A stretch of DNA of 64,000 bases, from the NCBI GenBank assembly GCA_017592665.1, contig JAGFNW010000011.1, positions 124,001-188,000 on the forward strand. Direction: 5' to 3'. A model generated the notes under the pieces. That model was not told where the DNA came from, searched no databases, and saw nothing but the letters and a program-made list of their open reading frames with translations. Source of the stretch: Streptosporangiaceae bacterium NEAU-GS5 (GTDB lineage: Bacteria > Actinomycetota > Actinomycetes > Streptosporangiales > Streptosporangiaceae). The first letter of the stretch is position 1; each line of letters opens with the position of its first letter. Below, piece by piece: positions 1 through 64,000 of the stretch. The position numbers and the translations under genes were made by a program.

Positions 1-86
1 ACACCGGTGAGGAACAGGGCGTCGCGTTCGCCGCCGAGGTGACCCCGGCCTGGATCACCCCGTTCCTCACGTCACACGACGGGTGA
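1..86 (+). CDS. C-terminal end of an unidentified protein (cut by window start)
   Basis: Only the last 27 codons are visible, in the frame starting at base 3 and ending with TGA at 84-86. The tail reads as a soluble C-terminus ending ITPFLTSHDG. It converges on sepH. A rhodanese-type sulfurtransferase is one possibility, from the start of the visible tail and a vague memory of the sepH neighbourhood, but the piece is too short to assign. The frame is open to the edge, and codon usage is GC-rich like the neighbours. Confidence 0.45.
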   Translation, partial: TGEEQGVAFAAEVTPAWITPFLTSHDG

Positions 87-185
87 CCCCCTCGCGCCGC
101 TCAGCCACAGCCGATTGATGCGGCTCCCGGGCTCCCGGGGCTGCCGGATGGCGGCAGGCCGGGAGAACCGAAGACTGGCGGCGTG

Positions 186-2030
186 CTACTCGGGCTTGCG
201 CGCTCCGAACATGATCTCGTCCCAGGTCGGCACCGAGGCACGCCGTCCTCGTCCCTTGCGGGGGCGGGCCGGCGGCGCGGGCTTCGGCTTGACCGGCTCC
301 GGCTTCGGCGCCTCCGCGGCCGGCGGAGTCTCCGCCGCCGCCACCTCGGCCAGGGGCGCCTCAGCTGCGGGCGTCTCGCCGACCACCGGAGCTTCGGCTG
401 CGGGTGCCTCGGCCACGGGTGCCTCAGCTGCGGGCGGCTCGGCAACCACCGGAGCCTCGGTAGCGGCAGCCGGTGCCACCTTGGCCGCCGGTGCTGGCTC
501 GGCCGTCGGTTGGCCCGTGGAAGGTCCAACCGCGGCGGCCGGCTTGGCGGAGCCGGTTCCGCTCTCGGGTTGCGCTTCAGCGGCTGCCGGGGTGCCAGCG
601 GGCGCCTTGGCGGCCGGGGCCTTGGCCGCGGCCGGCCGCTGCGCGGCAGCCGGTGCCGCAGGTGGCTCCTGAACGACTGGCGGCGACGCTTGAGCGGCCG
701 GGGATGGTGCCTGGGCGGCCGGTGGGGGCGACTGAACCGCCGGAGACGGCACCGAAGCGGCCGGTGGGGGCGACTGGACCGCCGGGGATGGTGCTTGGGC
801 GGCTGGCGGTGGCGACTGAACCGTCGGAGACGGCACCGAAGCGGCTGGGGCGGTCGGGGGGGAGACCTCGGCTGCGGCGCGTGCTGGGCTGGGCGCTGGG
901 ACGGACGGCACGGGTGGCGTGGCCGGCGGCGGGAGCGCCGGGGAAGCGGGTGGCGGCACGGGGAGCGTGGCGGGGTCCGGCACGGTCTCCGCGGCGACCT
1001 TCACGGCCTCGGCGATCGCCTCGGCGGCGGCGGCCACCCTCACCGGCTCGACGGGCGCTGGGGGCGCCACAGCGGCCGCGGGCGCTGGGGGTGCAACAGA
1101 GGGCGCGGGCGCTGGGGGTGCAACAGAGGGCGCGGGCGCTGGAGGCGCCATAGAGGCCGCGGGCGCGGGAGCCGGTGCGACCGGCTCCTCGACCGGCAGC
1201 GGCTCTGGCGCCTCGGTCTCCTCGCTCACGCGGGCGGGCGGCACGGGCATGGCCGGCTCCGGCCGTACGGAAGGAGCCAGGGGCGCGTCGCGGAACGGCG
1301 ACGGTGTGCCCGGCAGGGCCGGCACCGCGTAAGGCGGCTCGGTGTAGGCCGGGAACGAATACGTCGGCTCGGAGAAGGACGGCACCGGCGTGAGCTTGGA
1401 GACGCCGCGCGGCACGAACGGCCGGATCGTGGCCTCCTCCTCCGCCGGGTCGCTGTAGTCGGCGGCCGACAGGCGCATCGACTCGTCGTCGGCGGGCGTG
1501 ATGTGCCGGCGGCGCGGGTCGAACAGCCACTCCGCATGGCGGGTGTGCCCATTCCAGACGAAGCCGAGCTTGACCCGCCACAGCCCGTCGTCGCGCTTGG
1601 CGGAATCCCAGTCGATTTCGTCGGCGGGGACTCCGCGCCGGGTCAGCCGTTCGGCGACCAGCTCGCCCAGGGTCGGGCCCGGCGCCGATTCACCGGGCCG
1701 CCGCACGGCGACCCGCTGGGCCTGCTGCGCCATGTATTCGCGCTCCTGCAGCACGGGGCCCTCGAACCAGCGGACTCGCTCTACCGGGATGCCTGCGGTG
1801 GCGGCGATTTCCTCCGCCGTCTCACCGGCCCGGATGCGAGCCTGGATCTCCTTGGGGCGCAACGGACTCTCCACTTCGATCTCGTACTGGCCGAGACGGG
1901 AGAAGTTGCCGCGAACCGCAGCGCGGAGCCGGTCGTCGACGGGAAGCGTGAACCGCGTCCCCCGCCCGGCCGTGGCCAGGACGAGGTAGGTGCCGTCCTC
2001 GCTTACCGCGACGAGACGGAGCTCCTGCAT
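186..2030 (-). CDS. sepH: Cell division protein SepH (DUF3071)
   Basis: SepH is an actinobacterial septation protein; in Streptomyces it binds FtsZ and promotes Z-ring assembly. The predicted protein has 614 residues. Residues 1-100 form the conserved DUF3071 head, with a helix-turn-helix at about 58-90 (LRPKEIQARIRAGETAEEI). A Pro/Ala-rich, repeat-built linker of over 350 residues follows. The last 20 residues carry the conserved tail motif SVPTWDEIMFG. The ATG at 2030 is chosen because AAGGGA lies just upstream and the family starts MQELRLV; the longer frame to 2144 adds an unconserved arginine-rich stretch. The linker is longer than in many homologues and is encoded by tandem repeats. Identity is firm; linker function is unknown. 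Confidence 0.93.
   Translation of the reverse strand: MQELRLVAVSEDGTYLVLATAGRGTRFTLPVDDRLRAAVRGNFSRLGQYEIEVESPLRPKEIQARIRAGETAEEIAATAGIPVERVRWFEGPVLQEREYMAQQAQRVAVRRPGESAPGPTLGELVAERLTRRGVPADEIDWDSAKRDDGLWRVKLGFVWNGHTRHAEWLFDPRRRHITPADDESMRLSAADYSDPAEEEATIRPFVPRGVSKLTPVPSFSEPTYSFPAYTEPPYAVPALPGTPSPFRDAPLAPSVRPEPAMPVPPARVSEETEAPEPLPVEEPVAPAPAPAASMAPPAPAPSVAPPAPAPSVAPPAPAAAVAPPAPVEPVRVAAAAEAIAEAVKVAAETVPDPATLPVPPPASPALPPPATPPVPSVPAPSPARAAAEVSPPTAPAASVPSPTVQSPPPAAQAPSPAVQSPPPAASVPSPAVQSPPPAAQAPSPAAQASPPVVQEPPAAPAAAQRPAAAKAPAAKAPAGTPAAAEAQPESGTGSAKPAAAVGPSTGQPTAEPAPAAKVAPAAATEAPVVAEPPAAEAPVAEAPAAEAPVVGETPAAEAPLAEVAAAETPPAAEAPKPEPVKPKPAPPARPRKGRGRRASVPTWDEIMFGARKPE
716..841. repeat. 42-bp tandem repeat inside sepH linker
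   Basis: Three imperfect 42-bp units start at about 716, 758 and 800. They encode a 14-residue Pro/Ala/Ser/Gln unit (QSPPPAAQAPSPAV and variants). The period is a multiple of three, so changes in copy number keep the frame. Confidence 0.75.
1054..1161. repeat. 27-bp tandem repeat inside sepH linker
   Basis: Four 27-bp copies run head to tail (starts 1054, 1081, 1108, 1135). The two central copies are identical and the outer two are diverged. Each encodes nine residues of the APAPSVAPP type in the SepH linker. Confidence 0.8.
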
Positions 2031-2273
2031 GCGAGTCCCTTCGTCGTCGTGGTGCTCAATCTTCCCCCGGACCCTTGAGTCTCTCGCGTGAGCCCGTTGC
2101 CTTCCAGCACCGTACCCGGCATGTCCGAACATCGCCTTACGCAAGGCCGCGCTGATGTTGTGACGCCAGCCACGTTTGTCGCGTTCACCCTTCTACATGC
2201 CCTGGGTGTTCAGCAAGCGGAGATAAGGGTCCTGCTGGGATTCTCCCGAATCAGAACCCGGATCGCCGTCGTT

Positions 2274-3551
2274 TTACGCGCCAAGGACCGTGTCGAGGTA
2301 GTCGTTGGCGAACAGCCGCTGCGGATCCAGCTTGTCCCGCAGCGCCACGAACTCCGAAAAGCGCGGATAAACAGTGGCGAGGTAGGCCGCGTCGCGGGTG
2401 TGCAGCTTGCCCCAGTGCGGCCGCCCGCCCAGGCCGGTCATGATCTCCTCGACCGCCGCGAAGTAGTCCGGGTTGGGCGTCGGCCGGTAGATGTGACAGG
2501 CGATGTACGCCGAGTCGCGGCCGTACGCCGTGGACAGCCACGCGTCGGACGGCGGCGTCACCCGCACCTCCACGGGGAACGAGATGGCCCAGCCCGACCG
2601 CTCGATCAGGTCGCGCGTGGCGCGGAGCGCCTCCCCGAGCCGCTCGCGCGGGATGGCGTACTCCATCTCCAGGAACCGCACGTTGCGGACCGTCGTGAGG
2701 ATCTTGTACGAGGCGTCGATCGACTCCGAGGCGCTGAGCAGGCTCCCGGAGATCCGGTTGATCCGGGGGATCATCGCGGGCGCCCGCGCCCCGAGCGCGC
2801 AGGCCGCGCCGAACAGCGTGTTCTCCAGGAAGATCGCGTCGAGCCAGTGCTTGAACGCTCCGGCGGGCCGGGCCGGGCCGGCCGACCGGTTGTTCCGCTT
2901 GACCAGGCAGGTGTCGGTGTGGGGCAGCCAGAAGAAGTCGACATGCTCGTTTTCGCCGTGGAGCGCGTCCAGCGAGCCGAGGATCTGCGAGAAGGGCATC
3001 GGGTCGCGCTGGTTGTGCAGCAGGAACGCCGGCTCGACGCGGAAGGTCACCGCGGTCAGGATCCCGAGCGCGCCCAGCCCGACGCGTGCCGCGTCGAACA
3101 GCGGTCCTTCGGAGACCGTGGTGACCGTGCCGTCGGCGAGCACCAGCTCCAGCTCGACGACCTGGTCGGCGAGGCCGCCGATCGCGCGTCCCGTGCCGTG
3201 GGTGCCCGTCTGGATGGCCCCGGCGAGCGTCTGGTCGGCGATGTCGCCCATGTTGGCCAGGGCCAGCCCGCGCCGGTCGAGCTCCTCGTTGAGCCGCGAG
3301 ACGGGCATGCCCGCGGCCGCCTTGACCCAGCCGTCTCCGGTCGCGAGCACGCCGGTGAGGGCGTGCGGCCGCAGTAGGATCCCGTCCGTCAGGGCGACGC
3401 CGGTGAAGGAGTGGCCCGTCCCGACCATCCGCACGCGCCTGCCGGTCGTGCCCGCGTCCCGTACGGCGGCGGCCACCTCGTCGGCCGACGCGGGGGCGCG
3501 CACCTCGGCGGGCGTGACGGACTGGTTGCCCGCCCAGTTACGGAACGTCAT
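2274..3551 (-). CDS. FAD-linked D-arabinono-1,4-lactone oxidase family protein
   Basis: The 425-residue flavoprotein belongs to the aldonolactone oxidase / alditol oxidase branch of the VAO (PCMH) superfamily. It has an N-terminal FAD-binding half and a C-terminal ALO domain. GTGHSF at about 44-49 supplies the conserved His that often carries covalent FAD, and RPHWGKLH near the C-terminus is the ALO signature. It probably oxidises a sugar lactone or polyol with O2 in the cytosol, but the substrate cannot be read from sequence. The ATG at 3551 is the only good start. It lies downstream of the MFS gene on the same strand with a 13-bp gap, so the two may be cotranscribed. Confidence 0.85.
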   Translation of the reverse strand: MTFRNWAGNQSVTPAEVRAPASADEVAAAVRDAGTTGRRVRMVGTGHSFTGVALTDGILLRPHALTGVLATGDGWVKAAAGMPVSRLNEELDRRGLALANMGDIADQTLAGAIQTGTHGTGRAIGGLADQVVELELVLADGTVTTVSEGPLFDAARVGLGALGILTAVTFRVEPAFLLHNQRDPMPFSQILGSLDALHGENEHVDFFWLPHTDTCLVKRNNRSAGPARPAGAFKHWLDAIFLENTLFGAACALGARAPAMIPRINRISGSLLSASESIDASYKILTTVRNVRFLEMEYAIPRERLGEALRATRDLIERSGWAISFPVEVRVTPPSDAWLSTAYGRDSAYIACHIYRPTPNPDYFAAVEEIMTGLGGRPHWGKLHTRDAAYLATVYPRFSEFVALRDKLDPQRLFANDYLDTVLGA

Positions 3552-3564
3552 ACGTGAACGATAC

Positions 3565-4752
3565 TCACGACCGCTGGCCGGCGACAGAGGTCCTGAGCCA
3601 GGCCGACCCGGTCACTCCTATCACCGCCGCGAGCAGCGCGGAGGCCACCGAGAAGCCGTACGCGTTGGACGCGCCATAGAGGTCGGTCAGCCGGCCGCCC
3701 GCCCACGCCCCGACGGCCACGCCGAAGCCGATGGACGTCGAGATCCACGCCATGCCCTCGGTCAGCTGCGCGGCCGGCACGAGCCGTTCGATCAGCGAGA
3801 ACCCGGTGATCAGCGTGGGGGAGATGGCCAGCCCCGCGAAGAACAGCGCGATCGCCATCACGGGAATGGCGCCCATCAGCGCGACCGGCGTGAAGCCCAC
3901 GACGAACAGGCACAGCCCCGTCACGAACCGCACGCGGAGGCTGACCCTCCAGTGGCGCGCGCCGTACCAGAGGCCGGAGGTGGCGCTGCCGCACGCGATG
4001 GCGGCCAGCAGCAGGCCCGCGGCCGTGCGGTTGCCGTGCTCCTCGGCGAAGGCGACGGTGATGGTGTCGATCGAGCCGAAGACGCCGCCCATGGCGAAGA
4101 ACACGGCCGACAGCAGCGCCACGCCGGGGATGGCGATGGGCGAGCCCCTGTGCTCCCGGTGACGTACGGCGGGCGGCTGGGTCTTGGTCTGCAGGGCGAA
4201 CGCCAGCGTCCCCGTAAGAGTGCACACGAGCGCCACGATCAGCCCGGCGTACGGATTGATCAATGTGGCGAGCGCGCTCACGAACGCCGGCCCGGCCACG
4301 AAGATCACTTCGTCCGCCACCGACTCGAACGAGAAGGCCGTGTGCAGATCGGACGATCCCTGGAGGAGGTGGGACCAGCGGGCCCTGACCATCGAGCCGA
4401 GCGAGGTGGCGCACGCGCCGGTCGCCGCGCCCGTGACGTACAGGGTCCAGGTGGGCAGTCCGGCGTGGGCGCAGAGCATGAGCCCGGCAAGGGCCGCGCC
4501 GTGCAGGAAGACGAACGGGATGAGTACTGTTGCCTGTCCGAACCTGTCCACCAGACGGCCGGACAGCGGAGCCGCGACGGCGAATGCGACCGACACCGTG
4601 GCCGAGACCGCGCCCGCCGTCGCATACGAGCCGGTGAGGGCGGAGATGAGCAGGACTATGCCGATACCCAGCATCGACATCGGCATCCGGCCCACGAATC
4701 CGGCGATCACGAAGCCCTTGACTCCGGGCGCGCCGAGCAGCCGGCCATACAT
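3565..4752 (-). CDS. MFS family transporter
   Basis: The 395-residue integral membrane protein has about 12 hydrophobic segments and a large-facilitator layout: an N-half with the VDRFGQATV-type loop 2-3, a central charged loop near residue 195, then a second half. It resembles drug-exporter-like MFS proteins of actinobacteria; the substrate is unknown. The ATG at 4752 is chosen because GGAAAGGG sits 6-13 bases upstream. An extension to 4860 would add 36 hydrophilic residues without a ribosome site. It is divergent from the lytic transglycosylase gene and leads into the lactone oxidase gene. Confidence 0.8.
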   Translation of the reverse strand: MYGRLLGAPGVKGFVIAGFVGRMPMSMLGIGIVLLISALTGSYATAGAVSATVSVAFAVAAPLSGRLVDRFGQATVLIPFVFLHGAALAGLMLCAHAGLPTWTLYVTGAATGACATSLGSMVRARWSHLLQGSSDLHTAFSFESVADEVIFVAGPAFVSALATLINPYAGLIVALVCTLTGTLAFALQTKTQPPAVRHREHRGSPIAIPGVALLSAVFFAMGGVFGSIDTITVAFAEEHGNRTAAGLLLAAIACGSATSGLWYGARHWRVSLRVRFVTGLCLFVVGFTPVALMGAIPVMAIALFFAGLAISPTLITGFSLIERLVPAAQLTEGMAWISTSIGFGVAVGAWAGGRLTDLYGASNAYGFSVASALLAAVIGVTGSAWLRTSVAGQRS

Positions 4753-4792
4753 GGCGACCCTTTCCAGACCCGTTGTTCGTCCGGGCAGGCCG

Positions 4793-4821
4793 TTGTCGAG
4801 CTCTGCGGCCACGGCTAGCGT
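4793..4821 (+). promoter_or_regulatory. Sigma-70-like promoter for the lytic transglycosylase gene
   Basis: TTGTCG (4793-4798) and TAGCGT (4816-4821) are separated by exactly 17 bases. This is a good housekeeping-type actinobacterial promoter pointing at the gene starting at 4879. A second possible -10, TATCCT, follows near 4836-4841. Confidence 0.5.
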
Positions 4822-4878
4822 GGCTCGCGGACGTCTTATCCTGTTTGCACCCTTGCGCACTCACCAGACGGACGGCAA

Positions 4879-6036
4879 GTGATTTATCGCAACGTGAGCC
4901 ATCCAACCGATATTCCGTGGTTCAGGGCTCTTCGTGCGGTTTTAGTGGTCTTAGCGGCCTTGATCACGGCGGTCATCACGACCGGGAGCGTCTATCTGGC
5001 GACCCACGAAGATGTGCCGCCCGAGGTCGGCCACGCCGCCCCGGACGCACTCGTTCCCGACCCCACGCTGCCGTCCAGCGCGCCCGTGATCGGCGGCCCC
5101 GGCGTCCAGGCCACCCCGCCCGGGCTGCTGGCCATCGCCCCCAAGACCGTCCCCCGTAAGACCCTGCTCAAGCTGGCGGGGCTGGAGCACGTCCAGAAGG
5201 TGGCCGCGGTCGACGGCGGCGCCGTGAAGATCGCCGGGACCGGCCTGCAACTGCTCGCGGTCGACCCGGCGCAGTTCCGCTCCTGGACGCCGACCGGCGT
5301 GGCCCAGCACCCCGAGGTCTGGAGCGCGCTGGCGCGCGGCGAGTTCGTGGCCGACGCCGCCACGGTCCGCCGGCTCGGCATGGTGCTCGGCGCCGAATAT
5401 CAGCTGGAAAACGGGCCCCGGCTGCGCGTGGCCGCGTCCGCCACCCTCGGCTTCCCCGGCGTGGACGGGCTGATCAGCGCCGACCTCGGCCGCCGCCTGG
5501 GATTCGCGACCGGCGTGGTGGTCCTGGTCGACGGCGACAAGATCGACGCGGCCCAGGTCAGGCGTCTGCTCGGCAAGCGGGCCCAGGTCGTCAAGGTGGG
5601 CCCGGCACGCGAGCAGGAGGCGGCTCCGAAGGCAAGGCGCGTCCTGGTGGGGCGGCCCGAGACCTACCTCGACCTCTATCGCCGCTCCGCGGCCGTCTGC
5701 CCCGGCTTGTCATGGACCGTGCTGGCCGCGATCGGGCAGGTCGAGAGCGGGCACGGGCGCAATAACGGGCCGTCTTCCGCGGGCGCCCTGGGCCCCATGC
5801 AGTTCATGCCGGCCACCTGGAAGACCTATGGGGTCGACGGCGACGGAGACGGCGTGGCCGACATCTGGAGCCCTTACGACGCGGTTCCGGCGGCGGCCAA
5901 CTACCTGTGCGCCAACGGCGGCGGCGCGGGAGGCGACCGGCTGCGCAAGTCGGTCTGGTTCTACAACCACTCCTGGGACTACGTGGACCGCGTGCTGGGC
6001 CTCGCGGTCGCGTACGCCCGGACCTATCCGTCCTGA
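4879..6036 (+). CDS. Membrane-anchored lytic transglycosylase (SLT_2/MltB type)
   Basis: This 385-residue protein cleaves peptidoglycan glycan strands. A single N-terminal membrane segment (about residues 18-38) anchors it outside the membrane. A middle region of unknown fold follows, then a lytic transglycosylase domain from about 270. That domain carries the catalytic Glu in GQVESGHG, then GALGPMQFMPATW and a DGDGDG acidic loop, all typical of the family. The GTG at 4879 follows a GGACGG-like ribosome site; another GTG five codons later is possible. The C-terminus overlaps the convergent hemH end by 13 bp. It probably acts in cell-wall turnover. Confidence 0.88.
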   Translation: MIYRNVSHPTDIPWFRALRAVLVVLAALITAVITTGSVYLATHEDVPPEVGHAAPDALVPDPTLPSSAPVIGGPGVQATPPGLLAIAPKTVPRKTLLKLAGLEHVQKVAAVDGGAVKIAGTGLQLLAVDPAQFRSWTPTGVAQHPEVWSALARGEFVADAATVRRLGMVLGAEYQLENGPRLRVAASATLGFPGVDGLISADLGRRLGFATGVVVLVDGDKIDAAQVRRLLGKRAQVVKVGPAREQEAAPKARRVLVGRPETYLDLYRRSAAVCPGLSWTVLAAIGQVESGHGRNNGPSSAGALGPMQFMPATWKTYGVDGDGDGVADIWSPYDAVPAAANYLCANGGGAGGDRLRKSVWFYNHSWDYVDRVLGLAVAYARTYPS

Positions 6037-6998
6037 CCCGGCGGGGCCGCGGGGACGCGCGCCGGACGCGGGCAGCAGTCGGCGTGGCAGCGGAAGGGCT
6101 CGGGCTCGGCCAGCAACTCGGCCACCATCGACACGAACCGGGGGTGCACGCTCGCCGTCGTCGCCCTGGCCAGGGTCATGCCCAGCTCCGCGGCCGTCTC
6201 CGCGGCCTCGACGTCAAGGTCGTGGACGACTTCCATGTGGTCGGACACGAACCCGATCGGCACCAGCACGACCGAGCCCACCCCTTCCGCGTGGAGCGCG
6301 CGCAGGTGGTCGTTGACGTCCGGCGCCAGCCACGGCACCTGCGGCGGCCCGCTGCGGCTCTGCCACACGAGGTCGAAGCCGTCACGCCCGACCGCCTCGG
6401 TGACCAGCGCCGACGCGGTCCGCAGCCCGGCCTCGTAGGCACCGCCCGACGGGCCCGCCGTGTCGGCCATCGTGACCGGGATGCTGTGCGCCGTGAAGAC
6501 CAGCCGCGCGCCCGGCGCCTTGGACAGGGCCTCGCGCGTGTGGTCGGCCATGGCCGCGATGAACCCGGGGTGGTCGTAGTAGTGCCGCAGCCGCACGATC
6601 TCGGGCGCGCCCGGCACGGCCTGCCTGGCCAGGGCGATGTCGTCCAGATACTGCCGGCAGCTGGAGTAGGACCGGTAGGCCGAGGTGATGAACGCGGCCG
6701 CCTTTCGCACCCCGTCGGCCCGCATCTGCTCGACGGTCTCGGCCAGGAAGGGGCTCCAGTTGCGGTTTCCCCAGTAGATCGGCAGGTCGACGACCTGCTT
6801 CAGGGCGGCTATGAGATCGCGGCAGTGCTGGTTGATCGGGCTGACGCCGCCGAAGGCGTAATAGTGCTCCGCCACCTTCAGCAGGCGTTCTCGCGGCACT
6901 CCCCGGCCGCGGGTGACGTTCTCCAGGAACGGCATCACGTCGTCGTGTCCTTCCGGCCCTCCAAAGGAGACGACGAGCAGTGCGTCATAGGTGCCCAC
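6024..6998 (-). CDS. hemH: Ferrochelatase (coproporphyrin/protoporphyrin type)
   Basis: It inserts Fe2+ into the porphyrin in the last steps of haem synthesis; in actinobacteria the substrate is generally coproporphyrin III. The product has about 324 residues. It shows the early VVSFGGPEG segment, YAFGGVSPIN, the catalytic His in FTAHSIPV, and FVSDHMEVVHD carrying the acidic metal-path residues. A C-terminal cysteine cluster (CHADCC) may hold a [2Fe-2S] cluster, as in other actinobacterial enzymes. I prefer the GTG at 6998, which sits 8 bases after a TAAAGT -10 hexamer and has no Shine-Dalgarno site. The TTG at 7007 is an alternative, but it overlaps that hexamer. It is divergent from the S9 peptidase gene. 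Confidence 0.92.
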   Translation of the reverse strand: MGTYDALLVVSFGGPEGHDDVMPFLENVTRGRGVPRERLLKVAEHYYAFGGVSPINQHCRDLIAALKQVVDLPIYWGNRNWSPFLAETVEQMRADGVRKAAAFITSAYRSYSSCRQYLDDIALARQAVPGAPEIVRLRHYYDHPGFIAAMADHTREALSKAPGARLVFTAHSIPVTMADTAGPSGGAYEAGLRTASALVTEAVGRDGFDLVWQSRSGPPQVPWLAPDVNDHLRALHAEGVGSVVLVPIGFVSDHMEVVHDLDVEAAETAAELGMTLARATTASVHPRFVSMVAELLAEPEPFRCHADCCPRPARVPAAPPGQDG

Positions 6999-7006
6999 GG
7001 ACGTCA

Positions 7007-7026
7007 ACTTTATTGCGCGGTACGTT
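7007..7026. promoter_or_regulatory. Face-to-face -10 elements of two leaderless genes
   Basis: On the minus strand TAAAGT (7012-7007) lies 8 bases before the hemH GTG. On the plus strand TACGTT (7021-7026) lies 6 bases before the S9 peptidase GTG at 7033. Neither gene has a ribosome-binding site. The two starts are only 34 bp apart, so the promoters must overlap. Confidence 0.55.
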
Positions 7027-7032
7027 CGTCTT

Positions 7033-8979
7033 GTGACGACCCCATTTCACGATCTGCGCGCGTATCTGGCTCTGCCACGCGTGGCGTCACTGCGCCTCTC
7101 TCCAGACGCGACCCGTCTGGTGGCCGTGACGCAGTCCCTGAATCCCGACGGTTCCTCGTACGGCACGGCACTTTGGGAGGTTCCGCTCGACGGCGGCGAG
7201 GCCGTCCGGCTGACCGCTTCCGCCAAGGGCGAGGCGGGCGCCTGGTTCGCTCCCGACGGCGATGTGCTGTTCGTCTCACGCCGTCCCGACCCGACCGTCA
7301 AGGACGGCGACGACGACGTGCCCGCGCTGTGGCTGCTGCCACCCCGGGGCGAGTCCCGGCGCGTGGCCAACCGGCCCGGCGGCATCTCCGCGGCGCGCGC
7401 CGCGGGGCGCACGGTCGTCTACGCGGCCAACACCCTGCCGGGCGACCCGGAGACCGAACAAGACCGGCGCAAGGCGCGCAAGGAGGCGGGGGTCTCCGCC
7501 GTCCTCCACGAGGGCTACCCGATCCGCTACTGGGATCACGACCTCGGCCCCGACGCCGTGCGCCTGTTCACGCTCGACGGGCGCGACCTCACCCCCGACG
7601 CCGGTCGCGCGCTCGACGAGACGTCCTTCGACCTGACCGCCGACACCGTCGTCACGACCTGGCGGGTGCCCCTTCCGGCCGGTGAATCGCGTACGGACCT
7701 GGTCGCCATCGACGTGGCGACCGGCGAGCGGCGCGTGCTCGCCACCTCCGATGGGCACGACTTCTCCGGCCCGCTCCGCGTGTCGCCGGACGGGCGGCGC
7801 GTGGCCTGCACGCGCGAGCGCAACTCCAGCCAGACGGTCTCCACCGCGGCCGACATCTGGGTCTGCGACCTCTCGACGGGGGAGGGCCGGGCCTACGATC
7901 ATGACCTGTTCGCTATGGACATGGCCTGGAGCCCCGATTCGAAGGCGCTCTACGTCGTCGCCGACCACCGCGGCCGCCGCCCGATCTTCCGCGTCCCGCT
8001 CGACGGCTCCGACGCCGTACGGCTCACGCCCGACGACGGCGCCTATCTCGAGGTCAACCCGGCGCCGGACGGGAGCGTCTACGCGCTGCGCTCGGCCGTC
8101 GGCTCGCCGCCGACGCCGGTCCGCGTGGCGCCCGACGGGTCCTACACGACGCTCGGCTCACCCGGCGTCGCGCCCGCGCTGCCCGGCACGCTCACCGAGA
8201 TCACGGCGATGGCCGACGACGGCGTCGAGATCCGCGGCTGGCTCGTGCTGCCGGCCTCGGCGAGCGCCGAGGACCCGGCCCCATTCCTGCTGTGGATCCA
8301 CGGCGGCCCGCTCGGCTCCTGGAACGACTGGTCGTGGCGGTGGAACCCGTGGATCATGGCGGCCCGCGGCTACGCCGTGCTGCTGCCCGATCCTTGCCTG
8401 TCCACCGGCTACGGCCAGGCCATGATCGACCGTGGCTGGGGGGAGTGGGGCCCGGCCACGGCCGGCGACCTGATGGCGATCACCGACGCCTGCCTCAAGC
8501 GGCCCGAGATCGACGAGACCAGGATCGCCGCCATGGGCGGCTCGTTCGGCGGCTACATGGCCAACTGGCTGGCCGGGCACACCGACCGGTTCCAGGCCAT
8601 CGTCACGCACGCCTCGCTGTGGAACTTCGAGCAGTTCGCCGGCACCACCGACGCCAGCCAATACTGGCAGCGGGAGTTCGGCGAGCCCGGCTCCGAGCTC
8701 TACACGCGCCTTTCGCCGCACCGGCATCTCGAGCAGATCTCCACGCCCATGCTCGTGATCCACGGCGACAAGGACTACCGCGTGCCGATCGGGGAGGCGC
8801 TGCGCCTCTGGTGGGACCTTCGGCGGACCAACGCCGAGGCCAAGTTCCTCTACTTCCCCGACGAGAACCACTGGGTGCTCAAACCAGGCAACGTCGTCGC
8901 CTGGTACGAGACCGTCCTCGCGTTCCTCGCCCAGCACGTACTCGGTGAGGAGTGGGTCAGGCCCGACTCGGTAGCCTGA
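7033..8979 (+). CDS. S9 family prolyl oligopeptidase-like serine peptidase
   Basis: The 648-residue cytosolic protein has an N-terminal WD40-like beta-propeller (about 1-390) and a C-terminal alpha/beta hydrolase domain, as in acylaminoacyl peptidases. The catalytic Ser lies in GGSFGGYMAN. The Asp is in HGDKDYRVP and the His in DENHWVL. It probably releases dipeptides or acylated residues from small peptides. The GTG at 7033 is chosen because TACGTT lies 6 bases upstream and the beta-propeller starts right after; the upstream extension to 6991 would overlap hemH. The stop codon overlaps the -10 of the next gene. Confidence 0.9.
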   Translation: MTTPFHDLRAYLALPRVASLRLSPDATRLVAVTQSLNPDGSSYGTALWEVPLDGGEAVRLTASAKGEAGAWFAPDGDVLFVSRRPDPTVKDGDDDVPALWLLPPRGESRRVANRPGGISAARAAGRTVVYAANTLPGDPETEQDRRKARKEAGVSAVLHEGYPIRYWDHDLGPDAVRLFTLDGRDLTPDAGRALDETSFDLTADTVVTTWRVPLPAGESRTDLVAIDVATGERRVLATSDGHDFSGPLRVSPDGRRVACTRERNSSQTVSTAADIWVCDLSTGEGRAYDHDLFAMDMAWSPDSKALYVVADHRGRRPIFRVPLDGSDAVRLTPDDGAYLEVNPAPDGSVYALRSAVGSPPTPVRVAPDGSYTTLGSPGVAPALPGTLTEITAMADDGVEIRGWLVLPASASAEDPAPFLLWIHGGPLGSWNDWSWRWNPWIMAARGYAVLLPDPCLSTGYGQAMIDRGWGEWGPATAGDLMAITDACLKRPEIDETRIAAMGGSFGGYMANWLAGHTDRFQAIVTHASLWNFEQFAGTTDASQYWQREFGEPGSELYTRLSPHRHLEQISTPMLVIHGDKDYRVPIGEALRLWWDLRRTNAEAKFLYFPDENHWVLKPGNVVAWYETVLAFLAQHVLGEEWVRPDSVA

Positions 8980-8984
8980 CCCAT

Positions 8985-9794
8985 ATGCCTGCCACGGACC
9001 AGCTCCTCGAGCTCGCCCACGAGCTCGCCGTCGAGGCCGGGGACATGGTGCTCGCCAAGCGCCCGGCCCGCCCCGAGGTCGTCGAGACCAAATCAAGCCC
9101 GACCGACGTCGTGACGGCGCTCGACCGCGAGGCCGAGGAGCTGATCCGGGCCAGGATCCACGCGGCCAGGCCCGGTGACGCCGTGCTCGGCGAAGAGCAG
9201 GGCGACACCCCCGGCAGCGGCCGGGTCCGCTGGATCGTCGACCCCATCGACGGCACCGTCAACTTCCTCTACGGCCTGCCCGTGTGGTCGGTGAGCATCG
9301 CGGCCGAGGTCGACGGGCAGATCGTCGCCGGGGTCGTCAACGTGGCGCCGCAGGGCGAGATCTACACGGCGACCCTCGGCGGCGGCGCCTGGCAGGGCGG
9401 GCGGCGGCTGCGCTGCAACACGGGCGTGCCGCTCGACCGGGCGCTGGTCGCCACCGGCTTCGGCTACCTGCCCGCCCGCCGGGCCGTGCAGGCCGAGGTG
9501 CTGACCCACGTCCTGCCGCGCGTGCGGGACATCCGCCGGGCCGGCTCGTGCACGGTCGACCTGTGCGCGGTCGCCTCCGGCCAGGTCGACGCCTACTATG
9601 AGCGCGGCCCGATGTACTGGGACTACGCGGCCGCCGGGCTGATCGCGACGGAGGCCGGGGCCCGGATCGGCGGCCTTGGCGGCAAGCCGTACAACACCCG
9701 GCTCGATCGCACCGAGCTGGCCCTGTGCGCGGCTCCCGAGCTGTTCGACGCCCTCGACGCGCTCCTGACCCCGCTCGACCCCGACCACGACTGA
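8985..9794 (+). CDS. Inositol monophosphatase family protein
   Basis: The 269-residue Mg2+-dependent phosphatase has the full motif set: GEEQG (metal Glu), DPIDGT followed by NF (family motif A) and WDYAAAGLIATEAGA (motif B). Likely substrates are inositol 1-phosphate or histidinol phosphate; homologues near dut in actinobacteria are annotated SuhB. The ATG at 8985 lies 7 bases after TAGCCT (8972-8977), a -10 that overlaps the stop codon of the S9 peptidase gene, so the message is probably leaderless. No ribosome site is present. Confidence 0.9.
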   Translation: MPATDQLLELAHELAVEAGDMVLAKRPARPEVVETKSSPTDVVTALDREAEELIRARIHAARPGDAVLGEEQGDTPGSGRVRWIVDPIDGTVNFLYGLPVWSVSIAAEVDGQIVAGVVNVAPQGEIYTATLGGGAWQGGRRLRCNTGVPLDRALVATGFGYLPARRAVQAEVLTHVLPRVRDIRRAGSCTVDLCAVASGQVDAYYERGPMYWDYAAAGLIATEAGARIGGLGGKPYNTRLDRTELALCAAPELFDALDALLTPLDPDHD

Positions 9795-9905
9795 CCGCCG
9801 CGTCGAAGCCCGCTCCAAGGCACGCGACGCCCTCCGGTCTGGGCCGCCTTACTGTGCGTTTACGGTGGGCAACGCCACAATGGAGGTCAGATTCGAGGAG
9901 GACCT

Positions 9906-10559
9906 ATGCGCGTGCTTGTGGTCGAGGATGAGCGGGTGCTCGCCGACGCGATCGCGACGGGGCTCCGCCGTGAGGCGATGGCCGTCGACGTCGCCTACGA
10001 CGGCGCCGAGGCGCTGGAGAAGACCAGCTATATCGACTACGACGTGATCGTGCTCGACCGCGACCTGCCCAAGGTGCACGGCGACGAGGTGGCGCGCAAG
10101 CTCGTCTTCGACCGTTCCGCCTCGCGGATCATCATGCTGACCGCGGCAGGCGACGTCGACGACAAGGTCGAGGGCCTGGAGCTCGGCGCCGACGACTACC
10201 TGGCCAAGCCGTTCGTGTTCATGGAGCTGGTGGCCCGGGTGCGCGCCCTCGGACGGCGCTCGGCGCCCGCGCTGCCGCCCGTGCTCGAGCGCAGCGGGGT
10301 CCGGCTCGACCCGGGCAAGCGCCTGGTCGAGCGCGACGGCCAGGAGATCTCGCTCACCAAGAAGGAATTCGCGGTGCTCGAAGAGCTGATGCGGGCCGAG
10401 GGGGCCGTGGTCAGCCAGGAGGATCTGCTCGACAAGGCGTGGGACGAGAACATCGACCCGTTCACCAACGTGGTCCGGGTCACGATGATGACACTGCGCA
10501 AGAAGCTCGGTGATCCGCCGGTGATCGAGACGGTCCCCGGAGTGGGGTACAAACTGTGA
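9906..10559 (+). CDS. cutR: OmpR/PhoB-family response regulator (CutR-like)
   Basis: This is a DNA-binding response regulator of 217 residues. The receiver domain spans about 1-115, with the acidic pocket at EDE, the phospho-acceptor Asp in VIVLDRDLP, the switch Thr in MLTAAGD and Lys in AKPF. A winged-helix Trans_reg_C domain follows (about 125-217), ending VETVPGVGYKL-like. The ATG follows GAGGAGGA. Its stop overlaps the sensor kinase start by 4 bases, so the pair is translationally coupled. Position next to inositol monophosphatase and DUF4193 genes matches CutR of Streptomyces (from memory), a secretion- and antibiotic-related regulator. Confidence 0.88.
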   Translation: MRVLVVEDERVLADAIATGLRREAMAVDVAYDGAEALEKTSYIDYDVIVLDRDLPKVHGDEVARKLVFDRSASRIIMLTAAGDVDDKVEGLELGADDYLAKPFVFMELVARVRALGRRSAPALPPVLERSGVRLDPGKRLVERDGQEISLTKKEFAVLEELMRAEGAVVSQEDLLDKAWDENIDPFTNVVRVTMMTLRKKLGDPPVIETVPGVGYKL

Positions 10560-11953
10560 CCCGGTCCCCAGAGCCCTCTCCGGAGCCGGAAGAGCGGGAT
10601 GAGCTCGAAGAGCCGGAGGTGGGATCGGACGAACTGGACGAGCGGATGGGCTCGGCCATAGGCACCGGGCCCTATCGGCGTGAGGTCCTGGCCGTGGGCG
10701 AGCAGCCGCCCCCGCCCACCGGGCCACCCGTGTGGGACGGCCCGCCGCCGCCCGGCGTCCGCGTGTCCAGGCCCAGCCCGCTCGCCTGGATCAGGGGCCT
10801 CCCCAAGCGGATCAGCATCCGCTGGCGGCTCACCATCACCTACGCCGTGCTGTTCTTCGCCGCCGGCGCCGTGCTGCTGCTCGTCATGTACTGGGTGGTC
10901 GGCTGGGCCATCCGCGCCAGCTGGCCGGGGCTTCCCGACCAGTTCGACCGGCCGCCGTACGGCACGTACAACAACGCGATCTGGCAGGACATGGAGGATC
11001 TCGCGGTCGCGGGCGCGCGCCAGGGCTTCCTCAGCAAGTCGCTGATGGCGCTCGGCGGCATGGGCATCATCGCCCTCATGATCGGCTACGTGGTGGCCGA
11101 CCGCGCACTTCGCCCGATCACCCGGATGACGGCGGCGGCCAGGCGTATGTCGGAAACCTCGCTGGCGCACGAGCGGATCGACCTGAAAGGCCCGGACGAC
11201 GAGCTGAAGGAGCTGGCCGACACCTTCGACGCCATGCTGACGCGGCTCAACGCCGCTTTCGACGCGCAACGAAGATTCGTGGCCAACGCCTCACACGAGT
11301 TGCGGACGCCGCTGACCATCAACCGCACGGTCCTCGAGGTCGCGATCTCCGATCCCGAGGTATCGGAAGATCTTCGCGTGCTTGGCAAGACCCTGCTGGG
11401 CAACAACGCCAGGCACGAGAAGCTGATCGAGGCGCTGCTGCTGCTGGCCCGCAGCGAGCGCGAGCTGTCGGTCCGCAAGCCGCTCGACTTCCAGGAGGTC
11501 GGCAAGACCGTCGTCGACCAGCTCTCCCCGTTCGCGGAGGAGGGGAACGTGACGATCGTGCCCGACCTGCACTCGGCGCCCGTCGTCGGCGATCCCGTCC
11601 TGCTGGAGCGCTGCGTGGCCAACCTGGTCGAGAACGCCATCAAATACAACATGCCCACGTTCGGAAAAATCTGGATTCGGTCGGGAATAGTTGATGGGGC
11701 TTCCGTGGTTCAGATCGCGAACACTGGGCCACATGTCCCGGCGTACGAGGTGGATGAGCTTTTCGAGCCGTTCAGGAGATTGATCGGCGACCGGGTGGAG
11801 TCCGCCAAGGGTGCGGGATTGGGCCTGTCGATTGTGCGCGCCGTGGTGCGCGCGCATGGTGGATCCGTCACGGCGGTTTCCCGTGAGGGAGGAGGCCTCG
11901 TTGTGACCGTGAGACTCGTGGCCTCTCCGGTCGCGCCGCTGTCGGCGCGCTGA
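10556..11953 (+). CDS. cutS: Sensor histidine kinase (CutS-like)
   Basis: The 465-residue kinase is the partner of the response regulator encoded just upstream (GTGA overlap). The first 85 residues are an acidic, Pro-rich cytoplasmic extension. Two membrane segments (about 92-114 and 162-182) enclose a short extracellular loop of about 45 residues rich in aromatics. A HAMP domain follows, then the H-box NASHELRTPL with the phospho-His near 246, and an HATPase domain with the N-box VENAIKYN and G-boxes. The stimulus is unknown; the CutS assignment rests on gene order. The long acidic and proline-rich N-terminus is unusual for this class. Confidence 0.85.
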   Translation: MTRSPEPSPEPEERDELEEPEVGSDELDERMGSAIGTGPYRREVLAVGEQPPPPTGPPVWDGPPPPGVRVSRPSPLAWIRGLPKRISIRWRLTITYAVLFFAAGAVLLLVMYWVVGWAIRASWPGLPDQFDRPPYGTYNNAIWQDMEDLAVAGARQGFLSKSLMALGGMGIIALMIGYVVADRALRPITRMTAAARRMSETSLAHERIDLKGPDDELKELADTFDAMLTRLNAAFDAQRRFVANASHELRTPLTINRTVLEVAISDPEVSEDLRVLGKTLLGNNARHEKLIEALLLLARSERELSVRKPLDFQEVGKTVVDQLSPFAEEGNVTIVPDLHSAPVVGDPVLLERCVANLVENAIKYNMPTFGKIWIRSGIVDGASVVQIANTGPHVPAYEVDELFEPFRRLIGDRVESAKGAGLGLSIVRAVVRAHGGSVTAVSREGGGLVVTVRLVASPVAPLSAR

Positions 11954-12211
11954 TACACGAGCAGGCCACACATGTGGTTGGATGTGCCGTCGAACGCGCT
12001 GACGACACCGGCAATGCTGTGGTTTTGGCCATATTTGGCTAACCCGAGTGCTGCCGGACAGAACCCTGGGCACGCCGAGAGGTTCAGCTCGGGCCGATGC
12101 GGGGTACCGATTGCAAAATCTCCCGGATCGATCGGGCACAAGATTGGCCTCCCGAGCGTTAAGGACGCGCGACAGGCACAGAGAGATAGATGAGGGGGAT
12201 GGAGTACGCAC
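11954..12211. other. 258-bp intergenic region before the DUF4193 gene
   Basis: No gene is seen. It presumably contains the promoter of the DUF4193 gene. An ACATGT-centred palindromic stretch lies near 11967-11978, and GGATGGAG just before 12212 is the ribosome site. No convincing -35/-10 pair could be fixed by eye. Confidence 0.4.
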
Positions 12212-12511
12212 ATGGCTACCGACTACGACAGCCCGCGCAAGACTGACGACGACCTGGGTGAAGACAGTCTCCAGGAGCTTCAGGCGCGGCGCAGCGACAA
12301 GTCGTCGGGCAGCATTGACATCGACGAGACCGACCTGGCCGAGTCGCTCGAGCTGCCGGGAGCCGACCTGTCCAACGAGGAGCTGTCGCTCCGGGTGATT
12401 CCTCGTCAGGCCGACGAGTTCACCTGTTCGCGCTGCTTCTTGGTGCATCACCGCAGCCAGTTGGCGTCCGAGCGGAATGGCCAGCAGGTCTGCCGCGAAT
12501 GCGCCGCTTGA
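12212..12511 (+). CDS. DUF4193 zinc-ribbon protein
   Basis: This small acidic protein of 99 residues is conserved across actinobacteria. The N-terminal half is charged and probably disordered. The C-terminal third has two CxxC knuckles (CSRC and CREC) separated by about 22 residues, consistent with one bound zinc. The function is not established. ATG with GGATGGAG upstream is the clear start. It lies between cutRS and a putative membrane protein gene, the same place as in Streptomyces and, from memory, Mycobacterium (near dut). Confidence 0.9.
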   Translation: MATDYDSPRKTDDDLGEDSLQELQARRSDKSSGSIDIDETDLAESLELPGADLSNEELSLRVIPRQADEFTCSRCFLVHHRSQLASERNGQQVCRECAA

Positions 12512-12530
12512 TGAACCGCTAGGAGGGCCC

Positions 12531-13325
12531 GTGGGCGCACAGGCGCAACGACCCGAACACCCGGATCATTCTGGAGAGGGGCCCGACGAGGTCGCCGACC
12601 TCGTCGGCAAACTCCTCACCCAGGACGCTGAGAAGGACGGCCGCCAGGGTGTGGCCGAGCGGCGCCGCCTGCTCGGCCGCCTCTCGACGGCGCTGGTGTC
12701 CTCCGCTCGCAAGGCGGGCGCCTCCGGCGTGGGGCGCGGCCGCTGGCTGGCCGACGTGTTCATAGGTCTCGCGCCGCGACTGCCCATCCGGGATCTCGCC
12801 ACCCTGCAGGAGCACCACTACGGGCTCACCGGAGAGCAGCTGGCCGACGACCTCGTCCGGACGGCGGCGAAGGCCACTATGGCGGTCGGCGCCGTGGGAG
12901 GCGCGCTGGCCGCGGCCGAGTTCGCCGCCCCTCCGCTGCTGCTGTCCGCCCCCGCACAACTCGTGGCCGAGACCCTGGTGGTGGCCGCCATCGAGGTCAA
13001 GCTCATCGCCGAGCTCCACGAGGTGTACGGAATCCAGGTGCCGGGCACCGGCTCGCAACGCGCGATGGCGTTCTCCATGGCCTGGTCGAGGCAGCGCGGG
13101 GTCAATCCGCTGACTCCCGGCACGGCGACGCTCGCGCTCGGCGCCGCGGCCAAGACCGCGTTGCGCAACCGGCTCATGCGGACGCTGGGCCGTCATCTGA
13201 CCACACTCGGGCCGTTCCTGACCGGCGCGGTCGCCGGAGGCGCGCTCAACCGGGCCGCCACGCGGAAACTGGCCCAGGCCGTACGCTCCGATCTGCTGCG
13301 ACAGAGGGCCCTGCCGCCCGCCTGA
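12531..13325 (+). CDS. Conserved protein of unknown function with membrane-like segments
   Basis: I do not recognise the family with confidence. The product has 264 residues. Residues 1-60 are hydrophilic and acidic. From about 105 to 165 there are two Ala/Leu-rich hydrophobic stretches around a [13 protein letters not shown] segment, and the C-terminal part contains another hydrophobic Gly/Ala-rich stretch ending in a basic tail. EcsC-like proteins are a weak possibility. The GTG at 12531 is chosen because AGGAGGG lies 3-9 bases upstream. It is 19 bp downstream of the DUF4193 gene and probably cotranscribed. Confidence 0.7.
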
Positions 13326-13482
13326 TACGAAACTGTTACCTTTCCGTCGGGCTGGTCTAAACCAGTTCCGAGCTGCGTTAGATCATCTCACCGTCACCCC
13401 TATGAATTGTGCACTTCGTAAGGGGTATGGGCGGTCTGGGGGAGATTACCTATCGTGGCCATCAGGCGACAGTGGAGGGCAC
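13326..13482. promoter_or_regulatory. Intergenic region upstream of otsA with two small dyads
   Basis: CTGGT-ctaa-ACCAG (13352-13365) is a short perfect dyad just after the preceding gene. ACCCCT ... AGGGGT frames a second, looser dyad about 40-60 bases further on. One may be a weak terminator and the other an operator of otsA; neither role is shown. Confidence 0.35.
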
Positions 13483-14856
13483 ATGCGCGGCACGAGCTCA
13501 TTTCTGATCGTCGCTAACCGGCTTCCGGTGGACAGGGTGGGTGACAATCAGTGGCGGCGCAGCCCCGGAGGGCTGGTGACGGCCATCGCCCCCGTGATGC
13601 AGCGCCGGGACGGCGCCTGGCTGGGCTGGACCGGTGCCGCGGGGGAGGAGCTCAAGCCGTTCGACCACGACGGCATGCACCTGATTCCCGTCCCTTTGTC
13701 CTCCCTTGAGATCGAGCTCTATTACGAAGGCTTTTCCAACGCCACTTTGTGGCCGCTCTATCACGACGTCGTGGCGCCCCCCGTCTATTCGCGTGTGTTG
13801 TGGGACGCCTATCGCGCGGTCAACGACCGTTTCGCGCGGGCCGCGGCCGAGGCGGCCGCGCCCGGCGCGCTGGTGTGGGTGCAGGATTATCAATTGCAGC
13901 TGGTGCCGGCCATGCTGCGCCGGCTCAGACCGGACGTGAAGATCGGCTTCTTCCTGCACATCCCTTTTCCGCCGATCGAGCTGTTCTACCAGCTGCCGTG
14001 GCGCAAGGAGCTGGTCGAGGGGCTGCTCGGGGCCGACCTGGTCGGCTTCCAGCGGCCGGGCGGGGCGCAGAACTTCATCCGCCTGTGCCGCCGCCTGCTC
14101 GGCACCCCCGTCCAGCGCATGGAGGTGCTGCTCGAGGAGCGTACGGTCCGGGCCGAGGCCTTCCCCATATCCGTCGACTTCGGCGAGTTCGACCAGCTGG
14201 TGCGCGACCCGAACGTCCAGGCCAGGGCCAAGGAGATCCGCGGTGAGCTCGGCGACCCCGAGCACGTCCTGCTCGGCGTCGACCGCCTCGACTACACCAA
14301 GGGCATCGGCCAGCGTCTCAAGGCCTTCAGCGAGCTGCTGAAGGAGGGCTCGCTGATGCCGGGTGAGGCGTCGTTCGTGCAGATCGCCACGCCGAGCCGG
14401 GAGCGGGTCGAGGAGTACGTCCGGCTGCGCAACGACATCGAGCTGATGGTCGGCCGGATCAACGGCGAGCACGGCCAGCTGGGCCGGCAGCCGATCAACT
14501 ACTTCCACCAGTCCTACGACCGGCAGGAGCTGGCCGCCCTCTACTGCGCCGCCGACGTGATGGTGGTGACCCCGCTGCGGGACGGCATGAACCTGGTCGC
14601 CAAGGAGTACGTGGCCTGCCGGCACGACCTCCGCGGAGCCCTGGTGCTCAGCGAGTTCGCCGGCGCCGCCGACGAGCTCCGGCAGGCCTATCTCGTCAAC
14701 CCGTATGACATCGACGGGATGAAACGGGCGATGCTTGCCGCCATGCGGGCCACACCGCACGAGATCGGCCGCCGGATGCGCTCGCTGCGGCGCCGGGTCG
14801 CCACCCACAACGTCGACAAGTGGGCCAGCGACTTCCTCACCGCCCTCGAGTCGTAG
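13483..14856 (+). CDS. otsA: Alpha,alpha-trehalose-6-phosphate synthase (GT20)
   Basis: It transfers glucose from UDP- or GDP-glucose to glucose 6-phosphate, the first step of OtsAB trehalose synthesis in the cytosol. The product is 457 residues, the usual length for a stand-alone OtsA. It shows the N-terminal VANRLPV and [10 protein letters not shown], the middle [11 protein letters not shown] and [21 protein letters not shown], and the C-terminal [14 protein letters not shown]. The ATG at 13483 follows GGAGGG. No trehalose-phosphate phosphatase gene lies in the window. It converges on the DUF4235 gene with a 9-bp gap. A role in osmotic or desiccation protection is inferred from the pathway. 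Confidence 0.94.
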
Positions 14857-14865
14857 TGCCGCGGG

Positions 14866-15165
14866 CTATCCCAGCTGCTCGGCCTTCTCTTTCGCCTGCG
14901 CCTTCCACGCCTGCCACCGCCTGGCCGCGGCGCGGGTGGTCACGATCCGCGCCACCTCCATGCCAAGGCCCATGACCACCGCATATGCGAGGGCTTCGCC
15001 GAGGCCGATGTCGAGCGCGTCGGCGTTGGCCGGCGGCTTGCGGCCGGTGGCCTTCTCCCAGGCGAAGGAGAGCACCTTTTTGGAGGCGAAACCCACGGCC
15101 AGCCCTACCAGGCCGCCGATGATCCGCCACTGCATGTCGGGCTTTTCCGACTTGTCCGCTGCCAT
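14866..15165 (-). CDS. DUF4235 small membrane protein
   Basis: The 99-residue actinobacterial protein has a hydrophilic N-terminus, one membrane segment near 15-32 (GGLVGLAVGFASKKV) and another at about 55-75 (ALAYAVVMGLGMEVA), then a basic and Ala-rich tail. This matches DUF4235, whose role is unknown. ATG with a strong GAGGAGGG ribosome site fixes the start. It is divergent from valS across 72 bp. Confidence 0.88.
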   Translation of the reverse strand: MAADKSEKPDMQWRIIGGLVGLAVGFASKKVLSFAWEKATGRKPPANADALDIGLGEALAYAVVMGLGMEVARIVTTRAAARRWQAWKAQAKEKAEQLG

Positions 15166-15237
15166 AGATCCCTCCTCGGTAACAGACCCTAGCCTCTCCG
15201 TGCCGCGTCAGCCGTTCACGCCATACCATCGGGGAGC

Positions 15238-17676
15238 ATGACGACTCAGCGACCATTGCCGCCCGACAAGCCGACCCTCGACGGCTTGGAGACGGTATGG
15301 GTATCGCGCTGGGACGCCGACGGCACCTACCGGTTCGCTCCCCCCGAGGGCTCGGGGGATCAGGTCTACGCGATCGACACCCCGCCCCCGACCGTTTCCG
15401 GCTCCCTGCACGTCGGCCACGTCTTCTCCTTCACCCACACCGACACGGTCGCGCGCTATCAGCGCATGTGCGGCAAGGTCGTCTTCTACCCGATGGGGTG
15501 GGATGACAACGGTCTGCCCACAGAACGCCGCGTCCAAAATCACTTCGGCGTCCGCTGCGACCCCTCCGTCCCGTACGACCCCGGCTTCACCCCGCCGGGC
15601 GGCAAGGAGCAGGTCTCCATCTCGCGCAAGAACTTCGTCGAGCTGTGCCACAAGCTGACCGTGGAAGACGAGAAGGCGTTCGAGGAGCTGTGGCGGCGGC
15701 TTGGGCTGTCGGTCGACTGGTCCTTGACGTACGCGACGATCGGCAACCGCTCGCGGGCCGTCTCGCAGCGGTTCTTCCTGCGCAATCTGGAGCGCGGCGA
15801 GGCCTATCTGTCCGAGGCGCCCACCCTGTGGGATGTGACGTTCCGTACGGCGGTCGCCCAGGCGGAGCTGGAAGACCGAGAGTGGCCCGGCGCGTTCCAC
15901 AAGATCAGCTTCGGTCCCGCGCAGATCGAGACCACCAGGCCCGAGCTGCTGCCGGCCTGCGTCGCGCTGGTCGCGCATCCGGACGACGAGCGCTATCAGG
16001 CGCTGTTCGGCACGACCGTGCGCACCCCGCTTTTCGGTGTCGAGGTGCCCGTCGTGGCCCATCATCTGGCCGAGCCCGACAAGGGCACCGGCATCGCGAT
16101 GATCTGCACGTTCGGCGACCTCACCGACGTCACGTGGTGGCGCGAGCTCGACCTGCCCACCCGGCCGATCATCGGCTGGGATGGGCGGCTGCTGCCCGAG
16201 CCGCCGCAGGGCGTCGCCGCCGAGCCATACAAGGAGCTGGCCGGAAAGACCGTGCACTCGGCGCGCGAGCGGATCGTCGAGCTGCTGCGCGAGTCGGGCG
16301 ACCTGCTCGGCGAGCCGCGGCCCGTGTCGCGCGCCGTGAAGTTCTACGAGAAGGGCGACCGCCCGCTCGAGATCGTCACCACCCGCCAGTGGTATATCAG
16401 GAACGGCGGCCGCGACGCCCGGCTCCGCCAGGCGCTCCTGGAGCGCGGCCGTGAGCTGAACTGGCACCCGGCGCACATGCGGGTGCGCTACGAAAACTGG
16501 GTGGAGGGCCTGGCCGGCGACTGGCTGATCTCGCGGCAGCGCTTCTTCGGCGTGCCCATTCCCGTGTGGTATCAGCTCGACTCCGAAGGCGTGCCGATCT
16601 ACGAGGCGCCCATCGTGCCGGACGAGTCCACGCTGCCGATCGACCCGTCCAGCGACGTGCCCCCCGGGTTCGCCGAAGAGGCGCGTGGCGTGCCGTTCGG
16701 CTTCGTGGGCGACCCCGACGTGATGGACACGTGGGCCACCTCGTCCCTGACGCCCGAGATCGCCGGCTTCGACGGCCTCTACGACCTGCGCCCGCAGGCC
16801 CACGAGATCATCCGGACGTGGTTGTTCTCCACGATCGTCCGCTCCCACCTGGAGCACGACCGGCTGCCGTGGCGGCACGCGGCGATCTCCGGCTGGATCC
16901 TCGACCCCGACCGTAAAAAGATGTCCAAATCGAAGGGCAACGTGGTCACCCCGCTCGCCCTCCTGGAGGAGTACGGCTCGGACGCCGTGCGCTACTGGGC
17001 CGCGAGCGGCCGGCCGGGCACCGACTTCGCCTTCGACACGGGGCAGATCAGGATCGGCCGCCGCCTGGCCATCAAGATCCTCAACGCGTCGAAGTTCGTG
17101 CTCGGATTCGAGGCCGTCGACGGCGAGGTCACCGAGCCGGTCGACCGCGCCATGCTGGCGGCCCTCAGCGCGGTCGTGGCCGAGGCGACCGAGGCCTTCG
17201 AGGACTACGACTACACAAAGGCCCTGGAGCGCGCCGAGCGCTTCTTCTGGACCTTCTGCGACGACTACCTGGAGCTGGTCAAGGCCCGCGCGTACGACGG
17301 CGACGCCTCGGCCGTGACGGCCCTCCGTACGGCGCTCGACACCCTGCTGCGGCTGTTCGCGCCGTTCCTGCCGTTCGTCACCGAAGAGGTGTGGTCGTGG
17401 TGGCGGGACGGCTCGGTGCACCGCGCGCCCTGGCCCGGCCTCGCCGTCGACGGCGACCCGCGAATTCTGGAGATCGTCTCCGAGGTGCTGCGCCGGGTTC
17501 GGAAGGCCAAGTCGGAGGCCAGGCTGTCGATGCGCGCCGAGGTCTCCCGGCTCGTCGTCACCGGCCCTGAGCTGGTCAGGCTCGCCCAAGACGATCTGTG
17601 CTCGGCCGGTAACGTCGAGGAGTTCGTGCTGCACCCGAGGGGCGACGACCTCGAGGTCGTCATCACGTTGACGTGA
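15238..17676 (+). CDS. valS: Valine--tRNA ligase (short, archaeal-like form)
   Basis: It charges tRNA-Val with valine. It is a class I synthetase of 812 residues with [13 protein letters not shown] (HIGH motif) near residue 60, a CP1 editing insert, KMSKSKGN near 560, and an anticodon-binding domain. The C-terminal coiled-coil arm of the usual 880-950-residue bacterial ValRS is missing. Sequence features such as the [11 protein letters not shown] start resemble the archaeal/rickettsial type. The ATG at 15238 follows GGGGAG, with TACCAT just upstream as a possible -10. It overlaps the start of the next gene by 4 bases (GTGA). A second, bacterial-type valS may exist elsewhere in the genome. Confidence 0.92.
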
Positions 17677-18941
17677 CACCTTCTGGGCCCGGAGACGCGC
17701 GTTCGGCCGACGGGCGTGCCAGTCTTGAACACGTGATCGCGGACGAGGAGAAGAGGGAGTGGCCCCGGCGCTGGGAGCCGCGGCGCCGGGGAGCGGTGCC
17801 ACCGATCTTGGCCACGGCCGCGGCGTGGAGCTGGCGGCTGATCGTCATCGGCGTGATCATCTACGTGTTCTGGCTCGTCATCGGCCGGATCAGCTTCGTG
17901 GCGCTGCCGGTCGCGATCGCGTTCCTGCTGACGGCGCTGCTGTTCCCGGTGACGAGCCGGCTGCGCCGGGCCGGGTTCCGCCCGATCTACGCGACCTGGC
18001 TGACCATGCTGCTGGCCTTCGCCGTGCTCGGCGGTATCGGGTTCATCATCGGCACCCGCGCCAACGACGAGTTCCCCCGGCTCGTGGAAAACATCCGCCA
18101 GACCGCGGCCCAGGGGCAAGATTGGCTGGTCAACGGCCCGCTGCACCTGAAAGAGGCGCAGCTGCAGAGTTACGTCGACCAGCTGACCCAGATGTTCAAC
18201 CAGCAGCCGAGCCAGATCGCCGGCACCGTGCTGACCGGCGCGACGGCGGTCGTCGAGGTGCTCGCCTCGATCGTGCTGCTGCTGTTCGTGACGTTCTTCT
18301 TCCTGAAGGACGGCGACCGCATCTGGTCGTGGTTCCTGCGGGCGTTCGGCGGGGCGGCGCCCCGGATGAACCGCGCGGGGCGGGCCGCCTGGCGGACGCT
18401 CTCGCACTACGTGCAGGGCACGGTCGCGGTCGCGGCCATCCACGGCGTGATCATCGGCGTGGTCCTGGCGGGCATGCGGGTGCCGCTGTGGGCGCCGCTG
18501 GCCGTGCTGATCTTCCTGGCCAGCTTCATCCCGATCGTCGGCATCTTCTTCGCCGGCGCCATCTGCACGCTGGTCGTCTTCGGCTCGCAGAACTGGGTGT
18601 ACGCGGTGATCTTCGTGGGCATCCTGATCGTCGAGCAGCAGCTGGAGAACCACGTGCTCCAGCCCCTGATCGTGGGCCGGGCCCTGGAGTTCCACCCATT
18701 GGCGATCATCCTGGTCCTCGCGGTCGGCGGCGTGGTCGGCGGCATCGCCGGCGCGGCCATCGCCGTGCCGGTGACCGCGGTGATCTACCGGGCCCTGCCC
18801 GAGCTGCGCCGCGATCCGCCGGAGCCGGACGAACCGCCGCCACCGGAGCCACCGGGTGATACGCCCGGCAAAGCGCCCGAGGAGACGACGGGACGCGAGT
18901 CGGGCGCCGCTGAGGCCGTCTCGCCGCAGCGCAACGGGTAG
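17673..18941 (+). CDS. AI-2E family transporter (TqsA/YdiK type)
   Basis: The 422-residue membrane protein has the two-part layout of the AI-2E exporter family. Two or three N-terminal membrane segments come first, then an amphipathic extracytoplasmic region (about 130-180), and a C-terminal bundle of five segments. The family motif GxxxPLW is present as MRVPLWAPL, with the [18 protein letters not shown] stretch typical of the family. The tail is Pro/Glu-rich. Transport of AI-2 is not implied; many members move other small molecules or ions. The GTG at 17673 overlaps the valS stop; a GTG at 17733 is also possible. Confidence 0.85.
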
Positions 18942-18950
18942 GCTCGGCGA

Positions 18951-19388
18951 GTGAGTGTTGAGGTGCTGATTCACCGGCTGGATCCGGAGCTGCCGATCCC
19001 GTCGTATGCGCACCCCGGCGACGCCGGAGCCGATCTTTACGCGGTGCGCGACGTCGAGTTGCTGCCCGGTGAGCGAGCTGTGGTCGGCACGGGGGTCGCG
19101 ATCGCGTTGCCGGACGGTTACGCTGCGTTCGTCCACCCGCGTTCCGGGCTGGCCGCGCGGCACGGCGTGACGCTCGTCAACGCCCCAGGCACGGTCGACG
19201 CCGGATATCGGGGCGAGATCAGGGTCACGCTGATCAACACCGATCTGAAGGAGGCCGTGCGGCTCAAGCGTGGCGACCGGATCGCCCAGCTGGTGATCCA
19301 GCGGGTGGAGAAGGCGACGTTCTACGCCGTGGAGCGGCTGCCGGGTTCGGCGCGAGGCGCCGACGGCTTCGGTTCCACGGGCATATGA
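18951..19388 (+). CDS. dut: Deoxyuridine 5'-triphosphate nucleotidohydrolase (dUTPase)
   Basis: It hydrolyses dUTP to dUMP and PPi, keeping uracil out of DNA and feeding dTMP synthesis; the family is a homotrimer. The 145 residues contain all five motifs: GDAGADLYA (1), [10 protein letters not shown] (2), [15 protein letters not shown] (3), [10 protein letters not shown] (4) and [10 protein letters not shown] (5, with the phosphate-binding Arg and stacking Phe). The GTG at 18951 lies 6 bases after TAGGCT (18939-18944), a -10 formed across the stop codon of the upstream gene, with no ribosome site. The transcript is therefore probably leaderless. Confidence 0.96.
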
Positions 19389-19401
19389 GGGAGTGAATCA
19401 G

Positions 19402-20103
19402 GTGTTCCGACGCCGCCGACGCGCGGGTGAGGAAGAGCAGGCCGAGGTTCAGGCCGCCGAGCCGGCCGAATCCACGGCGGAATCCACGTCCGGAAAGCCG
19501 GCGGAGTCCGACGGATCCGGTCCGTGGGATGCCGCCCAGGCCTATCCCGACGTGCCGCGGGTCGATCTCGGCGGGCTGCTGCTGCCGATCGGCCCGGGAT
19601 TCGAGGTCCAGCTCAGCGTGCAGGGCGACCGCATGGTCGCGGCCACGGTCCTGGCCGAGGAGAGTGCGCTGCTGCTTCAGGCGTTCGCCGCGCCACGCCG
19701 TGGAGATCTGTGGGACGAGCTTCGCGGCGATCTGAAGCGCGAGGTGAGCGCCGCGGGCGGCGAGGCGACGGAGAAGCAGGGCCCGTTCGGGCCCGAGCTG
19801 GTCGCCGTCCGGCCGGGCGACGGCAGGGCCGGCAAGCAGCAGGTGCGCTATCTGGGCGTCGACGGGCAGCGCTGGTGCCTTCGCGCCGACATCTCGGGGC
19901 GTGCCGCGCTCGACCAGGCGGCCGCCGCGGTCATGGAGGGCGTCCTGCGCAATGTCGTGGTGGTCCGCGGCGACCAGCCGATGGCTCCCAAGGAGCCGAT
20001 CGAGCTGCGGCTTCCCGCCGAAGCCCGCCAGCAGCAGGATGACCCCGAGGTGGAGACCTTCCGCCCCTTCGAACGTGGGCCGGAGATTTCCGAAATTAGA
20101 TGA
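19402..20103 (+). CDS. DUF3710 domain protein
   Basis: The 233-residue actinobacterial protein of unknown function has a basic start (FRRRRRAGEEE) and an acidic spacer of about 50 residues. A single DUF3710 domain covers about 55-210, beginning near VPRVDLGGLLLPIGPGFEVQL. The GTG at 19402 is preferred because GAGGGAG lies 8 bases upstream and homologues start with MFxRRRR; GTG at 19393 is an alternative. It follows dut directly, an arrangement kept in Mycobacterium and Streptomyces (from memory). Confidence 0.9.
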   Translation: MFRRRRRAGEEEQAEVQAAEPAESTAESTSGKPAESDGSGPWDAAQAYPDVPRVDLGGLLLPIGPGFEVQLSVQGDRMVAATVLAEESALLLQAFAAPRRGDLWDELRGDLKREVSAAGGEATEKQGPFGPELVAVRPGDGRAGKQQVRYLGVDGQRWCLRADISGRAALDQAAAAVMEGVLRNVVVVRGDQPMAPKEPIELRLPAEARQQQDDPEVETFRPFERGPEISEIR

Positions 20104-20150
20104 GTTGTGACGTATTCTCGGTCAGAGCTGTCATCTACGGTTGAGACGTT

Positions 20151-20537
20151 ATGAGTATCAAGGAGCCCGCCAAAAAGGGCGGACTGCGGGGTTTCTTCCA
20201 GCGCCTGACTACCACGCAGGCCGAACTGGAAGCCGCTGAGCTGCAAGAAGACCTCGGGCGGCATGGAGCGACCCCGATCGCCTCGTGCGGCGAGCGACAG
20301 CGCTTCTGCGTCGCGGGCACGCTCCGAACGGTTACGCTCAGACCACGCGGCGGCGCTCCGGCGCTGGAGGCCGAGCTTTACGACGGCTCCGACGTGATCG
20401 ACCTGGTCTGGCTGGGCCGGCGCAAAATCGTCGGCATCGAGCCGGGCCGGGTGGTCCGCGCGGAGGGCCTCATCAGCGTCCAGGACGGCCGCAAGGTCAT
20501 GTTCAATCCGCGCTACGAACTGCGCCCGACGGGGTGA
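20151..20537 (+). CDS. OB-fold nucleic-acid-binding protein
   Basis: The 128-residue protein has an amphipathic N-terminus of about 45 residues and then an OB-fold of the tRNA-anticodon/RecG type: FCVAGTLRTVTLRP, LEAELYDGSDVIDLVWLGR and KIVGIEPGRVVRAEGLIS form the strands. It probably binds single-stranded nucleic acid. The ATG at 20151 has no ribosome site; TACGGT lies about 9 bases before it, so it may be leaderless. It is conserved between the DUF3710 and DUF3159 genes in actinobacteria. The partner and role are unknown. Confidence 0.85.
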   Translation: MSIKEPAKKGGLRGFFQRLTTTQAELEAAELQEDLGRHGATPIASCGERQRFCVAGTLRTVTLRPRGGAPALEAELYDGSDVIDLVWLGRRKIVGIEPGRVVRAEGLISVQDGRKVMFNPRYELRPTG

Positions 20538-20573
20538 AGGTGCCTACGGGGTGAAGGTGAAGGAGAGCCGCTT

Positions 20574-21323
20574 GTGAGTACGGCAGACGAGACCGCGGGC
20601 ATGGGGATTCCCAAGCCGGCGATCCCCGACCCGGCTCCGGCGGTCCCGGCCGAGCCGATCGCCCTCAGCGAGGCCGAAAAACAGCACGAGGCGGTCGTTC
20701 ACGACACCGCGGAGGCGGCGGTCAGGGCTCAGCTCACCAAGGCGCTGGGCGGGCGGCGCGGCATCGTCGAGGCGGCCATCCCCACGATCACGTTCACGCT
20801 CATGTGGGTGATCACCAACGAGCTGAAGCCGTCGCTGATCGTCAGCATCGCCTCCTCGCTCGTCCTCCTGGTGGCGCGGGTGGTCCAGCGGTCCACCCCG
20901 CAGTTCGTCATCAACAGCCTGATCGGCATCGGCATCGGCGCGTTCTTCGCCACCCGCTCGGGTGAGGCCAAAGACGTGTTCCTGCCGGGGATCTACTACA
21001 ACGCCGCCTACGCGGCCGGCATGTTGCTGTCGATCGTGCTCCGCTGGCCCGTGGTCGGCTTCCTGATCGGGTCCGTCACCGGCGACCCGACGGCCTGGCA
21101 CAAGGATCCGGCGCTGGTCCGGCTCTGCTCGCGGCTGACCTGGCTGCTGATGCTGCCGTGCCTGTTGCGCGTGGTGCTGGAGTTGCCGCTCTACCTGGCC
21201 GACCAGGTCACGGCGCTCGGCATCGCCAAGGTCGCGCTGGGGTGGCCGCTCCAGGTGGCCGCGCTGGGGGCGATGGTGTGGGTCCTGGCCCGGGGCCGGA
21301 CCCCTATCCGGCCGGTCGGCTGA
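20574..21323 (+). CDS. DUF3159 multi-pass membrane protein
   Basis: The 249-residue protein has a hydrophilic Pro-rich N-terminus (about 1-60) followed by five or six membrane segments. Segments run from about 65 (AIPTITFTLMWVI) to the last at about 222-240. It matches the DUF3159 family of actinobacteria; the function is unknown. The GTG at 20574 follows GAAGGAGA. It lies 36 bp after the OB-fold gene and 17 bp before the LacI gene, where the conserved gene order is interrupted. Confidence 0.88.
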   Translation: MSTADETAGMGIPKPAIPDPAPAVPAEPIALSEAEKQHEAVVHDTAEAAVRAQLTKALGGRRGIVEAAIPTITFTLMWVITNELKPSLIVSIASSLVLLVARVVQRSTPQFVINSLIGIGIGAFFATRSGEAKDVFLPGIYYNAAYAAGMLLSIVLRWPVVGFLIGSVTGDPTAWHKDPALVRLCSRLTWLLMLPCLLRVVLELPLYLADQVTALGIAKVALGWPLQVAALGAMVWVLARGRTPIRPVG

Positions 21324-21340
21324 GCTCAGCGGGGGGCACG

Positions 21341-22363
21341 ATGGGCTCGGAACCTGACCGCCGGGGCCGCCGCCGGGGCGAGCTGACGATGGCGGCGATC
21401 GCGCAGCTGGCCGGAGTGTCGGCGCCGACGGTCTCCAAGGTGATCAACGGCCGCGCGGGCGTGGCGCCCACCACCCGGGAGCGGGTGGAGGAGCTGCTGC
21501 GCCGCCACGGCTACCGGCGTCCGGCGAGCATCGAGCCGGCGCCCCTGCTCGAGGTGGTCTTCTACACCTTAGAAAGCCACCTCGCCGTCGAGATCATGCG
21601 CGGGGTCGAACGTACGGCGGGGGAGTGGTCCCTCGCGGTCGGCTTCACCGAGATGCGCGGCCGCCGCGACTGGGTCGAGCAGCTGCTGGCCCGCCGCCCG
21701 ACCGGCGTCATCGGCGTCTACCACGGGTTCGCGCCGCGGGAGCAGGGCAGGATCGAGGCGGGCGCCATCCCGCTGGTCGCCCTCGATCCCACGGGCGAGC
21801 CGCATCCGTCGATCCCTTCGGTCGGCGCGACCAACTGGAGCGGGGGCCTGGCGGCCACCCGCCACCTGCTCGGGCTCGGCCACCGCAGGATCGCCACCAT
21901 CACCGGGCCGCCCGGATTCCTGTGCTCGCGTGCCCGGCTCGACGGCTTCCGCGCCGCCATGGACGGCGCCGGCGTCGAGGTGGATCCCACGCTGGTGAGG
22001 TCGGGGACGTTCAGTTTCGACGACGGCCTCCGCGAGGCCTGCGAGCTGCTGCGGATGCCGTCCCGGCCGACCGCGATCGTGGCCGGCAACGACCTGCAGG
22101 CGCTGGGCGTCTACGAGGCGGCCCGCGAGGCCCGGGTGCGCATACCTGACGAGCTGAGCGTGGTCGGGTTCGACGACGTCGAGCACGCCCGCTGGGCCGG
22201 ACCTCCGCTGACCACGATCCGCCAGCCGCTGGCCGACATGGGCGCGATGGCCGCCGAAATGGTGCTCACGCTGGCTCGCGGCCAGCGGCCTTCGCCGTCG
22301 CGTGTCGAACTGGCGACGACGCTCATCGTGCGCAGCAGCACGGCTCCACCGGTCGTGCTCTGA
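21341..22363 (+). CDS. LacI-family transcriptional regulator
   Basis: This is a sugar-responsive repressor of 340 residues. The N-terminal helix-turn-helix and hinge span about 14-60 (MAAIAQLAGVSAPTVSKVINGR). A periplasmic-binding-protein-like effector domain runs from about 65 to 335, with the usual GYRR start and VVGFDDVEHARW near 270. The ATG at 21341 follows GGGGGG; the longer frame upstream runs inside the DUF3159 gene. It lies directly upstream of the secreted esterase gene, whose leader holds matching palindromes. The predicted role is repression of that gene until plant polysaccharide breakdown products appear. Confidence 0.9.
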   Translation: MGSEPDRRGRRRGELTMAAIAQLAGVSAPTVSKVINGRAGVAPTTRERVEELLRRHGYRRPASIEPAPLLEVVFYTLESHLAVEIMRGVERTAGEWSLAVGFTEMRGRRDWVEQLLARRPTGVIGVYHGFAPREQGRIEAGAIPLVALDPTGEPHPSIPSVGATNWSGGLAATRHLLGLGHRRIATITGPPGFLCSRARLDGFRAAMDGAGVEVDPTLVRSGTFSFDDGLREACELLRMPSRPTAIVAGNDLQALGVYEAAREARVRIPDELSVVGFDDVEHARWAGPPLTTIRQPLADMGAMAAEMVLTLARGQRPSPSRVELATTLIVRSSTAPPVVL

Positions 22364-22368
22364 CGCCT

Positions 22369-22377
22369 GAAAGTTTC
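22369..22377. promoter_or_regulatory. GAAAGTTTC palindrome downstream of lacI gene
   Basis: GAAA-G-TTTC is a perfect odd palindrome a few bases after the regulator stop. It resembles operators of xylan-related LacI repressors in Streptomyces. It may be a third site of the esterase control region. Confidence 0.4.
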
Positions 22378-22420
22378 CCCTCCGAGCTGGGCTTTTGACT
22401 GCTTTCTTACGGAATTCTTG

Positions 22421-22468
22421 CCTTTCTGGAAAGCAATCAGTGAGCTTGAGGAAATCTTTCCAGAAAGG
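22421..22468. promoter_or_regulatory. Paired LacI operators / 13-bp inverted repeat before the esterase gene
   Basis: CCTTTCTGGAAAG (22421-22433) and its exact reverse complement CTTTCCAGAAAGG (22456-22468) flank a 22-base spacer. Each arm is itself a palindrome of the form CTTTC-NN-GAAAG. Two operator copies for the adjacent LacI regulator are the simplest reading. In RNA the arms could also pair as a 13-bp stem just before the ATG at 22476. Confidence 0.7.
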
Positions 22469-22475
22469 CGCTTAC

Positions 22476-24317
22476 ATGAAGAGAGCGCTTGCCGGCGTGG
22501 CGGTCCTGTTCCTGTCCATCGTCACGGGCCTGCTGCTGGGCCGGCCGGCCCAGGCCGCCTCGCTTGTGGAGGTGACCGGGTTCGGCACCAACCCGAGCAA
22601 CCTTCGGATGTACGTCTATGTGCCGGACAACCACCCCGCGCGCCCCGCGATCCTGGTCGCCGTGCACTACTGCACCGGCTCCGGCCCCGCGTTCTTCTCC
22701 GGCACCCAGTTCGCCCAGCTGGCCGACCAGTTCGGCTTCATCGTCATCTATCCGTCGGCCACCCGCAGCGGCAGCTGCTTCGACGTGTCCACGAACGCGG
22801 CGCTGACCCGCAACGGGGGCAGCGACCCCGTCGGCATCAAGTCGATGATCGACTGGGTGGTCGCCAACCGCAGCGGCGACTCCAGCCGGGTGTACGTCAC
22901 CGGAGCCTCGTCCGGCGGCATGATGACCAACGTGCTGCTCGGCGACTACCCCGACGTGTTCAAGGCCGGGGCGGCGTTCATGGGCGTGCCGGACACGTGC
23001 TTCGCCACGACCGACCCCTCGATGTGGAACAACGCGTGCGCCAACGGCCAGGTCATCCGGACCGCGCAGCAGTGGGGCGACGCCGCGCGCAACGCCTTCC
23101 CGGGCTACAGCGGCCCTCGTCCACGGGTGCAGCTCTGGCACGGAACCACCGACACGACGCTGAACTTCAACAACTTCGGCGAAGAGATCAAGCAGTGGAC
23201 CAACGTGCTCGGCGTCAGCCAGACGCCGTTCCAGACCGACACCCCGCAGTCCGGCTGGACCAGGACCCGATACGGCTCGGCCGGCAACGTCCAGGTCGAG
23301 GCTTATCGGATCGAGGGCGTGGGGCACAGCCTGCCGCTCTCCGGACAGGCCAGGCTGGCCATCGACTTCTTCGGCCTGAGCAGCACCACGACCGACACCA
23401 CGCCGCCGAGCACGCCGGGCACCCCGGTCGCGTCCAACGTCACCGCGACGTCGGCCACGCTGGCCTGGACCCCGTCGACCGACAACGTGGGCGTCACGGG
23501 CTATGACGTGCTGCGCGCGACCGGGGCGACCGGGGGCACGTTCACCCAGGTGGGCACCGCCACCTCGTCGACGTTCCAGGCGACCGGCCTGACCGCCAAC
23601 ACCACCTACAGGTTCCAGGTGCGGGCCCGTGACGCGGCTGGGAACATGTCGGCCGTGTCCAGCCCGGTCACGGTGACCACCGCGATGGGCACCGGCGACA
23701 CGCAGGCGCCGACCGCTCCGTCGGGTCTCGCGGCGTCCGGGACGACCCAGACCGGGACGAGCCTGGCGTGGACTGGTTCGACCGACAACGTGGGCGTCAC
23801 CGGTTACGACGTCCTGCAGGCGCAGGGCGCGACCGGCGGCACCTTCACCCAGGTGGGCACCTCGACGACGACGTCGTTCGCGGTGACGGGTCTGACGGCC
23901 AACACCACCTACAGGTTCCAGGTGCGGGCCCGTGACGCGGCGGGGAATGTGTCGGCGGTGTCGAACACGGCGCAGATCACCACGCAGGGCGGCGGGACAA
24001 CGGGCGCGTGCTCGGCGACGCCGACCGTGCAGACGCAGTGGGCCACCGGATATGTCATCAACCCGCTGACGATCACCAACACCTCGACGTCGACGATCCC
24101 CAGCTGGACCGTGACCTTCACGCTCCCGGCCGGGCACACCCTGTCGGGCTCGTGGAACGCCACGGTGACCACCAGCGGCCAGAACGTGACCGTCAAGAGC
24201 GTGAGCTTCAACGGCAACCTGGCGCCCGGTGCCAGCACCGGCAGCTTCGGCTTCCAGGTCAACCGCCCCAACGGCGACACCCAGATGCCGACCGCCTACA
24301 CCTGCACTACCCCGTAG
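22476..24317 (+). CDS. Secreted PHB-depolymerase-family esterase with two Fn3 domains and CBM2
   Basis: The 613-residue secreted enzyme is probably an acetylxylan or feruloyl esterase acting on plant cell wall. A signal peptide (about 1-27, ending RPAQA) comes first, then an alpha/beta hydrolase of the PHB depolymerase/CE1 group (about 30-300), with the nucleophile Ser in TGASSGGMM and the likely catalytic His in GVGHSLPL. Two fibronectin type III repeats (about 307-405 and 408-505) share near-identical DNA. A family 2 carbohydrate-binding module (about 511-613) with a Cys at each end and the ITNTSTSTIPSW core follows. The ATG at 22476 follows GAAAGG. It is not a bulk PHB depolymerase, since the cellulose/xylan-binding module points to polysaccharide. 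Confidence 0.9.
   Translation: MKRALAGVAVLFLSIVTGLLLGRPAQAASLVEVTGFGTNPSNLRMYVYVPDNHPARPAILVAVHYCTGSGPAFFSGTQFAQLADQFGFIVIYPSATRSGSCFDVSTNAALTRNGGSDPVGIKSMIDWVVANRSGDSSRVYVTGASSGGMMTNVLLGDYPDVFKAGAAFMGVPDTCFATTDPSMWNNACANGQVIRTAQQWGDAARNAFPGYSGPRPRVQLWHGTTDTTLNFNNFGEEIKQWTNVLGVSQTPFQTDTPQSGWTRTRYGSAGNVQVEAYRIEGVGHSLPLSGQARLAIDFFGLSSTTTDTTPPSTPGTPVASNVTATSATLAWTPSTDNVGVTGYDVLRATGATGGTFTQVGTATSSTFQATGLTANTTYRFQVRARDAAGNMSAVSSPVTVTTAMGTGDTQAPTAPSGLAASGTTQTGTSLAWTGSTDNVGVTGYDVLQAQGATGGTFTQVGTSTTTSFAVTGLTANTTYRFQVRARDAAGNVSAVSNTAQITTQGGGTTGACSATPTVQTQWATGYVINPLTITNTSTSTIPSWTVTFTLPAGHTLSGSWNATVTTSGQNVTVKSVSFNGNLAPGASTGSFGFQVNRPNGDTQMPTAYTCTTP
23590..23952. repeat. Duplicated Fn3 DNA
   Basis: Stretches of over 40 bases near 23597-23640 and 23897-23940 are nearly identical, about 300 bp apart. 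They reflect tandem duplication of the fibronectin type III module inside the esterase gene. Confidence 0.7.
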
Positions 24318-24322
24318 GGGCC

Positions 24323-24985
24323 CTAATGAGCCGATAGCAGGTGGGCCAGCTCCATCTCGACCTCCTGGCTGGCCACGAAGAGCAACTCGTCTCCGGCCTC
24401 CAGGGGGTCGTCGGCGGTCGGCACCAGGACCCGGCCCTCGCGCAGGATCGCGACGAGGGCCGCGTCCGTCGGCCACGGGACGGACCCTGCCCGCTGGCCC
24501 ACGACGGGCGCGTCCTCCGCCAGCGTCAGCTCGACCAGGTTGGCCTGACCCTGCCGGAACGTCATCAGGCGCACCAGGTCGCCGACGCTGACCGCCTCCT
24601 CGACCAGGGCGGACAGCAGGCGCGGCGTGGACACCGCGACGTCGACGCCCCAGGACTCGTTGAACAGCCACTCGTTCTTCGGATGGTTGATCCTGGCCAC
24701 CACGCGCGGCACGCCGTATTCGGTCTTGGCCAGCAGCGACACGACCAGATTGACCTTGTCGTCGCCGCTGGAGGCGATCACGACCTGGCAGTTGTTCAGC
24801 CCGGCCTCGTCCAGCGAGGCGATCTCGCACGCGTCGGCCAGCAGCCACTCGGCCTGCGGCACGCTGTCGATCTTGATGGCCTTCGGGTCGATGTCGATGA
24901 GCAGCACCTCGTGGCCGTTCTCCAGCAACTCGGCCGCGATGGAGCGGCCGACGGCGCCCGCCCCGGCGATCGTGACGCGCATCAT
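24323..24985 (-). CDS. trkA: TrkA family potassium uptake regulator (second of pair)
   Basis: The 220-residue cytosolic K+ channel/transporter gating subunit has an RCK_N NAD(H)-binding Rossmann domain (about 1-125, GAGAVGRSIAAEL then LLIDID) and a TrkA_C domain (about 135-215). It pairs with the upstream TrkA protein; in Mycobacterium the equivalents are CeoC and CeoB. The ATG at 24985 overlaps the partner's TGA (ATGA). A second in-frame ATG follows at once and fits the GAGGAGGA ribosome site better. It converges on the esterase gene with only 5 bp between. Confidence 0.92.
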   Translation of the reverse strand: MMRVTIAGAGAVGRSIAAELLENGHEVLLIDIDPKAIKIDSVPQAEWLLADACEIASLDEAGLNNCQVVIASSGDDKVNLVVSLLAKTEYGVPRVVARINHPKNEWLFNESWGVDVAVSTPRLLSALVEEAVSVGDLVRLMTFRQGQANLVELTLAEDAPVVGQRAGSVPWPTDAALVAILREGRVLVPTADDPLEAGDELLFVASQEVEMELAHLLSAH

Positions 24986-25650
24986 TCCTCCTCGTCGGAC
25001 GGGGTGCCGGACAGCACCTTGTGGACCCGATCCATGTCGTGCTCGGCCGCCGTCAGGTGCAGAATGTCGCCTTCCTGGACCACCGTGTCGTTCTTCGGCA
25101 CCAGCGCCTCGCCCATGCGGTTGATGAAGGCGAGCCGCCCGCCCGTGGAACTTTCAATGGTCGTGGCCCGCACGCCGATCCACCCCTGGTTGAACGGCAC
25201 CTCGGCCAGCACGACCGTGCCGGTCGGGTCGCGCCACAGCGGCTCGGCTCCCTCGGGGAGGACCCGCCGGAGGATCTGGTCGGCCGTCCAGCGCACGGTG
25301 GCCACGGTCGGGATGCCGAGCCGCTGGTAGACCTCGGCCCGGCGGGGGTCGTAGATGCGGGCCACCACGTTGTCGACGCCGAACGTCTCGCGCGCCACCC
25401 GGGCGGAGATGATGTTCGAGTTGTCGCCGCTGCTGACCGCCACGAACGCGGCGGCCGACTCGATGCCGGCCTCTTCCATCACGTCGCGGTCGAATCCGAT
25501 CCCCGTCACCCGCCGGCCCCGAAATCCCGCGCGCAGCCTGCGGAAGGCCTGCGGATCCCGGTCGATGATCGCGACCGAGTGGCCGCCGTCCTCAAGGATG
25601 TGCGCGAGGGTCGAGCCGACCCGCCCGCATCCCATGATCACGATATGCAT
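24982..25650 (-). CDS. trkA: TrkA family potassium uptake regulator (first of pair)
   Basis: The 222 residues form an RCK_N Rossmann domain with GCGRVGSTLA at about 8-17 and the acidic nucleotide-binding end IIDRDP, then a TrkA_C domain from about 140. It controls K+ flux by a membrane channel not encoded in this window. The ATG at 25650 follows GGCGGGG. The gene overlaps its paralogue by 4 bases, so the two are translated together. Its promoter region is shared with the divergent APC permease gene. Confidence 0.92.
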   Translation of the reverse strand: MHIVIMGCGRVGSTLAHILEDGGHSVAIIDRDPQAFRRLRAGFRGRRVTGIGFDRDVMEEAGIESAAAFVAVSSGDNSNIISARVARETFGVDNVVARIYDPRRAEVYQRLGIPTVATVRWTADQILRRVLPEGAEPLWRDPTGTVVLAEVPFNQGWIGVRATTIESSTGGRLAFINRMGEALVPKNDTVVQEGDILHLTAAEHDMDRVHKVLSGTPSDEEE

Positions 25651-25756
25651 GCAACCCCGCCGGTGGGTAGAGAATCACGTACCAGGACAGTATGTCGCGC
25701 TCATGATGTGATCGTGGATCCCCGGCAGTGACCGGCAGCGACTAGCATCGTCAGAC

Positions 25757-27784
25757 GTGTCAAAGGTGATCGATGCTGTCAAGCGCCTACTGGTCGGGCG
25801 CGCGCTAAGAAGCACGCAGCTGCACGACCAGTTGCTGCCCAAACGGGTCGCGCTTCCCGTGTTCGCCAGTGACGCGCTGTCCTCGGTGGCGTACGCGCCA
25901 CAGGAGATCCTTGTCATCCTCTCCCTGGCCGGAGCCTCGTTCTACCGGTTCAGCCCATGGGTCGCCGCCGCGGTCGTGCTCATCATGCTCGTCGTCGTCG
26001 CGTCGTACCGGCAGAACGTGCACGCCTATCCGAGCGGCGGCGGCGACTACGAGGTGGCCACCACCAACCTCGGCCGCAACGCCGGGCTCACCGTGGCCAG
26101 CGCGCTGCTGGTCGACTATGTCCTGACGGTCGCCGTGTCGGTCGCCAACGGCGTCGACTACGTGGGCGCCACGATCCCGTTGGTGGCCGAGCACAAGACC
26201 GCGGTGGCCATCTCCATGGTGACGCTGCTCACCGTGATGAACCTGCGCGGCATCCGGGAATCCGGCGTGGCCTTCGCCGTTCCCACGTACGCGTTCATGA
26301 TCGCGGTCGTCGGCATGGTCGTGTGGGGGATCGGCAAGCTCGTCTTCGGCGTGGAGTTGAAGGCGCCGACGGCCGACTACCAGATCGTGGCCGAGCAGGC
26401 CGACCTGGCCGGCTTCGCGCTGGCGTTCCTGGTGCTGCGGGCCTTCTCCTCCGGCTGCGCCGCGCTTACCGGCGTCGAGGCGATCAGCAACGGCGTGCCC
26501 GCCTTCCGCAAGCCCAAGAGCAAGAACGCGGCGACCACGCTGCTCATGATGGGCCTCATCGCGGTCACCATGTTCAGCGGGATCATCTTCCTCGGGTTGA
26601 AATCCGGAGTGAAGGTGACCGAGCCCGCCAACGTCGCCACCGACATCCTGATCAACGGCCAGCCGGCCGGGGCCGACTACTACCAGCAGCCGATCATCGC
26701 CCAGGTCGCCTCCGCCGTTTTCGGCGACGGCTCGCTGATGTTCATCGTGATCGCCACGGTGACCGCGCTCATCCTGTTCCTGGCCGCCAACACGGCGTTC
26801 AACGGGTTCCCCGTGCTCGGCTCGATCCTCGCGCAGGACCGCTACCTGCCGCGGCAGCTGCACACCCGCGGCGACCGGCTGGCCTTCAGCAACGGCATCG
26901 TCATCCTCGCCGCCGGTGCCTGCCTGCTGATCTGGGCGTTCAACGCCGACGTGAGCAAGCTGCTGAACCTCTACATCGTGGGCGTGTTCGTGTCGTTCAC
27001 GCTCAGCCAGATCGGCATGGTCCGGCACTGGAACCGGCTGCTGCGCACCGAGACCGACAGGCGGGCCCGGCTCCACATGATGCGCTCGCGCGTGATCAAC
27101 GCTTTCGGCGGCCTGATGACCGCCATCGTGCTCGTCGTCGTCCTGATCACCAAGTTCACGCACGGCGCGTTCATCGTGGTGATCGCGATGCCGCTGCTGT
27201 TCCTCATGATGAAGGGCATCAACAAGCACTACAGCAGGGTCGCCGCCGAGCTCGCCGCGCCTGAGGGCGACGAGATCGACGAGTCGATGCTGCCGGCCAG
27301 GAACCACGCCATCGTGCTCGTGTCGCAGATCCACAAGCCGACCCTGCGGGCCCTGGCGTACGCCCGGGCCAACCGCCCGTCCACGCTCGAGGCGGTCTCG
27401 GTCGGCGTCGACTCGGGCGAGGCGGTCAAGCTGCAGGAAGAGTGGGACCGGCGGGGCATCCAGGTGCCGTTGAAGATCCTCGACTCGCCCTACCGCGAGA
27501 TCACCGGCCCGATCCTCGACTACGTGAAGTCGCTGCGCCGAAAGTCACCACGTGACGTGGTGACGGTTTACATCCCCGAATACGTGGTCGGCCGCTGGTG
27601 GGAGCACCTGCTGCACAACCAGAGCGCGCTGCGGCTGAAGGGCCGGCTGCTGTTCAAACCGGGAGTCATGGTCACGAGCGTGCCGTATCAGCTGGCCTCC
27701 TCCGACCGGGTCCGCTCCCGCCAGGCCCGCCAGGTGCGCCGTCCGCAGCCTCCGGCACGTAGAGACGACCAGGTCAAGGCATGA
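25757..27784 (+). CDS. APC family amino acid/cation permease
   Basis: The 675-residue membrane protein has 12 membrane segments in the first 480 residues, with the family start SVAYAPQEILVILSLAG and the YPSGGGDYEVA loop. A cytoplasmic C-terminal domain of about 170 residues (HAIVLVSQIHKPTLRALAYA onward) is similar to universal-stress-type folds. It resembles the KimA/YdaO-like potassium or amino-acid permeases; given the adjacent TrkA pair, K+ transport is plausible. The GTG at 25757 lies 8 bases after TAGCAT (25743-25748), with no ribosome site, so it is probably leaderless. It overlaps the methyltransferase gene by 4 bases. Confidence 0.88.
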   Translation: MSKVIDAVKRLLVGRALRSTQLHDQLLPKRVALPVFASDALSSVAYAPQEILVILSLAGASFYRFSPWVAAAVVLIMLVVVASYRQNVHAYPSGGGDYEVATTNLGRNAGLTVASALLVDYVLTVAVSVANGVDYVGATIPLVAEHKTAVAISMVTLLTVMNLRGIRESGVAFAVPTYAFMIAVVGMVVWGIGKLVFGVELKAPTADYQIVAEQADLAGFALAFLVLRAFSSGCAALTGVEAISNGVPAFRKPKSKNAATTLLMMGLIAVTMFSGIIFLGLKSGVKVTEPANVATDILINGQPAGADYYQQPIIAQVASAVFGDGSLMFIVIATVTALILFLAANTAFNGFPVLGSILAQDRYLPRQLHTRGDRLAFSNGIVILAAGACLLIWAFNADVSKLLNLYIVGVFVSFTLSQIGMVRHWNRLLRTETDRRARLHMMRSRVINAFGGLMTAIVLVVVLITKFTHGAFIVVIAMPLLFLMMKGINKHYSRVAAELAAPEGDEIDESMLPARNHAIVLVSQIHKPTLRALAYARANRPSTLEAVSVGVDSGEAVKLQEEWDRRGIQVPLKILDSPYREITGPILDYVKSLRRKSPRDVVTVYIPEYVVGRWWEHLLHNQSALRLKGRLLFKPGVMVTSVPYQLASSDRVRSRQARQVRRPQPPARRDDQVKA

Positions 27785-29040
27785 TGGGGGACATGCTTCT
27801 CGAGCTTGTGGTCACAGGGGTCGCCAACGGCGGATGGTGCGTCGCGCGCCACGAAGGACGGGTCGTCTTCGTACGGCACGCCCTGCCAGGCGAGCATGTC
27901 CGGGCTCGGATCACCGAAGAAACCGCTCACTTCCTGCGCGCCGACGCCGTCGAGATCCTCACCGCGTCGCCCGATCGCGTCACCCCGCCCTGCCCGTACG
28001 CGGGCCCGGGCCGGTGCGGCGGCTGCGATTGGCAGCACGCCACCCCCGAAGCCCAGCGGCGGCTGAAGGCGGCCGTGGTCGCCGAGCAGCTGCAGCGGCT
28101 GGCCGGGATCACCCGCGACGTCGTGGTCGAGGAGGTGCCCGGCTCGCCGGGCGGCCTCGGCTGGCGCACCCGCGTCCAGTTCGCCGTCGACCGCGACGGC
28201 CGGCCGGGCCTTCGCCGCCACCGCTCGCACGAGATCGAGCGGATCGACCGATGCCTCATCGCCCACCCGGCCGTCGAGGAGATCGGCGTCGAGGACCAGA
28301 CCTGGCGCGGGGCCGCGATGGTCGAGGCGGTGGCCGCCTCCGGCGGCGACCGCGCCGTGATCGTCACCCCGCAGCCGCACCGCAGGGCCCCGGTCGCCGG
28401 CCCGTCTACGCTCGACGCCGACGCGTCGGTCCTGCTCGACGAGGGCAGGCGGGGCACCCGGGCGCTGCGTGGCCGGGCCTCGCTGACCGAGCGCGTGGGC
28501 GAGCGCGACTTCCGGGTCACCGCCAGCGGCTTCTGGCAGGTCCACCCCGGCGCCGCCGCGGCCCTGCTCGCCGCCGTCCTCGACTTCGCGCAGGCCAAGC
28601 CGGGGGAGTGGGCACTCGACCTCTACTGCGGTGCCGGGCTGTTCGCGGCCGGGCTGGCCGAGGCGGTCGGCGCCGACGGCGCCGTGCTCGGCGTCGAGTC
28701 GGACGCTCCGGCCGTGCAGGACGCCCGGCGCAACCTCCGCGACCTGCCGCAGGGGCGGATCGAGCGGGGCCGGGTCGAGGAGGCGCTCGACCGCTTCGAG
28801 ATCGAGCGCGCCGACCTGGTCGTCGCCGACCCGCCACGCGCCGGCCTCGGCCGCGCCGTCGTCGACCGGATCGCCGCGCTTCGCGCCTCGCGCATCGTCT
28901 ACGTCTCCTGCGACCCCGCCACCCTGGCCCGCGACGTCAAATGGCTGGGCGACCACGGCTACACCCTGACCGACCTGCGCGCCTTCGACGCGTTTCCGAT
29001 GACCCACCACGTGGAGTGCGTGGCCCTGCTCACCGGTTGA
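27781..29040 (+). CDS. TRAM-domain class I SAM-dependent RNA methyltransferase (TrmA/RumA family)
   Basis: This is a putative rRNA or tRNA uracil-5-methyltransferase of 419 residues. An N-terminal TRAM RNA-binding domain (about 1-60) is followed by a cysteine cluster (CPYAGPGRCGGCDW) that may hold an iron-sulfur centre. The SAM site is DLYCGAGLFAAGL and the catalytic Cys lies in SCDPATLARD, with the family end HHVECVALL. The target base cannot be given. ATG overlaps the permease stop (ATGA); an ATG at 27793 is also possible. Its end overlaps the convergent GH18-like gene by 11 bp. The pairing with the APC permease gene is conserved in actinobacteria. Confidence 0.92.
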   Translation: MMGDMLLELVVTGVANGGWCVARHEGRVVFVRHALPGEHVRARITEETAHFLRADAVEILTASPDRVTPPCPYAGPGRCGGCDWQHATPEAQRRLKAAVVAEQLQRLAGITRDVVVEEVPGSPGGLGWRTRVQFAVDRDGRPGLRRHRSHEIERIDRCLIAHPAVEEIGVEDQTWRGAAMVEAVAASGGDRAVIVTPQPHRRAPVAGPSTLDADASVLLDEGRRGTRALRGRASLTERVGERDFRVTASGFWQVHPGAAAALLAAVLDFAQAKPGEWALDLYCGAGLFAAGLAEAVGADGAVLGVESDAPAVQDARRNLRDLPQGRIERGRVEEALDRFEIERADLVVADPPRAGLGRAVVDRIAALRASRIVYVSCDPATLARDVKWLGDHGYTLTDLRAFDAFPMTHHVECVALLTG

Positions 29041-30079
29041 GGATGCGGGTCACCTCGTCGGTGGGGGTGATGCCGCGGACCGACAGGGGGGCGAGGTGGT
29101 GCCGGATGCGGAATCCGGACAGCTTGCGTGCCTCTTCGGGGCCGAGGTCGCCGTAGCCGGCGAGCACGGGGACGAGGCCCGTGCGAGGCCAGGAGTCGCC
29201 GCCGAACACCCGGTCGAGCTGGACGTGCGCGGCGCCGGCGGTCAGTGCCAGGCGGCGCAGGTTGCCCGGATCGCCGGGCGCGAACGGGATCAGCAGGTTG
29301 ACCGCGCCGATGTCGGCGCCGGCGGCGCGGGTCGTGCGGAGCATCTCCTGCGCGCCGGCGGACAGCCCGGCGGTCGTGGCGGGAACGGTGAACGTGACGC
29401 GGAGCGAGCGCCGGTTTCCGGCCGCCTCGCGCTGGAGCGCGGTGATGGCCGTGGCCCGCCGGAGCGTGGGGCCCCGGCTGGTCGTGCGGATCTCGAAGTC
29501 GAGGCAGTCGGAGGAGAACAGGCTCAGCACGCGCCGGTAGGCCGACAGCAGCCGGTCGGGCGAGGGGCACGTGACGGCGGGGTCGTCGCCGTCGGGGCCG
29601 CCGAAGGTCAGCCCGGCCGCGCCGCCCGCCAGGCGCAGCCGCTCCAGCCGCCGGGCGACCGGGCTCGAGGTGGCCTCGGCCACCCCGGCCCAGGCCGGGG
29701 CGCAGCCGTCGTCGCCGGCGACCAGGTGGCCGACAAGGAAGTGGCGGACGCCCGTCCGGCGGGCCGTGCCGGGCAGGTCGAACCCGGCGGAGCGCACGGC
29801 GTCGACGAACGCCACATAGCCGTCGTCCGGTGGCGTGGGCGCCGTGCTCGCCGCCATCACGGGCCGCGCGGTGATCACGGGGACGGCGGCGGCCGCGGCG
29901 GGCGGATCCCACTGGCCGGTGGGCTTGGCCGGCAGCAGCCACAGCGCCATGCCGGTGACCGTGACCAGGGCCGCGGCGGCCAGGGCGACCGTCGTCCGCG
30001 ACGGCGTGCCCGGGGGGCGCGCATGCCGTGCCGTCTCCACTTTCACCACCGTACGTCGTCGTCCGACTACATAGAGCAC
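29030..30079 (-). CDS. Membrane-anchored GH18-like protein lacking the catalytic glutamate
   Basis: This 349-residue protein has one N-terminal membrane segment (about 30-50) and an extracytoplasmic domain. That domain reads like the bacterial GH18 chitinase barrel: DGCAPAWAG, LTFGGPDGDD (barrel strand 3), an AYRRVL helix, the LDFEI strand, RRATAITALQ, VTFTVP and AVNLL. The active-site motif DxxDxDxE is DCLDFEIR here, so the third Asp is Glu and the acid-base Glu is Arg. The protein should bind a glycan or be structural rather than cleave chitin. The GTG at 30079 is one of several possible starts; GTG codons near residues 11-14 are alternatives. Confidence 0.72.
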   Translation of the reverse strand: MLYVVGRRRTVVKVETARHARPPGTPSRTTVALAAAALVTVTGMALWLLPAKPTGQWDPPAAAAAVPVITARPVMAASTAPTPPDDGYVAFVDAVRSAGFDLPGTARRTGVRHFLVGHLVAGDDGCAPAWAGVAEATSSPVARRLERLRLAGGAAGLTFGGPDGDDPAVTCPSPDRLLSAYRRVLSLFSSDCLDFEIRTTSRGPTLRRATAITALQREAAGNRRSLRVTFTVPATTAGLSAGAQEMLRTTRAAGADIGAVNLLIPFAPGDPGNLRRLALTAGAAHVQLDRVFGGDSWPRTGLVPVLAGYGDLGPEEARKLSGFRIRHHLAPLSVRGITPTDEVTRILNR

Positions 30080-30116
30080 AGAAACCTAGCAAGATTTCGC
30101 GGCGGATAATGGCCGT

Positions 30117-31040
30117 ATGGACTTGAGGATCTTCACCGAGCCCCAGCAGGGCGCCACGTACGACGAACTGCTCGCCGTGGCGCAGGCGGCCGAGCGGCTC
30201 GGATTCGACGCGTTCTTCCGTTCCGACCACTACATGCGGATCGGCCCCGGCGATCCCGGGCCGGGCTCGACCGACGCGTGGACGACCCTGGCCGGGCTGG
30301 CCAGGGAGACCTCCCGCATCCGGCTGGGCACGCTGGTCACCCCGGCCACCTTCCGCCACCCGGGCGCTCTGGCGATCACCGTCGCCCAGGTCGACCAGAT
30401 GAGCGGTGGCCGCGTCGAGCTGGGGCTCGGCACCGGCTGGTTCGACGCCGAGCACGCGGCCTTCGGCATCCCGTTCCCGTCGTTCGGCGAGCGGTTCAAC
30501 ATGCTGGAGGAACAGCTGGAGATCGTCACCGGGATGTGGACGGCCGACAAGCCGTTCTCGTACTCGGGCCGGCACTATCAGGTGGTCGACTCGCCGGGGC
30601 TGCCCAAGCCCGTCCAGCGGCCGCATCCGCCGATCATCGTCGGGGGCGGCGGCCCCAAGCGCACGCCGCGGCTGGTGGCCCGCTTCGCCGACGAGTACAA
30701 CGTGCCGTTCCGCTCGCTCGAGGACACCGGGGCGGCCTACCAGCGCGTGCGCGACGTGGCCGACCGTCCCATCATCTTGTCGGCGGCGCAGACCGTGTGC
30801 GTCGGAGCGGACGAGGCCGAGCTGGCCCGCCGCGCCGAGGGCGTCAACCGGGGCATGACCATGGGCCAGAGCGTCGACGACCTCCGGGCGGGCGGGCTCG
30901 CCGGCACGCCGCCGGAAGTGCTCGACAAGATCGGCAAGTTCCGCGAGCTGGGCGCCGAGCGCATCTACCTTCAGGTCATGGACCTGTCCGACCTCGATCA
31001 TCTGGAATTGATCGCGGCCGAAATCCTGCCGCACGTATAG
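30117..31040 (+). CDS. LLM-class (F420-dependent) oxidoreductase
   Basis: The 307-residue luciferase-like TIM-barrel protein is of the F420 type. It has the N-terminal DLRIFTEPQ strand, FFRSDHYMR, GRVELGLGTGWFDAEH and PIIVGGGGPKRTPRL, the last binding the cofactor phosphate. It probably uses reduced F420 to act on an unknown small molecule. The ATG at 30117 lies 6 bases after GATAAT (30105-30110) and has no ribosome site, so it is probably leaderless. It is divergent from the GH18-like gene by 37 bp and lies 24 bp before hen1; cotranscription with the RNA repair genes is possible. Confidence 0.9.
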   Translation: MDLRIFTEPQQGATYDELLAVAQAAERLGFDAFFRSDHYMRIGPGDPGPGSTDAWTTLAGLARETSRIRLGTLVTPATFRHPGALAITVAQVDQMSGGRVELGLGTGWFDAEHAAFGIPFPSFGERFNMLEEQLEIVTGMWTADKPFSYSGRHYQVVDSPGLPKPVQRPHPPIIVGGGGPKRTPRLVARFADEYNVPFRSLEDTGAAYQRVRDVADRPIILSAAQTVCVGADEAELARRAEGVNRGMTMGQSVDDLRAGGLAGTPPEVLDKIGKFRELGAERIYLQVMDLSDLDHLELIAAEILPHV

Positions 31041-31064
31041 GGGCGAATCAGGCACACTCTCCCT

Positions 31065-32474
31065 GTGCTGCTCACCATCTCGACGACGTCGCGTCCCGCC
31101 ACCGATCTGGGATACCTCCTGCACAAGCATCCTGACCGCGTGCAGGAGTTCGCCCAGTCGATCGGCCAGGCGTGGGTGTTCTATCCAGAGGCGACCGACG
31201 AGCGGTGCACGGCGGCGCTGATGCTGGACGTCGATCCGATCCGGCTGGTCCGCTCACGCGATCGGTCGGCGCCCGACTTCTCGCTCGGCCAGTACGTCAA
31301 CGACCGGCCGTACGCGGCGTCGTCGCTGCTCGCGGTGGCCATGGCGGACGTGTTCCGGACGGCGAGGTCGGGGCGGTGCGACGCGCGGCCCGACCTCGCC
31401 GCCGGGCCGATGCCGCTGGAGCTCACGCTGCCCGCCCTGCGCTGCCGCGGCGGCGCCGAGCTGGCGCACCGGCTGTTCGAGCCGCTGGGCTGGCAGGTGA
31501 GCGCCGAGGCCGTGCCCTTGGACGAGCAGTTCCCCGAGTGGGGCGAGTCCCGCTATGTACGGCTCACGCTGACCGGCGAGGTCCGGCTCGCCGACGCGCT
31601 CAACCACCTTTACGTGCTGCTCCCCGTGCTCGACGACGCCAAGCACTACTGGATGGCCCCCGACGAGGTCGACAAGCTGATCCGCGCGGGGGAGGGCTGG
31701 CTCGCCGCCCACCCCGACCGCGCGCTGATCGCCCGCCGCTACCTCGGCCGCCGCACCACCCTCACCCGTACGGCGCTCGCCCAGCTGGCCGAGCTGGGCG
31801 ACGACACCGAAGAGGCGCTGGAGCCGCCGGTCGAGGAAGAGGCCGCGGTCGAGCCGGCCGAGGAGACGGCCAAGAAGACGCCGCTGAACGTGGCGCGGCG
31901 GGAGGCCGTGGTCGCCGTCCTCGACGAGCTCGGCGCGCGCAGCGTGCTCGACCTCGGCTGCGGCTCCGGCCAGCTGGTGGGCGCCCTGCTCGCGCGCCCC
32001 CAGTTCGGCCGGATCGGGGCCACCGACGTGTCGGCGCACGCGCTCGCGCTGGCCGCGCGCAAACTGCGGCTCGACCGGATGCCGGAGGCCAAGCTTGCCC
32101 GGCTGACGCTGTTCCAGAGCTCGCTGACCTACCGGGACTCCCGGTTCGCCGGCTACGACGCGGCCGTGCTGATGGAGGTGGTCGAGCACGTCGACCCACC
32201 CCGGCTGGACGCGTTGGAGCGCGTGGTCTTCGGCGACGCCCGCCCGGCGCACGTGATCGTGACCACGCCCAACAGCGAGTACAACGTGCACTACGAATTC
32301 CTGACCGGCATGCGCCATCCGGACCACCGGTTCGAATGGACCCGTTCCGACTTCACCGGCTGGGCCGCGGCGGTCTGCGCCGAATACGGCTACAGCGTCG
32401 AATTCCGCCCGGTCGGCGACGACGACCCCGACCTCGGCCCGGCCACGCAGATGGGGGTGTTCCACCGTGACTGA
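31065..32474 (+). CDS. hen1: 3'-terminal RNA ribose 2'-O-methyltransferase Hen1
   Basis: Hen1 methylates the 2'-OH at the 3' end of cleaved RNA before Pnkp seals it, so the repaired site resists renewed cutting. The protein has 469 residues. The N-terminal Hen1_N half (about 1-240) activates the Pnkp ligase. An acidic linker (about 250-275) follows, then a C-terminal methyltransferase with VLDLGCGSGQLVGAL near 295 and the Mg-binding EVVEHVDPPRL, unique to Hen1. The GTG at 31065 has no clear ribosome site; CACACT lies 6 bases upstream. It overlaps pnkp by 8 bases. Confidence 0.95.
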   Translation: MLLTISTTSRPATDLGYLLHKHPDRVQEFAQSIGQAWVFYPEATDERCTAALMLDVDPIRLVRSRDRSAPDFSLGQYVNDRPYAASSLLAVAMADVFRTARSGRCDARPDLAAGPMPLELTLPALRCRGGAELAHRLFEPLGWQVSAEAVPLDEQFPEWGESRYVRLTLTGEVRLADALNHLYVLLPVLDDAKHYWMAPDEVDKLIRAGEGWLAAHPDRALIARRYLGRRTTLTRTALAQLAELGDDTEEALEPPVEEEAAVEPAEETAKKTPLNVARREAVVAVLDELGARSVLDLGCGSGQLVGALLARPQFGRIGATDVSAHALALAARKLRLDRMPEAKLARLTLFQSSLTYRDSRFAGYDAAVLMEVVEHVDPPRLDALERVVFGDARPAHVIVTTPNSEYNVHYEFLTGMRHPDHRFEWTRSDFTGWAAAVCAEYGYSVEFRPVGDDDPDLGPATQMGVFHRD

Positions 32475-34920
32475 GATCACCATTCCCGAGATGTCACTGG
32501 TGGTACTGGTCGGAGTGTCCGGCAGCGGCAAGTCGACCTTCGCCGCCAAGCACTTCACGCCCACGCAGGTCATCTCGTCCGACTTCTGCCGCGGCCTGGT
32601 CGCCGACGACGAGAACGACCAGAGCTCCACACCCGACGCTTTCGACGTCCTGCACTACATCGTCGGCACCCGGCTGCGGCGCGGGCTGCTGACCGTCGTC
32701 GACGCCACCAACGTCCAATACGAGTCCCGCCGGGCCCTGCTGGAGCTGGCCAAGGCCCACGACGTGCTGTGCGACGCGATCGTCCTGGACGTGCCCGAGG
32801 AGGTCGCGGTCGAGCGCAACGCCGTACGGCCCGACCGCGACTTCGGATCGCACGTGATCGGGCGGCAGCGGCGCGACCTGCGCCGGTCCCTCGGCAAGAT
32901 CTCCAGGGACGGGTTCCGCCGGGTGCACGTGCTGCGTGGGGACCAGATCGACCAGGCCGTCGTCGCGTACGAGAAGGCCTGGACGGACAAGCGTGAGCTG
33001 ACCGGGCCCTTCGACCTCATCGGCGACGTGCACGGATGCCGCGCCGAGCTGGAGACGCTGCTGGCCCGGCTCGGCTACGTGGAAGGCGCGCACCCCGAGG
33101 GGCGCACGGCCGTCTTCGTCGGCGACCTGGTCGACCGCGGCCCCGATACGCCGGGCGTGCTGCGCATCGTCATGGACATGGTCGAGGCCGGCACGGCGCT
33201 GTGCGTGTCGGGCAACCACGAGCAGAAGCTGACGCGCGCCCTCAACGGGCGGAAGGTCACCGTCTCGCACGGCTTGCAGGAGTCGCTCGACCAGCTGGCC
33301 GCGCAGGACGCGGCCTTCGTGGCCCGGGCGAGGACGTTCATGGAAGGCCTGATCAGCCACTATCAGCTGGACGGCGGCCGGCTCGTGGTCGCGCACGCGG
33401 GGCTGAAGGAGGCCTATCACGGGCGCGCCAGCGGCCGGGTCCGGTCCTTCGCCCTCTATGGGGACACCACCGGCGAGACCGACGAATACGGCCTGCCGGT
33501 CCGGCTCCCGTGGGCGCGCGACTACCGCGGCCGCGCCATGGTCGTCTACGGCCACACGCCGACCACCGAGGCCGAGTGGATCAACAACACCATCTGCCTG
33601 GACACCGGGGTGGTGTTCGGCGGCAAGCTGACCGCGCTCCGCTATCCCGAGCGGGAGCTCGTCTCGGTGCCCGCCGAGCAGATGTGGTACGAACCGTCCC
33701 GCCCGCTGACCAAGCACGGTGTGCGCGAGCCGGGCCTGCTCGACATCGCCGACGTGCAGGGCACCCGCTACGTCGAGATCCAGGACGGCGGCCGGATCAA
33801 GGTCAGGGAGGAGAACGCGGCGGCCGCGCTCGAGGTCATGAGCCGGTTCGCGGTGGATCCGCGCTGGCTGGTCTATCTGCCGCCGACGATGGCCCCGCCG
33901 GAGACGTCCCGTCTGGACGGCTACCTGGAGCACCCGGACGAGGCGTTCGAGGAGTACGCGCGTGCTGGGGTGGGGCGGGTCGTGTGCGAGGAGAAGCACA
34001 TGGGTTCGCGGGCGATAGCCGTACTGGCCAAAAGCCCCGAAGCGGCCGAGCGGCGCTTCGGGATCGCGGGGACGGGCGTCGTCTACACGAGGACCGGGCG
34101 GCCGTTCGGGATGGAGGGCCTGACCGACCGGCTGCGTGAGGCGGTCGCCCCGCTGTGGGACGCGCTCGACACCGACTGGGTGGCGCTCGACTGCGAGCTG
34201 CTGCCGTGGTCGGCCAAGGCGCTCGGGCTGATCCGCGACCAGTATGCGGCGGTCGGCGCCGCGGCGACCGCGGCGCTGCCCGCGGCCGTCGCCGCGCTGG
34301 AGACGGCTGCCGGGCGGGGGTTGGATGTGGGCTCACACTTGGTCCGCGCCCGACGCCGCCGAGACAACGCTGCCCGTTTCCGCGACGCCTATGCGCGTTA
34401 CTGCTGGCCGATCGACGGCCTGTCCGGCGTACGGCTCGCGCCGTTCCAGATCCTCGCCTGCGAGGGCCGCGCGACCGCGCTCGAGCCGCACTCCTGGCAC
34501 CTGGAGACCCTCGGGCTGCTCGACCACGAGATCATCCAGCCGACCCGGCACGTGTACGTGGATCTGGCCTCGCCCGAGGACCGCGCCCGCGCGAGCGCGT
34601 GGTGGACCGAGATGACCGAGTCGGGCGGCGAGGGCATGGTGGTCAAACCGGTCGAGGTCCCCGGCGGCAGGGTCCAGCCGGGGATCAAGGTCAGAGGACG
34701 GGAGTATCTGCGGATCATCTACGGCCCCGACTACACCGAGTCGCTCGACACGCTCCGCCACCGCTTCCTCGGCAAGAAGCGGTCGCTGGCGCTGCGCGAG
34801 CACGCCCTCGGCGTCGAGGCGCTGCGCCGCCTGGCCGGCGGCGAGCCGCTGTGGCGCGTCCACGAGCCGGTGTTCGCCGTGCTCGCCATGGAGTCGGAGC
34901 CGGTCGACCCACGTCTGTAA
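32467..34920 (+). CDS. pnkp: Polynucleotide kinase-phosphatase-ligase Pnkp (RNA repair)
   Basis: This three-domain RNA end-healing and sealing enzyme has 817 residues. The 5' kinase (about 1-170) has P-loop GVSGSGKST. The metallophosphatase (about 180-440) has GDVHG, GDLVDRGPDT, GNHEQKL and a late GHTPT, and removes 2',3'-cyclic phosphate. The adenylyltransferase (about 480-817) carries the nucleotidyl Lys510 in EEKHMGSR. Together with Hen1 it repairs tRNA or other RNA cut by ribotoxins. The GTG at 32467 overlaps hen1, so the two subunits are made together. No toxin gene is seen nearby. All key residues are present, so the system looks functional. Confidence 0.96.
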   Translation: MTEITIPEMSLVVLVGVSGSGKSTFAAKHFTPTQVISSDFCRGLVADDENDQSSTPDAFDVLHYIVGTRLRRGLLTVVDATNVQYESRRALLELAKAHDVLCDAIVLDVPEEVAVERNAVRPDRDFGSHVIGRQRRDLRRSLGKISRDGFRRVHVLRGDQIDQAVVAYEKAWTDKRELTGPFDLIGDVHGCRAELETLLARLGYVEGAHPEGRTAVFVGDLVDRGPDTPGVLRIVMDMVEAGTALCVSGNHEQKLTRALNGRKVTVSHGLQESLDQLAAQDAAFVARARTFMEGLISHYQLDGGRLVVAHAGLKEAYHGRASGRVRSFALYGDTTGETDEYGLPVRLPWARDYRGRAMVVYGHTPTTEAEWINNTICLDTGVVFGGKLTALRYPERELVSVPAEQMWYEPSRPLTKHGVREPGLLDIADVQGTRYVEIQDGGRIKVREENAAAALEVMSRFAVDPRWLVYLPPTMAPPETSRLDGYLEHPDEAFEEYARAGVGRVVCEEKHMGSRAIAVLAKSPEAAERRFGIAGTGVVYTRTGRPFGMEGLTDRLREAVAPLWDALDTDWVALDCELLPWSAKALGLIRDQYAAVGAAATAALPAAVAALETAAGRGLDVGSHLVRARRRRDNAARFRDAYARYCWPIDGLSGVRLAPFQILACEGRATALEPHSWHLETLGLLDHEIIQPTRHVYVDLASPEDRARASAWWTEMTESGGEGMVVKPVEVPGGRVQPGIKVRGREYLRIIYGPDYTESLDTLRHRFLGKKRSLALREHALGVEALRRLAGGEPLWRVHEPVFAVLAMESEPVDPRL

Positions 34921-34924
34921 CCTT

Positions 34925-34944
34925 GTGTATCCGCCTGGGTACAC
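34925..34944. promoter_or_regulatory. Imperfect operator dyad upstream of glcP
   Basis: GTGTATCC (34925-34932) and GGGTACAC (34937-34944) form a dyad with one mismatch and a 4-base centre, only 7 bases before the glcP ATG. A site this close to the start suggests repression of transcription. Confidence 0.45.
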
Positions 34945-34951
34945 AGAGTGT

Positions 34952-36343
34952 ATGGCGGGAGCGAAAGAGGAGCATCTCAGCCACGTCGTGTTCATCACGG
35001 CGGCGGCCGCGATCGGCGGGTTCCTGTTCGGCTACGACAGCTCGGTGATCAACGGCGCGGTGAAGGGCATCGAGGGCCGATTCAACGCGGCCGGTTTCGT
35101 CACCGGGTTCGTCGTGGCCTCCGCGCTGATCGGGTCGGCGGTGGGCGCGTGGTTCGGCGGCGGGATCGCCGACCGCCTGGGCCGGACCGTCGCCATGCGC
35201 ATCGCGGCCGGCGTCTTCGCCGTCAGCTCGATCGGGCAGGCCCTGCCGTTCGCGCTGTGGGATCTGACCGTGTGGCGGGTGCTGGCCGGTGTCGCGATCG
35301 GCATGGCGTCGGTGATCGGGCCTGCGTACATCGCCGAGGTCTCGCCGCCCGCCTACCGTGGCAGGCTCGGGTCGTTCCAGCAGCTCGCGATCGTGCTCGG
35401 GATCGCGGTGTCGCAGCTGGTCAACTACGCGATCCTGGAGCTGGCCGGGGGCGACCAGCGCGGGACGCTGCTGGGGCTGGAGGCGTGGCAGTGGATGCTC
35501 GGCGCCTGCGTGGTGCCCGCCCTGGTCTATCTGACCTTCGCCTTCATCATCCCCGAGTCGCCGCGCTTCCTGATCGCCGTCGGGCGGCGCGACAAGGCGC
35601 GGCTGGTGCTGCGGGACGTGGAGGGCGACATCGACCTCGACCGCCGGGTCGCCCAGATCGAGGCCGTGCTGACCATGGAGCACCTGCCGCGCATGTCCGA
35701 TCTGCGGGGGCCGGCGTTCGGGCTGCTGCCGATCGTCTGGATCGGCATCGGCCTGTCGGTGTTCCAGCAGTTCGTCGGCATCAATGTGATCTTCTACTAC
35801 TCGAACGCGCTGTGGCAGTCGGTGGGGATCAACCCGAGCAGCTCGTTCCTCATCAGCTTCTCGTCGTCGATCATCAACATCGTCGGCACGTGTGTCGCCA
35901 TCTCGATGATCGACAAGATCGGGCGCAGGCCGCTCGCCCTGATCGGCTCGATCGGCATGACGTTGTCGCTCGGCACCGCCGCCTGGGCCTTCTCCTACGC
36001 CGAGGGGAGCGGCGACCACGTCTCGCTCCCCGACCCGCAGAGCATGATCGCGCTCATCGCGGCCAACCTCTTCGTCCTGTTCTTCTCACTGTCGTGGGGT
36101 GTGGTGGTCTGGGTGCTGCTGGGCGAGATCTTCCCCAACCGGATCCGCGCCGCGGCGCTCTCCGTGGCCGCCGCGGCCCAGTGGGTGGCCAACTGGCTGA
36201 TCACCGTCACCTTCCCCAGCCTGTCATCCCGGAGCCTGTCCGGCGCCTACGCCGGCTACACGGTCTTCGCCGCCCTCTCCTTCGTCTTCGTCTTGATCTT
36301 CGTACGCGAAACCAAAGGCCGCCCCTTGGAAGAAATGGGCTGA
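34952..36343 (+). CDS. glcP: Sugar porter MFS permease, glucose type (GlcP-like)
   Basis: The 463-residue sugar/H+ symporter has 12 membrane segments. Family motifs are GFLFGYDSSVINGA in segment 1, ADRLGRT in loop 2-3, PAYRGRLGSFQQ, PESPRFL, FQQFVGINVIFYYS in segment 7 and the C-terminal RETKGRPLEEMG. It closely resembles Streptomyces GlcP, the main glucose uptake protein (compared from memory), so glucose is the likely substrate. The ATG at 34952 has no strong ribosome site; TACACA lies 6 bases before it, which may mean a leaderless message. The frame upstream to 34925 lies over the operator-like dyad. Confidence 0.88.
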   Translation: MAGAKEEHLSHVVFITAAAAIGGFLFGYDSSVINGAVKGIEGRFNAAGFVTGFVVASALIGSAVGAWFGGGIADRLGRTVAMRIAAGVFAVSSIGQALPFALWDLTVWRVLAGVAIGMASVIGPAYIAEVSPPAYRGRLGSFQQLAIVLGIAVSQLVNYAILELAGGDQRGTLLGLEAWQWMLGACVVPALVYLTFAFIIPESPRFLIAVGRRDKARLVLRDVEGDIDLDRRVAQIEAVLTMEHLPRMSDLRGPAFGLLPIVWIGIGLSVFQQFVGINVIFYYSNALWQSVGINPSSSFLISFSSSIINIVGTCVAISMIDKIGRRPLALIGSIGMTLSLGTAAWAFSYAEGSGDHVSLPDPQSMIALIAANLFVLFFSLSWGVVVWVLLGEIFPNRIRAAALSVAAAAQWVANWLITVTFPSLSSRSLSGAYAGYTVFAALSFVFVLIFVRETKGRPLEEMG

Positions 36344-36350
36344 CCCCCCT

Positions 36351-36470
36351 CCCGCGTGATCTTGCAGAATTTCCATCGCCCAGCTCACCGGCTCGGTGAT
36401 CTTGCAGCGTCGCTGCATGATCACGAAATCCCTGACCTGCGGCTTGGGAGAACGTGCAAGATCACGCGGG
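36351..36470. repeat. Nested palindromic element between convergent genes
   Basis: The outer arms CCCGCGTGATCTTGCA (36351-36366) and its exact reverse complement (36455-36470) enclose an inner hairpin. That hairpin is GTGATCTTGCAGC, three bases, then its reverse complement with one mismatch (about 36396-36424). All four arms share the core GTGATCTTGCA. It fills the 130-bp gap between glcP and the DUF1707 gene. It has no T-run, so it is not a classical terminator; a REP/BIME-like palindromic repeat is a good alternative. Confidence 0.8.
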
Positions 36471-36473
36471 GGG

Positions 36474-37067
36474 TTAGCGGGGGCGGCGGAAGCGGGTGAG
36501 GGTGACGATGGTGCCGATGAGCCAGAAGAAGAAGAAAATCTTCAGGGCGAAGAAGAGGGGCCAGGCCGCGCCGGTGATGAGGGCGGCGATGGCGAGGATG
36601 AGAAGGAGCACTATGGGGAATGGAGGGCCGCCGCGGCGTCGGGGGCCGAAGCGGTTGGGGTGGCGGCCACGGCCAGTGCGGGACATGCCGGCGGCCCAGG
36701 GCGGGCCCATGAAGCCGTTGCCGGGGCCGCGGAAAGGGCCGTTGAACGGGCCGATGCCGGGGGTGTTGAAGGGGCCGCGGTGGGTGTGGGGGCCGGCGAC
36801 CTGGCGGCCGTAGTCTTCGCCGAGTCGGCGGGCCTGGTCGATGCGCCGCTCGCGCTCGGCCCGCTCCCATTCGGCGACGGTTTCTGAGGCGGGCAGATCG
36901 GCGGTCACACGCCGCAGATCGGCCGTGGTCTTCGCGGACAGTGTCGCGGTCAGGCGCTCGTCGAGCTCGGCGCGGTCGATGCGGCCCTGCGCGAACGCGT
37001 CGTGCAGGGCCTCGGTCACCGCGTCTCGCTCCCTGTCGCCGATGCGCAGGTCGTCGGGGTCGGTCAT
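36474..37067 (-). CDS. DUF1707 domain membrane protein
   Basis: The 197-residue protein starts with a DUF1707 domain (about 1-60: LRIGDRERDAVTEAL, then HDAFAQGRIDRAELDERL). A Gly/Pro/Asn/Phe-rich linker (FNTPGIGPFNGPFRGPGNG) follows, then two C-terminal membrane segments (about 150-190). DUF1707 occurs in many actinobacterial membrane or regulatory proteins with no firm function. The ATG at 37067 lies 7 bp after the PadR stop, so it is in one operon with that regulator and probably belongs to its stress response. Confidence 0.88.
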   Translation of the reverse strand: MTDPDDLRIGDRERDAVTEALHDAFAQGRIDRAELDERLTATLSAKTTADLRRVTADLPASETVAEWERAERERRIDQARRLGEDYGRQVAGPHTHRGPFNTPGIGPFNGPFRGPGNGFMGPPWAAGMSRTGRGRHPNRFGPRRRGGPPFPIVLLLILAIAALITGAAWPLFFALKIFFFFWLIGTIVTLTRFRRPR

Positions 37068-37074
37068 CGGTGGA

Positions 37075-37857
37075 TCACTCCTCGGCGGGGTCGCCGTCGG
37101 CCAGGATCTGGTAGAGCTTGCGCCGGGTCTCGTTGAGGACCTGCTTGGCCTCGCGGACCTGGGGCTCGGTGCCGGTCTGTGCGACCTGGACGAGCGCCCC
37201 GGCGGCCTGCCGAGCCAGGTGGAACAGCTCGTGGACGTCGTCGCCGATGTCGGGGGTCATTTCCTCCCACGGCGCGCGGACCTCGTCGGAGTGCTCCTGC
37301 ACATACGCCCGGCCGGCGTCGGTGAGCTGGAACGTCTTGCGCCCGTCGGTCTCGTCGGCGAGGACCAGGCCCTCGTCGGTGAGCTGCTGGAGCGCCGGAT
37401 AGACGGCTCCGGGGCTGGGCTTCCACCCGCCCTGGCTCCGCTCGGCGATCTCCTGAATGATCTGGTAGCCGTTGCGCGGCTCCTCGGCGAGCAGGGCGAG
37501 GATCGCGGCGCGCACGTCGCCGCGCTTGGCCTTGCGGGCACGGCCGAAGCCGCCGCCGCCCCGCCCGCCGAAGGGGAAGCCGGGGCCGAAGGGGAAGCCA
37601 GGGCCGAACGGGCCGCCGGGCCCGCCCCAGGGACCGCGCCCGCGGCCGCCACCGCGGGGGCCGCCCCGTGGCCGCTCTTCGTGGCCGCCCTGGTGGCTGT
37701 CGTGGTGACTGTGGTGAGGGCCGCGGCCGCGGCCCTCACCTTCCCAGGCCGCCGCGGCGGTGCGGAACGCCTCACGGAAGGCGTGCCGCATCTGGCGGCG
37801 GAGGTGGTCTGCGTGGGGCCTGTCCCAGCCCCATCCCATTGCGTGTGCTGAACTCAT
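37075..37857 (-). CDS. PadR-family transcriptional regulator with Gly/His-rich N-terminus
   Basis: The 260-residue regulator has a long N-terminal region (1-110) of Gly, Arg, His and Pro with repeats such as GPGFPFGPGFPFGG. A PadR winged helix (about 115-190: RAAILALLAEEPRNGYQII, then PGAVYPALQQLTDEGLV) follows, and a C-terminal helical dimerisation region comes last. The ATG at 37857 follows AAGGAG; the open frame upstream crosses the promoter. TATAGT (minus strand, 37882-37877) is a likely -10. The His-rich stretch (HHSHHDSHQGGHE) may bind metal. It probably represses itself and the DUF1707 gene. Confidence 0.88.
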   Translation of the reverse strand: MSSAHAMGWGWDRPHADHLRRQMRHAFREAFRTAAAAWEGEGRGRGPHHSHHDSHQGGHEERPRGGPRGGGRGRGPWGGPGGPFGPGFPFGPGFPFGGRGGGGFGRARKAKRGDVRAAILALLAEEPRNGYQIIQEIAERSQGGWKPSPGAVYPALQQLTDEGLVLADETDGRKTFQLTDAGRAYVQEHSDEVRAPWEEMTPDIGDDVHELFHLARQAAGALVQVAQTGTEPQVREAKQVLNETRRKLYQILADGDPAEE

Positions 37858-37914
37858 GGTGGACTCCTTGTAGACACTATAACGACCGGACTTCGATCGT
37901 TCGCGATGCCTCAA

Positions 37915-37924
37915 CGATATATCG
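37915..37924. promoter_or_regulatory. CGATATATCG operator upstream of padR gene
   Basis: This perfect 10-bp palindrome is AT-rich in a GC-rich genome. It lies 58 bases upstream of the PadR start and about 33 bases upstream of its probable -10. A likely autoregulatory PadR site. Confidence 0.55.
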
Positions 37925-38014
37925 CTAGTGTTCTATTCGCAACAGTGATTCAGATCACTCGAACTTGTCGTGGTTGCTGGGAACACCCGCCGATACCGGA
38001 GCGTTATCCACATC

Positions 38015-38076
38015 AGACGGGATTGTTCCGCGCTGAGAGGGCTGGGGGGTGCTCTTGGAGCGGAACGATCCCGTCT
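38015..38076. repeat. 16-bp inverted repeat forming a long hairpin
   Basis: AGACGGGATTGTTCCG (38015-38030) pairs with CGGAACGATCCCGTCT (38061-38076): 16 bp with one G-T pair. The 30-base loop can pair further through GAGAG and CTCTT. No T-run follows on either strand. It could be a structured RNA, a mobile palindrome or a protein-binding cruciform. Confidence 0.7.
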
Positions 38077-38192
38077 TCGCATGCGTGCCAGGAGGTCGGG
38101 TCGATAACGGGGCCTGACCTCGGCACGACACGCCTGGGCATTGCCAAGAATTGTCGGGGCCGTGTCGTACAGTGCCCAATCGTGATCGACGC

Positions 38193-38936
38193 ATGATGGG
38201 GCACTCGCACGCGCTGACAGGGGCTTTGGTGTGGCTGGCGGCGGCGCCCGCGCTGGCCGCTCTGCCACAGGCGATCGGGCAGGACACGGCGGTCACGGCC
38301 GACGTGTCGTTCGCGCTCTACGGGGTGCTGACGCCGGCCGAGCTGATCGCCGGGATGCTGATCTGCGCGGGCGCGGCCATGCTGCCCGACCTCGACCATC
38401 CCAACGCGACGATCGCGCACACCTTCGGCCCGGCCACCTGGGTGCTGAGCAAGATCGTCCACTTCGTCAGCGGCGGCCATCGGCACGCGACGCACTCGCT
38501 GCTGTTCGCGATCCTCGCCGGCGTGGGGGCCCACTGGCTCGCCTGGAATTCGACGGCCGGTCGCGACATCGTGGTCATCTTGATGATCGGCCTGGCCATC
38601 CGGTCGGTGGGCATCGGGGTGCCGGGAAAGAAGATCACGTCGGCGGTGGTCAACGTGGTCATCACCGGCGCCCTGTTCTGGACGTTCCTGGCGCATGACG
38701 TGACCTATGCCTGGCTCGGGTTCGCGATCGCCATCGGCAGCTTCGTCCACGTCGCGGGAGATTGCCTGACCGAGCACGGCTGCCCGGTGCTGTGGCCCTG
38801 GCAGGCGCGGTGGGTCCTGCCTTACAAGATCGGCTTCAAGACCGGCAAGACCTTCGAGGAGCGCTTCCTCGGGCCGGTCCTCGCGGTGGTCGTTCTCGGC
38901 CTGTTGTATCTTCGCCTCACGCCGGTTACCGGCTAG
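38193..38936 (+). CDS. Membrane-bound metal-dependent hydrolase (YdjM/LexA-regulated type)
   Basis: The 247-residue integral membrane protein is of the PF04307 family. The metal-site motifs are MGHSHALTG at the start, LPDLDHPNA near 70, HRHATHSLL near 98 and the late HVAGDCLTEHG. It has about five membrane segments. The E. coli relative YdjM is SOS-induced, but the biochemical substrate is unknown. ATG codons at 38193 and 38196 are both usable. TACAGT at 38169-38174 may serve as the -10. Confidence 0.85.
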   Translation: MMGHSHALTGALVWLAAAPALAALPQAIGQDTAVTADVSFALYGVLTPAELIAGMLICAGAAMLPDLDHPNATIAHTFGPATWVLSKIVHFVSGGHRHATHSLLFAILAGVGAHWLAWNSTAGRDIVVILMIGLAIRSVGIGVPGKKITSAVVNVVITGALFWTFLAHDVTYAWLGFAIAIGSFVHVAGDCLTEHGCPVLWPWQARWVLPYKIGFKTGKTFEERFLGPVLAVVVLGLLYLRLTPVTG

Positions 38937-38939
38937 TAG

Positions 38940-38979
38940 CTTGATGTCGAGATATTTCCTGAGATATCTTGACATCAAG
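38940..38979. promoter_or_regulatory. Large operator dyad upstream of aconitase gene
   Basis: CTTGATGTCGAGATAT (38940-38955) and ATATCTTGACATCAAG (38964-38979) match as an inverted repeat in 15 of 16 positions with 8 bases between. TTGACA inside the right arm (38969-38974) could be the -35, so a bound protein would block RNA polymerase. In Streptomyces the MarR-family protein TamR is reported to control the aconitase gene; whether this is its site is untested. Confidence 0.7.
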
Positions 38980-39042
38980 ACATCTGCCGCGTGGCAGGAT
39001 GCCATGTGTCGTGAGAAGTGAAGACAGTGGGGAGGAGCCGTC

Positions 39043-41775
<2,733 letters not shown>

Positions 41776-41782
41776 CGAGACC

Positions 41783-41823
41783 GCGAAGAAGCCGCATCCT
41801 GACCCGGGGTGCGGCTTCTTCGC
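41783..41823 (+). terminator. Strong hairpin terminator after acnA
   Basis: GCGAAGAAGCCGCATCC pairs with GGGTGCGGCTTCTTCGC: 17 bp with one G-U pair and a 7-base loop. It starts 8 bp after the acnA stop. The following T-run is weak, as usual in high-GC actinobacteria. Confidence 0.85.
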
Positions 41824-41860
41824 TTCCAAATCCGCTTGCCTGGGTCGATAGCGTCACAGC

Positions 41861-42592
41861 GTGGGGCATCAGGCGTTATTGCTGGCTGTGGCGGGTCTCG
41901 CGGTCTTCTCCGGAGCCGTGGTCCAAGGGAGCGTCGGATTCGGGCTGGGGCTGGTCGCCGCGCCCCTGGTGACGATCCTCGATCCGACCCTGATGCCCGG
42001 CTCGGTGACCCTGGTCAGCGTCGTTTTCCCGGTGTTCACCCTGGTCAGGGAGTGGCGCGGGATCGACTGGCGGGGCCTTGGGTGGGCCCAGCTCGGCCGG
42101 GTGCCGGGCACGGTCACCGGCGGGTTCGTCGCGGTCTACGTGAACGTCGCCCAGCTCGGCTTCCTGGTCGCGGCCATGGTCATCGCGGCCGTGCTGGTCT
42201 CGGTCCGGTCGACGGCAGTGCCGAACAACCCGGGCACGCTGGCCGGAGCCGGATATCTCTCAGGGGTGGTCGGGACAGCGACCGGCATTGGCGGACCGCC
42301 GATCGCCCTCGTCTACCAGGACGCGACGGGGCCCAAGATCCGCGCGACGCTCGCCGCGTTCTTCTTCCTCAGCGCGGCCCAGTCGCTGGTGATCCTCGCC
42401 GTTCTCGGGCGGCTGCCGCAGCGCGCGCTCGGCTTCGGCGCGGCGCTGATCCCGTTCCTGTTGATCGGCTACGCGATGTCCGGGCCGGTCCGGCGCTACG
42501 TCGACGGCGGACGCGTACGGCGGGGCGTGCTGGTGGTGGCGATCGTCTCGGCGGTGGCCCTGCTGGTCAACAGCACCTTAAAGGTCATTTGA
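41861..42592 (+). CDS. TauE/SafE-family sulfite/organosulfonate exporter
   Basis: The 243-residue membrane protein has about seven or eight hydrophobic segments in two homologous halves. The family motifs are GSVGFGLGLVAAPL in the first half and GTATGIGGPPIALVYQ in the second. Members export sulfite, sulfoacetate or related anions; the substrate is not known here. The GTG at 41861 lies 6 bases after TAGCGT (41849-41854), with no ribosome site, so it is probably leaderless. It lies between the acnA terminator and the sugar transporter operon and looks monocistronic. Confidence 0.87.
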   Translation: MGHQALLLAVAGLAVFSGAVVQGSVGFGLGLVAAPLVTILDPTLMPGSVTLVSVVFPVFTLVREWRGIDWRGLGWAQLGRVPGTVTGGFVAVYVNVAQLGFLVAAMVIAAVLVSVRSTAVPNNPGTLAGAGYLSGVVGTATGIGGPPIALVYQDATGPKIRATLAAFFFLSAAQSLVILAVLGRLPQRALGFGAALIPFLLIGYAMSGPVRRYVDGGRVRRGVLVVAIVSAVALLVNSTLKVI

Positions 42593-42607
42593 TCCTATGT
42601 TTCTTCA

Positions 42608-42626
42608 TTGTTACCGGACACAACAA
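42608..42626. promoter_or_regulatory. TTGTT-N9-AACAA dyad upstream of the sugar ABC operon
   Basis: TTGTT (42608-42612) and AACAA (42622-42626) form a dyad; a GTTACCG direct repeat overlaps it (42610 and 42629). It is one of two AACAA-type sites that suit an NagC/XylR-type ROK repressor. Confidence 0.4.
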
Positions 42627-42670
42627 AAGTTACCGTCCTGTGTCTGTCACCAGCTTGGCGCGTAGCTTAC

Positions 42671-42685
42671 GTTGTCCCAAACAAC
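42671..42685. promoter_or_regulatory. GTTGT-N5-ACAAC operator upstream of the sugar ABC operon
   Basis: This is a perfect dyad, GTTGT-cccaa-ACAAC, about 90 bp before the binding-protein start. Its AACAA-type half-sites are like those of XylR/ROK repressors. The regulator is probably the ROK protein encoded at the end of the same operon. Confidence 0.55.
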
Positions 42686-42777
42686 ATTCTACGAATCGGT
42701 GCGGCGGTGGTCATGACCTGGCCAAGGCCGATCGACACCCCCCGATGAACCCCCAGCCCAAGAAAGGACCCATGCAC

Positions 42778-43902
42778 ATGCGCAAGGGGCTCCTCAGCAT
42801 CGGCGCCGCAGCGGTGGCGCTTTCCTTCGGTCTTACCGCCTGTGGGGGCGACGACGGCGGCACGACTGCCGCGTCGGGCGGCGCCTCCAGCGCGGCCGCC
42901 AGTGCGCCCGCCAAGAAGGGCAAGATCGGTGTGATCCTGCCGGACTCCAAGTCCTCCGCCCGGTGGGAGACCGCCGACCGCAAGTACCTGGACGAGGCCT
43001 TCACGGCCGCCGGCATCGACCACGACATCCAGAACGCCCAGGGCGACAAGACCGCCTTCCAGACCATCGCCGACCAGATGATCACCAACGGCGCGACCGT
43101 CCTGGTCATTGTCAACCTGGACAGCGGCACCGGCAAGGCCGTGCTCGACAAGGCCAAGGCGCAGGGCGTGGCCACGATCGACTACGACCGCCTCACGCTG
43201 AACGGCGGCGCGGACTACTACGTCAGCTTCGACAACACCGCGGTCGGCAAGCTGCAGGGCGAGGGCCTGGTCAAGTGCCTGACCGATGACAAGGCCGACA
43301 AGCCGATCATCGCCGAGCTCAACGGCTCGCCCACCGACAACAACGCCACCCTGTTCAAGCAGGGCTACGACGGCGTGCTCCAGCCGAAGTACGACTCGGG
43401 CGACTACAAGAAGGGCCCGGACCAGTCCGTGCCCGACTGGGACAACGCCCAGGCCGGCACCATCTTCGAGCAGATGCTGACCCAGGAGCCGAAGATCGCC
43501 GGCGTGCTCGCCGCCAACGACGGCCTCGGCAACGCCGCCATCGCGGTGCTGAAGAAGCAGAAGCTGAACGGCAAGGTCCCGGTCACCGGCCAGGACGCCA
43601 CCGTGCAGGGCCTGCAGAACATCCTCAACGGCGACCAGTGCATGACCGTCTACAAGGCCGTCAAGCAGGAGGCCGACGCCACCTCGCAGCTGGCCATCGC
43701 GCTCGCCCAGGGCCAGAAGCCGGCCGCCACGGGCACCGTCAAGGACACCGAGAGCGGCAAGGACGTTCCTGCCGTGCTCCTCACTCCGGTCGCGATCTAC
43801 AAGGACAACGTGAAGGATGTCGTCGCCGACGGCTACGTCACCAAGGACGAGCTGTGCGCCGGTGACTTCGCCGCCAAGTGCGCCGACGCCGGCATCAGCT
43901 AG
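42778..43902 (+). CDS. Sugar ABC transporter substrate-binding lipoprotein
   Basis: The 374-residue lipoprotein belongs to the ribose/xylose/galactose-binding (Peripla_BP_4) family. The lipobox is LTAC, with the lipidated Cys near residue 22, followed by a Gly/Ala/Ser linker. The binding lobes contain KIGVILPDSKSSARWE and IVNLDSGTGKAVLDKA. The closest type is XylF (xylose), but the sugar cannot be proved. The ATG at 42778 lies 9 bases after AAAGGA; the ATG at 42772 is too close. It is the first gene of a binding protein-ATPase-permease-ROK operon. A hairpin after it probably raises its level over the other subunits. Confidence 0.92.
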   Translation: MRKGLLSIGAAAVALSFGLTACGGDDGGTTAASGGASSAAASAPAKKGKIGVILPDSKSSARWETADRKYLDEAFTAAGIDHDIQNAQGDKTAFQTIADQMITNGATVLVIVNLDSGTGKAVLDKAKAQGVATIDYDRLTLNGGADYYVSFDNTAVGKLQGEGLVKCLTDDKADKPIIAELNGSPTDNNATLFKQGYDGVLQPKYDSGDYKKGPDQSVPDWDNAQAGTIFEQMLTQEPKIAGVLAANDGLGNAAIAVLKKQKLNGKVPVTGQDATVQGLQNILNGDQCMTVYKAVKQEADATSQLAIALAQGQKPAATGTVKDTESGKDVPAVLLTPVAIYKDNVKDVVADGYVTKDELCAGDFAAKCADAGIS

Positions 43903-43941
43903 GCATCTCCGCCACTAGGCCCGACAAATCCCTTCCATCCC

Positions 43942-43976
43942 GTACGGCTATCGCCTACAACAGGCGGTAGCCGTAC
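43942..43976 (+). terminator. Intra-operon hairpin after the binding-protein gene
   Basis: GTACGGCTATCGCCT pairs with AGGCGGTAGCCGTAC: 15 bp with one U-G pair and a 5-base loop. It lies 40 bp after the binding-protein stop and 30 bp before the ATPase start. It probably stops part of the transcription or protects the upstream message. Confidence 0.8.
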
Positions 43977-44005
43977 CTGGGTCTCCGAGATCAGGAGTAG
44001 CCATC

Positions 44006-44776
44006 GTGTCCCAGGCCCCCGTCCTGGAGCTGCGCGGAATCAACAAAAGTTTTGGCCCTGTGCAGGTCCTACACGACGTCACCTTTTCGGTGTATCCCGG
44101 AGAGGTGACCGCGCTCGTCGGCGACAACGGCGCCGGCAAGTCCACCCTGGTGAAGTGCATCGGCGGCATTCACCCCTATGACTCGGGCGAGTATCTGTTC
44201 CAGGGAGAACCCGTGCATGTCAGCGGGCCCAGGGACGCGGCCGCCCTTGGCGTCGAGATCGTCTACCAGGACCTCGCGCTCTGCGACAACCTCGACATCG
44301 TCCAGAACATGTTCCTCGGCCGTGAGCGCAAGCGCGGCCTGGTCCTGGACGAGGACACGATGGAGGAGATGGCCGCCAAGACCCTCGCCGGACTCTCGGT
44401 CCGCACGGTCAAGTCGCTGCGGCAGCACGTCTCCAGCCTCTCCGGCGGCCAGCGGCAGACCGTGGCCATCGCCAAGGCCGTCCTGTGGAACAGCAAGATC
44501 GTGATCCTGGACGAGCCGACCGCGGCGCTCGGCGTCGCGCAGACCGCCCAGGTGCTCGAGCTCGTCCGGCGGCTCGCCGACAACGGTCTCGCCGTAGTGC
44601 TGATCTCCCACAACATGAACGACGTGTTCGCCGTGTCCGACCGGATCGCGGCGCTCTACCTCGGCCAGATGGCCGCGCAGGTGAAGACCTCCGAAGTCAC
44701 CCACTCGCAGGTCGTGGAACTCATCACCGCCGGGCGCAGCGGCGAGCTCGGCCTGAAGAACGGTACGGTCGCATGA
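44006..44776 (+). CDS. Sugar ABC transporter ATP-binding protein
   Basis: This 256-residue, single-domain ATPase corresponds to half of an RbsA/XylG protein. Walker A is GDNGAGKST near 39, the signature is SLSGGQRQ near 141, Walker B is IVILDEP and the H-loop His is in LISHNM. Most monosaccharide importers of this class use a double-length ATPase; the single-domain form must act as a homodimer, as in FrcA-type systems. The GTG at 44006 follows CAGGAG. It overlaps the permease start by 4 bases. Confidence 0.92.
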   Translation: MSQAPVLELRGINKSFGPVQVLHDVTFSVYPGEVTALVGDNGAGKSTLVKCIGGIHPYDSGEYLFQGEPVHVSGPRDAAALGVEIVYQDLALCDNLDIVQNMFLGRERKRGLVLDEDTMEEMAAKTLAGLSVRTVKSLRQHVSSLSGGQRQTVAIAKAVLWNSKIVILDEPTAALGVAQTAQVLELVRRLADNGLAVVLISHNMNDVFAVSDRIAALYLGQMAAQVKTSEVTHSQVVELITAGRSGELGLKNGTVA

Positions 44777-46023
44777 CTACCGAAACTCTCCCCGAGAAGC
44801 AGGCCACCGAGTCGTCGGCCATCGGCGACTCCGTCCGCGGATACTTCGACCGCGTCCGCGGCGGCGACCTCGGCGCGCTGCCGGCCGTGCTCGGGCTCAT
44901 CGTCCTGTGCGCGGTCTTCGCGGTGCTCCGGCCCGTGTTCCTGTCGTCGGGCAACTTCGCGAACCTGTTCACGCAGGGCGCCGGCGTCGCGATCATCGCG
45001 ATGGGCCTGATCTTCGTCCTGCTGCTGGGCGAGATCGACCTGTCCGCCGGATACGCCAGCGGCGTCTGCGCGGCCGTGCTCGCCGTGCTGCTCACCAACC
45101 GCGGCTGGCCCTGGTACGCCGCCGTGCTGGCGGCCATGCTGACCGGCGTGATCATCGGCCTGGTGCTGGGCTGGCTCGTGGCCAAGGCCGGCATCCCGTC
45201 GTTCGTGGTCACGCTGGCCGCGTTCCTCGGGTTCCAGGGTCTGCTGCTGCTGCTGGTCAAGGGCGGCACCAACATCTCGATCCAGGATCCGACCATCCTC
45301 GCGATCTCCAACAACAACGTGACGCCGATCCTCGGCTGGACCTTCGTCGCGGTGTGCGTGCTGGGCTACGCGGGCGTGCAGTTCTTCCAGATGACCCGCC
45401 GGCGCGCGCGAGGGATCACCACCGCCGCCCCGGCCGTCATCGTGCTCCGTGTGGTCGCGCTGGCGGTCGTTCTCGGCGTCGCCATGTACTTCCTGAACCT
45501 GGAGCGCAGCCGCAACGCCGCGATCGTCTCGCTGCGCGGCATGCCGATCGTCGTGATCGTGCTGGTCGTGGCGCTGGTCTTGTGGACGTTCGTGCTGACC
45601 CGCACCGCCTACGGCCGTCACCTGTACGCGGTCGGCGGCAACGCGGAGGCGTCCCGCCGGGCCGGCATCAACGTCGACCGGATCCGTGTCTCCGCGTTCG
45701 TGATCTGTTCCTTCATGGCCTCGATCGGCGGCATCATCGCCGCCTCCCGGGCCAACTCGGTCGACCCGAACACGGGCGGCAGCAACGTTCTGCTGTACGC
45801 CGTGGGCGCCGCCGTCATCGGCGGGACCAGCCTGTTCGGCGGCAAGGGCCGGGCGCTGGACGCGATCCTCGGCGGCGCCGTCGTCGCCGTGATCGACAAC
45901 GGCATGGCCTTGATGGGCTACAGCTCCGGTGTGAAGTACGTCGTCACCGGGCTCGTCCTGCTCCTGGCCGCCGGAGTGGACGCCGTTTCCAGGAGGCGTA
46001 CCGCTGCGTCGGGCCGTAGATAA
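44773..46023 (+). CDS. Sugar ABC transporter permease
   Basis: This 416-residue BPD_transp_2 permease of the XylH/RbsC type has a hydrophilic N-terminus of about 35 residues and then about ten membrane segments. Family motifs are LLLGEIDLSAGYASG, GWLVAKAGIPSFVVTLA and YAVGGNAEASRRAGI, the last near the EAA-like coupling loop. Length and the extra central segments are typical of XylH rather than RbsC. ATG overlaps the ATPase stop (ATGA). Xylose or a related pentose is the best guess. Confidence 0.92.
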   Translation: MTTETLPEKQATESSAIGDSVRGYFDRVRGGDLGALPAVLGLIVLCAVFAVLRPVFLSSGNFANLFTQGAGVAIIAMGLIFVLLLGEIDLSAGYASGVCAAVLAVLLTNRGWPWYAAVLAAMLTGVIIGLVLGWLVAKAGIPSFVVTLAAFLGFQGLLLLLVKGGTNISIQDPTILAISNNNVTPILGWTFVAVCVLGYAGVQFFQMTRRRARGITTAAPAVIVLRVVALAVVLGVAMYFLNLERSRNAAIVSLRGMPIVVIVLVVALVLWTFVLTRTAYGRHLYAVGGNAEASRRAGINVDRIRVSAFVICSFMASIGGIIAASRANSVDPNTGGSNVLLYAVGAAVIGGTSLFGGKGRALDAILGGAVVAVIDNGMALMGYSSGVKYVVTGLVLLLAAGVDAVSRRRTAASGRR

Positions 46024-46063
46024 GGTGTCCCCGACACCCCCCGATTCACCGAAGGAAGGCACG

Positions 46064-47266
46064 ATGCGCGCAGGTCCCTCTCAGGAGGAGATCCGCCGGC
46101 ACAACCTGGGCACCCTGCTTCGTCATGTGCACCTGGGCGGGCCGACCTCGCGCGCGGAGCTGACCAACCGGATGGGGCTCAACCGCAGCACCATCATGGC
46201 GCTGACGGCTGATCTCACGGCCGCCGGGCTGGTCCGCGAGGAGTTGCCGAAAGACACCGGGCGGGCGGGCCGGCCCTCCCTGGTGGTACGTCCCGAATCG
46301 GCCCGCGTGTACGTGCTCGCCTTCGACGTCGGAGTGGACCGCGTCGTGGCGGCCAGGGTCGGGCTCGGCGGCGCCGTTCTCGACCGGCGGGAGACCACTC
46401 ATGCCCGCGGCTCGTTCGATCTGGCCGATCTCGTCGCCACCCTCGCCGGGTTCGCCCGGCAGATGACCAGGAAGACCCGCGCCGACACGGTTTGCGTCGG
46501 CGCGGCATGCGCGTTTTCCGGGGGCGTACGGCACAGCGATGGCTACGTCCGGTTCGCCCCGAACATGGGGCTCGAGGACGTGCCGTTCGGTGAGGAGCTG
46601 TCGAAGAAACTGGCCATGGGTCTCCCGGTGGCCGTCGGCAACGAGGCCAACCTGGGCGCGCTGGCCGAGCACACCCGGGGGATCGGGGTCGGCTGCCGCG
46701 ACCTGGTCTACCTGCACGGAGAAGTGGGCATCGGGGGCGGCATCATCGTCAACGGCCAGCTGATGGGGGGAATGTCCGGCTACGGCGGCGAGGTCGGGCA
46801 CATGATCGTCAACCCGGGCGGGCGGCCCTGCGCATGCGGGTCGCGCGGCTGCCTGGAGGCCGAGGTCGGCGAGCGGGCGCTGCTGGAGCACGCCGGGCGC
46901 TACGGTGAGCCGCTGGGCCGCGACGGGGTGCGCGCCGTGGTCGAGGACGCCGACGCGGGCGACATCATGGCGCAGGACGCGCTGCACCGGGTCGGCAACT
47001 GGCTCGGCCTCGGCGTGGCCAATCTGGTGAACATCTTCAATCCGGAGATCGTCGTGTTCGGCGGAATGCTGCGCGAGATCTACCTCGGCTCGGCGGCGCA
47101 GGTCCGCAGCCGCGTGAACACCGGGAGCCTGATCGCCTCCCGCGAGCACCTGCGCCTTCGCATCTCGGCACTGGGCGACGACGCCACGCTTGTGGGGGCC
47201 GCCGAGCTGGGCTTCTCCCAGGTGCTCGACGACCCCCTCGAAGTGCTCGCCCGTCTGGGCAACTAG
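46064..47266 (+). CDS. ROK-family transcriptional repressor (XylR/NagC-like)
   Basis: The 400-residue protein has an N-terminal winged helix (about 5-75: GPTSRAELTNRMGLNRSTIMAL) and a C-terminal ROK sugar-kinase-like domain. The Zn motif is GHMIVNPGGRPCACGSRGCLE, with His and three Cys. A catalytic Asp equivalent (kinase motif ENDxN) is replaced by GNEANLGA, so it is a sensor and not a kinase. The ATG at 46064 follows GAAGGAAGG; the upstream frame to 46025 is leader. It is the last gene of the sugar ABC operon, probably binding the AACAA-type dyads at 42608-42685 and released by the imported sugar. Confidence 0.92.
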   Translation: MRAGPSQEEIRRHNLGTLLRHVHLGGPTSRAELTNRMGLNRSTIMALTADLTAAGLVREELPKDTGRAGRPSLVVRPESARVYVLAFDVGVDRVVAARVGLGGAVLDRRETTHARGSFDLADLVATLAGFARQMTRKTRADTVCVGAACAFSGGVRHSDGYVRFAPNMGLEDVPFGEELSKKLAMGLPVAVGNEANLGALAEHTRGIGVGCRDLVYLHGEVGIGGGIIVNGQLMGGMSGYGGEVGHMIVNPGGRPCACGSRGCLEAEVGERALLEHAGRYGEPLGRDGVRAVVEDADAGDIMAQDALHRVGNWLGLGVANLVNIFNPEIVVFGGMLREIYLGSAAQVRSRVNTGSLIASREHLRLRISALGDDATLVGAAELGFSQVLDDPLEVLARLGN

Positions 47267-47282
47267 CCTCAGCCGCCTGGCC

Positions 47283-48116
47283 TCACACGGCCCGCGACGC
47301 GGGGGCGATCCAGGTGTTGCAGCCGTTGACCGAGCCCGAGGTGTAGCCCCGGTTGAGCCAGTAGGCGATGTTGCGGCCCTTGCCGTGCTCGGTGTCGCTG
47401 GCGTTCTTCGTGGTCCACTTCAGGATCCAGTCGTACTGCTCGAAGTCCACCGGCAGAGAGTCCGACGAAGCCGAAAGGAACACCCCGGACAGGCACTCGG
47501 CCTGCAGTTCCATACGGTGGTTGAGCACGCGGCGCGCCGTGGTGCCGCTGGTCCGGAAGTACAGGTTGTAGAAGGCGTTGAGGATGCCGGTGCGCTTTTG
47601 CACGTGGTGCCCGTATTCGTGAGCCAAGGTCTTGGCCAGGGCGAGCGCGAACGGCTGCTTGATGTCGGTCTTGAACAGGCGGACATAGATGGCTTGCGAT
47701 GTCGGGCAGTAGTGGGCCGGCGTGGTGACCGTCAGCTTGCGGCACGGCGACCGCGTGAGCCTCGTCGACACCACCACCTTTGGCGCCCTGAACGACAGGC
47801 CGACCTTGTCGAACTGCTTGGTCCAGAGCCGGTTGAGGCAGACCCGCACCTGCGCGAGGAACCGAGTGACCGACGCCGCGCTCCCGTTCTGCGGCGCGGA
47901 CGGTGCACAGTTCATCGTGCCGACGGAACCCGAACGATAGATCCGGTTTTTGGTCAGCGCGGTCGGAAGTGACCGCGCCGCCGAATCAGCCGCCGAATCA
48001 GTATGTGTGACCTGGGTCACGACCCGCGGTGCCGCGAGGGCCGGCTCGCTCATCAGGAGCGGCGCGGCGATGCACACGACGGCACCCGTGACCACTGCGA
48101 GAAGGGGGATTCGCAT
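47283..48116 (-). CDS. Secreted neutral zinc metallopeptidase (YpfJ-like), copy 1
   Basis: The 277-residue exported peptidase is of the PF04228 type. A signal peptide spans about 1-26 (ending EPALAA). The active site is AHEYGHHVQKRTG (HExxH) near 165, with a later Glu in MELQAECLSGVF as third zinc ligand. Four or more Cys probably form disulfides. The ATG at 48116 lies 9 bases after TAGAGT (minus strand 48131-48126). It is a paralogue of the next gene upstream on the same strand, and the pair are tandem duplicates. Substrate and role are unknown. Confidence 0.87.
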   Translation of the reverse strand: MRIPLLAVVTGAVVCIAAPLLMSEPALAAPRVVTQVTHTDSAADSAARSLPTALTKNRIYRSGSVGTMNCAPSAPQNGSAASVTRFLAQVRVCLNRLWTKQFDKVGLSFRAPKVVVSTRLTRSPCRKLTVTTPAHYCPTSQAIYVRLFKTDIKQPFALALAKTLAHEYGHHVQKRTGILNAFYNLYFRTSGTTARRVLNHRMELQAECLSGVFLSASSDSLPVDFEQYDWILKWTTKNASDTEHGKGRNIAYWLNRGYTSGSVNGCNTWIAPASRAV

Positions 48117-48214
48117 GGTCACGGGACTCTATTGCAGCCACCCCAAACCCGTAAAGTCCGAAACTCCGGAGTAAACCTGGACAGTCAAGTCATCCGTCCG
48201 CTCCGGGCACGCCC

Positions 48215-49012
48215 TCACTTGATGATCGAATACGGCGCCGTGAAGGTGTTGCAGGCGCTCGGCGCGCCGGCCCGGTAGCCGCGGTTCACCCAGTAGGCGC
48301 GGTGCTTTCCGCCGCCGTGCGACGGGTCGCCCATGTCCTCGGTGATGTAGGTGAGCATCTGATCGAGGGCGGACGTGCCGGGGTAGCCGAGCGAGGCCCA
48401 GATGCTCTTCAGGAAGGCTCCGGACAGGCAGTCGGCCTGCTCCTCCATCCGCTTGTTGAACTCGATTGCCTTCTTCCGCGACATCTTGCGGACCGCGGCG
48501 TCGTACGCCGTGAGGATGCCGGCCCGCTTTTGCACGTGGTGGCCGTATTCGTGGGCGAGCACGTAGGGCAGGAAGGAGCTGTCGGCGTACTCCAGCATCC
48601 AGCCGTCGATCATGACCACGATGCCCTGCTTCTTGTCGCAGTACGCGCCGCCCCAGAACCCGTCGACCCGGCCGCAGGCGTTGGTCTTCTCGTACTTGTT
48701 GATGAGCTCGAGGCTGGGGGCGCGGAAGGAGAAGCCGACCTTGCCGAAGAAACGCTTCCACGTGCTGTCGAGGCAGTCCTTCTCGAACATGAGCAGGGCC
48801 TGCGAGTTCGTGTAGTCCGTCGGCTGGGCGCCTACTTCGGGGCACGAGGTGACCGGCAGCTTGCCCGCGCGATAGATCGGGTTGGCCGTCAGGGCCTTCG
48901 TGCCCTTCGGAAGAGGGCGGGACGCGGCCGCGGAGGCCGTGCCGGGCATGGCGCCGGCCACCAGGGTGCTCGCGGTCAGGGCAGCGAGCAGGCAAAAGGC
49001 AAGTTTCCGCAC
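48215..49012 (-). CDS. Secreted neutral zinc metallopeptidase (YpfJ-like), copy 2
   Basis: The 265-residue protein has a signal peptide (about 1-28, RKLAFCLLAALTASTLVAG) and PF04228 features: LAHEYGHHVQKRAG with HExxH and EEQADCLSGAF for the third ligand. Its end, YWVNRGYRAGAPSACNTF, matches the paralogue's end. The GTG at 49012 is chosen because it begins the signal peptide and lies 9 bases after TACGCT (minus strand 49027-49022); the longer frame to 49093 adds an implausible basic lead. It is divergent from dxs. Both copies keep every catalytic residue, so both should be active. Confidence 0.88.
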   Translation of the reverse strand: MRKLAFCLLAALTASTLVAGAMPGTASAAASRPLPKGTKALTANPIYRAGKLPVTSCPEVGAQPTDYTNSQALLMFEKDCLDSTWKRFFGKVGFSFRAPSLELINKYEKTNACGRVDGFWGGAYCDKKQGIVVMIDGWMLEYADSSFLPYVLAHEYGHHVQKRAGILTAYDAAVRKMSRKKAIEFNKRMEEQADCLSGAFLKSIWASLGYPGTSALDQMLTYITEDMGDPSHGGGKHRAYWVNRGYRAGAPSACNTFTAPYSIIK

Positions 49013-49150
49013 GAACTCAGCAGCGTAGGGGAAAGGTAATGGCAGCGTAAAGCTGGTACGCCCGGATTTACGCCTACGTAGTGCAGGGTTCATCCCGTGG
49101 GCGAACTAGACTCGCCCATGTCAGTGTCGACGGGAGGGAAAGGGCACGTC

Positions 49151-51037
49151 GTGGGGATGCTGGAGACCATCAAAGGCCCGCTCGACGTCAAGCGCCTCGA
49201 CGCGGGTGATCTGCCGGAGCTCGCGGCGGAGATTCGGGAGCTGCTCGTTTCCACCTCGTCCCGGGTCGGCGGCCACCTCGGCCCCAACCTCGGCGTCGTC
49301 GAGCTGACCATCGCCCTGCACCGCGTCTTCGACTCGCCGCGCGACCCGATCCTGTGGGACACCGGTCACCAGGCGTATGTGCACAAGATGCTCACCGGCA
49401 GGTCCGGCGACTTCGCCACGCTGCGCCAGGAGGGCGGCCTCTCCGGCTATCCGAGCCACGCCGAGTCCGACCACGACTTCATCGAGAACTCCCACGCCTC
49501 CACCGCCCTGTCCTACGCCGACGGCCTGGCCAAGGCCGTCCGGCTGCGCGGCGACGACCGCACGGTCGTGGCCGTGATCGGCGACGGCGCGCTGACCGGC
49601 GGCATGGCCTGGGAGGCGCTCAACAACATCGCCGGCCGCAAAGACCTGCCGCTGGTCATCGTGGTCAACGACAACGGCAGGTCCTATTCGCCGACCATCG
49701 GCGGGCTCGCGTCCCACCTTTCCAAGCTCCGCGTGACGCAGAACTACGAGCAGGCCCTGGAGTTCATCAAGAGCCGCGTCGGCGGCGTCCCGCTGATCTA
49801 CGACACGCTCCACGGCATCAAGAAGGGCCTGAAAGACATCCTGTCCCCGCAGGTCATGTTCGAAGACCTCGGGTTGAAGTATGTCGGGCCCATCGACGGC
49901 CACGACGAGGGCGTCATGGAGGCCGCGCTCCGCAAGGCACGCGCCTTCGGCGGCCCGGTGATCGTGCACGTGGTGACCAAGAAGGGCATGGGCTACGTCC
50001 CCGCCGAAAACCACGACGAAGACTGCTTCCACTCGCCGCAGCCGTTCGACGTGGCCACCGGCGAGGAGCGGCCGAAGCCGCACAGCTGGACCAACGTGTT
50101 CAGCGAGGAGATGGTCAGGATCGGCGCGGCCAGGCCCGACGTGGTCGCCATCACCGCGGCCATGCTGCACCCGACCGGGCTCGCCGCCTTCGCCGAGGCC
50201 TATCCCGACCGGATCTACGACGTCGGCATCGCCGAGCAGCACGCCCTGACCAGCGCCGCCGGCCTGGCCTTCGGCGGGCTCCACCCGGTCGTCGCGGTCT
50301 ACGCGACCTTCCTCAACCGCGCCTTCGACCAGTTGCTGATGGACGTCGCGCTGCACCGGCTCCCGGTGACCGTCGTGCTCGACCGGGCCGGCGTGACCGG
50401 TGACGACGGGGCCAGCCACAACGGCATGTGGGATCTGTCGATCCTGCAGGTGGTGCCGGGCCTGTCGATCGCGGTCCCGCGCGACGCCACCCGGCTGACC
50501 GAGCTGCTGGCCGAGGCCGTCGAGATCTCCGACGGCCCCACGGTGGTCAGATTCCCCAAGGGCCCGGTGGTCAAGGAGTTCGAGGCGGTCGGCAAGCTCG
50601 GCGAGATGGATCTGCTGCGCCACGGCGAGGGCACCGACGTGCTGCTGGTGGCCGCCGGACCGATGGCCGAGCCGTGCATGGACGCCGCCGCGCTGCTCGA
50701 GGCACAGGGCATCGCGGTGACCGTGGTCGACCCGCGCTGGGTCAAGCCGCTCGACCAGGCGCTCGTGCTGGCCGCGGCCGCGCATCGGCTGGTCGCCGTC
50801 GTCGAGGACAGCGGTCGTGTGGGCGGCGTGGGCGACGCCGTGGCGCGCCTGCTGCGCGACGGCGACGTCGACGTACCGGTCCGCACCTACGGGATCCCGC
50901 AGCGCTTCCTCGCGCACGCCAAGCGCGGCAAGATCCTCGCCGAGTCCGGGCTGACGGGGCAGGATCTGGCCCGCCAGATCACCGAGGTGGTGGCACGCAT
51001 CTCGGCCGACCTGCCCGCTGTCAGCCAGCCCCGCTGA
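49151..51037 (+). CDS. dxs: 1-deoxy-D-xylulose-5-phosphate synthase
   Basis: It condenses pyruvate and glyceraldehyde 3-phosphate, the first step of MEP isoprenoid synthesis. It is a ThDP enzyme of 628 residues, the usual length. The catalytic His lies in [14 protein letters not shown], the ThDP/Mg motif is [17 protein letters not shown] near 145, and the transketolase pyrimidine domain has [16 protein letters not shown]-terminal transketolase domain completes it. The GTG at 49151 gives [10 protein letters not shown], matching homologue starts, and follows GGGAGGGAAAGGG with a 6-base gap. The ATG at 49118, just after a TAGACT -10 (49107-49112), and the ATG at 49157 are alternatives. Confidence 0.94.
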
Positions 51038-51106
51038 CAGCGCCGGATGTCGGCCGGCCCCGCTGACGATGCTGGAGGTCAGCCGAGCCCGCTGACGGTC
51101 GCCTCC
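51020..51106. repeat. Three 29-bp imperfect tandem repeats over two convergent gene ends
   Basis: Units start at 51020, 51049 and 51078, each beginning GTCAGCC or GTCGGCC and containing CCGCTGAC. The first holds the dxs stop codon and the third holds the stop of the LysE gene on the other strand. Confidence 0.7.
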
Positions 51107-51690
51107 ACGACCAGGGCAGCGCCCGCCACGATCATGAGCAGCGCGCTCGTGCCCAGCAGGAGGCGGTAGCCGCGCGACCCCAGCCGGTGCCGCCCGGCCC
51201 CGATGAGCGCCGCCAGGGCGATCTTCGAGGCCACCAGGACCGCGTAGAACCCGGCCACGAACCACGCCTTGGCCGCGCCGTGCGCCGCGAGCACGATCGG
51301 CGCGCCCACCGCCGTCCAGAACAGCCACGGATGCGGGTTGAGCAGGTTGACCAGCACGCCCTTGGCCAGTTCCCAGGCCGAGGAGGGCGGCCGCGCGTCC
51401 GAGGCCGGAGGCCGGGCCGTACGCGCCTGAAGGACGCCCGTGACGCCCAGGTAGGCCACGTAGAGGCCGCCGGCGACCGACAGGACGCGGAGCAGGACGT
51501 CGGGGAGCGCGCCCACCGCCGTCACGGTCAGCAGCACGACCGGCAGATCGGAGAACAGGGGCACGCAGGCCAGCCGGGCGCCCGCCGGGAAACCGTCCCG
51601 CAGGCTCGCTGTGATCACCAGGCCGAGCAGCGCCCCCGGCGCGACGCCCGCGCCCAGCCCGAGCCCGAGGCCGAGCAGCAACTCCCGCAT
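51079..51690 (-). CDS. LysE/RhtB-family amino-acid exporter
   Basis: The 203-residue membrane protein has about six segments. The family start is GLGLGAGVAPGALLGLVIT, and the LLNPHPWLFWTAVGAP motif in the middle is typical of LysE/RhtB exporters. The substrate is unknown. The ATG at 51690 is chosen because AAAGGGG lies 4-10 bases upstream; the frame to 51717 adds nine hydrophilic residues. It converges on dxs over the tandem repeat. Confidence 0.85.
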   Translation of the reverse strand: MRELLLGLGLGLGAGVAPGALLGLVITASLRDGFPAGARLACVPLFSDLPVVLLTVTAVGALPDVLLRVLSVAGGLYVAYLGVTGVLQARTARPPASDARPPSSAWELAKGVLVNLLNPHPWLFWTAVGAPIVLAAHGAAKAWFVAGFYAVLVASKIALAALIGAGRHRLGSRGYRLLLGTSALLMIVAGAALVVEATVSGLG

Positions 51691-51735
51691 CTGTCCCCTT
51701 TGCCACTGTTCAGGCATTTGATCCCAGAAAGGACC

Positions 51736-52308
51736 TCAGGAGAGACTACGGGCCCTGCGTACCAGAAACGCCCCCGCGAGCAGCGCCGCCACCGCGGACA
51801 CCAGAAGCGGCAGGCTCGTGCGCCCCAGCCCGGCCGCCACGGACCCCGTGATCGCGTACGCGCCGACCCAGGCCAGCGCGCCGACCGTCACCCAGCCCGT
51901 GAACCGGCGGAACGGCACGCCGAACGTGCCGGCGAGCACGGGGATCACCGAGTCCATGACCGGGAGGAAGTAGGACAGAGCGAGGGACGGTCCGGCGCTC
52001 GCGAGGATCCCCTCGGCCTGCGTCCACCGCGCCTGGCCGACCCGCCGCCCGGCCCGGCCCGCCCTGATGCGCGGGCCGTAGCGCGAGCCGAGGAGGTGGC
52101 CTGCCGACGCGCCGGAGATCACCCCCGCCGTCCCGGCCCCCACCAGGACGGCTATCTCCACGGGCCCGCTCGCGGTGGTCCCCGCGAGCAGGATCAGCGC
52201 GTCGGCCGGCACCACAAGCCCGACCAGCAGCAGGCCGTCCATCGCGAGGAACGCGAACAGCAGCGCCGCAGTGAGCGGCAACGGCTGACCGGCCAGCAGA
52301 TCGAGCAT
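51736..52308 (-). CDS. DedA/VTT-domain family membrane protein
   Basis: The 190-residue integral membrane protein has about five hydrophobic segments. VVPADALILLAG and GAGTAGVISGASAGHLLGSRYG fit the DedA (SNARE-associated/VTT) family, as do YFLPVMDSVIPVLAGTFGVPFRRF and the Arg-rich end. Family members are linked to lipid flipping and proton-motive-force homeostasis. The start is unsure: the ATG at 52308 has no strong ribosome site and a GTG at 52341 is in frame. It lies between the LysE and fadB genes on the same strand. Confidence 0.82.
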   Translation of the reverse strand: MLDLLAGQPLPLTAALLFAFLAMDGLLLVGLVVPADALILLAGTTASGPVEIAVLVGAGTAGVISGASAGHLLGSRYGPRIRAGRAGRRVGQARWTQAEGILASAGPSLALSYFLPVMDSVIPVLAGTFGVPFRRFTGWVTVGALAWVGAYAITGSVAAGLGRTSLPLLVSAVAALLAGAFLVRRARSLS

Positions 52309-52374
52309 GATCCCAGCGTGTCCGGCGGACAAGCCGGGCACATCGGGCGCAACCCCGAATCGACCCTGAGCCCA

Positions 52375-54387
52375 CTAGGCCGGAAGGAGGAGGCCCTCCA
52401 TCCGCTTGAGGTAGGGCGTGATGCCGCCGAGATGGAACGGCCATCCCGCGCCGAGAATCATGCACAGGTCGATGTCCCGCGCGTCGGCGACCACACCCTC
52501 CTCGAGCATGAGACGGATCTCCTCGGCCAGCGCCTGGAGCGTGCGCTCGCGGACCCGCTCGGCGGTGGATGGATCGGTGCCGCCGTCGAAGATGGCCCGG
52601 GCCTCCGGATCGATGGTGAAATCGGCGCCGTAGACGCCGGGCTTCCCGGCCGCCACCAGCCGGGCCAGGTTCTCCGAGACGCCGAAACGGCCGGGGAAGG
52701 CCGCGTGGAGCGTCTCGGCCACGTGCAGCCCGACCGCGGGGCCGACCAGCTGCAGCAGCGTGAACGGGGTCATCGGCAGGCCCAGCGGGTCGAGCGCGTG
52801 GTCGGCCGTCTCGATCGGCGTGCCCTCGTCGACGGCCGCGACCACCTCGCCCATGAACCGCGTGAGCAGCCGGTTGACCACGAACGCCGGGGCGTCCTTG
52901 ACCAGCACGCACGACTTGCCCAGCTTCCTGCCGACGGCGAAGGCCGTGGCCAGGGCCGGGTCGCCGGTCCGGGCGCCCCGGACGATCTCCAGCAGCGGCA
53001 TGACCGCGACCGGATTGAAGAAGTGGAAGCCCACGACCCGCTCGGGGTGGCGCAGCCCGGCCGCCATCTCGGTGACCGACAGGGACGAGGTGTTGGTCGC
53101 CAGCACGCAGTCGTCCGTCACCACCGCCTCCACCTCGGCGAACACCTGCTGCTTCACCTTGAGGTCCTCGAACACGGCCTCGATGACGAAGTCGGCGTCC
53201 GCGAACGCGTCCTTGGTCAGCGAGCCGGTCATGAGCGCCTTCAGCTGGTTGGCCTTGTCGCCCTTGATCCGGCCCTTGGCGAGCAGCCGGTCGATCTCGG
53301 CGTGCGCCGCGCCCACGCCCTTGTCCAGGCGCTCCTGGTCGAGGTCGGTCAGCACGACCGGCACCTCGAGCCGCCGGGCGAACAGCAGCGCGAACTGCGA
53401 GGCCATCAGGCCCGCGCCGACCACGCCCACCTTGGTGATCTTGCGTGGCTCGGTCTCCGGCACTCCGGCCGGCTTCTTGGCCCGCCGCTGGACCAGGTCG
53501 AACGCGTACAGCCCGGCCCGCAACTCCGGCCCCATGAGCAGGTCGGCGAGGGCCTCGTCCTCGGCCGCGAAGCCCTCGTCGCGCGTGGCCGTATGGGCCA
53601 GGGCGACCAGGTCGAGGGCGCGGTAAGGAGCCGGGGCCGCGCCGCGGAGTCGCATGTCGACCAGCGTCCTGGCGCGGTCGACGGCGGAGGTCCAGTCGCC
53701 GTCGTGCGCGGCCCGCTCGACCGTGACGTCGCCGTTGACCACGCGGGCCGCCCAGCGCATTGACTCCTCGAGGAAGTCGGCCGGCTCGAACATCGCGTCG
53801 GCGATCCCCAGCGCGTACGCCTCGGGGCCCTTGATCATGCGGTTCTGGGAGAGCGGGTTCTCCACGATCAGCGTGAGGGCCTTCTCCGGCCCGATCAGCC
53901 GGGGGAGCAGCTGGGTGCCGCCCCACCCGGGCACCAGCCCGAGGAAGCACTCGGGGAGCGCCACGGCCGGCACGCCCGCCGAGACCGTCCGGTAGGAGCA
54001 GTGCAGCGCGATCTCCAGGCCGCCGCCCATGGCCGCGCCGTTCACGAACGCGAATGTGGGGACCGGCGACTCGCCGAGCCGGCGGAACACCGCGTGCCCG
54101 AGCCGCGCGATGCGCAGCGCGTCCTCGCGCGTGGTGATCTGCTCGACGCCCTTGAGGTCGGCGCCGACGGCGAAGATGAACGGCTTGCCGGTGACGCCGA
54201 CGGCCGCGAGGTCGGCGCGCGCCGCGATCGCGTCGAGGGCCTCGTTCAGCGAAAGCAGGCCCTGCTCGCCGAAGGTGTTCGGCTTGGTGTGGTCTTCGCC
54301 GTTGTCGAGGGTGATCAGCGCCATGGTGCCCGCGCCGTACGGCAGCTCGACATCCCTGACCAGGGCCTTCGTGACCAGTTCGCTCAT
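52375..54387 (-). CDS. fadB: Trifunctional-type enoyl-CoA hydratase / 3-hydroxyacyl-CoA dehydrogenase
   Basis: This 670-residue, two-part beta-oxidation enzyme has an N-terminal crotonase (about 10-300) with the oxyanion segments FIFAVGADLKG and NGAAMGGGLEIAL, and active-site Glu in ALPECFLGLVPGWGG. A linker follows, then a 3HCDH NAD-binding domain (KVGVVGAGLMASQ near 340) and 3HCDH C-terminal domains with VGFHFFNPVAVMPL. It hydrates and oxidises 2-enoyl-CoA. The ATG at 54387 overlaps the thiolase stop (ATGA), so the subunits of the complex are made together. The dehydrogenase glycine loop reads GAGLMA rather than GAGxMG, a small deviation. Confidence 0.94.
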   Translation of the reverse strand: MSELVTKALVRDVELPYGAGTMALITLDNGEDHTKPNTFGEQGLLSLNEALDAIAARADLAAVGVTGKPFIFAVGADLKGVEQITTREDALRIARLGHAVFRRLGESPVPTFAFVNGAAMGGGLEIALHCSYRTVSAGVPAVALPECFLGLVPGWGGTQLLPRLIGPEKALTLIVENPLSQNRMIKGPEAYALGIADAMFEPADFLEESMRWAARVVNGDVTVERAAHDGDWTSAVDRARTLVDMRLRGAAPAPYRALDLVALAHTATRDEGFAAEDEALADLLMGPELRAGLYAFDLVQRRAKKPAGVPETEPRKITKVGVVGAGLMASQFALLFARRLEVPVVLTDLDQERLDKGVGAAHAEIDRLLAKGRIKGDKANQLKALMTGSLTKDAFADADFVIEAVFEDLKVKQQVFAEVEAVVTDDCVLATNTSSLSVTEMAAGLRHPERVVGFHFFNPVAVMPLLEIVRGARTGDPALATAFAVGRKLGKSCVLVKDAPAFVVNRLLTRFMGEVVAAVDEGTPIETADHALDPLGLPMTPFTLLQLVGPAVGLHVAETLHAAFPGRFGVSENLARLVAAGKPGVYGADFTIDPEARAIFDGGTDPSTAERVRERTLQALAEEIRLMLEEGVVADARDIDLCMILGAGWPFHLGGITPYLKRMEGLLLPA

Positions 54388-55559
54388 GCGAGGTTCTCCC
54401 AGATGACCGTGCCGCCCATGCCGAGCCCGACGCACATCGTGGTGATGCCGTAACGGACCTCGGGATGCTCCTGGAACTGCCGTGAAAGCTGGGTCATCAG
54501 GCGCACGCCCGACGACGCCAGCGGGTGGCCGTACGCGATGGCGCCGCCGTAGGCGTTGACCCGCGGGTCGTCGTCGGCCAGCCCGAAGTGCTCGAGGAAG
54601 GCCAGCACCTGGACGGCGAACGCCTCGTTGATCTCGAACAGGCCGATGTCGCCGATCGACAGGCCGGCCAGGCGCAGCGCCCGCTCGGTGGCCGGGATCG
54701 GCCCGACGCCCATGACCTCGGGATCCACGCCCGCGAAGGCGTACGAGACGAGCCGCATCCGCTTGCTCAGCCCGAGTTCGTCGGCGACGTCGGCGGCGGC
54801 CACCACGCAGCCGGTGGCGCCGTCGTTGATCCCGGAGGAGTTGCCGGCGGTGACCCGCCCGTGGGCGCGGAATGGCGTCTTCAGTCCGGCCAGCCCGTCG
54901 AGCGTGGTGCCCGGGCGGGGCGGCTCGTCGGCCGTGGCCAGTCCCCAGCCCTGCGCCGAGCGGGTCGCCATCGGCACGAGGTCCGGCTGGATCCTCCCGT
55001 CCGCGTACGCCTTGGCGGCCCGCTCCTGCGACAGCACGGCGTAGGCGTCGGCCCGCTCCTTGGTGATCGACGGGTAGCGGTCGTGCAGGTTCTCCGCCGT
55101 CACGCCCATGAACAGGGCCGACTGGTCGACCAGCCGCTCGGACACGAACCGCGGGTTCGGGTCGACGCCCTCGCCCATCGGGTGGCGGCCCATGTGCTCG
55201 ACGCCGCCGGCGATGGCCACGTCGTACGCGCCGAAGGCGATCCCGCCGGCGACGTTGGTGACCGCGGTCATGGCGCCCGCGCACATGCGGTCGATGGCGT
55301 AGCCGGGGACCGATTTCGGCAGCCCGGCCAGGATGGCGGCGGACCGGCCGATGGTCAGGCCCTGGTCGCCGATCTGGGTGGTCGCGGCGACGGCCACCTC
55401 GTCCACCCGCTCGGGCGGCAGGCTTGGATTGCGGCGGATGAGCTCGCGGATCACGCGGACCACGAGGTCGTCGGCGCGCGTCTCGGCGTACAGGCCCTTG
55501 GGGCCCGACTTCCCGAAAGGCGTGCGCACGCCGTCGACGAAGACGACTTCTCGAGACAC
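54384..55559 (-). CDS. fadA: Acetyl-CoA C-acyltransferase (thiolase)
   Basis: This 391-residue degradative thiolase performs the last step of beta-oxidation with the FadB-like partner encoded next. The nucleophile Cys93 lies in DRMCAGAMTA. INEAFAV, the catalytic His in AYGHPLASSG and the second Cys in MCVGLGMGG are present. The GTG at 55559 follows AGGAG. The leader contains two TACT-N4-AGTA-like dyads, probably read by a fatty-acid-responsive TetR or GntR regulator not encoded here. Streptomyces has the same gene pair near rnd (from memory). Confidence 0.95.
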   Translation of the reverse strand: MSREVVFVDGVRTPFGKSGPKGLYAETRADDLVVRVIRELIRRNPSLPPERVDEVAVAATTQIGDQGLTIGRSAAILAGLPKSVPGYAIDRMCAGAMTAVTNVAGGIAFGAYDVAIAGGVEHMGRHPMGEGVDPNPRFVSERLVDQSALFMGVTAENLHDRYPSITKERADAYAVLSQERAAKAYADGRIQPDLVPMATRSAQGWGLATADEPPRPGTTLDGLAGLKTPFRAHGRVTAGNSSGINDGATGCVVAAADVADELGLSKRMRLVSYAFAGVDPEVMGVGPIPATERALRLAGLSIGDIGLFEINEAFAVQVLAFLEHFGLADDDPRVNAYGGAIAYGHPLASSGVRLMTQLSRQFQEHPEVRYGITTMCVGLGMGGTVIWENLA

Positions 55560-55568
55560 CCAAGCTCC

Positions 55569-55613
55569 TACTCGTCAGTAACTTACTCCTGGATCCAATG
55601 CTACTAGCCGGTA
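55569..55613. promoter_or_regulatory. Two TACT-N4-(A/G)GTA dyads upstream of the beta-oxidation operon
   Basis: TACTCGTCAGTA (55569-55580) is a perfect dyad and TACTAGCCGGTA (55602-55613) differs at one base. Their centres are 33 bp apart, on one DNA face. The pattern is like operators of actinobacterial fatty-acid degradation regulators. Confidence 0.6.
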
Positions 55614-55656
55614 ACGCGAGCTCCCAACGCGGCGGGCCGCGGGCATGGGGCATACT

Positions 55657-55670
55657 GGCAAACGCTTTCC
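55657..55670. promoter_or_regulatory. LacI operator upstream of the second lacI gene
   Basis: GGCAAACGCTTTCC is centred on CG and matches the perfect palindrome GGAAAGCGCTTTCC at 61455-61468 in all but two positions. It lies between a CATACT -10-like element (55651-55656) and the ribosome site, which suits autorepression. Confidence 0.65.
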
Positions 55671-55680
55671 AGGAGGTGCA

Positions 55681-56670
55681 GTGATCACACTGGAGGATGT
55701 CGCGCGGCGGGCCGGAGTTTCCCTCGCGACCGCCTCCCGCGTGCTGAACGGGAGCACGCGGCAGGTCGGAGAGACCATGCGGCGGCGCGTGGAGGCCGCC
55801 GCCGCCGAACTCGGCTATCGCACCAACGTGGCGGCCCAGACCCTGGCACGAGGCGCGAGCAACGTCATCGGGCTGGTCGTGCACGACCTCGTCGACCCCT
55901 ACTTCGCCGCGATCGCCGACGGCGCCATGCGCGCCGCCGCCGAGCAGGGCCACATGGTCATGGTCGGCACCACCTACCGCGACCCCGACCGCGAGATCGC
56001 CTACGTGTCCACGCTGAGCGCCCAGCGGGTGCGCGCCGTGCTCCTCGCGGGCTCCCGTGTCGACGACCCGGCGATCACCGGACGGCTCCGCCGCGAGCTC
56101 GACCGCTACCGCGCCTCCGGCGGCCAGGTGGCCAGCGTCGGCCAGGATCTGCTCGGCGTCGCCACGGTCGCCCCGGCCAACCGCGAGGGCGCGGCGGCCC
56201 TCGCGCGGGCGCTCGCCGGTCTTGGGCACCGGCGGTTCGCCGTGCTCGCCGGGCCCGCCCACCTCATCACGGCCGCCGACCGCCACGCCGGATTCGCCGC
56301 CGAACTTGCCGCCCTCGGCGCGCCGCCGCCGCAGGTCATACACGGCCCCTTCGACCGCAACGGCGGCTACACCGCGATCGAGACCCTCGATCCCCGCGTG
56401 ACCTGCGTGTTCGCGGTCAACGACGTGATGGCCGTGGGCGCGCTGGCGCGGCTGCGCGAGCGCGGCGTCGTGGTTCCCGACGACCTGTCGGTCGCCGGGT
56501 TCGACGACATCGCCACGCTGCGCGACCTGACGCCGCCCCTGTCGACCGTACGGCTGCCGCTGGCCGAGATGGGCTCGCGCGCGGTCGAGCTCGCGCTGGC
56601 GGGGGAGAGCGCGGTCATCCCCGTCGCGGGCGAGGTCGTCCTTCGCGAGAGCGCGCGGAAACTGCGGTGA
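55681..56670 (+). CDS. LacI-family transcriptional regulator of the six-gene catabolic cluster
   Basis: The 329-residue repressor has an N-terminal HTH and hinge (about 1-55: TLEDVARRAGVSLATASRVLNG) and a sugar-binding effector domain (about 60-325: VIGLVVHDLVDPYFAAI, VAGFDDIATLRD). The GTG at 55681 follows CAGGAGG. It is the first gene of a rightward three-gene operon (regulator, isomerase, phosphodiesterase), and matching operators occur before it and before the leftward oxidoreductase operon. It therefore probably controls both arms in response to the cluster substrate. Confidence 0.9.
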   Translation: MITLEDVARRAGVSLATASRVLNGSTRQVGETMRRRVEAAAAELGYRTNVAAQTLARGASNVIGLVVHDLVDPYFAAIADGAMRAAAEQGHMVMVGTTYRDPDREIAYVSTLSAQRVRAVLLAGSRVDDPAITGRLRRELDRYRASGGQVASVGQDLLGVATVAPANREGAAALARALAGLGHRRFAVLAGPAHLITAADRHAGFAAELAALGAPPPQVIHGPFDRNGGYTAIETLDPRVTCVFAVNDVMAVGALARLRERGVVVPDDLSVAGFDDIATLRDLTPPLSTVRLPLAEMGSRAVELALAGESAVIPVAGEVVLRESARKLR

Positions 56671-57431
56671 GGTTCGCGGTCAGCACGCTCGGCATGCCGG
56701 GCGCCACGCTCGGCGAGGCCGTGGAGATCGCCCGCCGCTTCGGATGCGAGGGCCTGGAGCTGCGGCTGCACCCGGACACGGGCGTGCACGCCGGACTGTC
56801 GGCCGATGCCCGTACGGCCGTCCGGGAGCGGGTCGCCGACGGCGGCCTGGAGATCTCGGCGCTGGCCGGATATGTCAGGATCGCCCGCCCGGGGTCGGAT
56901 CGACAGGTCGCCGAGGCGCTCCTGGCCGATCTCGCCCTGGCGGCCGACCTCGGCGCGCCGGGCGTCCGCGTGTTCCCGGGCGGCGACGACGTCGCGGCCG
57001 CCGCGCGCCGCCTGCACGCCGTGGCCGGATTCTGCCGCGACCACGGGGTCAAGGTCCTGGTCGAGACGCACGACGCCCTGGCCACGGGAGCGGGCGTCGC
57101 CTGGCTGCTCGACGCGTTCGGCGATCGCGACGTGGCCGGGGCCATCTGGGATCTGCTGCATCCCTGGCGGCACGGCGAGCTACCGGCCGACACCTACAAC
57201 AAGCTCGGCGCCCACCTCGCCTACGTCCAGACGAAGGACGCCGTGTCGGCGACGGACACGACGCCGGTCCCTCTCTGGACCGGGTCCGTGCCGTTGGACA
57301 CCTTTGGTGAGCTGCTGCGAGGCTTCTCCGGCTGGGTCTCGCTCGAATGGGAGCGCACCTGGTATCCCCAAGTCGCCCCCGTCGAGGAGATCCTCCCCGG
57401 CGCCCGAGAGTGGATCGAGCGTTACTCATGA
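56667..57431 (+). CDS. Sugar phosphate isomerase/epimerase-like TIM-barrel protein (right arm)
   Basis: The 254-residue protein of the AP endonuclease family 2 fold has likely metal ligands in GLELRLH (Glu), LVETHDALATG (Glu), IWDLLHPWRH (Asp/His) and SLEWER (Glu). Such enzymes isomerise sugars, 2-keto acids or 3-keto-glycosides. GTG overlaps the regulator stop and ATGA links it to the phosphodiesterase gene, so all three are translationally coupled. It shares the fold with the left-arm isomerase but little sequence. Confidence 0.85.
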   Translation: MRFAVSTLGMPGATLGEAVEIARRFGCEGLELRLHPDTGVHAGLSADARTAVRERVADGGLEISALAGYVRIARPGSDRQVAEALLADLALAADLGAPGVRVFPGGDDVAAAARRLHAVAGFCRDHGVKVLVETHDALATGAGVAWLLDAFGDRDVAGAIWDLLHPWRHGELPADTYNKLGAHLAYVQTKDAVSATDTTPVPLWTGSVPLDTFGELLRGFSGWVSLEWERTWYPQVAPVEEILPGAREWIERYS

Positions 57432-58309
57432 CCCCCAAGGTGCTCGTCGTCGGCATGGACGGCCTGCGGTTCGACCGGCTGCTCGCCGCCGATCCGCCCG
57501 TGCTTCGCGGCCTCATGGAGTCCGGGGCGTACGGCACGAGCCTGCTGCCGTACGGCAAGCACCGGGCGAAGCGGACCGAGCGGCCGGGAGCGGTGGTCGC
57601 CGAGCCCGGCCGCGACCCGATCACCGCGCGGACCGACTCGGGGCCGGGCTGGTCGTCGATCGCCACCGGCGTCTGGCCGGACAAGCACGGCGTCGTGGAC
57701 AACGGCTTCGCCGGCGCCGACTACACGAAATATCCGAGCTTCCTGAGCCGGGCGCAGGAGGCCGGGCACACGACGTTCGCGATCGTCTCCTGGGATCTGC
57801 TCGGCGTCCACGGGACTTTCGCCGAGTCGCTGCACGCCCGGATCGTCCTCGACGGCGAACGCGACGGCTATGTCGTCCTCGACGCCGGCGTGGCCGAGAC
57901 CGCGGCCCGCGTCCTGGCGGACGAAGGGCCGGACGCCTCGTTCGTCTACTTCGGCGGCACCGACGAGATCGCGCACGAGCAGGGTCCGCTGTGTGACGAC
58001 TACCAGGCCGCGATCCTCAGCCAGGACGCCCAGCTCGGCCTGCTGCTCGAGGCCGTACGCGGCCGGGGGACCTACGCCGATGAGAGCTGGACGGTGATCG
58101 TCACCACCGACCACGGCCACCTCGACAAGGGCGGCCACGGCGGCGACACCGACGAGGAGCGCGGCACCTTCGTCATCGTGTCGCCCTGCGCGGCGTCCTT
58201 CGGCGCGCCGCCGCGCCTGGTCGACGTGGCGCCGACCGCGCTGGCGGTCCTGGGCGTGCCCATCGACCCCGCGTGGAACCTCGACGGGACGCCGCTCACA
58301 GCCCGATGA
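57428..58309 (+). CDS. Alkaline-phosphatase-superfamily phosphodiesterase (NPP type)
   Basis: The 293-residue type I phosphodiesterase/nucleotide pyrophosphatase has no signal peptide, so it acts in the cytosol. Metal ligands are seen in VVGMDGLRFD (Asp), GGTDEIAHE (Asp and His), TTDHGHLDKGGHGG (Asp, His, His). The nucleophile Ser/Thr is probably in TDSGPGWSSIATG, followed by the family PDKHGV. It would split a phosphodiester or phosphomonoester. ATG overlaps the isomerase stop; the end overlaps the convergent isomerase gene by 14 bp. It is unusual in a sugar-isomerase operon. Confidence 0.85.
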   Translation: MTPKVLVVGMDGLRFDRLLAADPPVLRGLMESGAYGTSLLPYGKHRAKRTERPGAVVAEPGRDPITARTDSGPGWSSIATGVWPDKHGVVDNGFAGADYTKYPSFLSRAQEAGHTTFAIVSWDLLGVHGTFAESLHARIVLDGERDGYVVLDAGVAETAARVLADEGPDASFVYFGGTDEIAHEQGPLCDDYQAAILSQDAQLGLLLEAVRGRGTYADESWTVIVTTDHGHLDKGGHGGDTDEERGTFVIVSPCAASFGAPPRLVDVAPTALAVLGVPIDPAWNLDGTPLTAR

Positions 58310-59138
58310 GGGCCGCGTAACGCTCCTTCATCGTGGCCATGACCTGATCGGGGTCGGCCTCCCAGACGTCGGCGTTGAAGATCTCCACCTCGACGTCGCC
58401 CTCGTAGCGCGCCGCGTCGACGGCCTCGGTCAGCGGCGTGAAGTCGATCACGCCGTCGCCCATCATGGCGCGGCCGAGCAGCACGTCGGAGGGGAGCGGG
58501 CAGAGGAAGTCGCAGACCTGATAGCTCGCGATCCGGCGTTCGCGCCCGGCCCGCGCGATGTCGTCGTAGACCCGCGGATCCCACCACACGTGGAAGGTGT
58601 CGACGACGACCCCGACGGTCTCGGGGCCGTACGGCTTGGCCAGGTCGAGGGCCTGCCCGAGGGTCGAAAGGACCGAACGGTCGGCGCAGTACATGGGGTG
58701 CAGCGGTTCGAGCGCCAGCCGCACTCCGCGCTCCTGGGCGTACGGGGCGAGGGCGGCCAGCGCCTCGGCGACCCGCTCCCGCGCCCCGGCGAGATCCCGG
58801 GAGAACGCGCCGAGCGGCTTGTCCGGCACGACCCCCGTCAGCCCGCCGACCACCAGGACCAGGCAGGCCGCGCCGAGGGCGGCCGCCTCGTCGATGGCGC
58901 GCCGGTTGTCGTCGTAGGCGCTGTCGCGGTCGTCGCCGGTCACGAAGCCGCCGCGGCACAGGGACGAGACGCGAAGGCCCGCGTCGTGCACCAGCTTGAG
59001 GGTGACGTCGAGCCCCTGCTCGGCCACGTCCTGCCGCCAGAGGCCGATGGCCTCGACGCCGTGCCGCACGCATCCGTCGACGGCGTCGGCGACGGTCCAC
59101 CGCCGGGTCGTCCACTGGTTCAACGACAGCCTGCTCAT
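58296..59138 (-). CDS. Sugar phosphate isomerase/epimerase (left arm)
   Basis: The 280-residue xylose-isomerase-like TIM barrel (PF01261) has metal ligands in RLALEPLHP (Glu), GVVVDTFHVWWD (Asp, His), YQVCDF and VEVEIFN (Glu). The start SLNQWTTRRW is typical of actinobacterial isomerases paired with DUF993 proteins. It is last in the leftward operon oxidoreductase-DUF993-isomerase, with a 10-bp gap after DUF993. It probably processes the product of the oxidoreductase. Confidence 0.88.
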   Translation of the reverse strand: MSRLSLNQWTTRRWTVADAVDGCVRHGVEAIGLWRQDVAEQGLDVTLKLVHDAGLRVSSLCRGGFVTGDDRDSAYDDNRRAIDEAAALGAACLVLVVGGLTGVVPDKPLGAFSRDLAGARERVAEALAALAPYAQERGVRLALEPLHPMYCADRSVLSTLGQALDLAKPYGPETVGVVVDTFHVWWDPRVYDDIARAGRERRIASYQVCDFLCPLPSDVLLGRAMMGDGVIDFTPLTEAVDAARYEGDVEVEIFNADVWEADPDQVMATMKERYAALIGL

Positions 59139-59148
59139 CTCGCGGTCC

Positions 59149-60279
59149 TTAATATCCGTGGACGGCCAGCAGCGCGCTCACCCGCCGGACGGCCAGCTCG
59201 GGGTCGGCCAGCAGGCCTGCCCGGTCGGCGAGCCGGAACACCTCGCACAGATGGGGCAACGACCGCGCCGACTGGGCTCCGTTGACCATCACGAAGGCGT
59301 CCTGATGGCCGTTTAGCCAGGCCAGGAAGACGATACCGGTCTTGTAGTGGAACGTTGGCCGCTCGAAGATCTTCCTCGAGAGCGCGACCGTCGGTCCCAA
59401 TATTTCATCGTAAAGGTCAAGATGTCCGGCATCGAGGGCCTGGAGCGCCGCCGCGGCGGCCGGGGCGATGGCGTCGAAGATCCCGAGCAGCGCGTGCGAC
59501 CCCGACCTGATCAGCGACGGGTAGTTGAAGTCGTCACCCGTGTAGAGCCGCACCCCCGCGGGGAGCGCGGCGCGCAGCGCCACCTCGTGCTCCTCGTCCA
59601 GCAGCGACACCTTGACCCCGTCGACCTTGCCCGGAGCGGCCCGGATGAGCTCGAGGAAGGTCGTGGTGGCCGTGCCCACGTCGGGCGAGCCCCAGTAACC
59701 GGCCAGGTGGGGGTCGAACATGTCGCCCAGCCAGTGCAGGATGACCGGACGGTCCACCTGCGCCAGCAGCCGGCCGTACACCGACAGATAGTCGTCGGCC
59801 GACCGGGCGGCCGCGGCCAGTTGGCGGCTGGCCATGAGGATCACGCCGGCCCCGGCGTCACGCACGGTCTCGATCTGCTCCAGATAGGCGGCCTCGATCG
59901 CGGCGAGCGTGGCCGCCGCAGGCGCGTGGTCGGTGCCCGCGCCGCACGAGATCAGCGTGGCCGGATCGCCGAACGCCCGGGCCTCGGCCGCGCTGCGCCC
60001 GACCAGCTCCCGGGTCGCCGCCCAGTCGAGGCCCGCGTTGCGCTGCGCCGTGTCCATCGCGTCGGCCACCCGCATCCCGTACGACCACAGGTGGCGGCGG
60101 AACCGGAGCGTCGCGTCCCAGTCGACGGCGGCGGGGGAGCCCGGCGTGTTGTCCCCGAGGGGGTCGGCCACCACGTGCGCCGCCGCGTACGCCACCCGGC
60201 TCGAGGCGGGGGCGGACGGGTGGTTCCAGGAGACCCGCGGCCGCATCTGGTAGGGCCCGTCGGGGAAGTGGACGATCAC
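59149..60279 (-). CDS. DUF993 family TIM-barrel protein
   Basis: The 376-residue protein matches DUF993 (PF06187), distantly related to dihydrodipicolinate synthase-type aldolases. It has RFRRHLWSYGMRVADAMDTAQRN near 70, SCGAGTDHAP, VILMASRQLAAAA, a VILHWLGDMFDP strand and GVKVSLLD, where the Lys sits where class I aldolases carry the Schiff base (inference). GTG overlaps the oxidoreductase stop, so it is translationally coupled. The reaction is unknown; retro-aldol cleavage of a keto-sugar is the working guess. Confidence 0.85.
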   Translation of the reverse strand: MIVHFPDGPYQMRPRVSWNHPSAPASSRVAYAAAHVVADPLGDNTPGSPAAVDWDATLRFRRHLWSYGMRVADAMDTAQRNAGLDWAATRELVGRSAAEARAFGDPATLISCGAGTDHAPAAATLAAIEAAYLEQIETVRDAGAGVILMASRQLAAAARSADDYLSVYGRLLAQVDRPVILHWLGDMFDPHLAGYWGSPDVGTATTTFLELIRAAPGKVDGVKVSLLDEEHEVALRAALPAGVRLYTGDDFNYPSLIRSGSHALLGIFDAIAPAAAAALQALDAGHLDLYDEILGPTVALSRKIFERPTFHYKTGIVFLAWLNGHQDAFVMVNGAQSARSLPHLCEVFRLADRAGLLADPELAVRRVSALLAVHGY

Positions 60280-61421
60280 GGATTGCCCACCGGGACGCGG
60301 CGGGCCTCGGCGTGGGAGCGCAGGCCGAGCTCGGCCAGGTGGACGCCGCGCGCCCCGGCCGCGAAGGTGTGCGGGAAGGGGGCGTCCTCCAGCACATGCC
60401 GGACGAACATCTCCCACTGCACCTTGAAGGCGTTGCCGAAGTCGGCGTTGTCCGGCACCTCCTGCCACTGCTCACGGAACCTGGCGGTGGCCGGCACGTC
60501 CGGGTCCCAGACGGGCTTGGGCGTCGAGCCGCGGTGCTGCACCCGGCAGTTGCGCAGACCGGCGACGGCGCTGCCCTGCGTGCCGTCCACCTGGAACTCC
60601 ACCAGCTCGTCCCGGTTGACCCGGACCGTCCAGGAGGAGTTGATCTGCGCCACGGTCCCACCGGCCAGCTCGAAGACCGCGTACGCGGCGTCGTCGGCGG
60701 TGGCCTTGTAACGCTGGCCCCGCTCGTCCCAGCGCTCGGGGATGTGGGTGGTGACGTGCGCGTAGACGGATTGGACGGGTCCGAACAGGTTCTCCAGGAC
60801 ATAGGCCCAGTGGGGGAACATGTCGAGCACGATGCCGCCGCCGTCCTCGGCCCGGTAGTTCCACGAGGGGCGCTGCGCCGGCTGCCAGTCGCCCTCGAAG
60901 ACCCAGTAGCCGAACTCGCCGCGCACCGACAGGATCTGCCCGAAGAACCCGCCGTCGATCAGGCGCTTCAGCTTGCGCAGGCCCGGCAGGAAGAGCTTGT
61001 CCTGGACGACGCCGTTCTTCACGCCGGCGGCCTCGGCGGCCTCGGCCAGCCGGGTCGCGTCGGCGACCGTCTCGGCCGTCGGCTTCTCGGCGTACACGTG
61101 CTTGCCGGCCGCGATGGCCTTGAGCGCCGCCGCCACCCGCGCCGAGGTGACCTGGGAGTCGAAGTAGATCGTGTTGTCCGGATCGGCGAGCGCCGCGTCC
61201 AGGTCGGTGGTGTAGCCGGTGATCCCATGCGGCTCGGCGATCCGCGCCAGCCGCCCCAGGTCGCGCCCCACGAGAACGGGCCGCAACCGCACCCGCTCGC
61301 CGTCCGACAGCGCGACGCCGCCCTCCTCGTTGATCGCCAGCACCGACCTGACCAGGTGCTGGCGGTATCCCATCCGGCCGGTGACGCCGTTCATGACGAC
61401 ACCCAGAACACGATCGCTCAT
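60276..61421 (-). CDS. Gfo/Idh/MocA family NAD(P)-dependent sugar oxidoreductase
   Basis: The 381-residue dehydrogenase has an N-terminal Rossmann domain (GVVMNGVTGRMGYRQH; the glycine loop is of the NGVTGRMG kind) and the family KHVYAEKPTAET motif, with the catalytic Lys near 117. The C-terminal beta-sheet substrate domain follows. Such enzymes oxidise inositols, sugars or glycosides, often at C3. ATG with GGAGGGG is the clear start. It is first in the leftward operon. The promoter (-35-like TTGCGG, -10 TATCAT) is overlapped by a perfect LacI palindrome. Confidence 0.92.
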   Translation of the reverse strand: MSDRVLGVVMNGVTGRMGYRQHLVRSVLAINEEGGVALSDGERVRLRPVLVGRDLGRLARIAEPHGITGYTTDLDAALADPDNTIYFDSQVTSARVAAALKAIAAGKHVYAEKPTAETVADATRLAEAAEAAGVKNGVVQDKLFLPGLRKLKRLIDGGFFGQILSVRGEFGYWVFEGDWQPAQRPSWNYRAEDGGGIVLDMFPHWAYVLENLFGPVQSVYAHVTTHIPERWDERGQRYKATADDAAYAVFELAGGTVAQINSSWTVRVNRDELVEFQVDGTQGSAVAGLRNCRVQHRGSTPKPVWDPDVPATARFREQWQEVPDNADFGNAFKVQWEMFVRHVLEDAPFPHTFAAGARGVHLAELGLRSHAEARRVPVGNP

Positions 61422-61454
61422 GACCCCTCCTTGGCTCGGCTATGATAACGGCTC

Positions 61455-61468
61455 GGAAAGCGCTTTCC
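61455..61468. promoter_or_regulatory. Perfect LacI operator of the leftward operon
   Basis: GGAAAGCGCTTTCC is a 14-bp perfect palindrome with the CG centre usual for LacI proteins. It lies between a TTGCGG -35-like hexamer and TATCAT (minus strand 61447-61442), so binding must block the promoter of the oxidoreductase operon. Confidence 0.8.
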
Positions 61469-61536
61469 GCAACCTCCTCGCCAACCTCTGAGCAATCTTG
61501 AAGAAACACCTCCGCCATCCCGCCTCGCGGTCATTA

Positions 61537-61554
61537 TTAGCGCTGTTGCTAATT
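61537..61554. promoter_or_regulatory. ArsR-type operator ATTAGC-N6-GCTAAT
   Basis: This dyad is followed by a third half-site GGCTAAT (61567-61573) that merges with the TAATAT -10 of the ArsR gene. It is AT-rich against the background. It is probably the autoregulatory site. Confidence 0.65.
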
Positions 61555-61580
61555 ATGAGCCTCAGGGCTAATATCTGGTT

Positions 61581-62054
61581 GTGACTCTGAGGAATGCCGA
61601 ACAGCCGACGCCGCCTTCGCTTGAGGACGTGGATCGGGTGTTCCTGGCACTGGCGCACGAGGCGCGCCGGCAGATGCTGCTCCTGCTCGGCCAGTGCGGC
61701 GGCGAGTTGCCTTCGGGGTATCTCGCCGCGCGCTTCCAGCACAGCTGGCCCACGACCAGCCGCCACCTGAAGGTCCTTGAGGATGCTGGTTTGGTGGAGG
61801 TGCGACGGGAGCGCCGTAGCAGCAACTATCGCCTCAACCGCGAGCGTCTGGAGCACGTGGTCGCCGGTTGGCTGCGATATCTCGAGCCGGTCGACCCCGA
61901 GCAGCGCTGGAGCCCGTCGGGGCCGAGGTCGACCTCGGAGCTGGCCCAGCGCGCGCCGTCAGGATCGATCGAGAGCACATCCGGCAACAGCAGCGCACAA
62001 CTGGAAGGACGCGATGAGCATGACGACACCCAAGATTTTCCGGATGGCCTTTGA
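61581..62054 (+). CDS. ArsR-family HTH regulator
   Basis: The 157-residue regulator has a winged helix at about 15-95: LALAHEARRQMLLLLG, FQHSWPTTSRHLKVLEDAGLVEVRRE. No arsenic- or metal-binding Cys pair is visible, so it belongs to the ArsR group that controls glyoxalase or SRPBCC genes. Residues after about 105 look unconserved and run through the start of the VOC gene in another frame. The GTG at 61581 lies 6 bases after TAATAT (61569-61574), so it is probably leaderless. It overlaps the VOC gene by 41 bp. Confidence 0.87.
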   Translation: MTLRNAEQPTPPSLEDVDRVFLALAHEARRQMLLLLGQCGGELPSGYLAARFQHSWPTTSRHLKVLEDAGLVEVRRERRSSNYRLNRERLEHVVAGWLRYLEPVDPEQRWSPSGPRSTSELAQRAPSGSIESTSGNSSAQLEGRDEHDDTQDFPDGL

Positions 62055-62412
62055 GGTCGCCGACCTCGAAGAGGCCACCGCGTTCTACACCGACCTGCTC
62101 GGCATATCCGGGCAGCGGCACCCCGGCGCGCGCCACTACTTCGACTGCGGCGGAGTCATCCTCGAAGTGCTCGACGTGACAGAGGGCGGCATGCGGCCGA
62201 GGCCCGGGCCGAAGTCGGTCTACTTCGCCGTGGATGACATCGATGCCGTGCACGCACGTGCGGAGGCGCTCAAGGCGCTGGCGCCGTTCCAGGTCCACGG
62301 TCAGCCGGCGAGCGAAGTGATCGAGCGGCCCTGGGGAGAGCGCTCCTTCTATGCGACCGACCCGTGGGGCAACGAGTTGTGCTTCGTCAAGGAAGGCACC
62401 CTCTACACATAG
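62014..62412 (+). CDS. VOC (glyoxalase/bleomycin resistance) family protein
   Basis: The 132-residue vicinal-oxygen-chelate protein has two beta-alpha-beta-beta-beta units: FRMAFEVADLEEATAFYTDLLG, then the ILEVLDV strand with Glu, SVYFAVDDIDAVHARA, and the C-terminal FYATDPWGNELCFVKE with Glu. It is probably a small-molecule dioxygenase, lyase or binding protein; the substrate is unknown. The ATG at 62014 follows GGAAGGA; the ATG at 62020 is also possible. It is coupled to the ArsR gene by a 41-bp out-of-frame overlap. Confidence 0.9.
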   Translation: MSMTTPKIFRMAFEVADLEEATAFYTDLLGISGQRHPGARHYFDCGGVILEVLDVTEGGMRPRPGPKSVYFAVDDIDAVHARAEALKALAPFQVHGQPASEVIERPWGERSFYATDPWGNELCFVKEGTLYT

Positions 62413-62430
62413 CCGGTTGCGACCGGGAGA

Positions 62431-63675
62431 TCAGCCTTCGAGCCGGCCTTTGACCTGGAGGCGTTGGAGGGCTTTGGCGAGCGGGTGGGAGGCGAGGGCG
62501 ATCTGCCATTCGCGGGCGCCGAGCTCGCGCAGGCGGGCCGCGACCGACTCCTCGGACACGTCGTCCGGCGGTTCCCACATGAGGCGGCGGACGGCGTCCG
62601 GCTGGAGCAGGTTTTCGGTGGGCATCCGGTGTTCGTCGGCGAGGGCGGCCACCACGGTGCGGGCCGCGGCCAGGCGTTTGGCCGCCTCCGGATCGCGGTC
62701 GGCCCACCGGTTGGCCGGGGGAGGGCCGTCGCCCGGGCCCATGGGCTGCGGCAGCTGCGCGTCCGCCATGGTGCGCGCGCGACCGACCGCGGCCAGCCAA
62801 TCACGCAGATGCCGGCGGGCGCTGCGGCCCGTGAACGGGGTGATCTCGGTGAGTGCCTTCGTCGTACGTGGCAGGTCGAGGGCCGCCTGCACGATGGCCG
62901 AGTCGGGCAGCACCCGGCCGGGCGCGAGGTCGGCCTCGCGGGCGACCGTGTCGCGGAGCGTCCACAGCTCGCGCACGACGGCGAGCCCGCGCAGCGTGCG
63001 GATCCGGTGGATGCCGCTGGTGCGCCGCCACGGGTCGCTCCGCGGCGCGGCCGTGGGCGCGGCGAGGATCGCCGCGAACTCCTCCATGGCCCACTCGAGC
63101 TTGCCGCTCGTGGCCAGCTCCTCGTACAGCACGTCGCGCAGCTCGATCAGCACCTCGACGTCGAGCGCCGCGTAACGCAGCCAATCCTCCGGGAGCGGCC
63201 GGGTGGACCAGTCGGCCGCGGAATGCCCCTTGACCAGCCCGAATCCCAGCACGATCTCGACCATCGTGCCCAGCCCGACCCGCTCGTAGCCGAGCAGCCG
63301 GCCGGCCAGCTCGGTGTCGAACAGCCGCCGCGGCCGGAAGCCGACCTCGGCCAGGCACGGCAGATCCTGGGTGGCCGCGTGCAGCACGACCTCGGCGTCG
63401 CCGATCGCGGCGTCGACGGCCGACAGATCGGGGCAGGCGATCGGGTCGATCAGCGCGGTGCCGGCGCCGGCGCGGCGCAGTTGCACCAGGTAGGCGCGGC
63501 CGCTGTAGCGGTAGCCTGACGCGCGCTCGGCGTCGACCGCGATCGGGCCTTCACCCGCCGCGAACGCCTCGGCGGCGCGCGTCAGCGTTTCCTCGTCCTT
63601 GATGACGAGCGGGATTCCTTCTCGCGGCTCCAGGAGCGGCTGGACCGTGTGGTCTTCGGCGTTGTCTTGGGTCAC
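62431..63675 (-). CDS. rnd: Ribonuclease D-like 3'-5' exonuclease with HRDC domain
   Basis: The 414-residue protein has a DEDDy exonuclease domain (about 20-200): IAVDAERASGYRY (Asp, Glu), LHAATQDLPCL (Asp) and RYAALDVEVLIEL (Tyr and Asp). An HRDC helical domain (about 225-300) and a further C-terminal helical region follow. It trims RNA 3' ends, such as tRNA precursors. The GTG at 63675 is chosen because it begins 4 bases after the DUF3000 stop and matches homologue starts; the ribosome site is weak. The frame to 63759 would overlap DUF3000. It is cotranscribed with DUF3000, as in other actinobacteria. Confidence 0.9.
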   Translation of the reverse strand: MTQDNAEDHTVQPLLEPREGIPLVIKDEETLTRAAEAFAAGEGPIAVDAERASGYRYSGRAYLVQLRRAGAGTALIDPIACPDLSAVDAAIGDAEVVLHAATQDLPCLAEVGFRPRRLFDTELAGRLLGYERVGLGTMVEIVLGFGLVKGHSAADWSTRPLPEDWLRYAALDVEVLIELRDVLYEELATSGKLEWAMEEFAAILAAPTAAPRSDPWRRTSGIHRIRTLRGLAVVRELWTLRDTVAREADLAPGRVLPDSAIVQAALDLPRTTKALTEITPFTGRSARRHLRDWLAAVGRARTMADAQLPQPMGPGDGPPPANRWADRDPEAAKRLAAARTVVAALADEHRMPTENLLQPDAVRRLMWEPPDDVSEESVAARLRELGAREWQIALASHPLAKALQRLQVKGRLEG

Positions 63676-63679
63676 TTGA

Positions 63680-64000
63680 TCATGGGACTTTCGGATCTTC
63701 GCGATTCCTTGGGCGTAGCGCGGACACATCGGGCGGTAGCGGCGGTATTCCCGCCGCAAGACACATCAGATCGCACCACGCGGCCACATGTGCGGAAAGG
63801 TCTTCTTCCAGTGGCGACCAGGAGGCGCGAAGCTCCAACTCGGTGGTGACCGGATCGGCCCCCTTGTTGCCGAAGCCTTCGGACACGGCCCTGGTCACCG
63901 TGCCGCCCGCGGCGGCGTAGGACGCGCCGTGCGCGTCGAGCGCCTCGGTGAGCCAGCTCCAGGCGACGGGGCCGAGCAGCGGGTCGGTGGTGATCTCCGG
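63680..64000 (-). CDS. DUF3000 family protein (cut by window end)
   Basis: The visible 106 C-terminal residues begin PEITTDPLLGPVAWSWLTEAL at the window edge and include GGTVTRAVSEGFG, TELELRASWSP and WCDLMCLAAGIPPLPPDV. They match the actinobacterial DUF3000 family. The frame is open to base 64000, so the start lies outside. The function is unknown. It directly precedes rnd with a 4-base gap, an arrangement kept in Streptomyces and Mycobacterium (from memory). Confidence 0.9.
   Translation of the reverse strand, partial: PEITTDPLLGPVAWSWLTEALDAHGASYAAAGGTVTRAVSEGFGNKGADPVTTELELRASWSPLEEDLSAHVAAWCDLMCLAAGIPPLPPDVSALRPRNREDPKVP

Follow-up and report, generated by a model that had tools for sequence, protein, structure and literature searches.

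A double palindrome between two convergent genes of a Streptosporangiaceae bacterium is one of many evenly spaced repeat arrays just behind genes

Tandem units at gene junctions are known in actinobacteria from the mycobacterial interspersed repetitive units (MIRUs), which may overlap stop or start codons; we know of no MIRU in which blocks of units face each other. REPs, another class of short repeats at such sites, are defined in the part of PMC3733652 drawn on here by a palindromic unit with a GTAG or CGTC tag, and they sit close behind ORFs, in both convergent and same-direction gaps (PMC3733652 and PMC2817692, relevant parts). The list of phyla with GTAG and CGTC repeats in that part of PMC3733652 does not have the actinobacteria among them. 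BIME-2 elements bind gyrase according to the part of PMC2817692 used. Finally, sequence-bound proteins such as Reb1 and Rap1 in yeast, and LacI or dCas9 in bacteria, act as DNA-bound roadblocks to RNA polymerase, and roadblocking by Rap1 is orientation-dependent (PMC10310618, section on roadblocks).

The element described here lies in the window, i.e., the whole 64,000-nucleotide stretch analysed from Streptosporangiaceae bacterium NEAU-GS5 (the host). It is located exactly between two stop codons and, as a preliminary description of this DNA had stated, makes up the whole gap of two convergent genes; this gap measures 130 bp. Its parts, read from the sequence, and the two genes, assigned by open reading frame and Pfam, are as follows:

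34925..36343, plus strand: upstream convergent gene, sugar transporter (Sugar_tr, PF00083); its stop codon adjoins the element
36344..36355, plus strand: C-rich lead from the stop codon to the first core (compare the leads before outermost cores, below)
36356..36366, plus strand: outer forward core GTGATCTTGCA, which opens a 40-bp unit (36356-36395)
36396..36406, plus strand: inner forward core GTGATCTTGCA
36407..36413, no strand: 7-bp centre separating the facing cores
36414..36424, minus strand: inner reverse core, GTGATCATGCA on the minus strand
36455..36465, minus strand: outer reverse core, which reads GTGATCTTGCA on that strand and lies 41 bp from its inner counterpart
36466..36473, minus strand: G-rich tail, corresponding to the C-rich lead when the minus-strand side is read
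36474..37067, minus strand: downstream convergent gene, DUF1707 protein (PF08044); its stop codon adjoins the element

That is, the TGA of the sugar transporter is followed by lead, core, spacer, core and centre, and then by the same parts reversed up to the DUF1707 stop. The perfect 16-bp outer inverted repeat of the preliminary description was recovered, with 36351-36366 (CCCGCGTGATCTTGCA) and 36455-36470 being exact reverse complements, as was the inner hairpin, with 13 of 14 positions paired between its arms (36396-36409 and 36411-36424). The same core does recur in all four arms to within one base, but not identically: the 7th core base is T or A, and this base is also the mismatch of the inner arms (T in one arm, A in the other). 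A T-run is absent, as had been said, a terminator scan of 35900-36900 giving 0 sites. The description had not included the direct repeats, which are 40 and 41 bp apart. The observation is real and far beyond chance, and the double palindrome belongs to a large set of repeat arrays with even spacing just behind genes.

The genome search that the preliminary description had proposed yielded 122 exact occurrences of GTGATCTTGCA in the 9.96-Mb host genome, with the paired-arm layout recurring, and 212 occurrences of GTGATCWTGCA. The reversed control word had 0 occurrences; it contains CTAG, which is rare in many bacteria, and therefore the survey of the class given below is the better yardstick. 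Since the core is not unique and four relatives show gaps of 8-56 bp at this convergent pair instead, the element is not a singular sequence kept only as a terminator between glcP and DUF1707 genes. In its full form, an array consists of a C-rich lead behind a stop codon and two or three 41-bp units, each opening with GTGATC(T/A)TGCA, and then of the same reversed; the window element represents a 2+2 version and other copies are 3+3. Genome-wide, 71 of 84 core-to-core steps in the host measure 41 bp. We analysed 41 loci, i.e., the window and 40 further loci from among the listed core places, which include single-core places that are probably due to chance and, having been selected by the exact core, under-sample decayed elements; 36 clusters of at least two exact cores lie in them. 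When one mismatch is allowed, cores 39-43 bp apart form 49 chains, 35 of three units and 14 of two units, with none longer. In the three-unit chains, 34 of 35 first units have T as the 7th core base, whereas A is found there in 16 of the 35 middle units and in 30 of the 35 last ones, and the consensus of the 41-bp unit (over 71 units) is GTGATCTTGCASKWWYTCCC....CSCWGSTCRS.SS.TYS. The orientation of the arrays is strict: successive core pairs in the 41 loci are 35 times forward-forward, 23 times forward-reverse and 36 times reverse-reverse, and never reverse-then-forward (n=94). In loci L013, L022 and L025, the facing cores are separated by a near-identical 12-bp palindromic centre (atgcacgtgcat and one-base variants of it), possibly the trace of a common origin.

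Placement was assessed with a home-made codon-usage gene caller, in stretches that, for the other genomes, were chosen around listed cores. The first core follows a same-direction stop at a median distance of 13-24 nt in five genome groups, and at longer medians (43 and 61 nt) in two small groups. The outermost core is at most 60 nt from a 3' end in 101 of 117 cases and from a 5' end in 13 of 51 (forward cores following a reverse core in the same cluster being omitted from this count), and 12 clusters were found inside called genes vs. 168 outside. In the five groups, the 20 nt before outermost cores are 48-66% C and 13-21% G, compared to 33-43% C and 29-37% G in core-free gaps behind stops. 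At 9 of the 45 adjacent 3' ends in the host genome the called stop is a TGA within the core itself. Such placement alone does not set the arrays apart, because REPs are similarly placed. A common regulon was considered and rejected, with no common function apparent among the 20 genes scanned (18 with Pfam matches) of those at the 45 array-adjoining 3' ends. Of the one-sided arrays in same-direction gaps, 18 have the orientation of the upstream gene and 11 the opposite one (p 0.26), a split that lends no support to a strictly polar terminator. One such array is located between chorismate synthase and shikimate kinase genes of one direction, and the ATG of the latter, as read from the letters, apparently falls within the inner core. 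An aroC/aroK junction common to the host and genome G373 was also considered, and the two turned out not to be the same junction.

A few arrays enclose genes. In L012 (2366-3298), an ABC-transporter ATPase gene sits between forward and reverse half-arrays, with its called start in the inner core of one of them. In G373 (L142:5640-8640), two shikimate-kinase-like genes lie behind chorismate synthase, the second enclosed by a forward and a reverse array, and in G432 (L151:17004-18450) a gene of ~418 codons, with a C-terminal motif that we take to be HNH-like, lies between a forward and a reverse core. A cassette with a passenger gene was rejected, given that a single ABC-ATPase gene was found between half-arrays and the other enclosed genes are unrelated to it.

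Arrays or hairpins with the same core and with other units and periods are patchily distributed across the class, although it should be kept in mind that the 11-bp core is common to the lineages by construction of the searches. At least 20 GTGATCWTGCA cores are present in 10 of 394 class genomes, host included, and all others have at most 15 by our reading of the table; two congeners differ by 328 vs. 1 cores. Same-direction cores exactly 41 bp apart occur 87 times in the host; among the other 344 genomes of the order, 3 have a single such pair. A scan of named genomes for the 41-bp core pair, which possibly left out the host, returned four stretches, all in other species. Facing cores no more than 30 bp apart were found in 31 of the 345 genomes of the order, which belong to 12 of its 70 genera (host included), namely in five of five genomes of group g23, four of fifteen of g58, at 119 places in G025, and as single matches in several others. 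The forms differ among these. The period is 53 bp in g23 (75 of 81 steps) and g58 (55 of 78), i.e., about one helical turn more than the 41 bp of the host; the G373 unit comprises an invariant 23-mer (in 36 of 37 units) and a locus-specific spacer, and its direct spacings range from 23 to 64 bp across elements, with no common period; and G025 carries single hairpins, 18 distinct ones, the stems of which differ between hairpins yet stay complementary. Two loci of G371 (L107 and L123) show tandem same-direction cores with a 22-bp period, unlike the facing arrays, and in g58 (L112, L120, L235, L236 and L237) TTGTCGCA and TGCGACAA occur on either side of arrays, close to the outer ends and ~200-215 bp apart, possibly as an extra site of the outer unit. 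Replichore strand bias, suggested by G373 having only plus-strand cores among the matches listed, was rejected since the fetched loci contain minus-strand sites. Carriage by phages was likewise rejected, there being no convergent pairs in viral contigs; the letters of nine viral stretches with direct pairs are unlike the arrays and eight of these are 42-50% G+C. In the ninth, L218 (61% G+C), the start of the contig carries two direct cores together with a near-core that faces them (98-143).

At the junction of the window element itself, 19 relative loci were compared: four keep the sugar-transporter/DUF1707 pair within 100 bp, two have a DUF1707 match ~700 bp off, and 13 have none. The convergent gaps of the four are 13 bp (L202, G012), 10 bp (L203, G339), 8 bp (L204, G009) and 56 bp (L213, G065), vs. 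the 130-bp element here. The array was either gained in the host or lost in the relatives. Absence at the G065 junction does not equal absence of the system, as this genome has 35 facing pairs elsewhere. Ten matched loci of G388, G405 and G419 (the genus of G432) contained no exact core, although rearranged gene order prevented the matching of exact junctions there. Congeners have related genes that are free of cores.

The cores and their spacing are well preserved where arrays are present. Exactly 41 bp downstream of an exact core (n=136), we found a perfect core in 60 cases; another 14 had 9-10 of 11 matches, 2 had 8, and the remaining 60 had at most 7, a distribution that neutral decay does not give since the spacers are saturated while the cores are intact. 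At one orthologous gene end, all six species compared (G224, G225, G226, G022, G227 and G090) have the array, with flanks in the other five 84-97% identical to those of G224. The steps measure 52-53 bp, one of them in G022 being divided into 35+18, and the two cores of the centre pair lie 23-24 bp from each other; the unit numbers are, in the same order and with near-cores counted, 3+4, 4+5, 2+2, 4+5, 3+4 and 3+3, G227 having one additional weak near-core (the loci of G226, G227 and G090 appear more than once in the output). Across 11 congeneric comparisons pooled, identity is 0.948 in the cores (766 columns) and 0.739 in the spacers (2153 columns), values that come from overlapping pairs, include one badly aligned pair (L264-L268, 0.67 and 0.52), and are slightly biased in favour of the cores because these were defined in one member of each pair. 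At one junction where the genes on either side correspond (87% and 75% protein identity), the host (41-bp period) and G105 (53-bp period) both have an array; as the only such case, it may be due to chance. The arrays are under constraint in the genera compared. Dependence between positions within the unit is limited to close positions and is never stem-shaped. Finally, the lengths of facing pairs cluster at 24, 34-35, 39-40 and 49-51 bp among 83 listed pairs (G059 and G025 excepted), and a test for helical spacing gave p 0.010-0.029 for periods of 10-11.5 (uniform null, distinct lengths per genus, species being related); no such clustering is seen by eye in the G373 spacings, and we regard helical phasing as suggestive only.

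Several mechanisms might underlie these patterns. The preliminary description considered the layout typical of REP/BIME elements moved by RAYT transposases, and half of this reading stands: the arrays are a dispersed extragenic family of high copy number, with a repeated paired-arm layout, close to gene 3' ends. The other half, mobilisation by RAYT (TnpA-REP), is not supported, and was rejected. No match to Y1_Tnp (PF01797) was found in the host genome (a draft of 127 contigs, 99.43% complete) or, more broadly, in 10 of 11 core-rich genomes, host included (two of these being just 84% complete), while G096 has three matches and three non-enriched congeners tested have 1 to 10; moreover, the consensus of the 41-bp unit carries no GTAG or CGTC tag, the orientation does not alternate as in BIMEs (0 reverse-then-forward among 94 core pairs), and the spacers give no signal of copying. 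Alternatively, the arrays might be a mobile REP- or MITE-like family served by a non-RAYT transposase that would recognise the cores, insertions being tolerated at gene ends. The patchy distribution described above (in terms of both core-rich genomes and convergent pairs), the 328 vs. 1 cores of two congeners, the element at a junction where four relatives have short gaps, and the 12-bp centre common to three elements are consistent with mobility, as is the same 3' placement of REPs (PMC3733652, in the part used). However, spacer identity in the host is 0.560 in the same arm, 0.574 between opposite arms and 0.562 between different elements, and spacer matches (of 30; mean 16.88, sd 2.74, maximum 25) fit an independent site model (17.14, 2.70, 26.1). 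Likewise, the values are 0.54 within vs. 0.52 between loci in g23 and 0.45 vs. 0.47 in g58 (in the period and spacer analysis of these two, L264 and L268 were dropped as orthologues of L256, and orthologues L293 and L299 were kept). That is, recent copies that are alike beyond recognition sites, as in MITEs, were not seen among the spacers of the host, g23 and g58, and, as far as can be seen, the copies of these three genera do not look transposed. Further, arrays remain at orthologous sites, most core-rich genomes lack Y1_Tnp, and in G373 the likeness of units (same arm 0.86, opposite arms 0.38, other elements 0.48) points to tandem duplication in place (G432 provided just 5 same-arm spacer pairs). 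A mobile family is thus an unlikely explanation to us, and the sequences would be classed as dispersed extragenic repeat arrays, with no support for RAYT-driven REPs; this cautions against taking any abundant extragenic palindrome for a RAYT-driven REP.

The element might also act as RNA, with the transcribed array forming a long hairpin that ends transcription or protects the mRNA 3' end. The window element folds strongly (-75.9 kcal/mol with z -8.4 on one strand, -77.1 kcal/mol with z -8.1 on the other), as do two-sided elements in general (n=22, median z -8.1), and the location directly behind stop codons, the C-rich leads, which would suit Rho, and the G025 stems, which differ in sequence yet are paired across at least the first 17 positions in 16 of 18 hairpins, all agree with such a role. 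Yet one-sided arrays (n=13) have a median z of -0.7 (range -4.6 to 1.2; single-core clusters and elements >400 bp set aside), on median no better than shuffles, and hence the hairpin is not essential. The GC-rich hairpin with T-run of an intrinsic terminator is not seen either: there is no TTTT within 15 nt at any of 84 element edges, and the hairpin occurs in two-sided elements only. Since opposite arms scarcely exceed arms from different elements in likeness, arm pairing is not selected beyond the common consensus, and Rfam at gathering scores gave 0 matches in 34000-39000. An RNA hairpin is, therefore, possible for two-sided arrays and hardly so for one-sided ones, and RNA action is distinctly unlikely to explain the family. 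A further option is that the arrays are landing sites of gyrase or another topoisomerase, like BIME-2 of Escherichia coli, which relieve supercoils between convergent genes with no dedicated factor involved. Gyrase is generally considered universal, yet most relatives are without arrays, and a core this long and strict is unusual for gyrase sites. The 23 clusters in 53 convergent gaps vs. 7 in 77 divergent gaps (four sets of core-rich genomes, in stretches selected around cores), together with the gyrase-binding precedent of BIME-2 (PMC2817692, in the part used), fit this option, which we nonetheless consider very improbable.

We favor, with a probability of about 0.4, the hypothesis that the element is an array of duplex-DNA sites for a putative sequence-specific host DNA-binding protein, which would form a barrier at gene ends. 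Under this hypothesis, the 11-bp core GTGATC(A/T)TGCA would be the main recognition sequence, further short blocks of the unit would also count, as would spacing in genera with a fixed period, and the mostly 2-4 facing sites per side would assemble a protein complex of fixed geometry just behind stop codons. The barrier may halt RNA polymerase (read-through, antisense or head-on) or confine supercoils between transcription units. We infer DNA rather than RNA as the target, since a protein complex on duplex DNA would select for a non-palindromic core, for further blocks, for dependence between close bases and for a period kept despite spacer turnover; the cores and the orthologous arrays have the character of sequence-specific sites under selection. 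Given the 18 vs. 11 orientations and the array in an aroC/aroK-type gap, an either-direction barrier or a topological boundary seems more likely than a dedicated terminator, and the bidirectional transcription barrier offered as the second idea of the preliminary description may accordingly be seen as part of the hypothesis favored here. That our figure is not higher reflects the orientation test and the forms seen in G025 and G373, none of which favors protein docking: the differing but complementary stems of G025 fit a palindrome or RNA reading equally well, and the varying direct spacings of G373 (23-64 bp) mean that a fixed period is not general. The patchy distribution and the related congener genes without cores also count against docking, and REPs have a similar 3' placement without being such host binding arrays, at least in the part of PMC3733652 used.

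A more specific version, in which a dedicated actinobacterial protein reads tandem, facing, fixed-period arrays behind unrelated genes as punctuation of transcription units, is somewhat doubtful; in that case, the 41- and 53-bp periods would reflect coevolution of sites and protein. If the arrays are docking sites, some actinomycetes would use a bound protein to mark gene ends, either in addition to hairpins and Rho or in their place. Because the motif is long and abundant and its distribution patchy (four of fifteen genomes in g58; 328 vs. 1 cores in congeners), the putative factor should be findable by gene-content comparison or pull-down, and the arrays offer a natural case in which unit and period differ genome-wide between genera with the core constant.

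In the literature, six core strings returned nothing that is about bacterial repeats by title among the matches listed, and these arrays were not described in the matches listed for word searches on actinobacterial REPs, Streptosporangiaceae repeats, REPIN/RAYT, roadblocks and MIRU. Compared with the systems introduced above, the arrays resemble REPs and BIMEs, as portrayed in the parts of the two papers used, in their many short extragenic copies, inverted partners and placement close behind ORFs. They differ in the unit, which is a direct repeat of 41 or 53 bp whose 11-bp core is not palindromic, where REPs have a tagged palindrome, in blocks that face each other where BIME units alternate, and in a host without Y1 transposase and spacers without copying. 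The likeness to protein roadblocks, as presented in the section used, consists of sites behind genes, provided that a protein occupies the cores; unlike those, the arrays are tandem, two-sided and of fixed period. With MIRUs, they share tandem units at gene junctions that can overlap stops, as the core TGA does where it serves as the called stop (9 of 45 3' ends), but have another sequence and another unit length.
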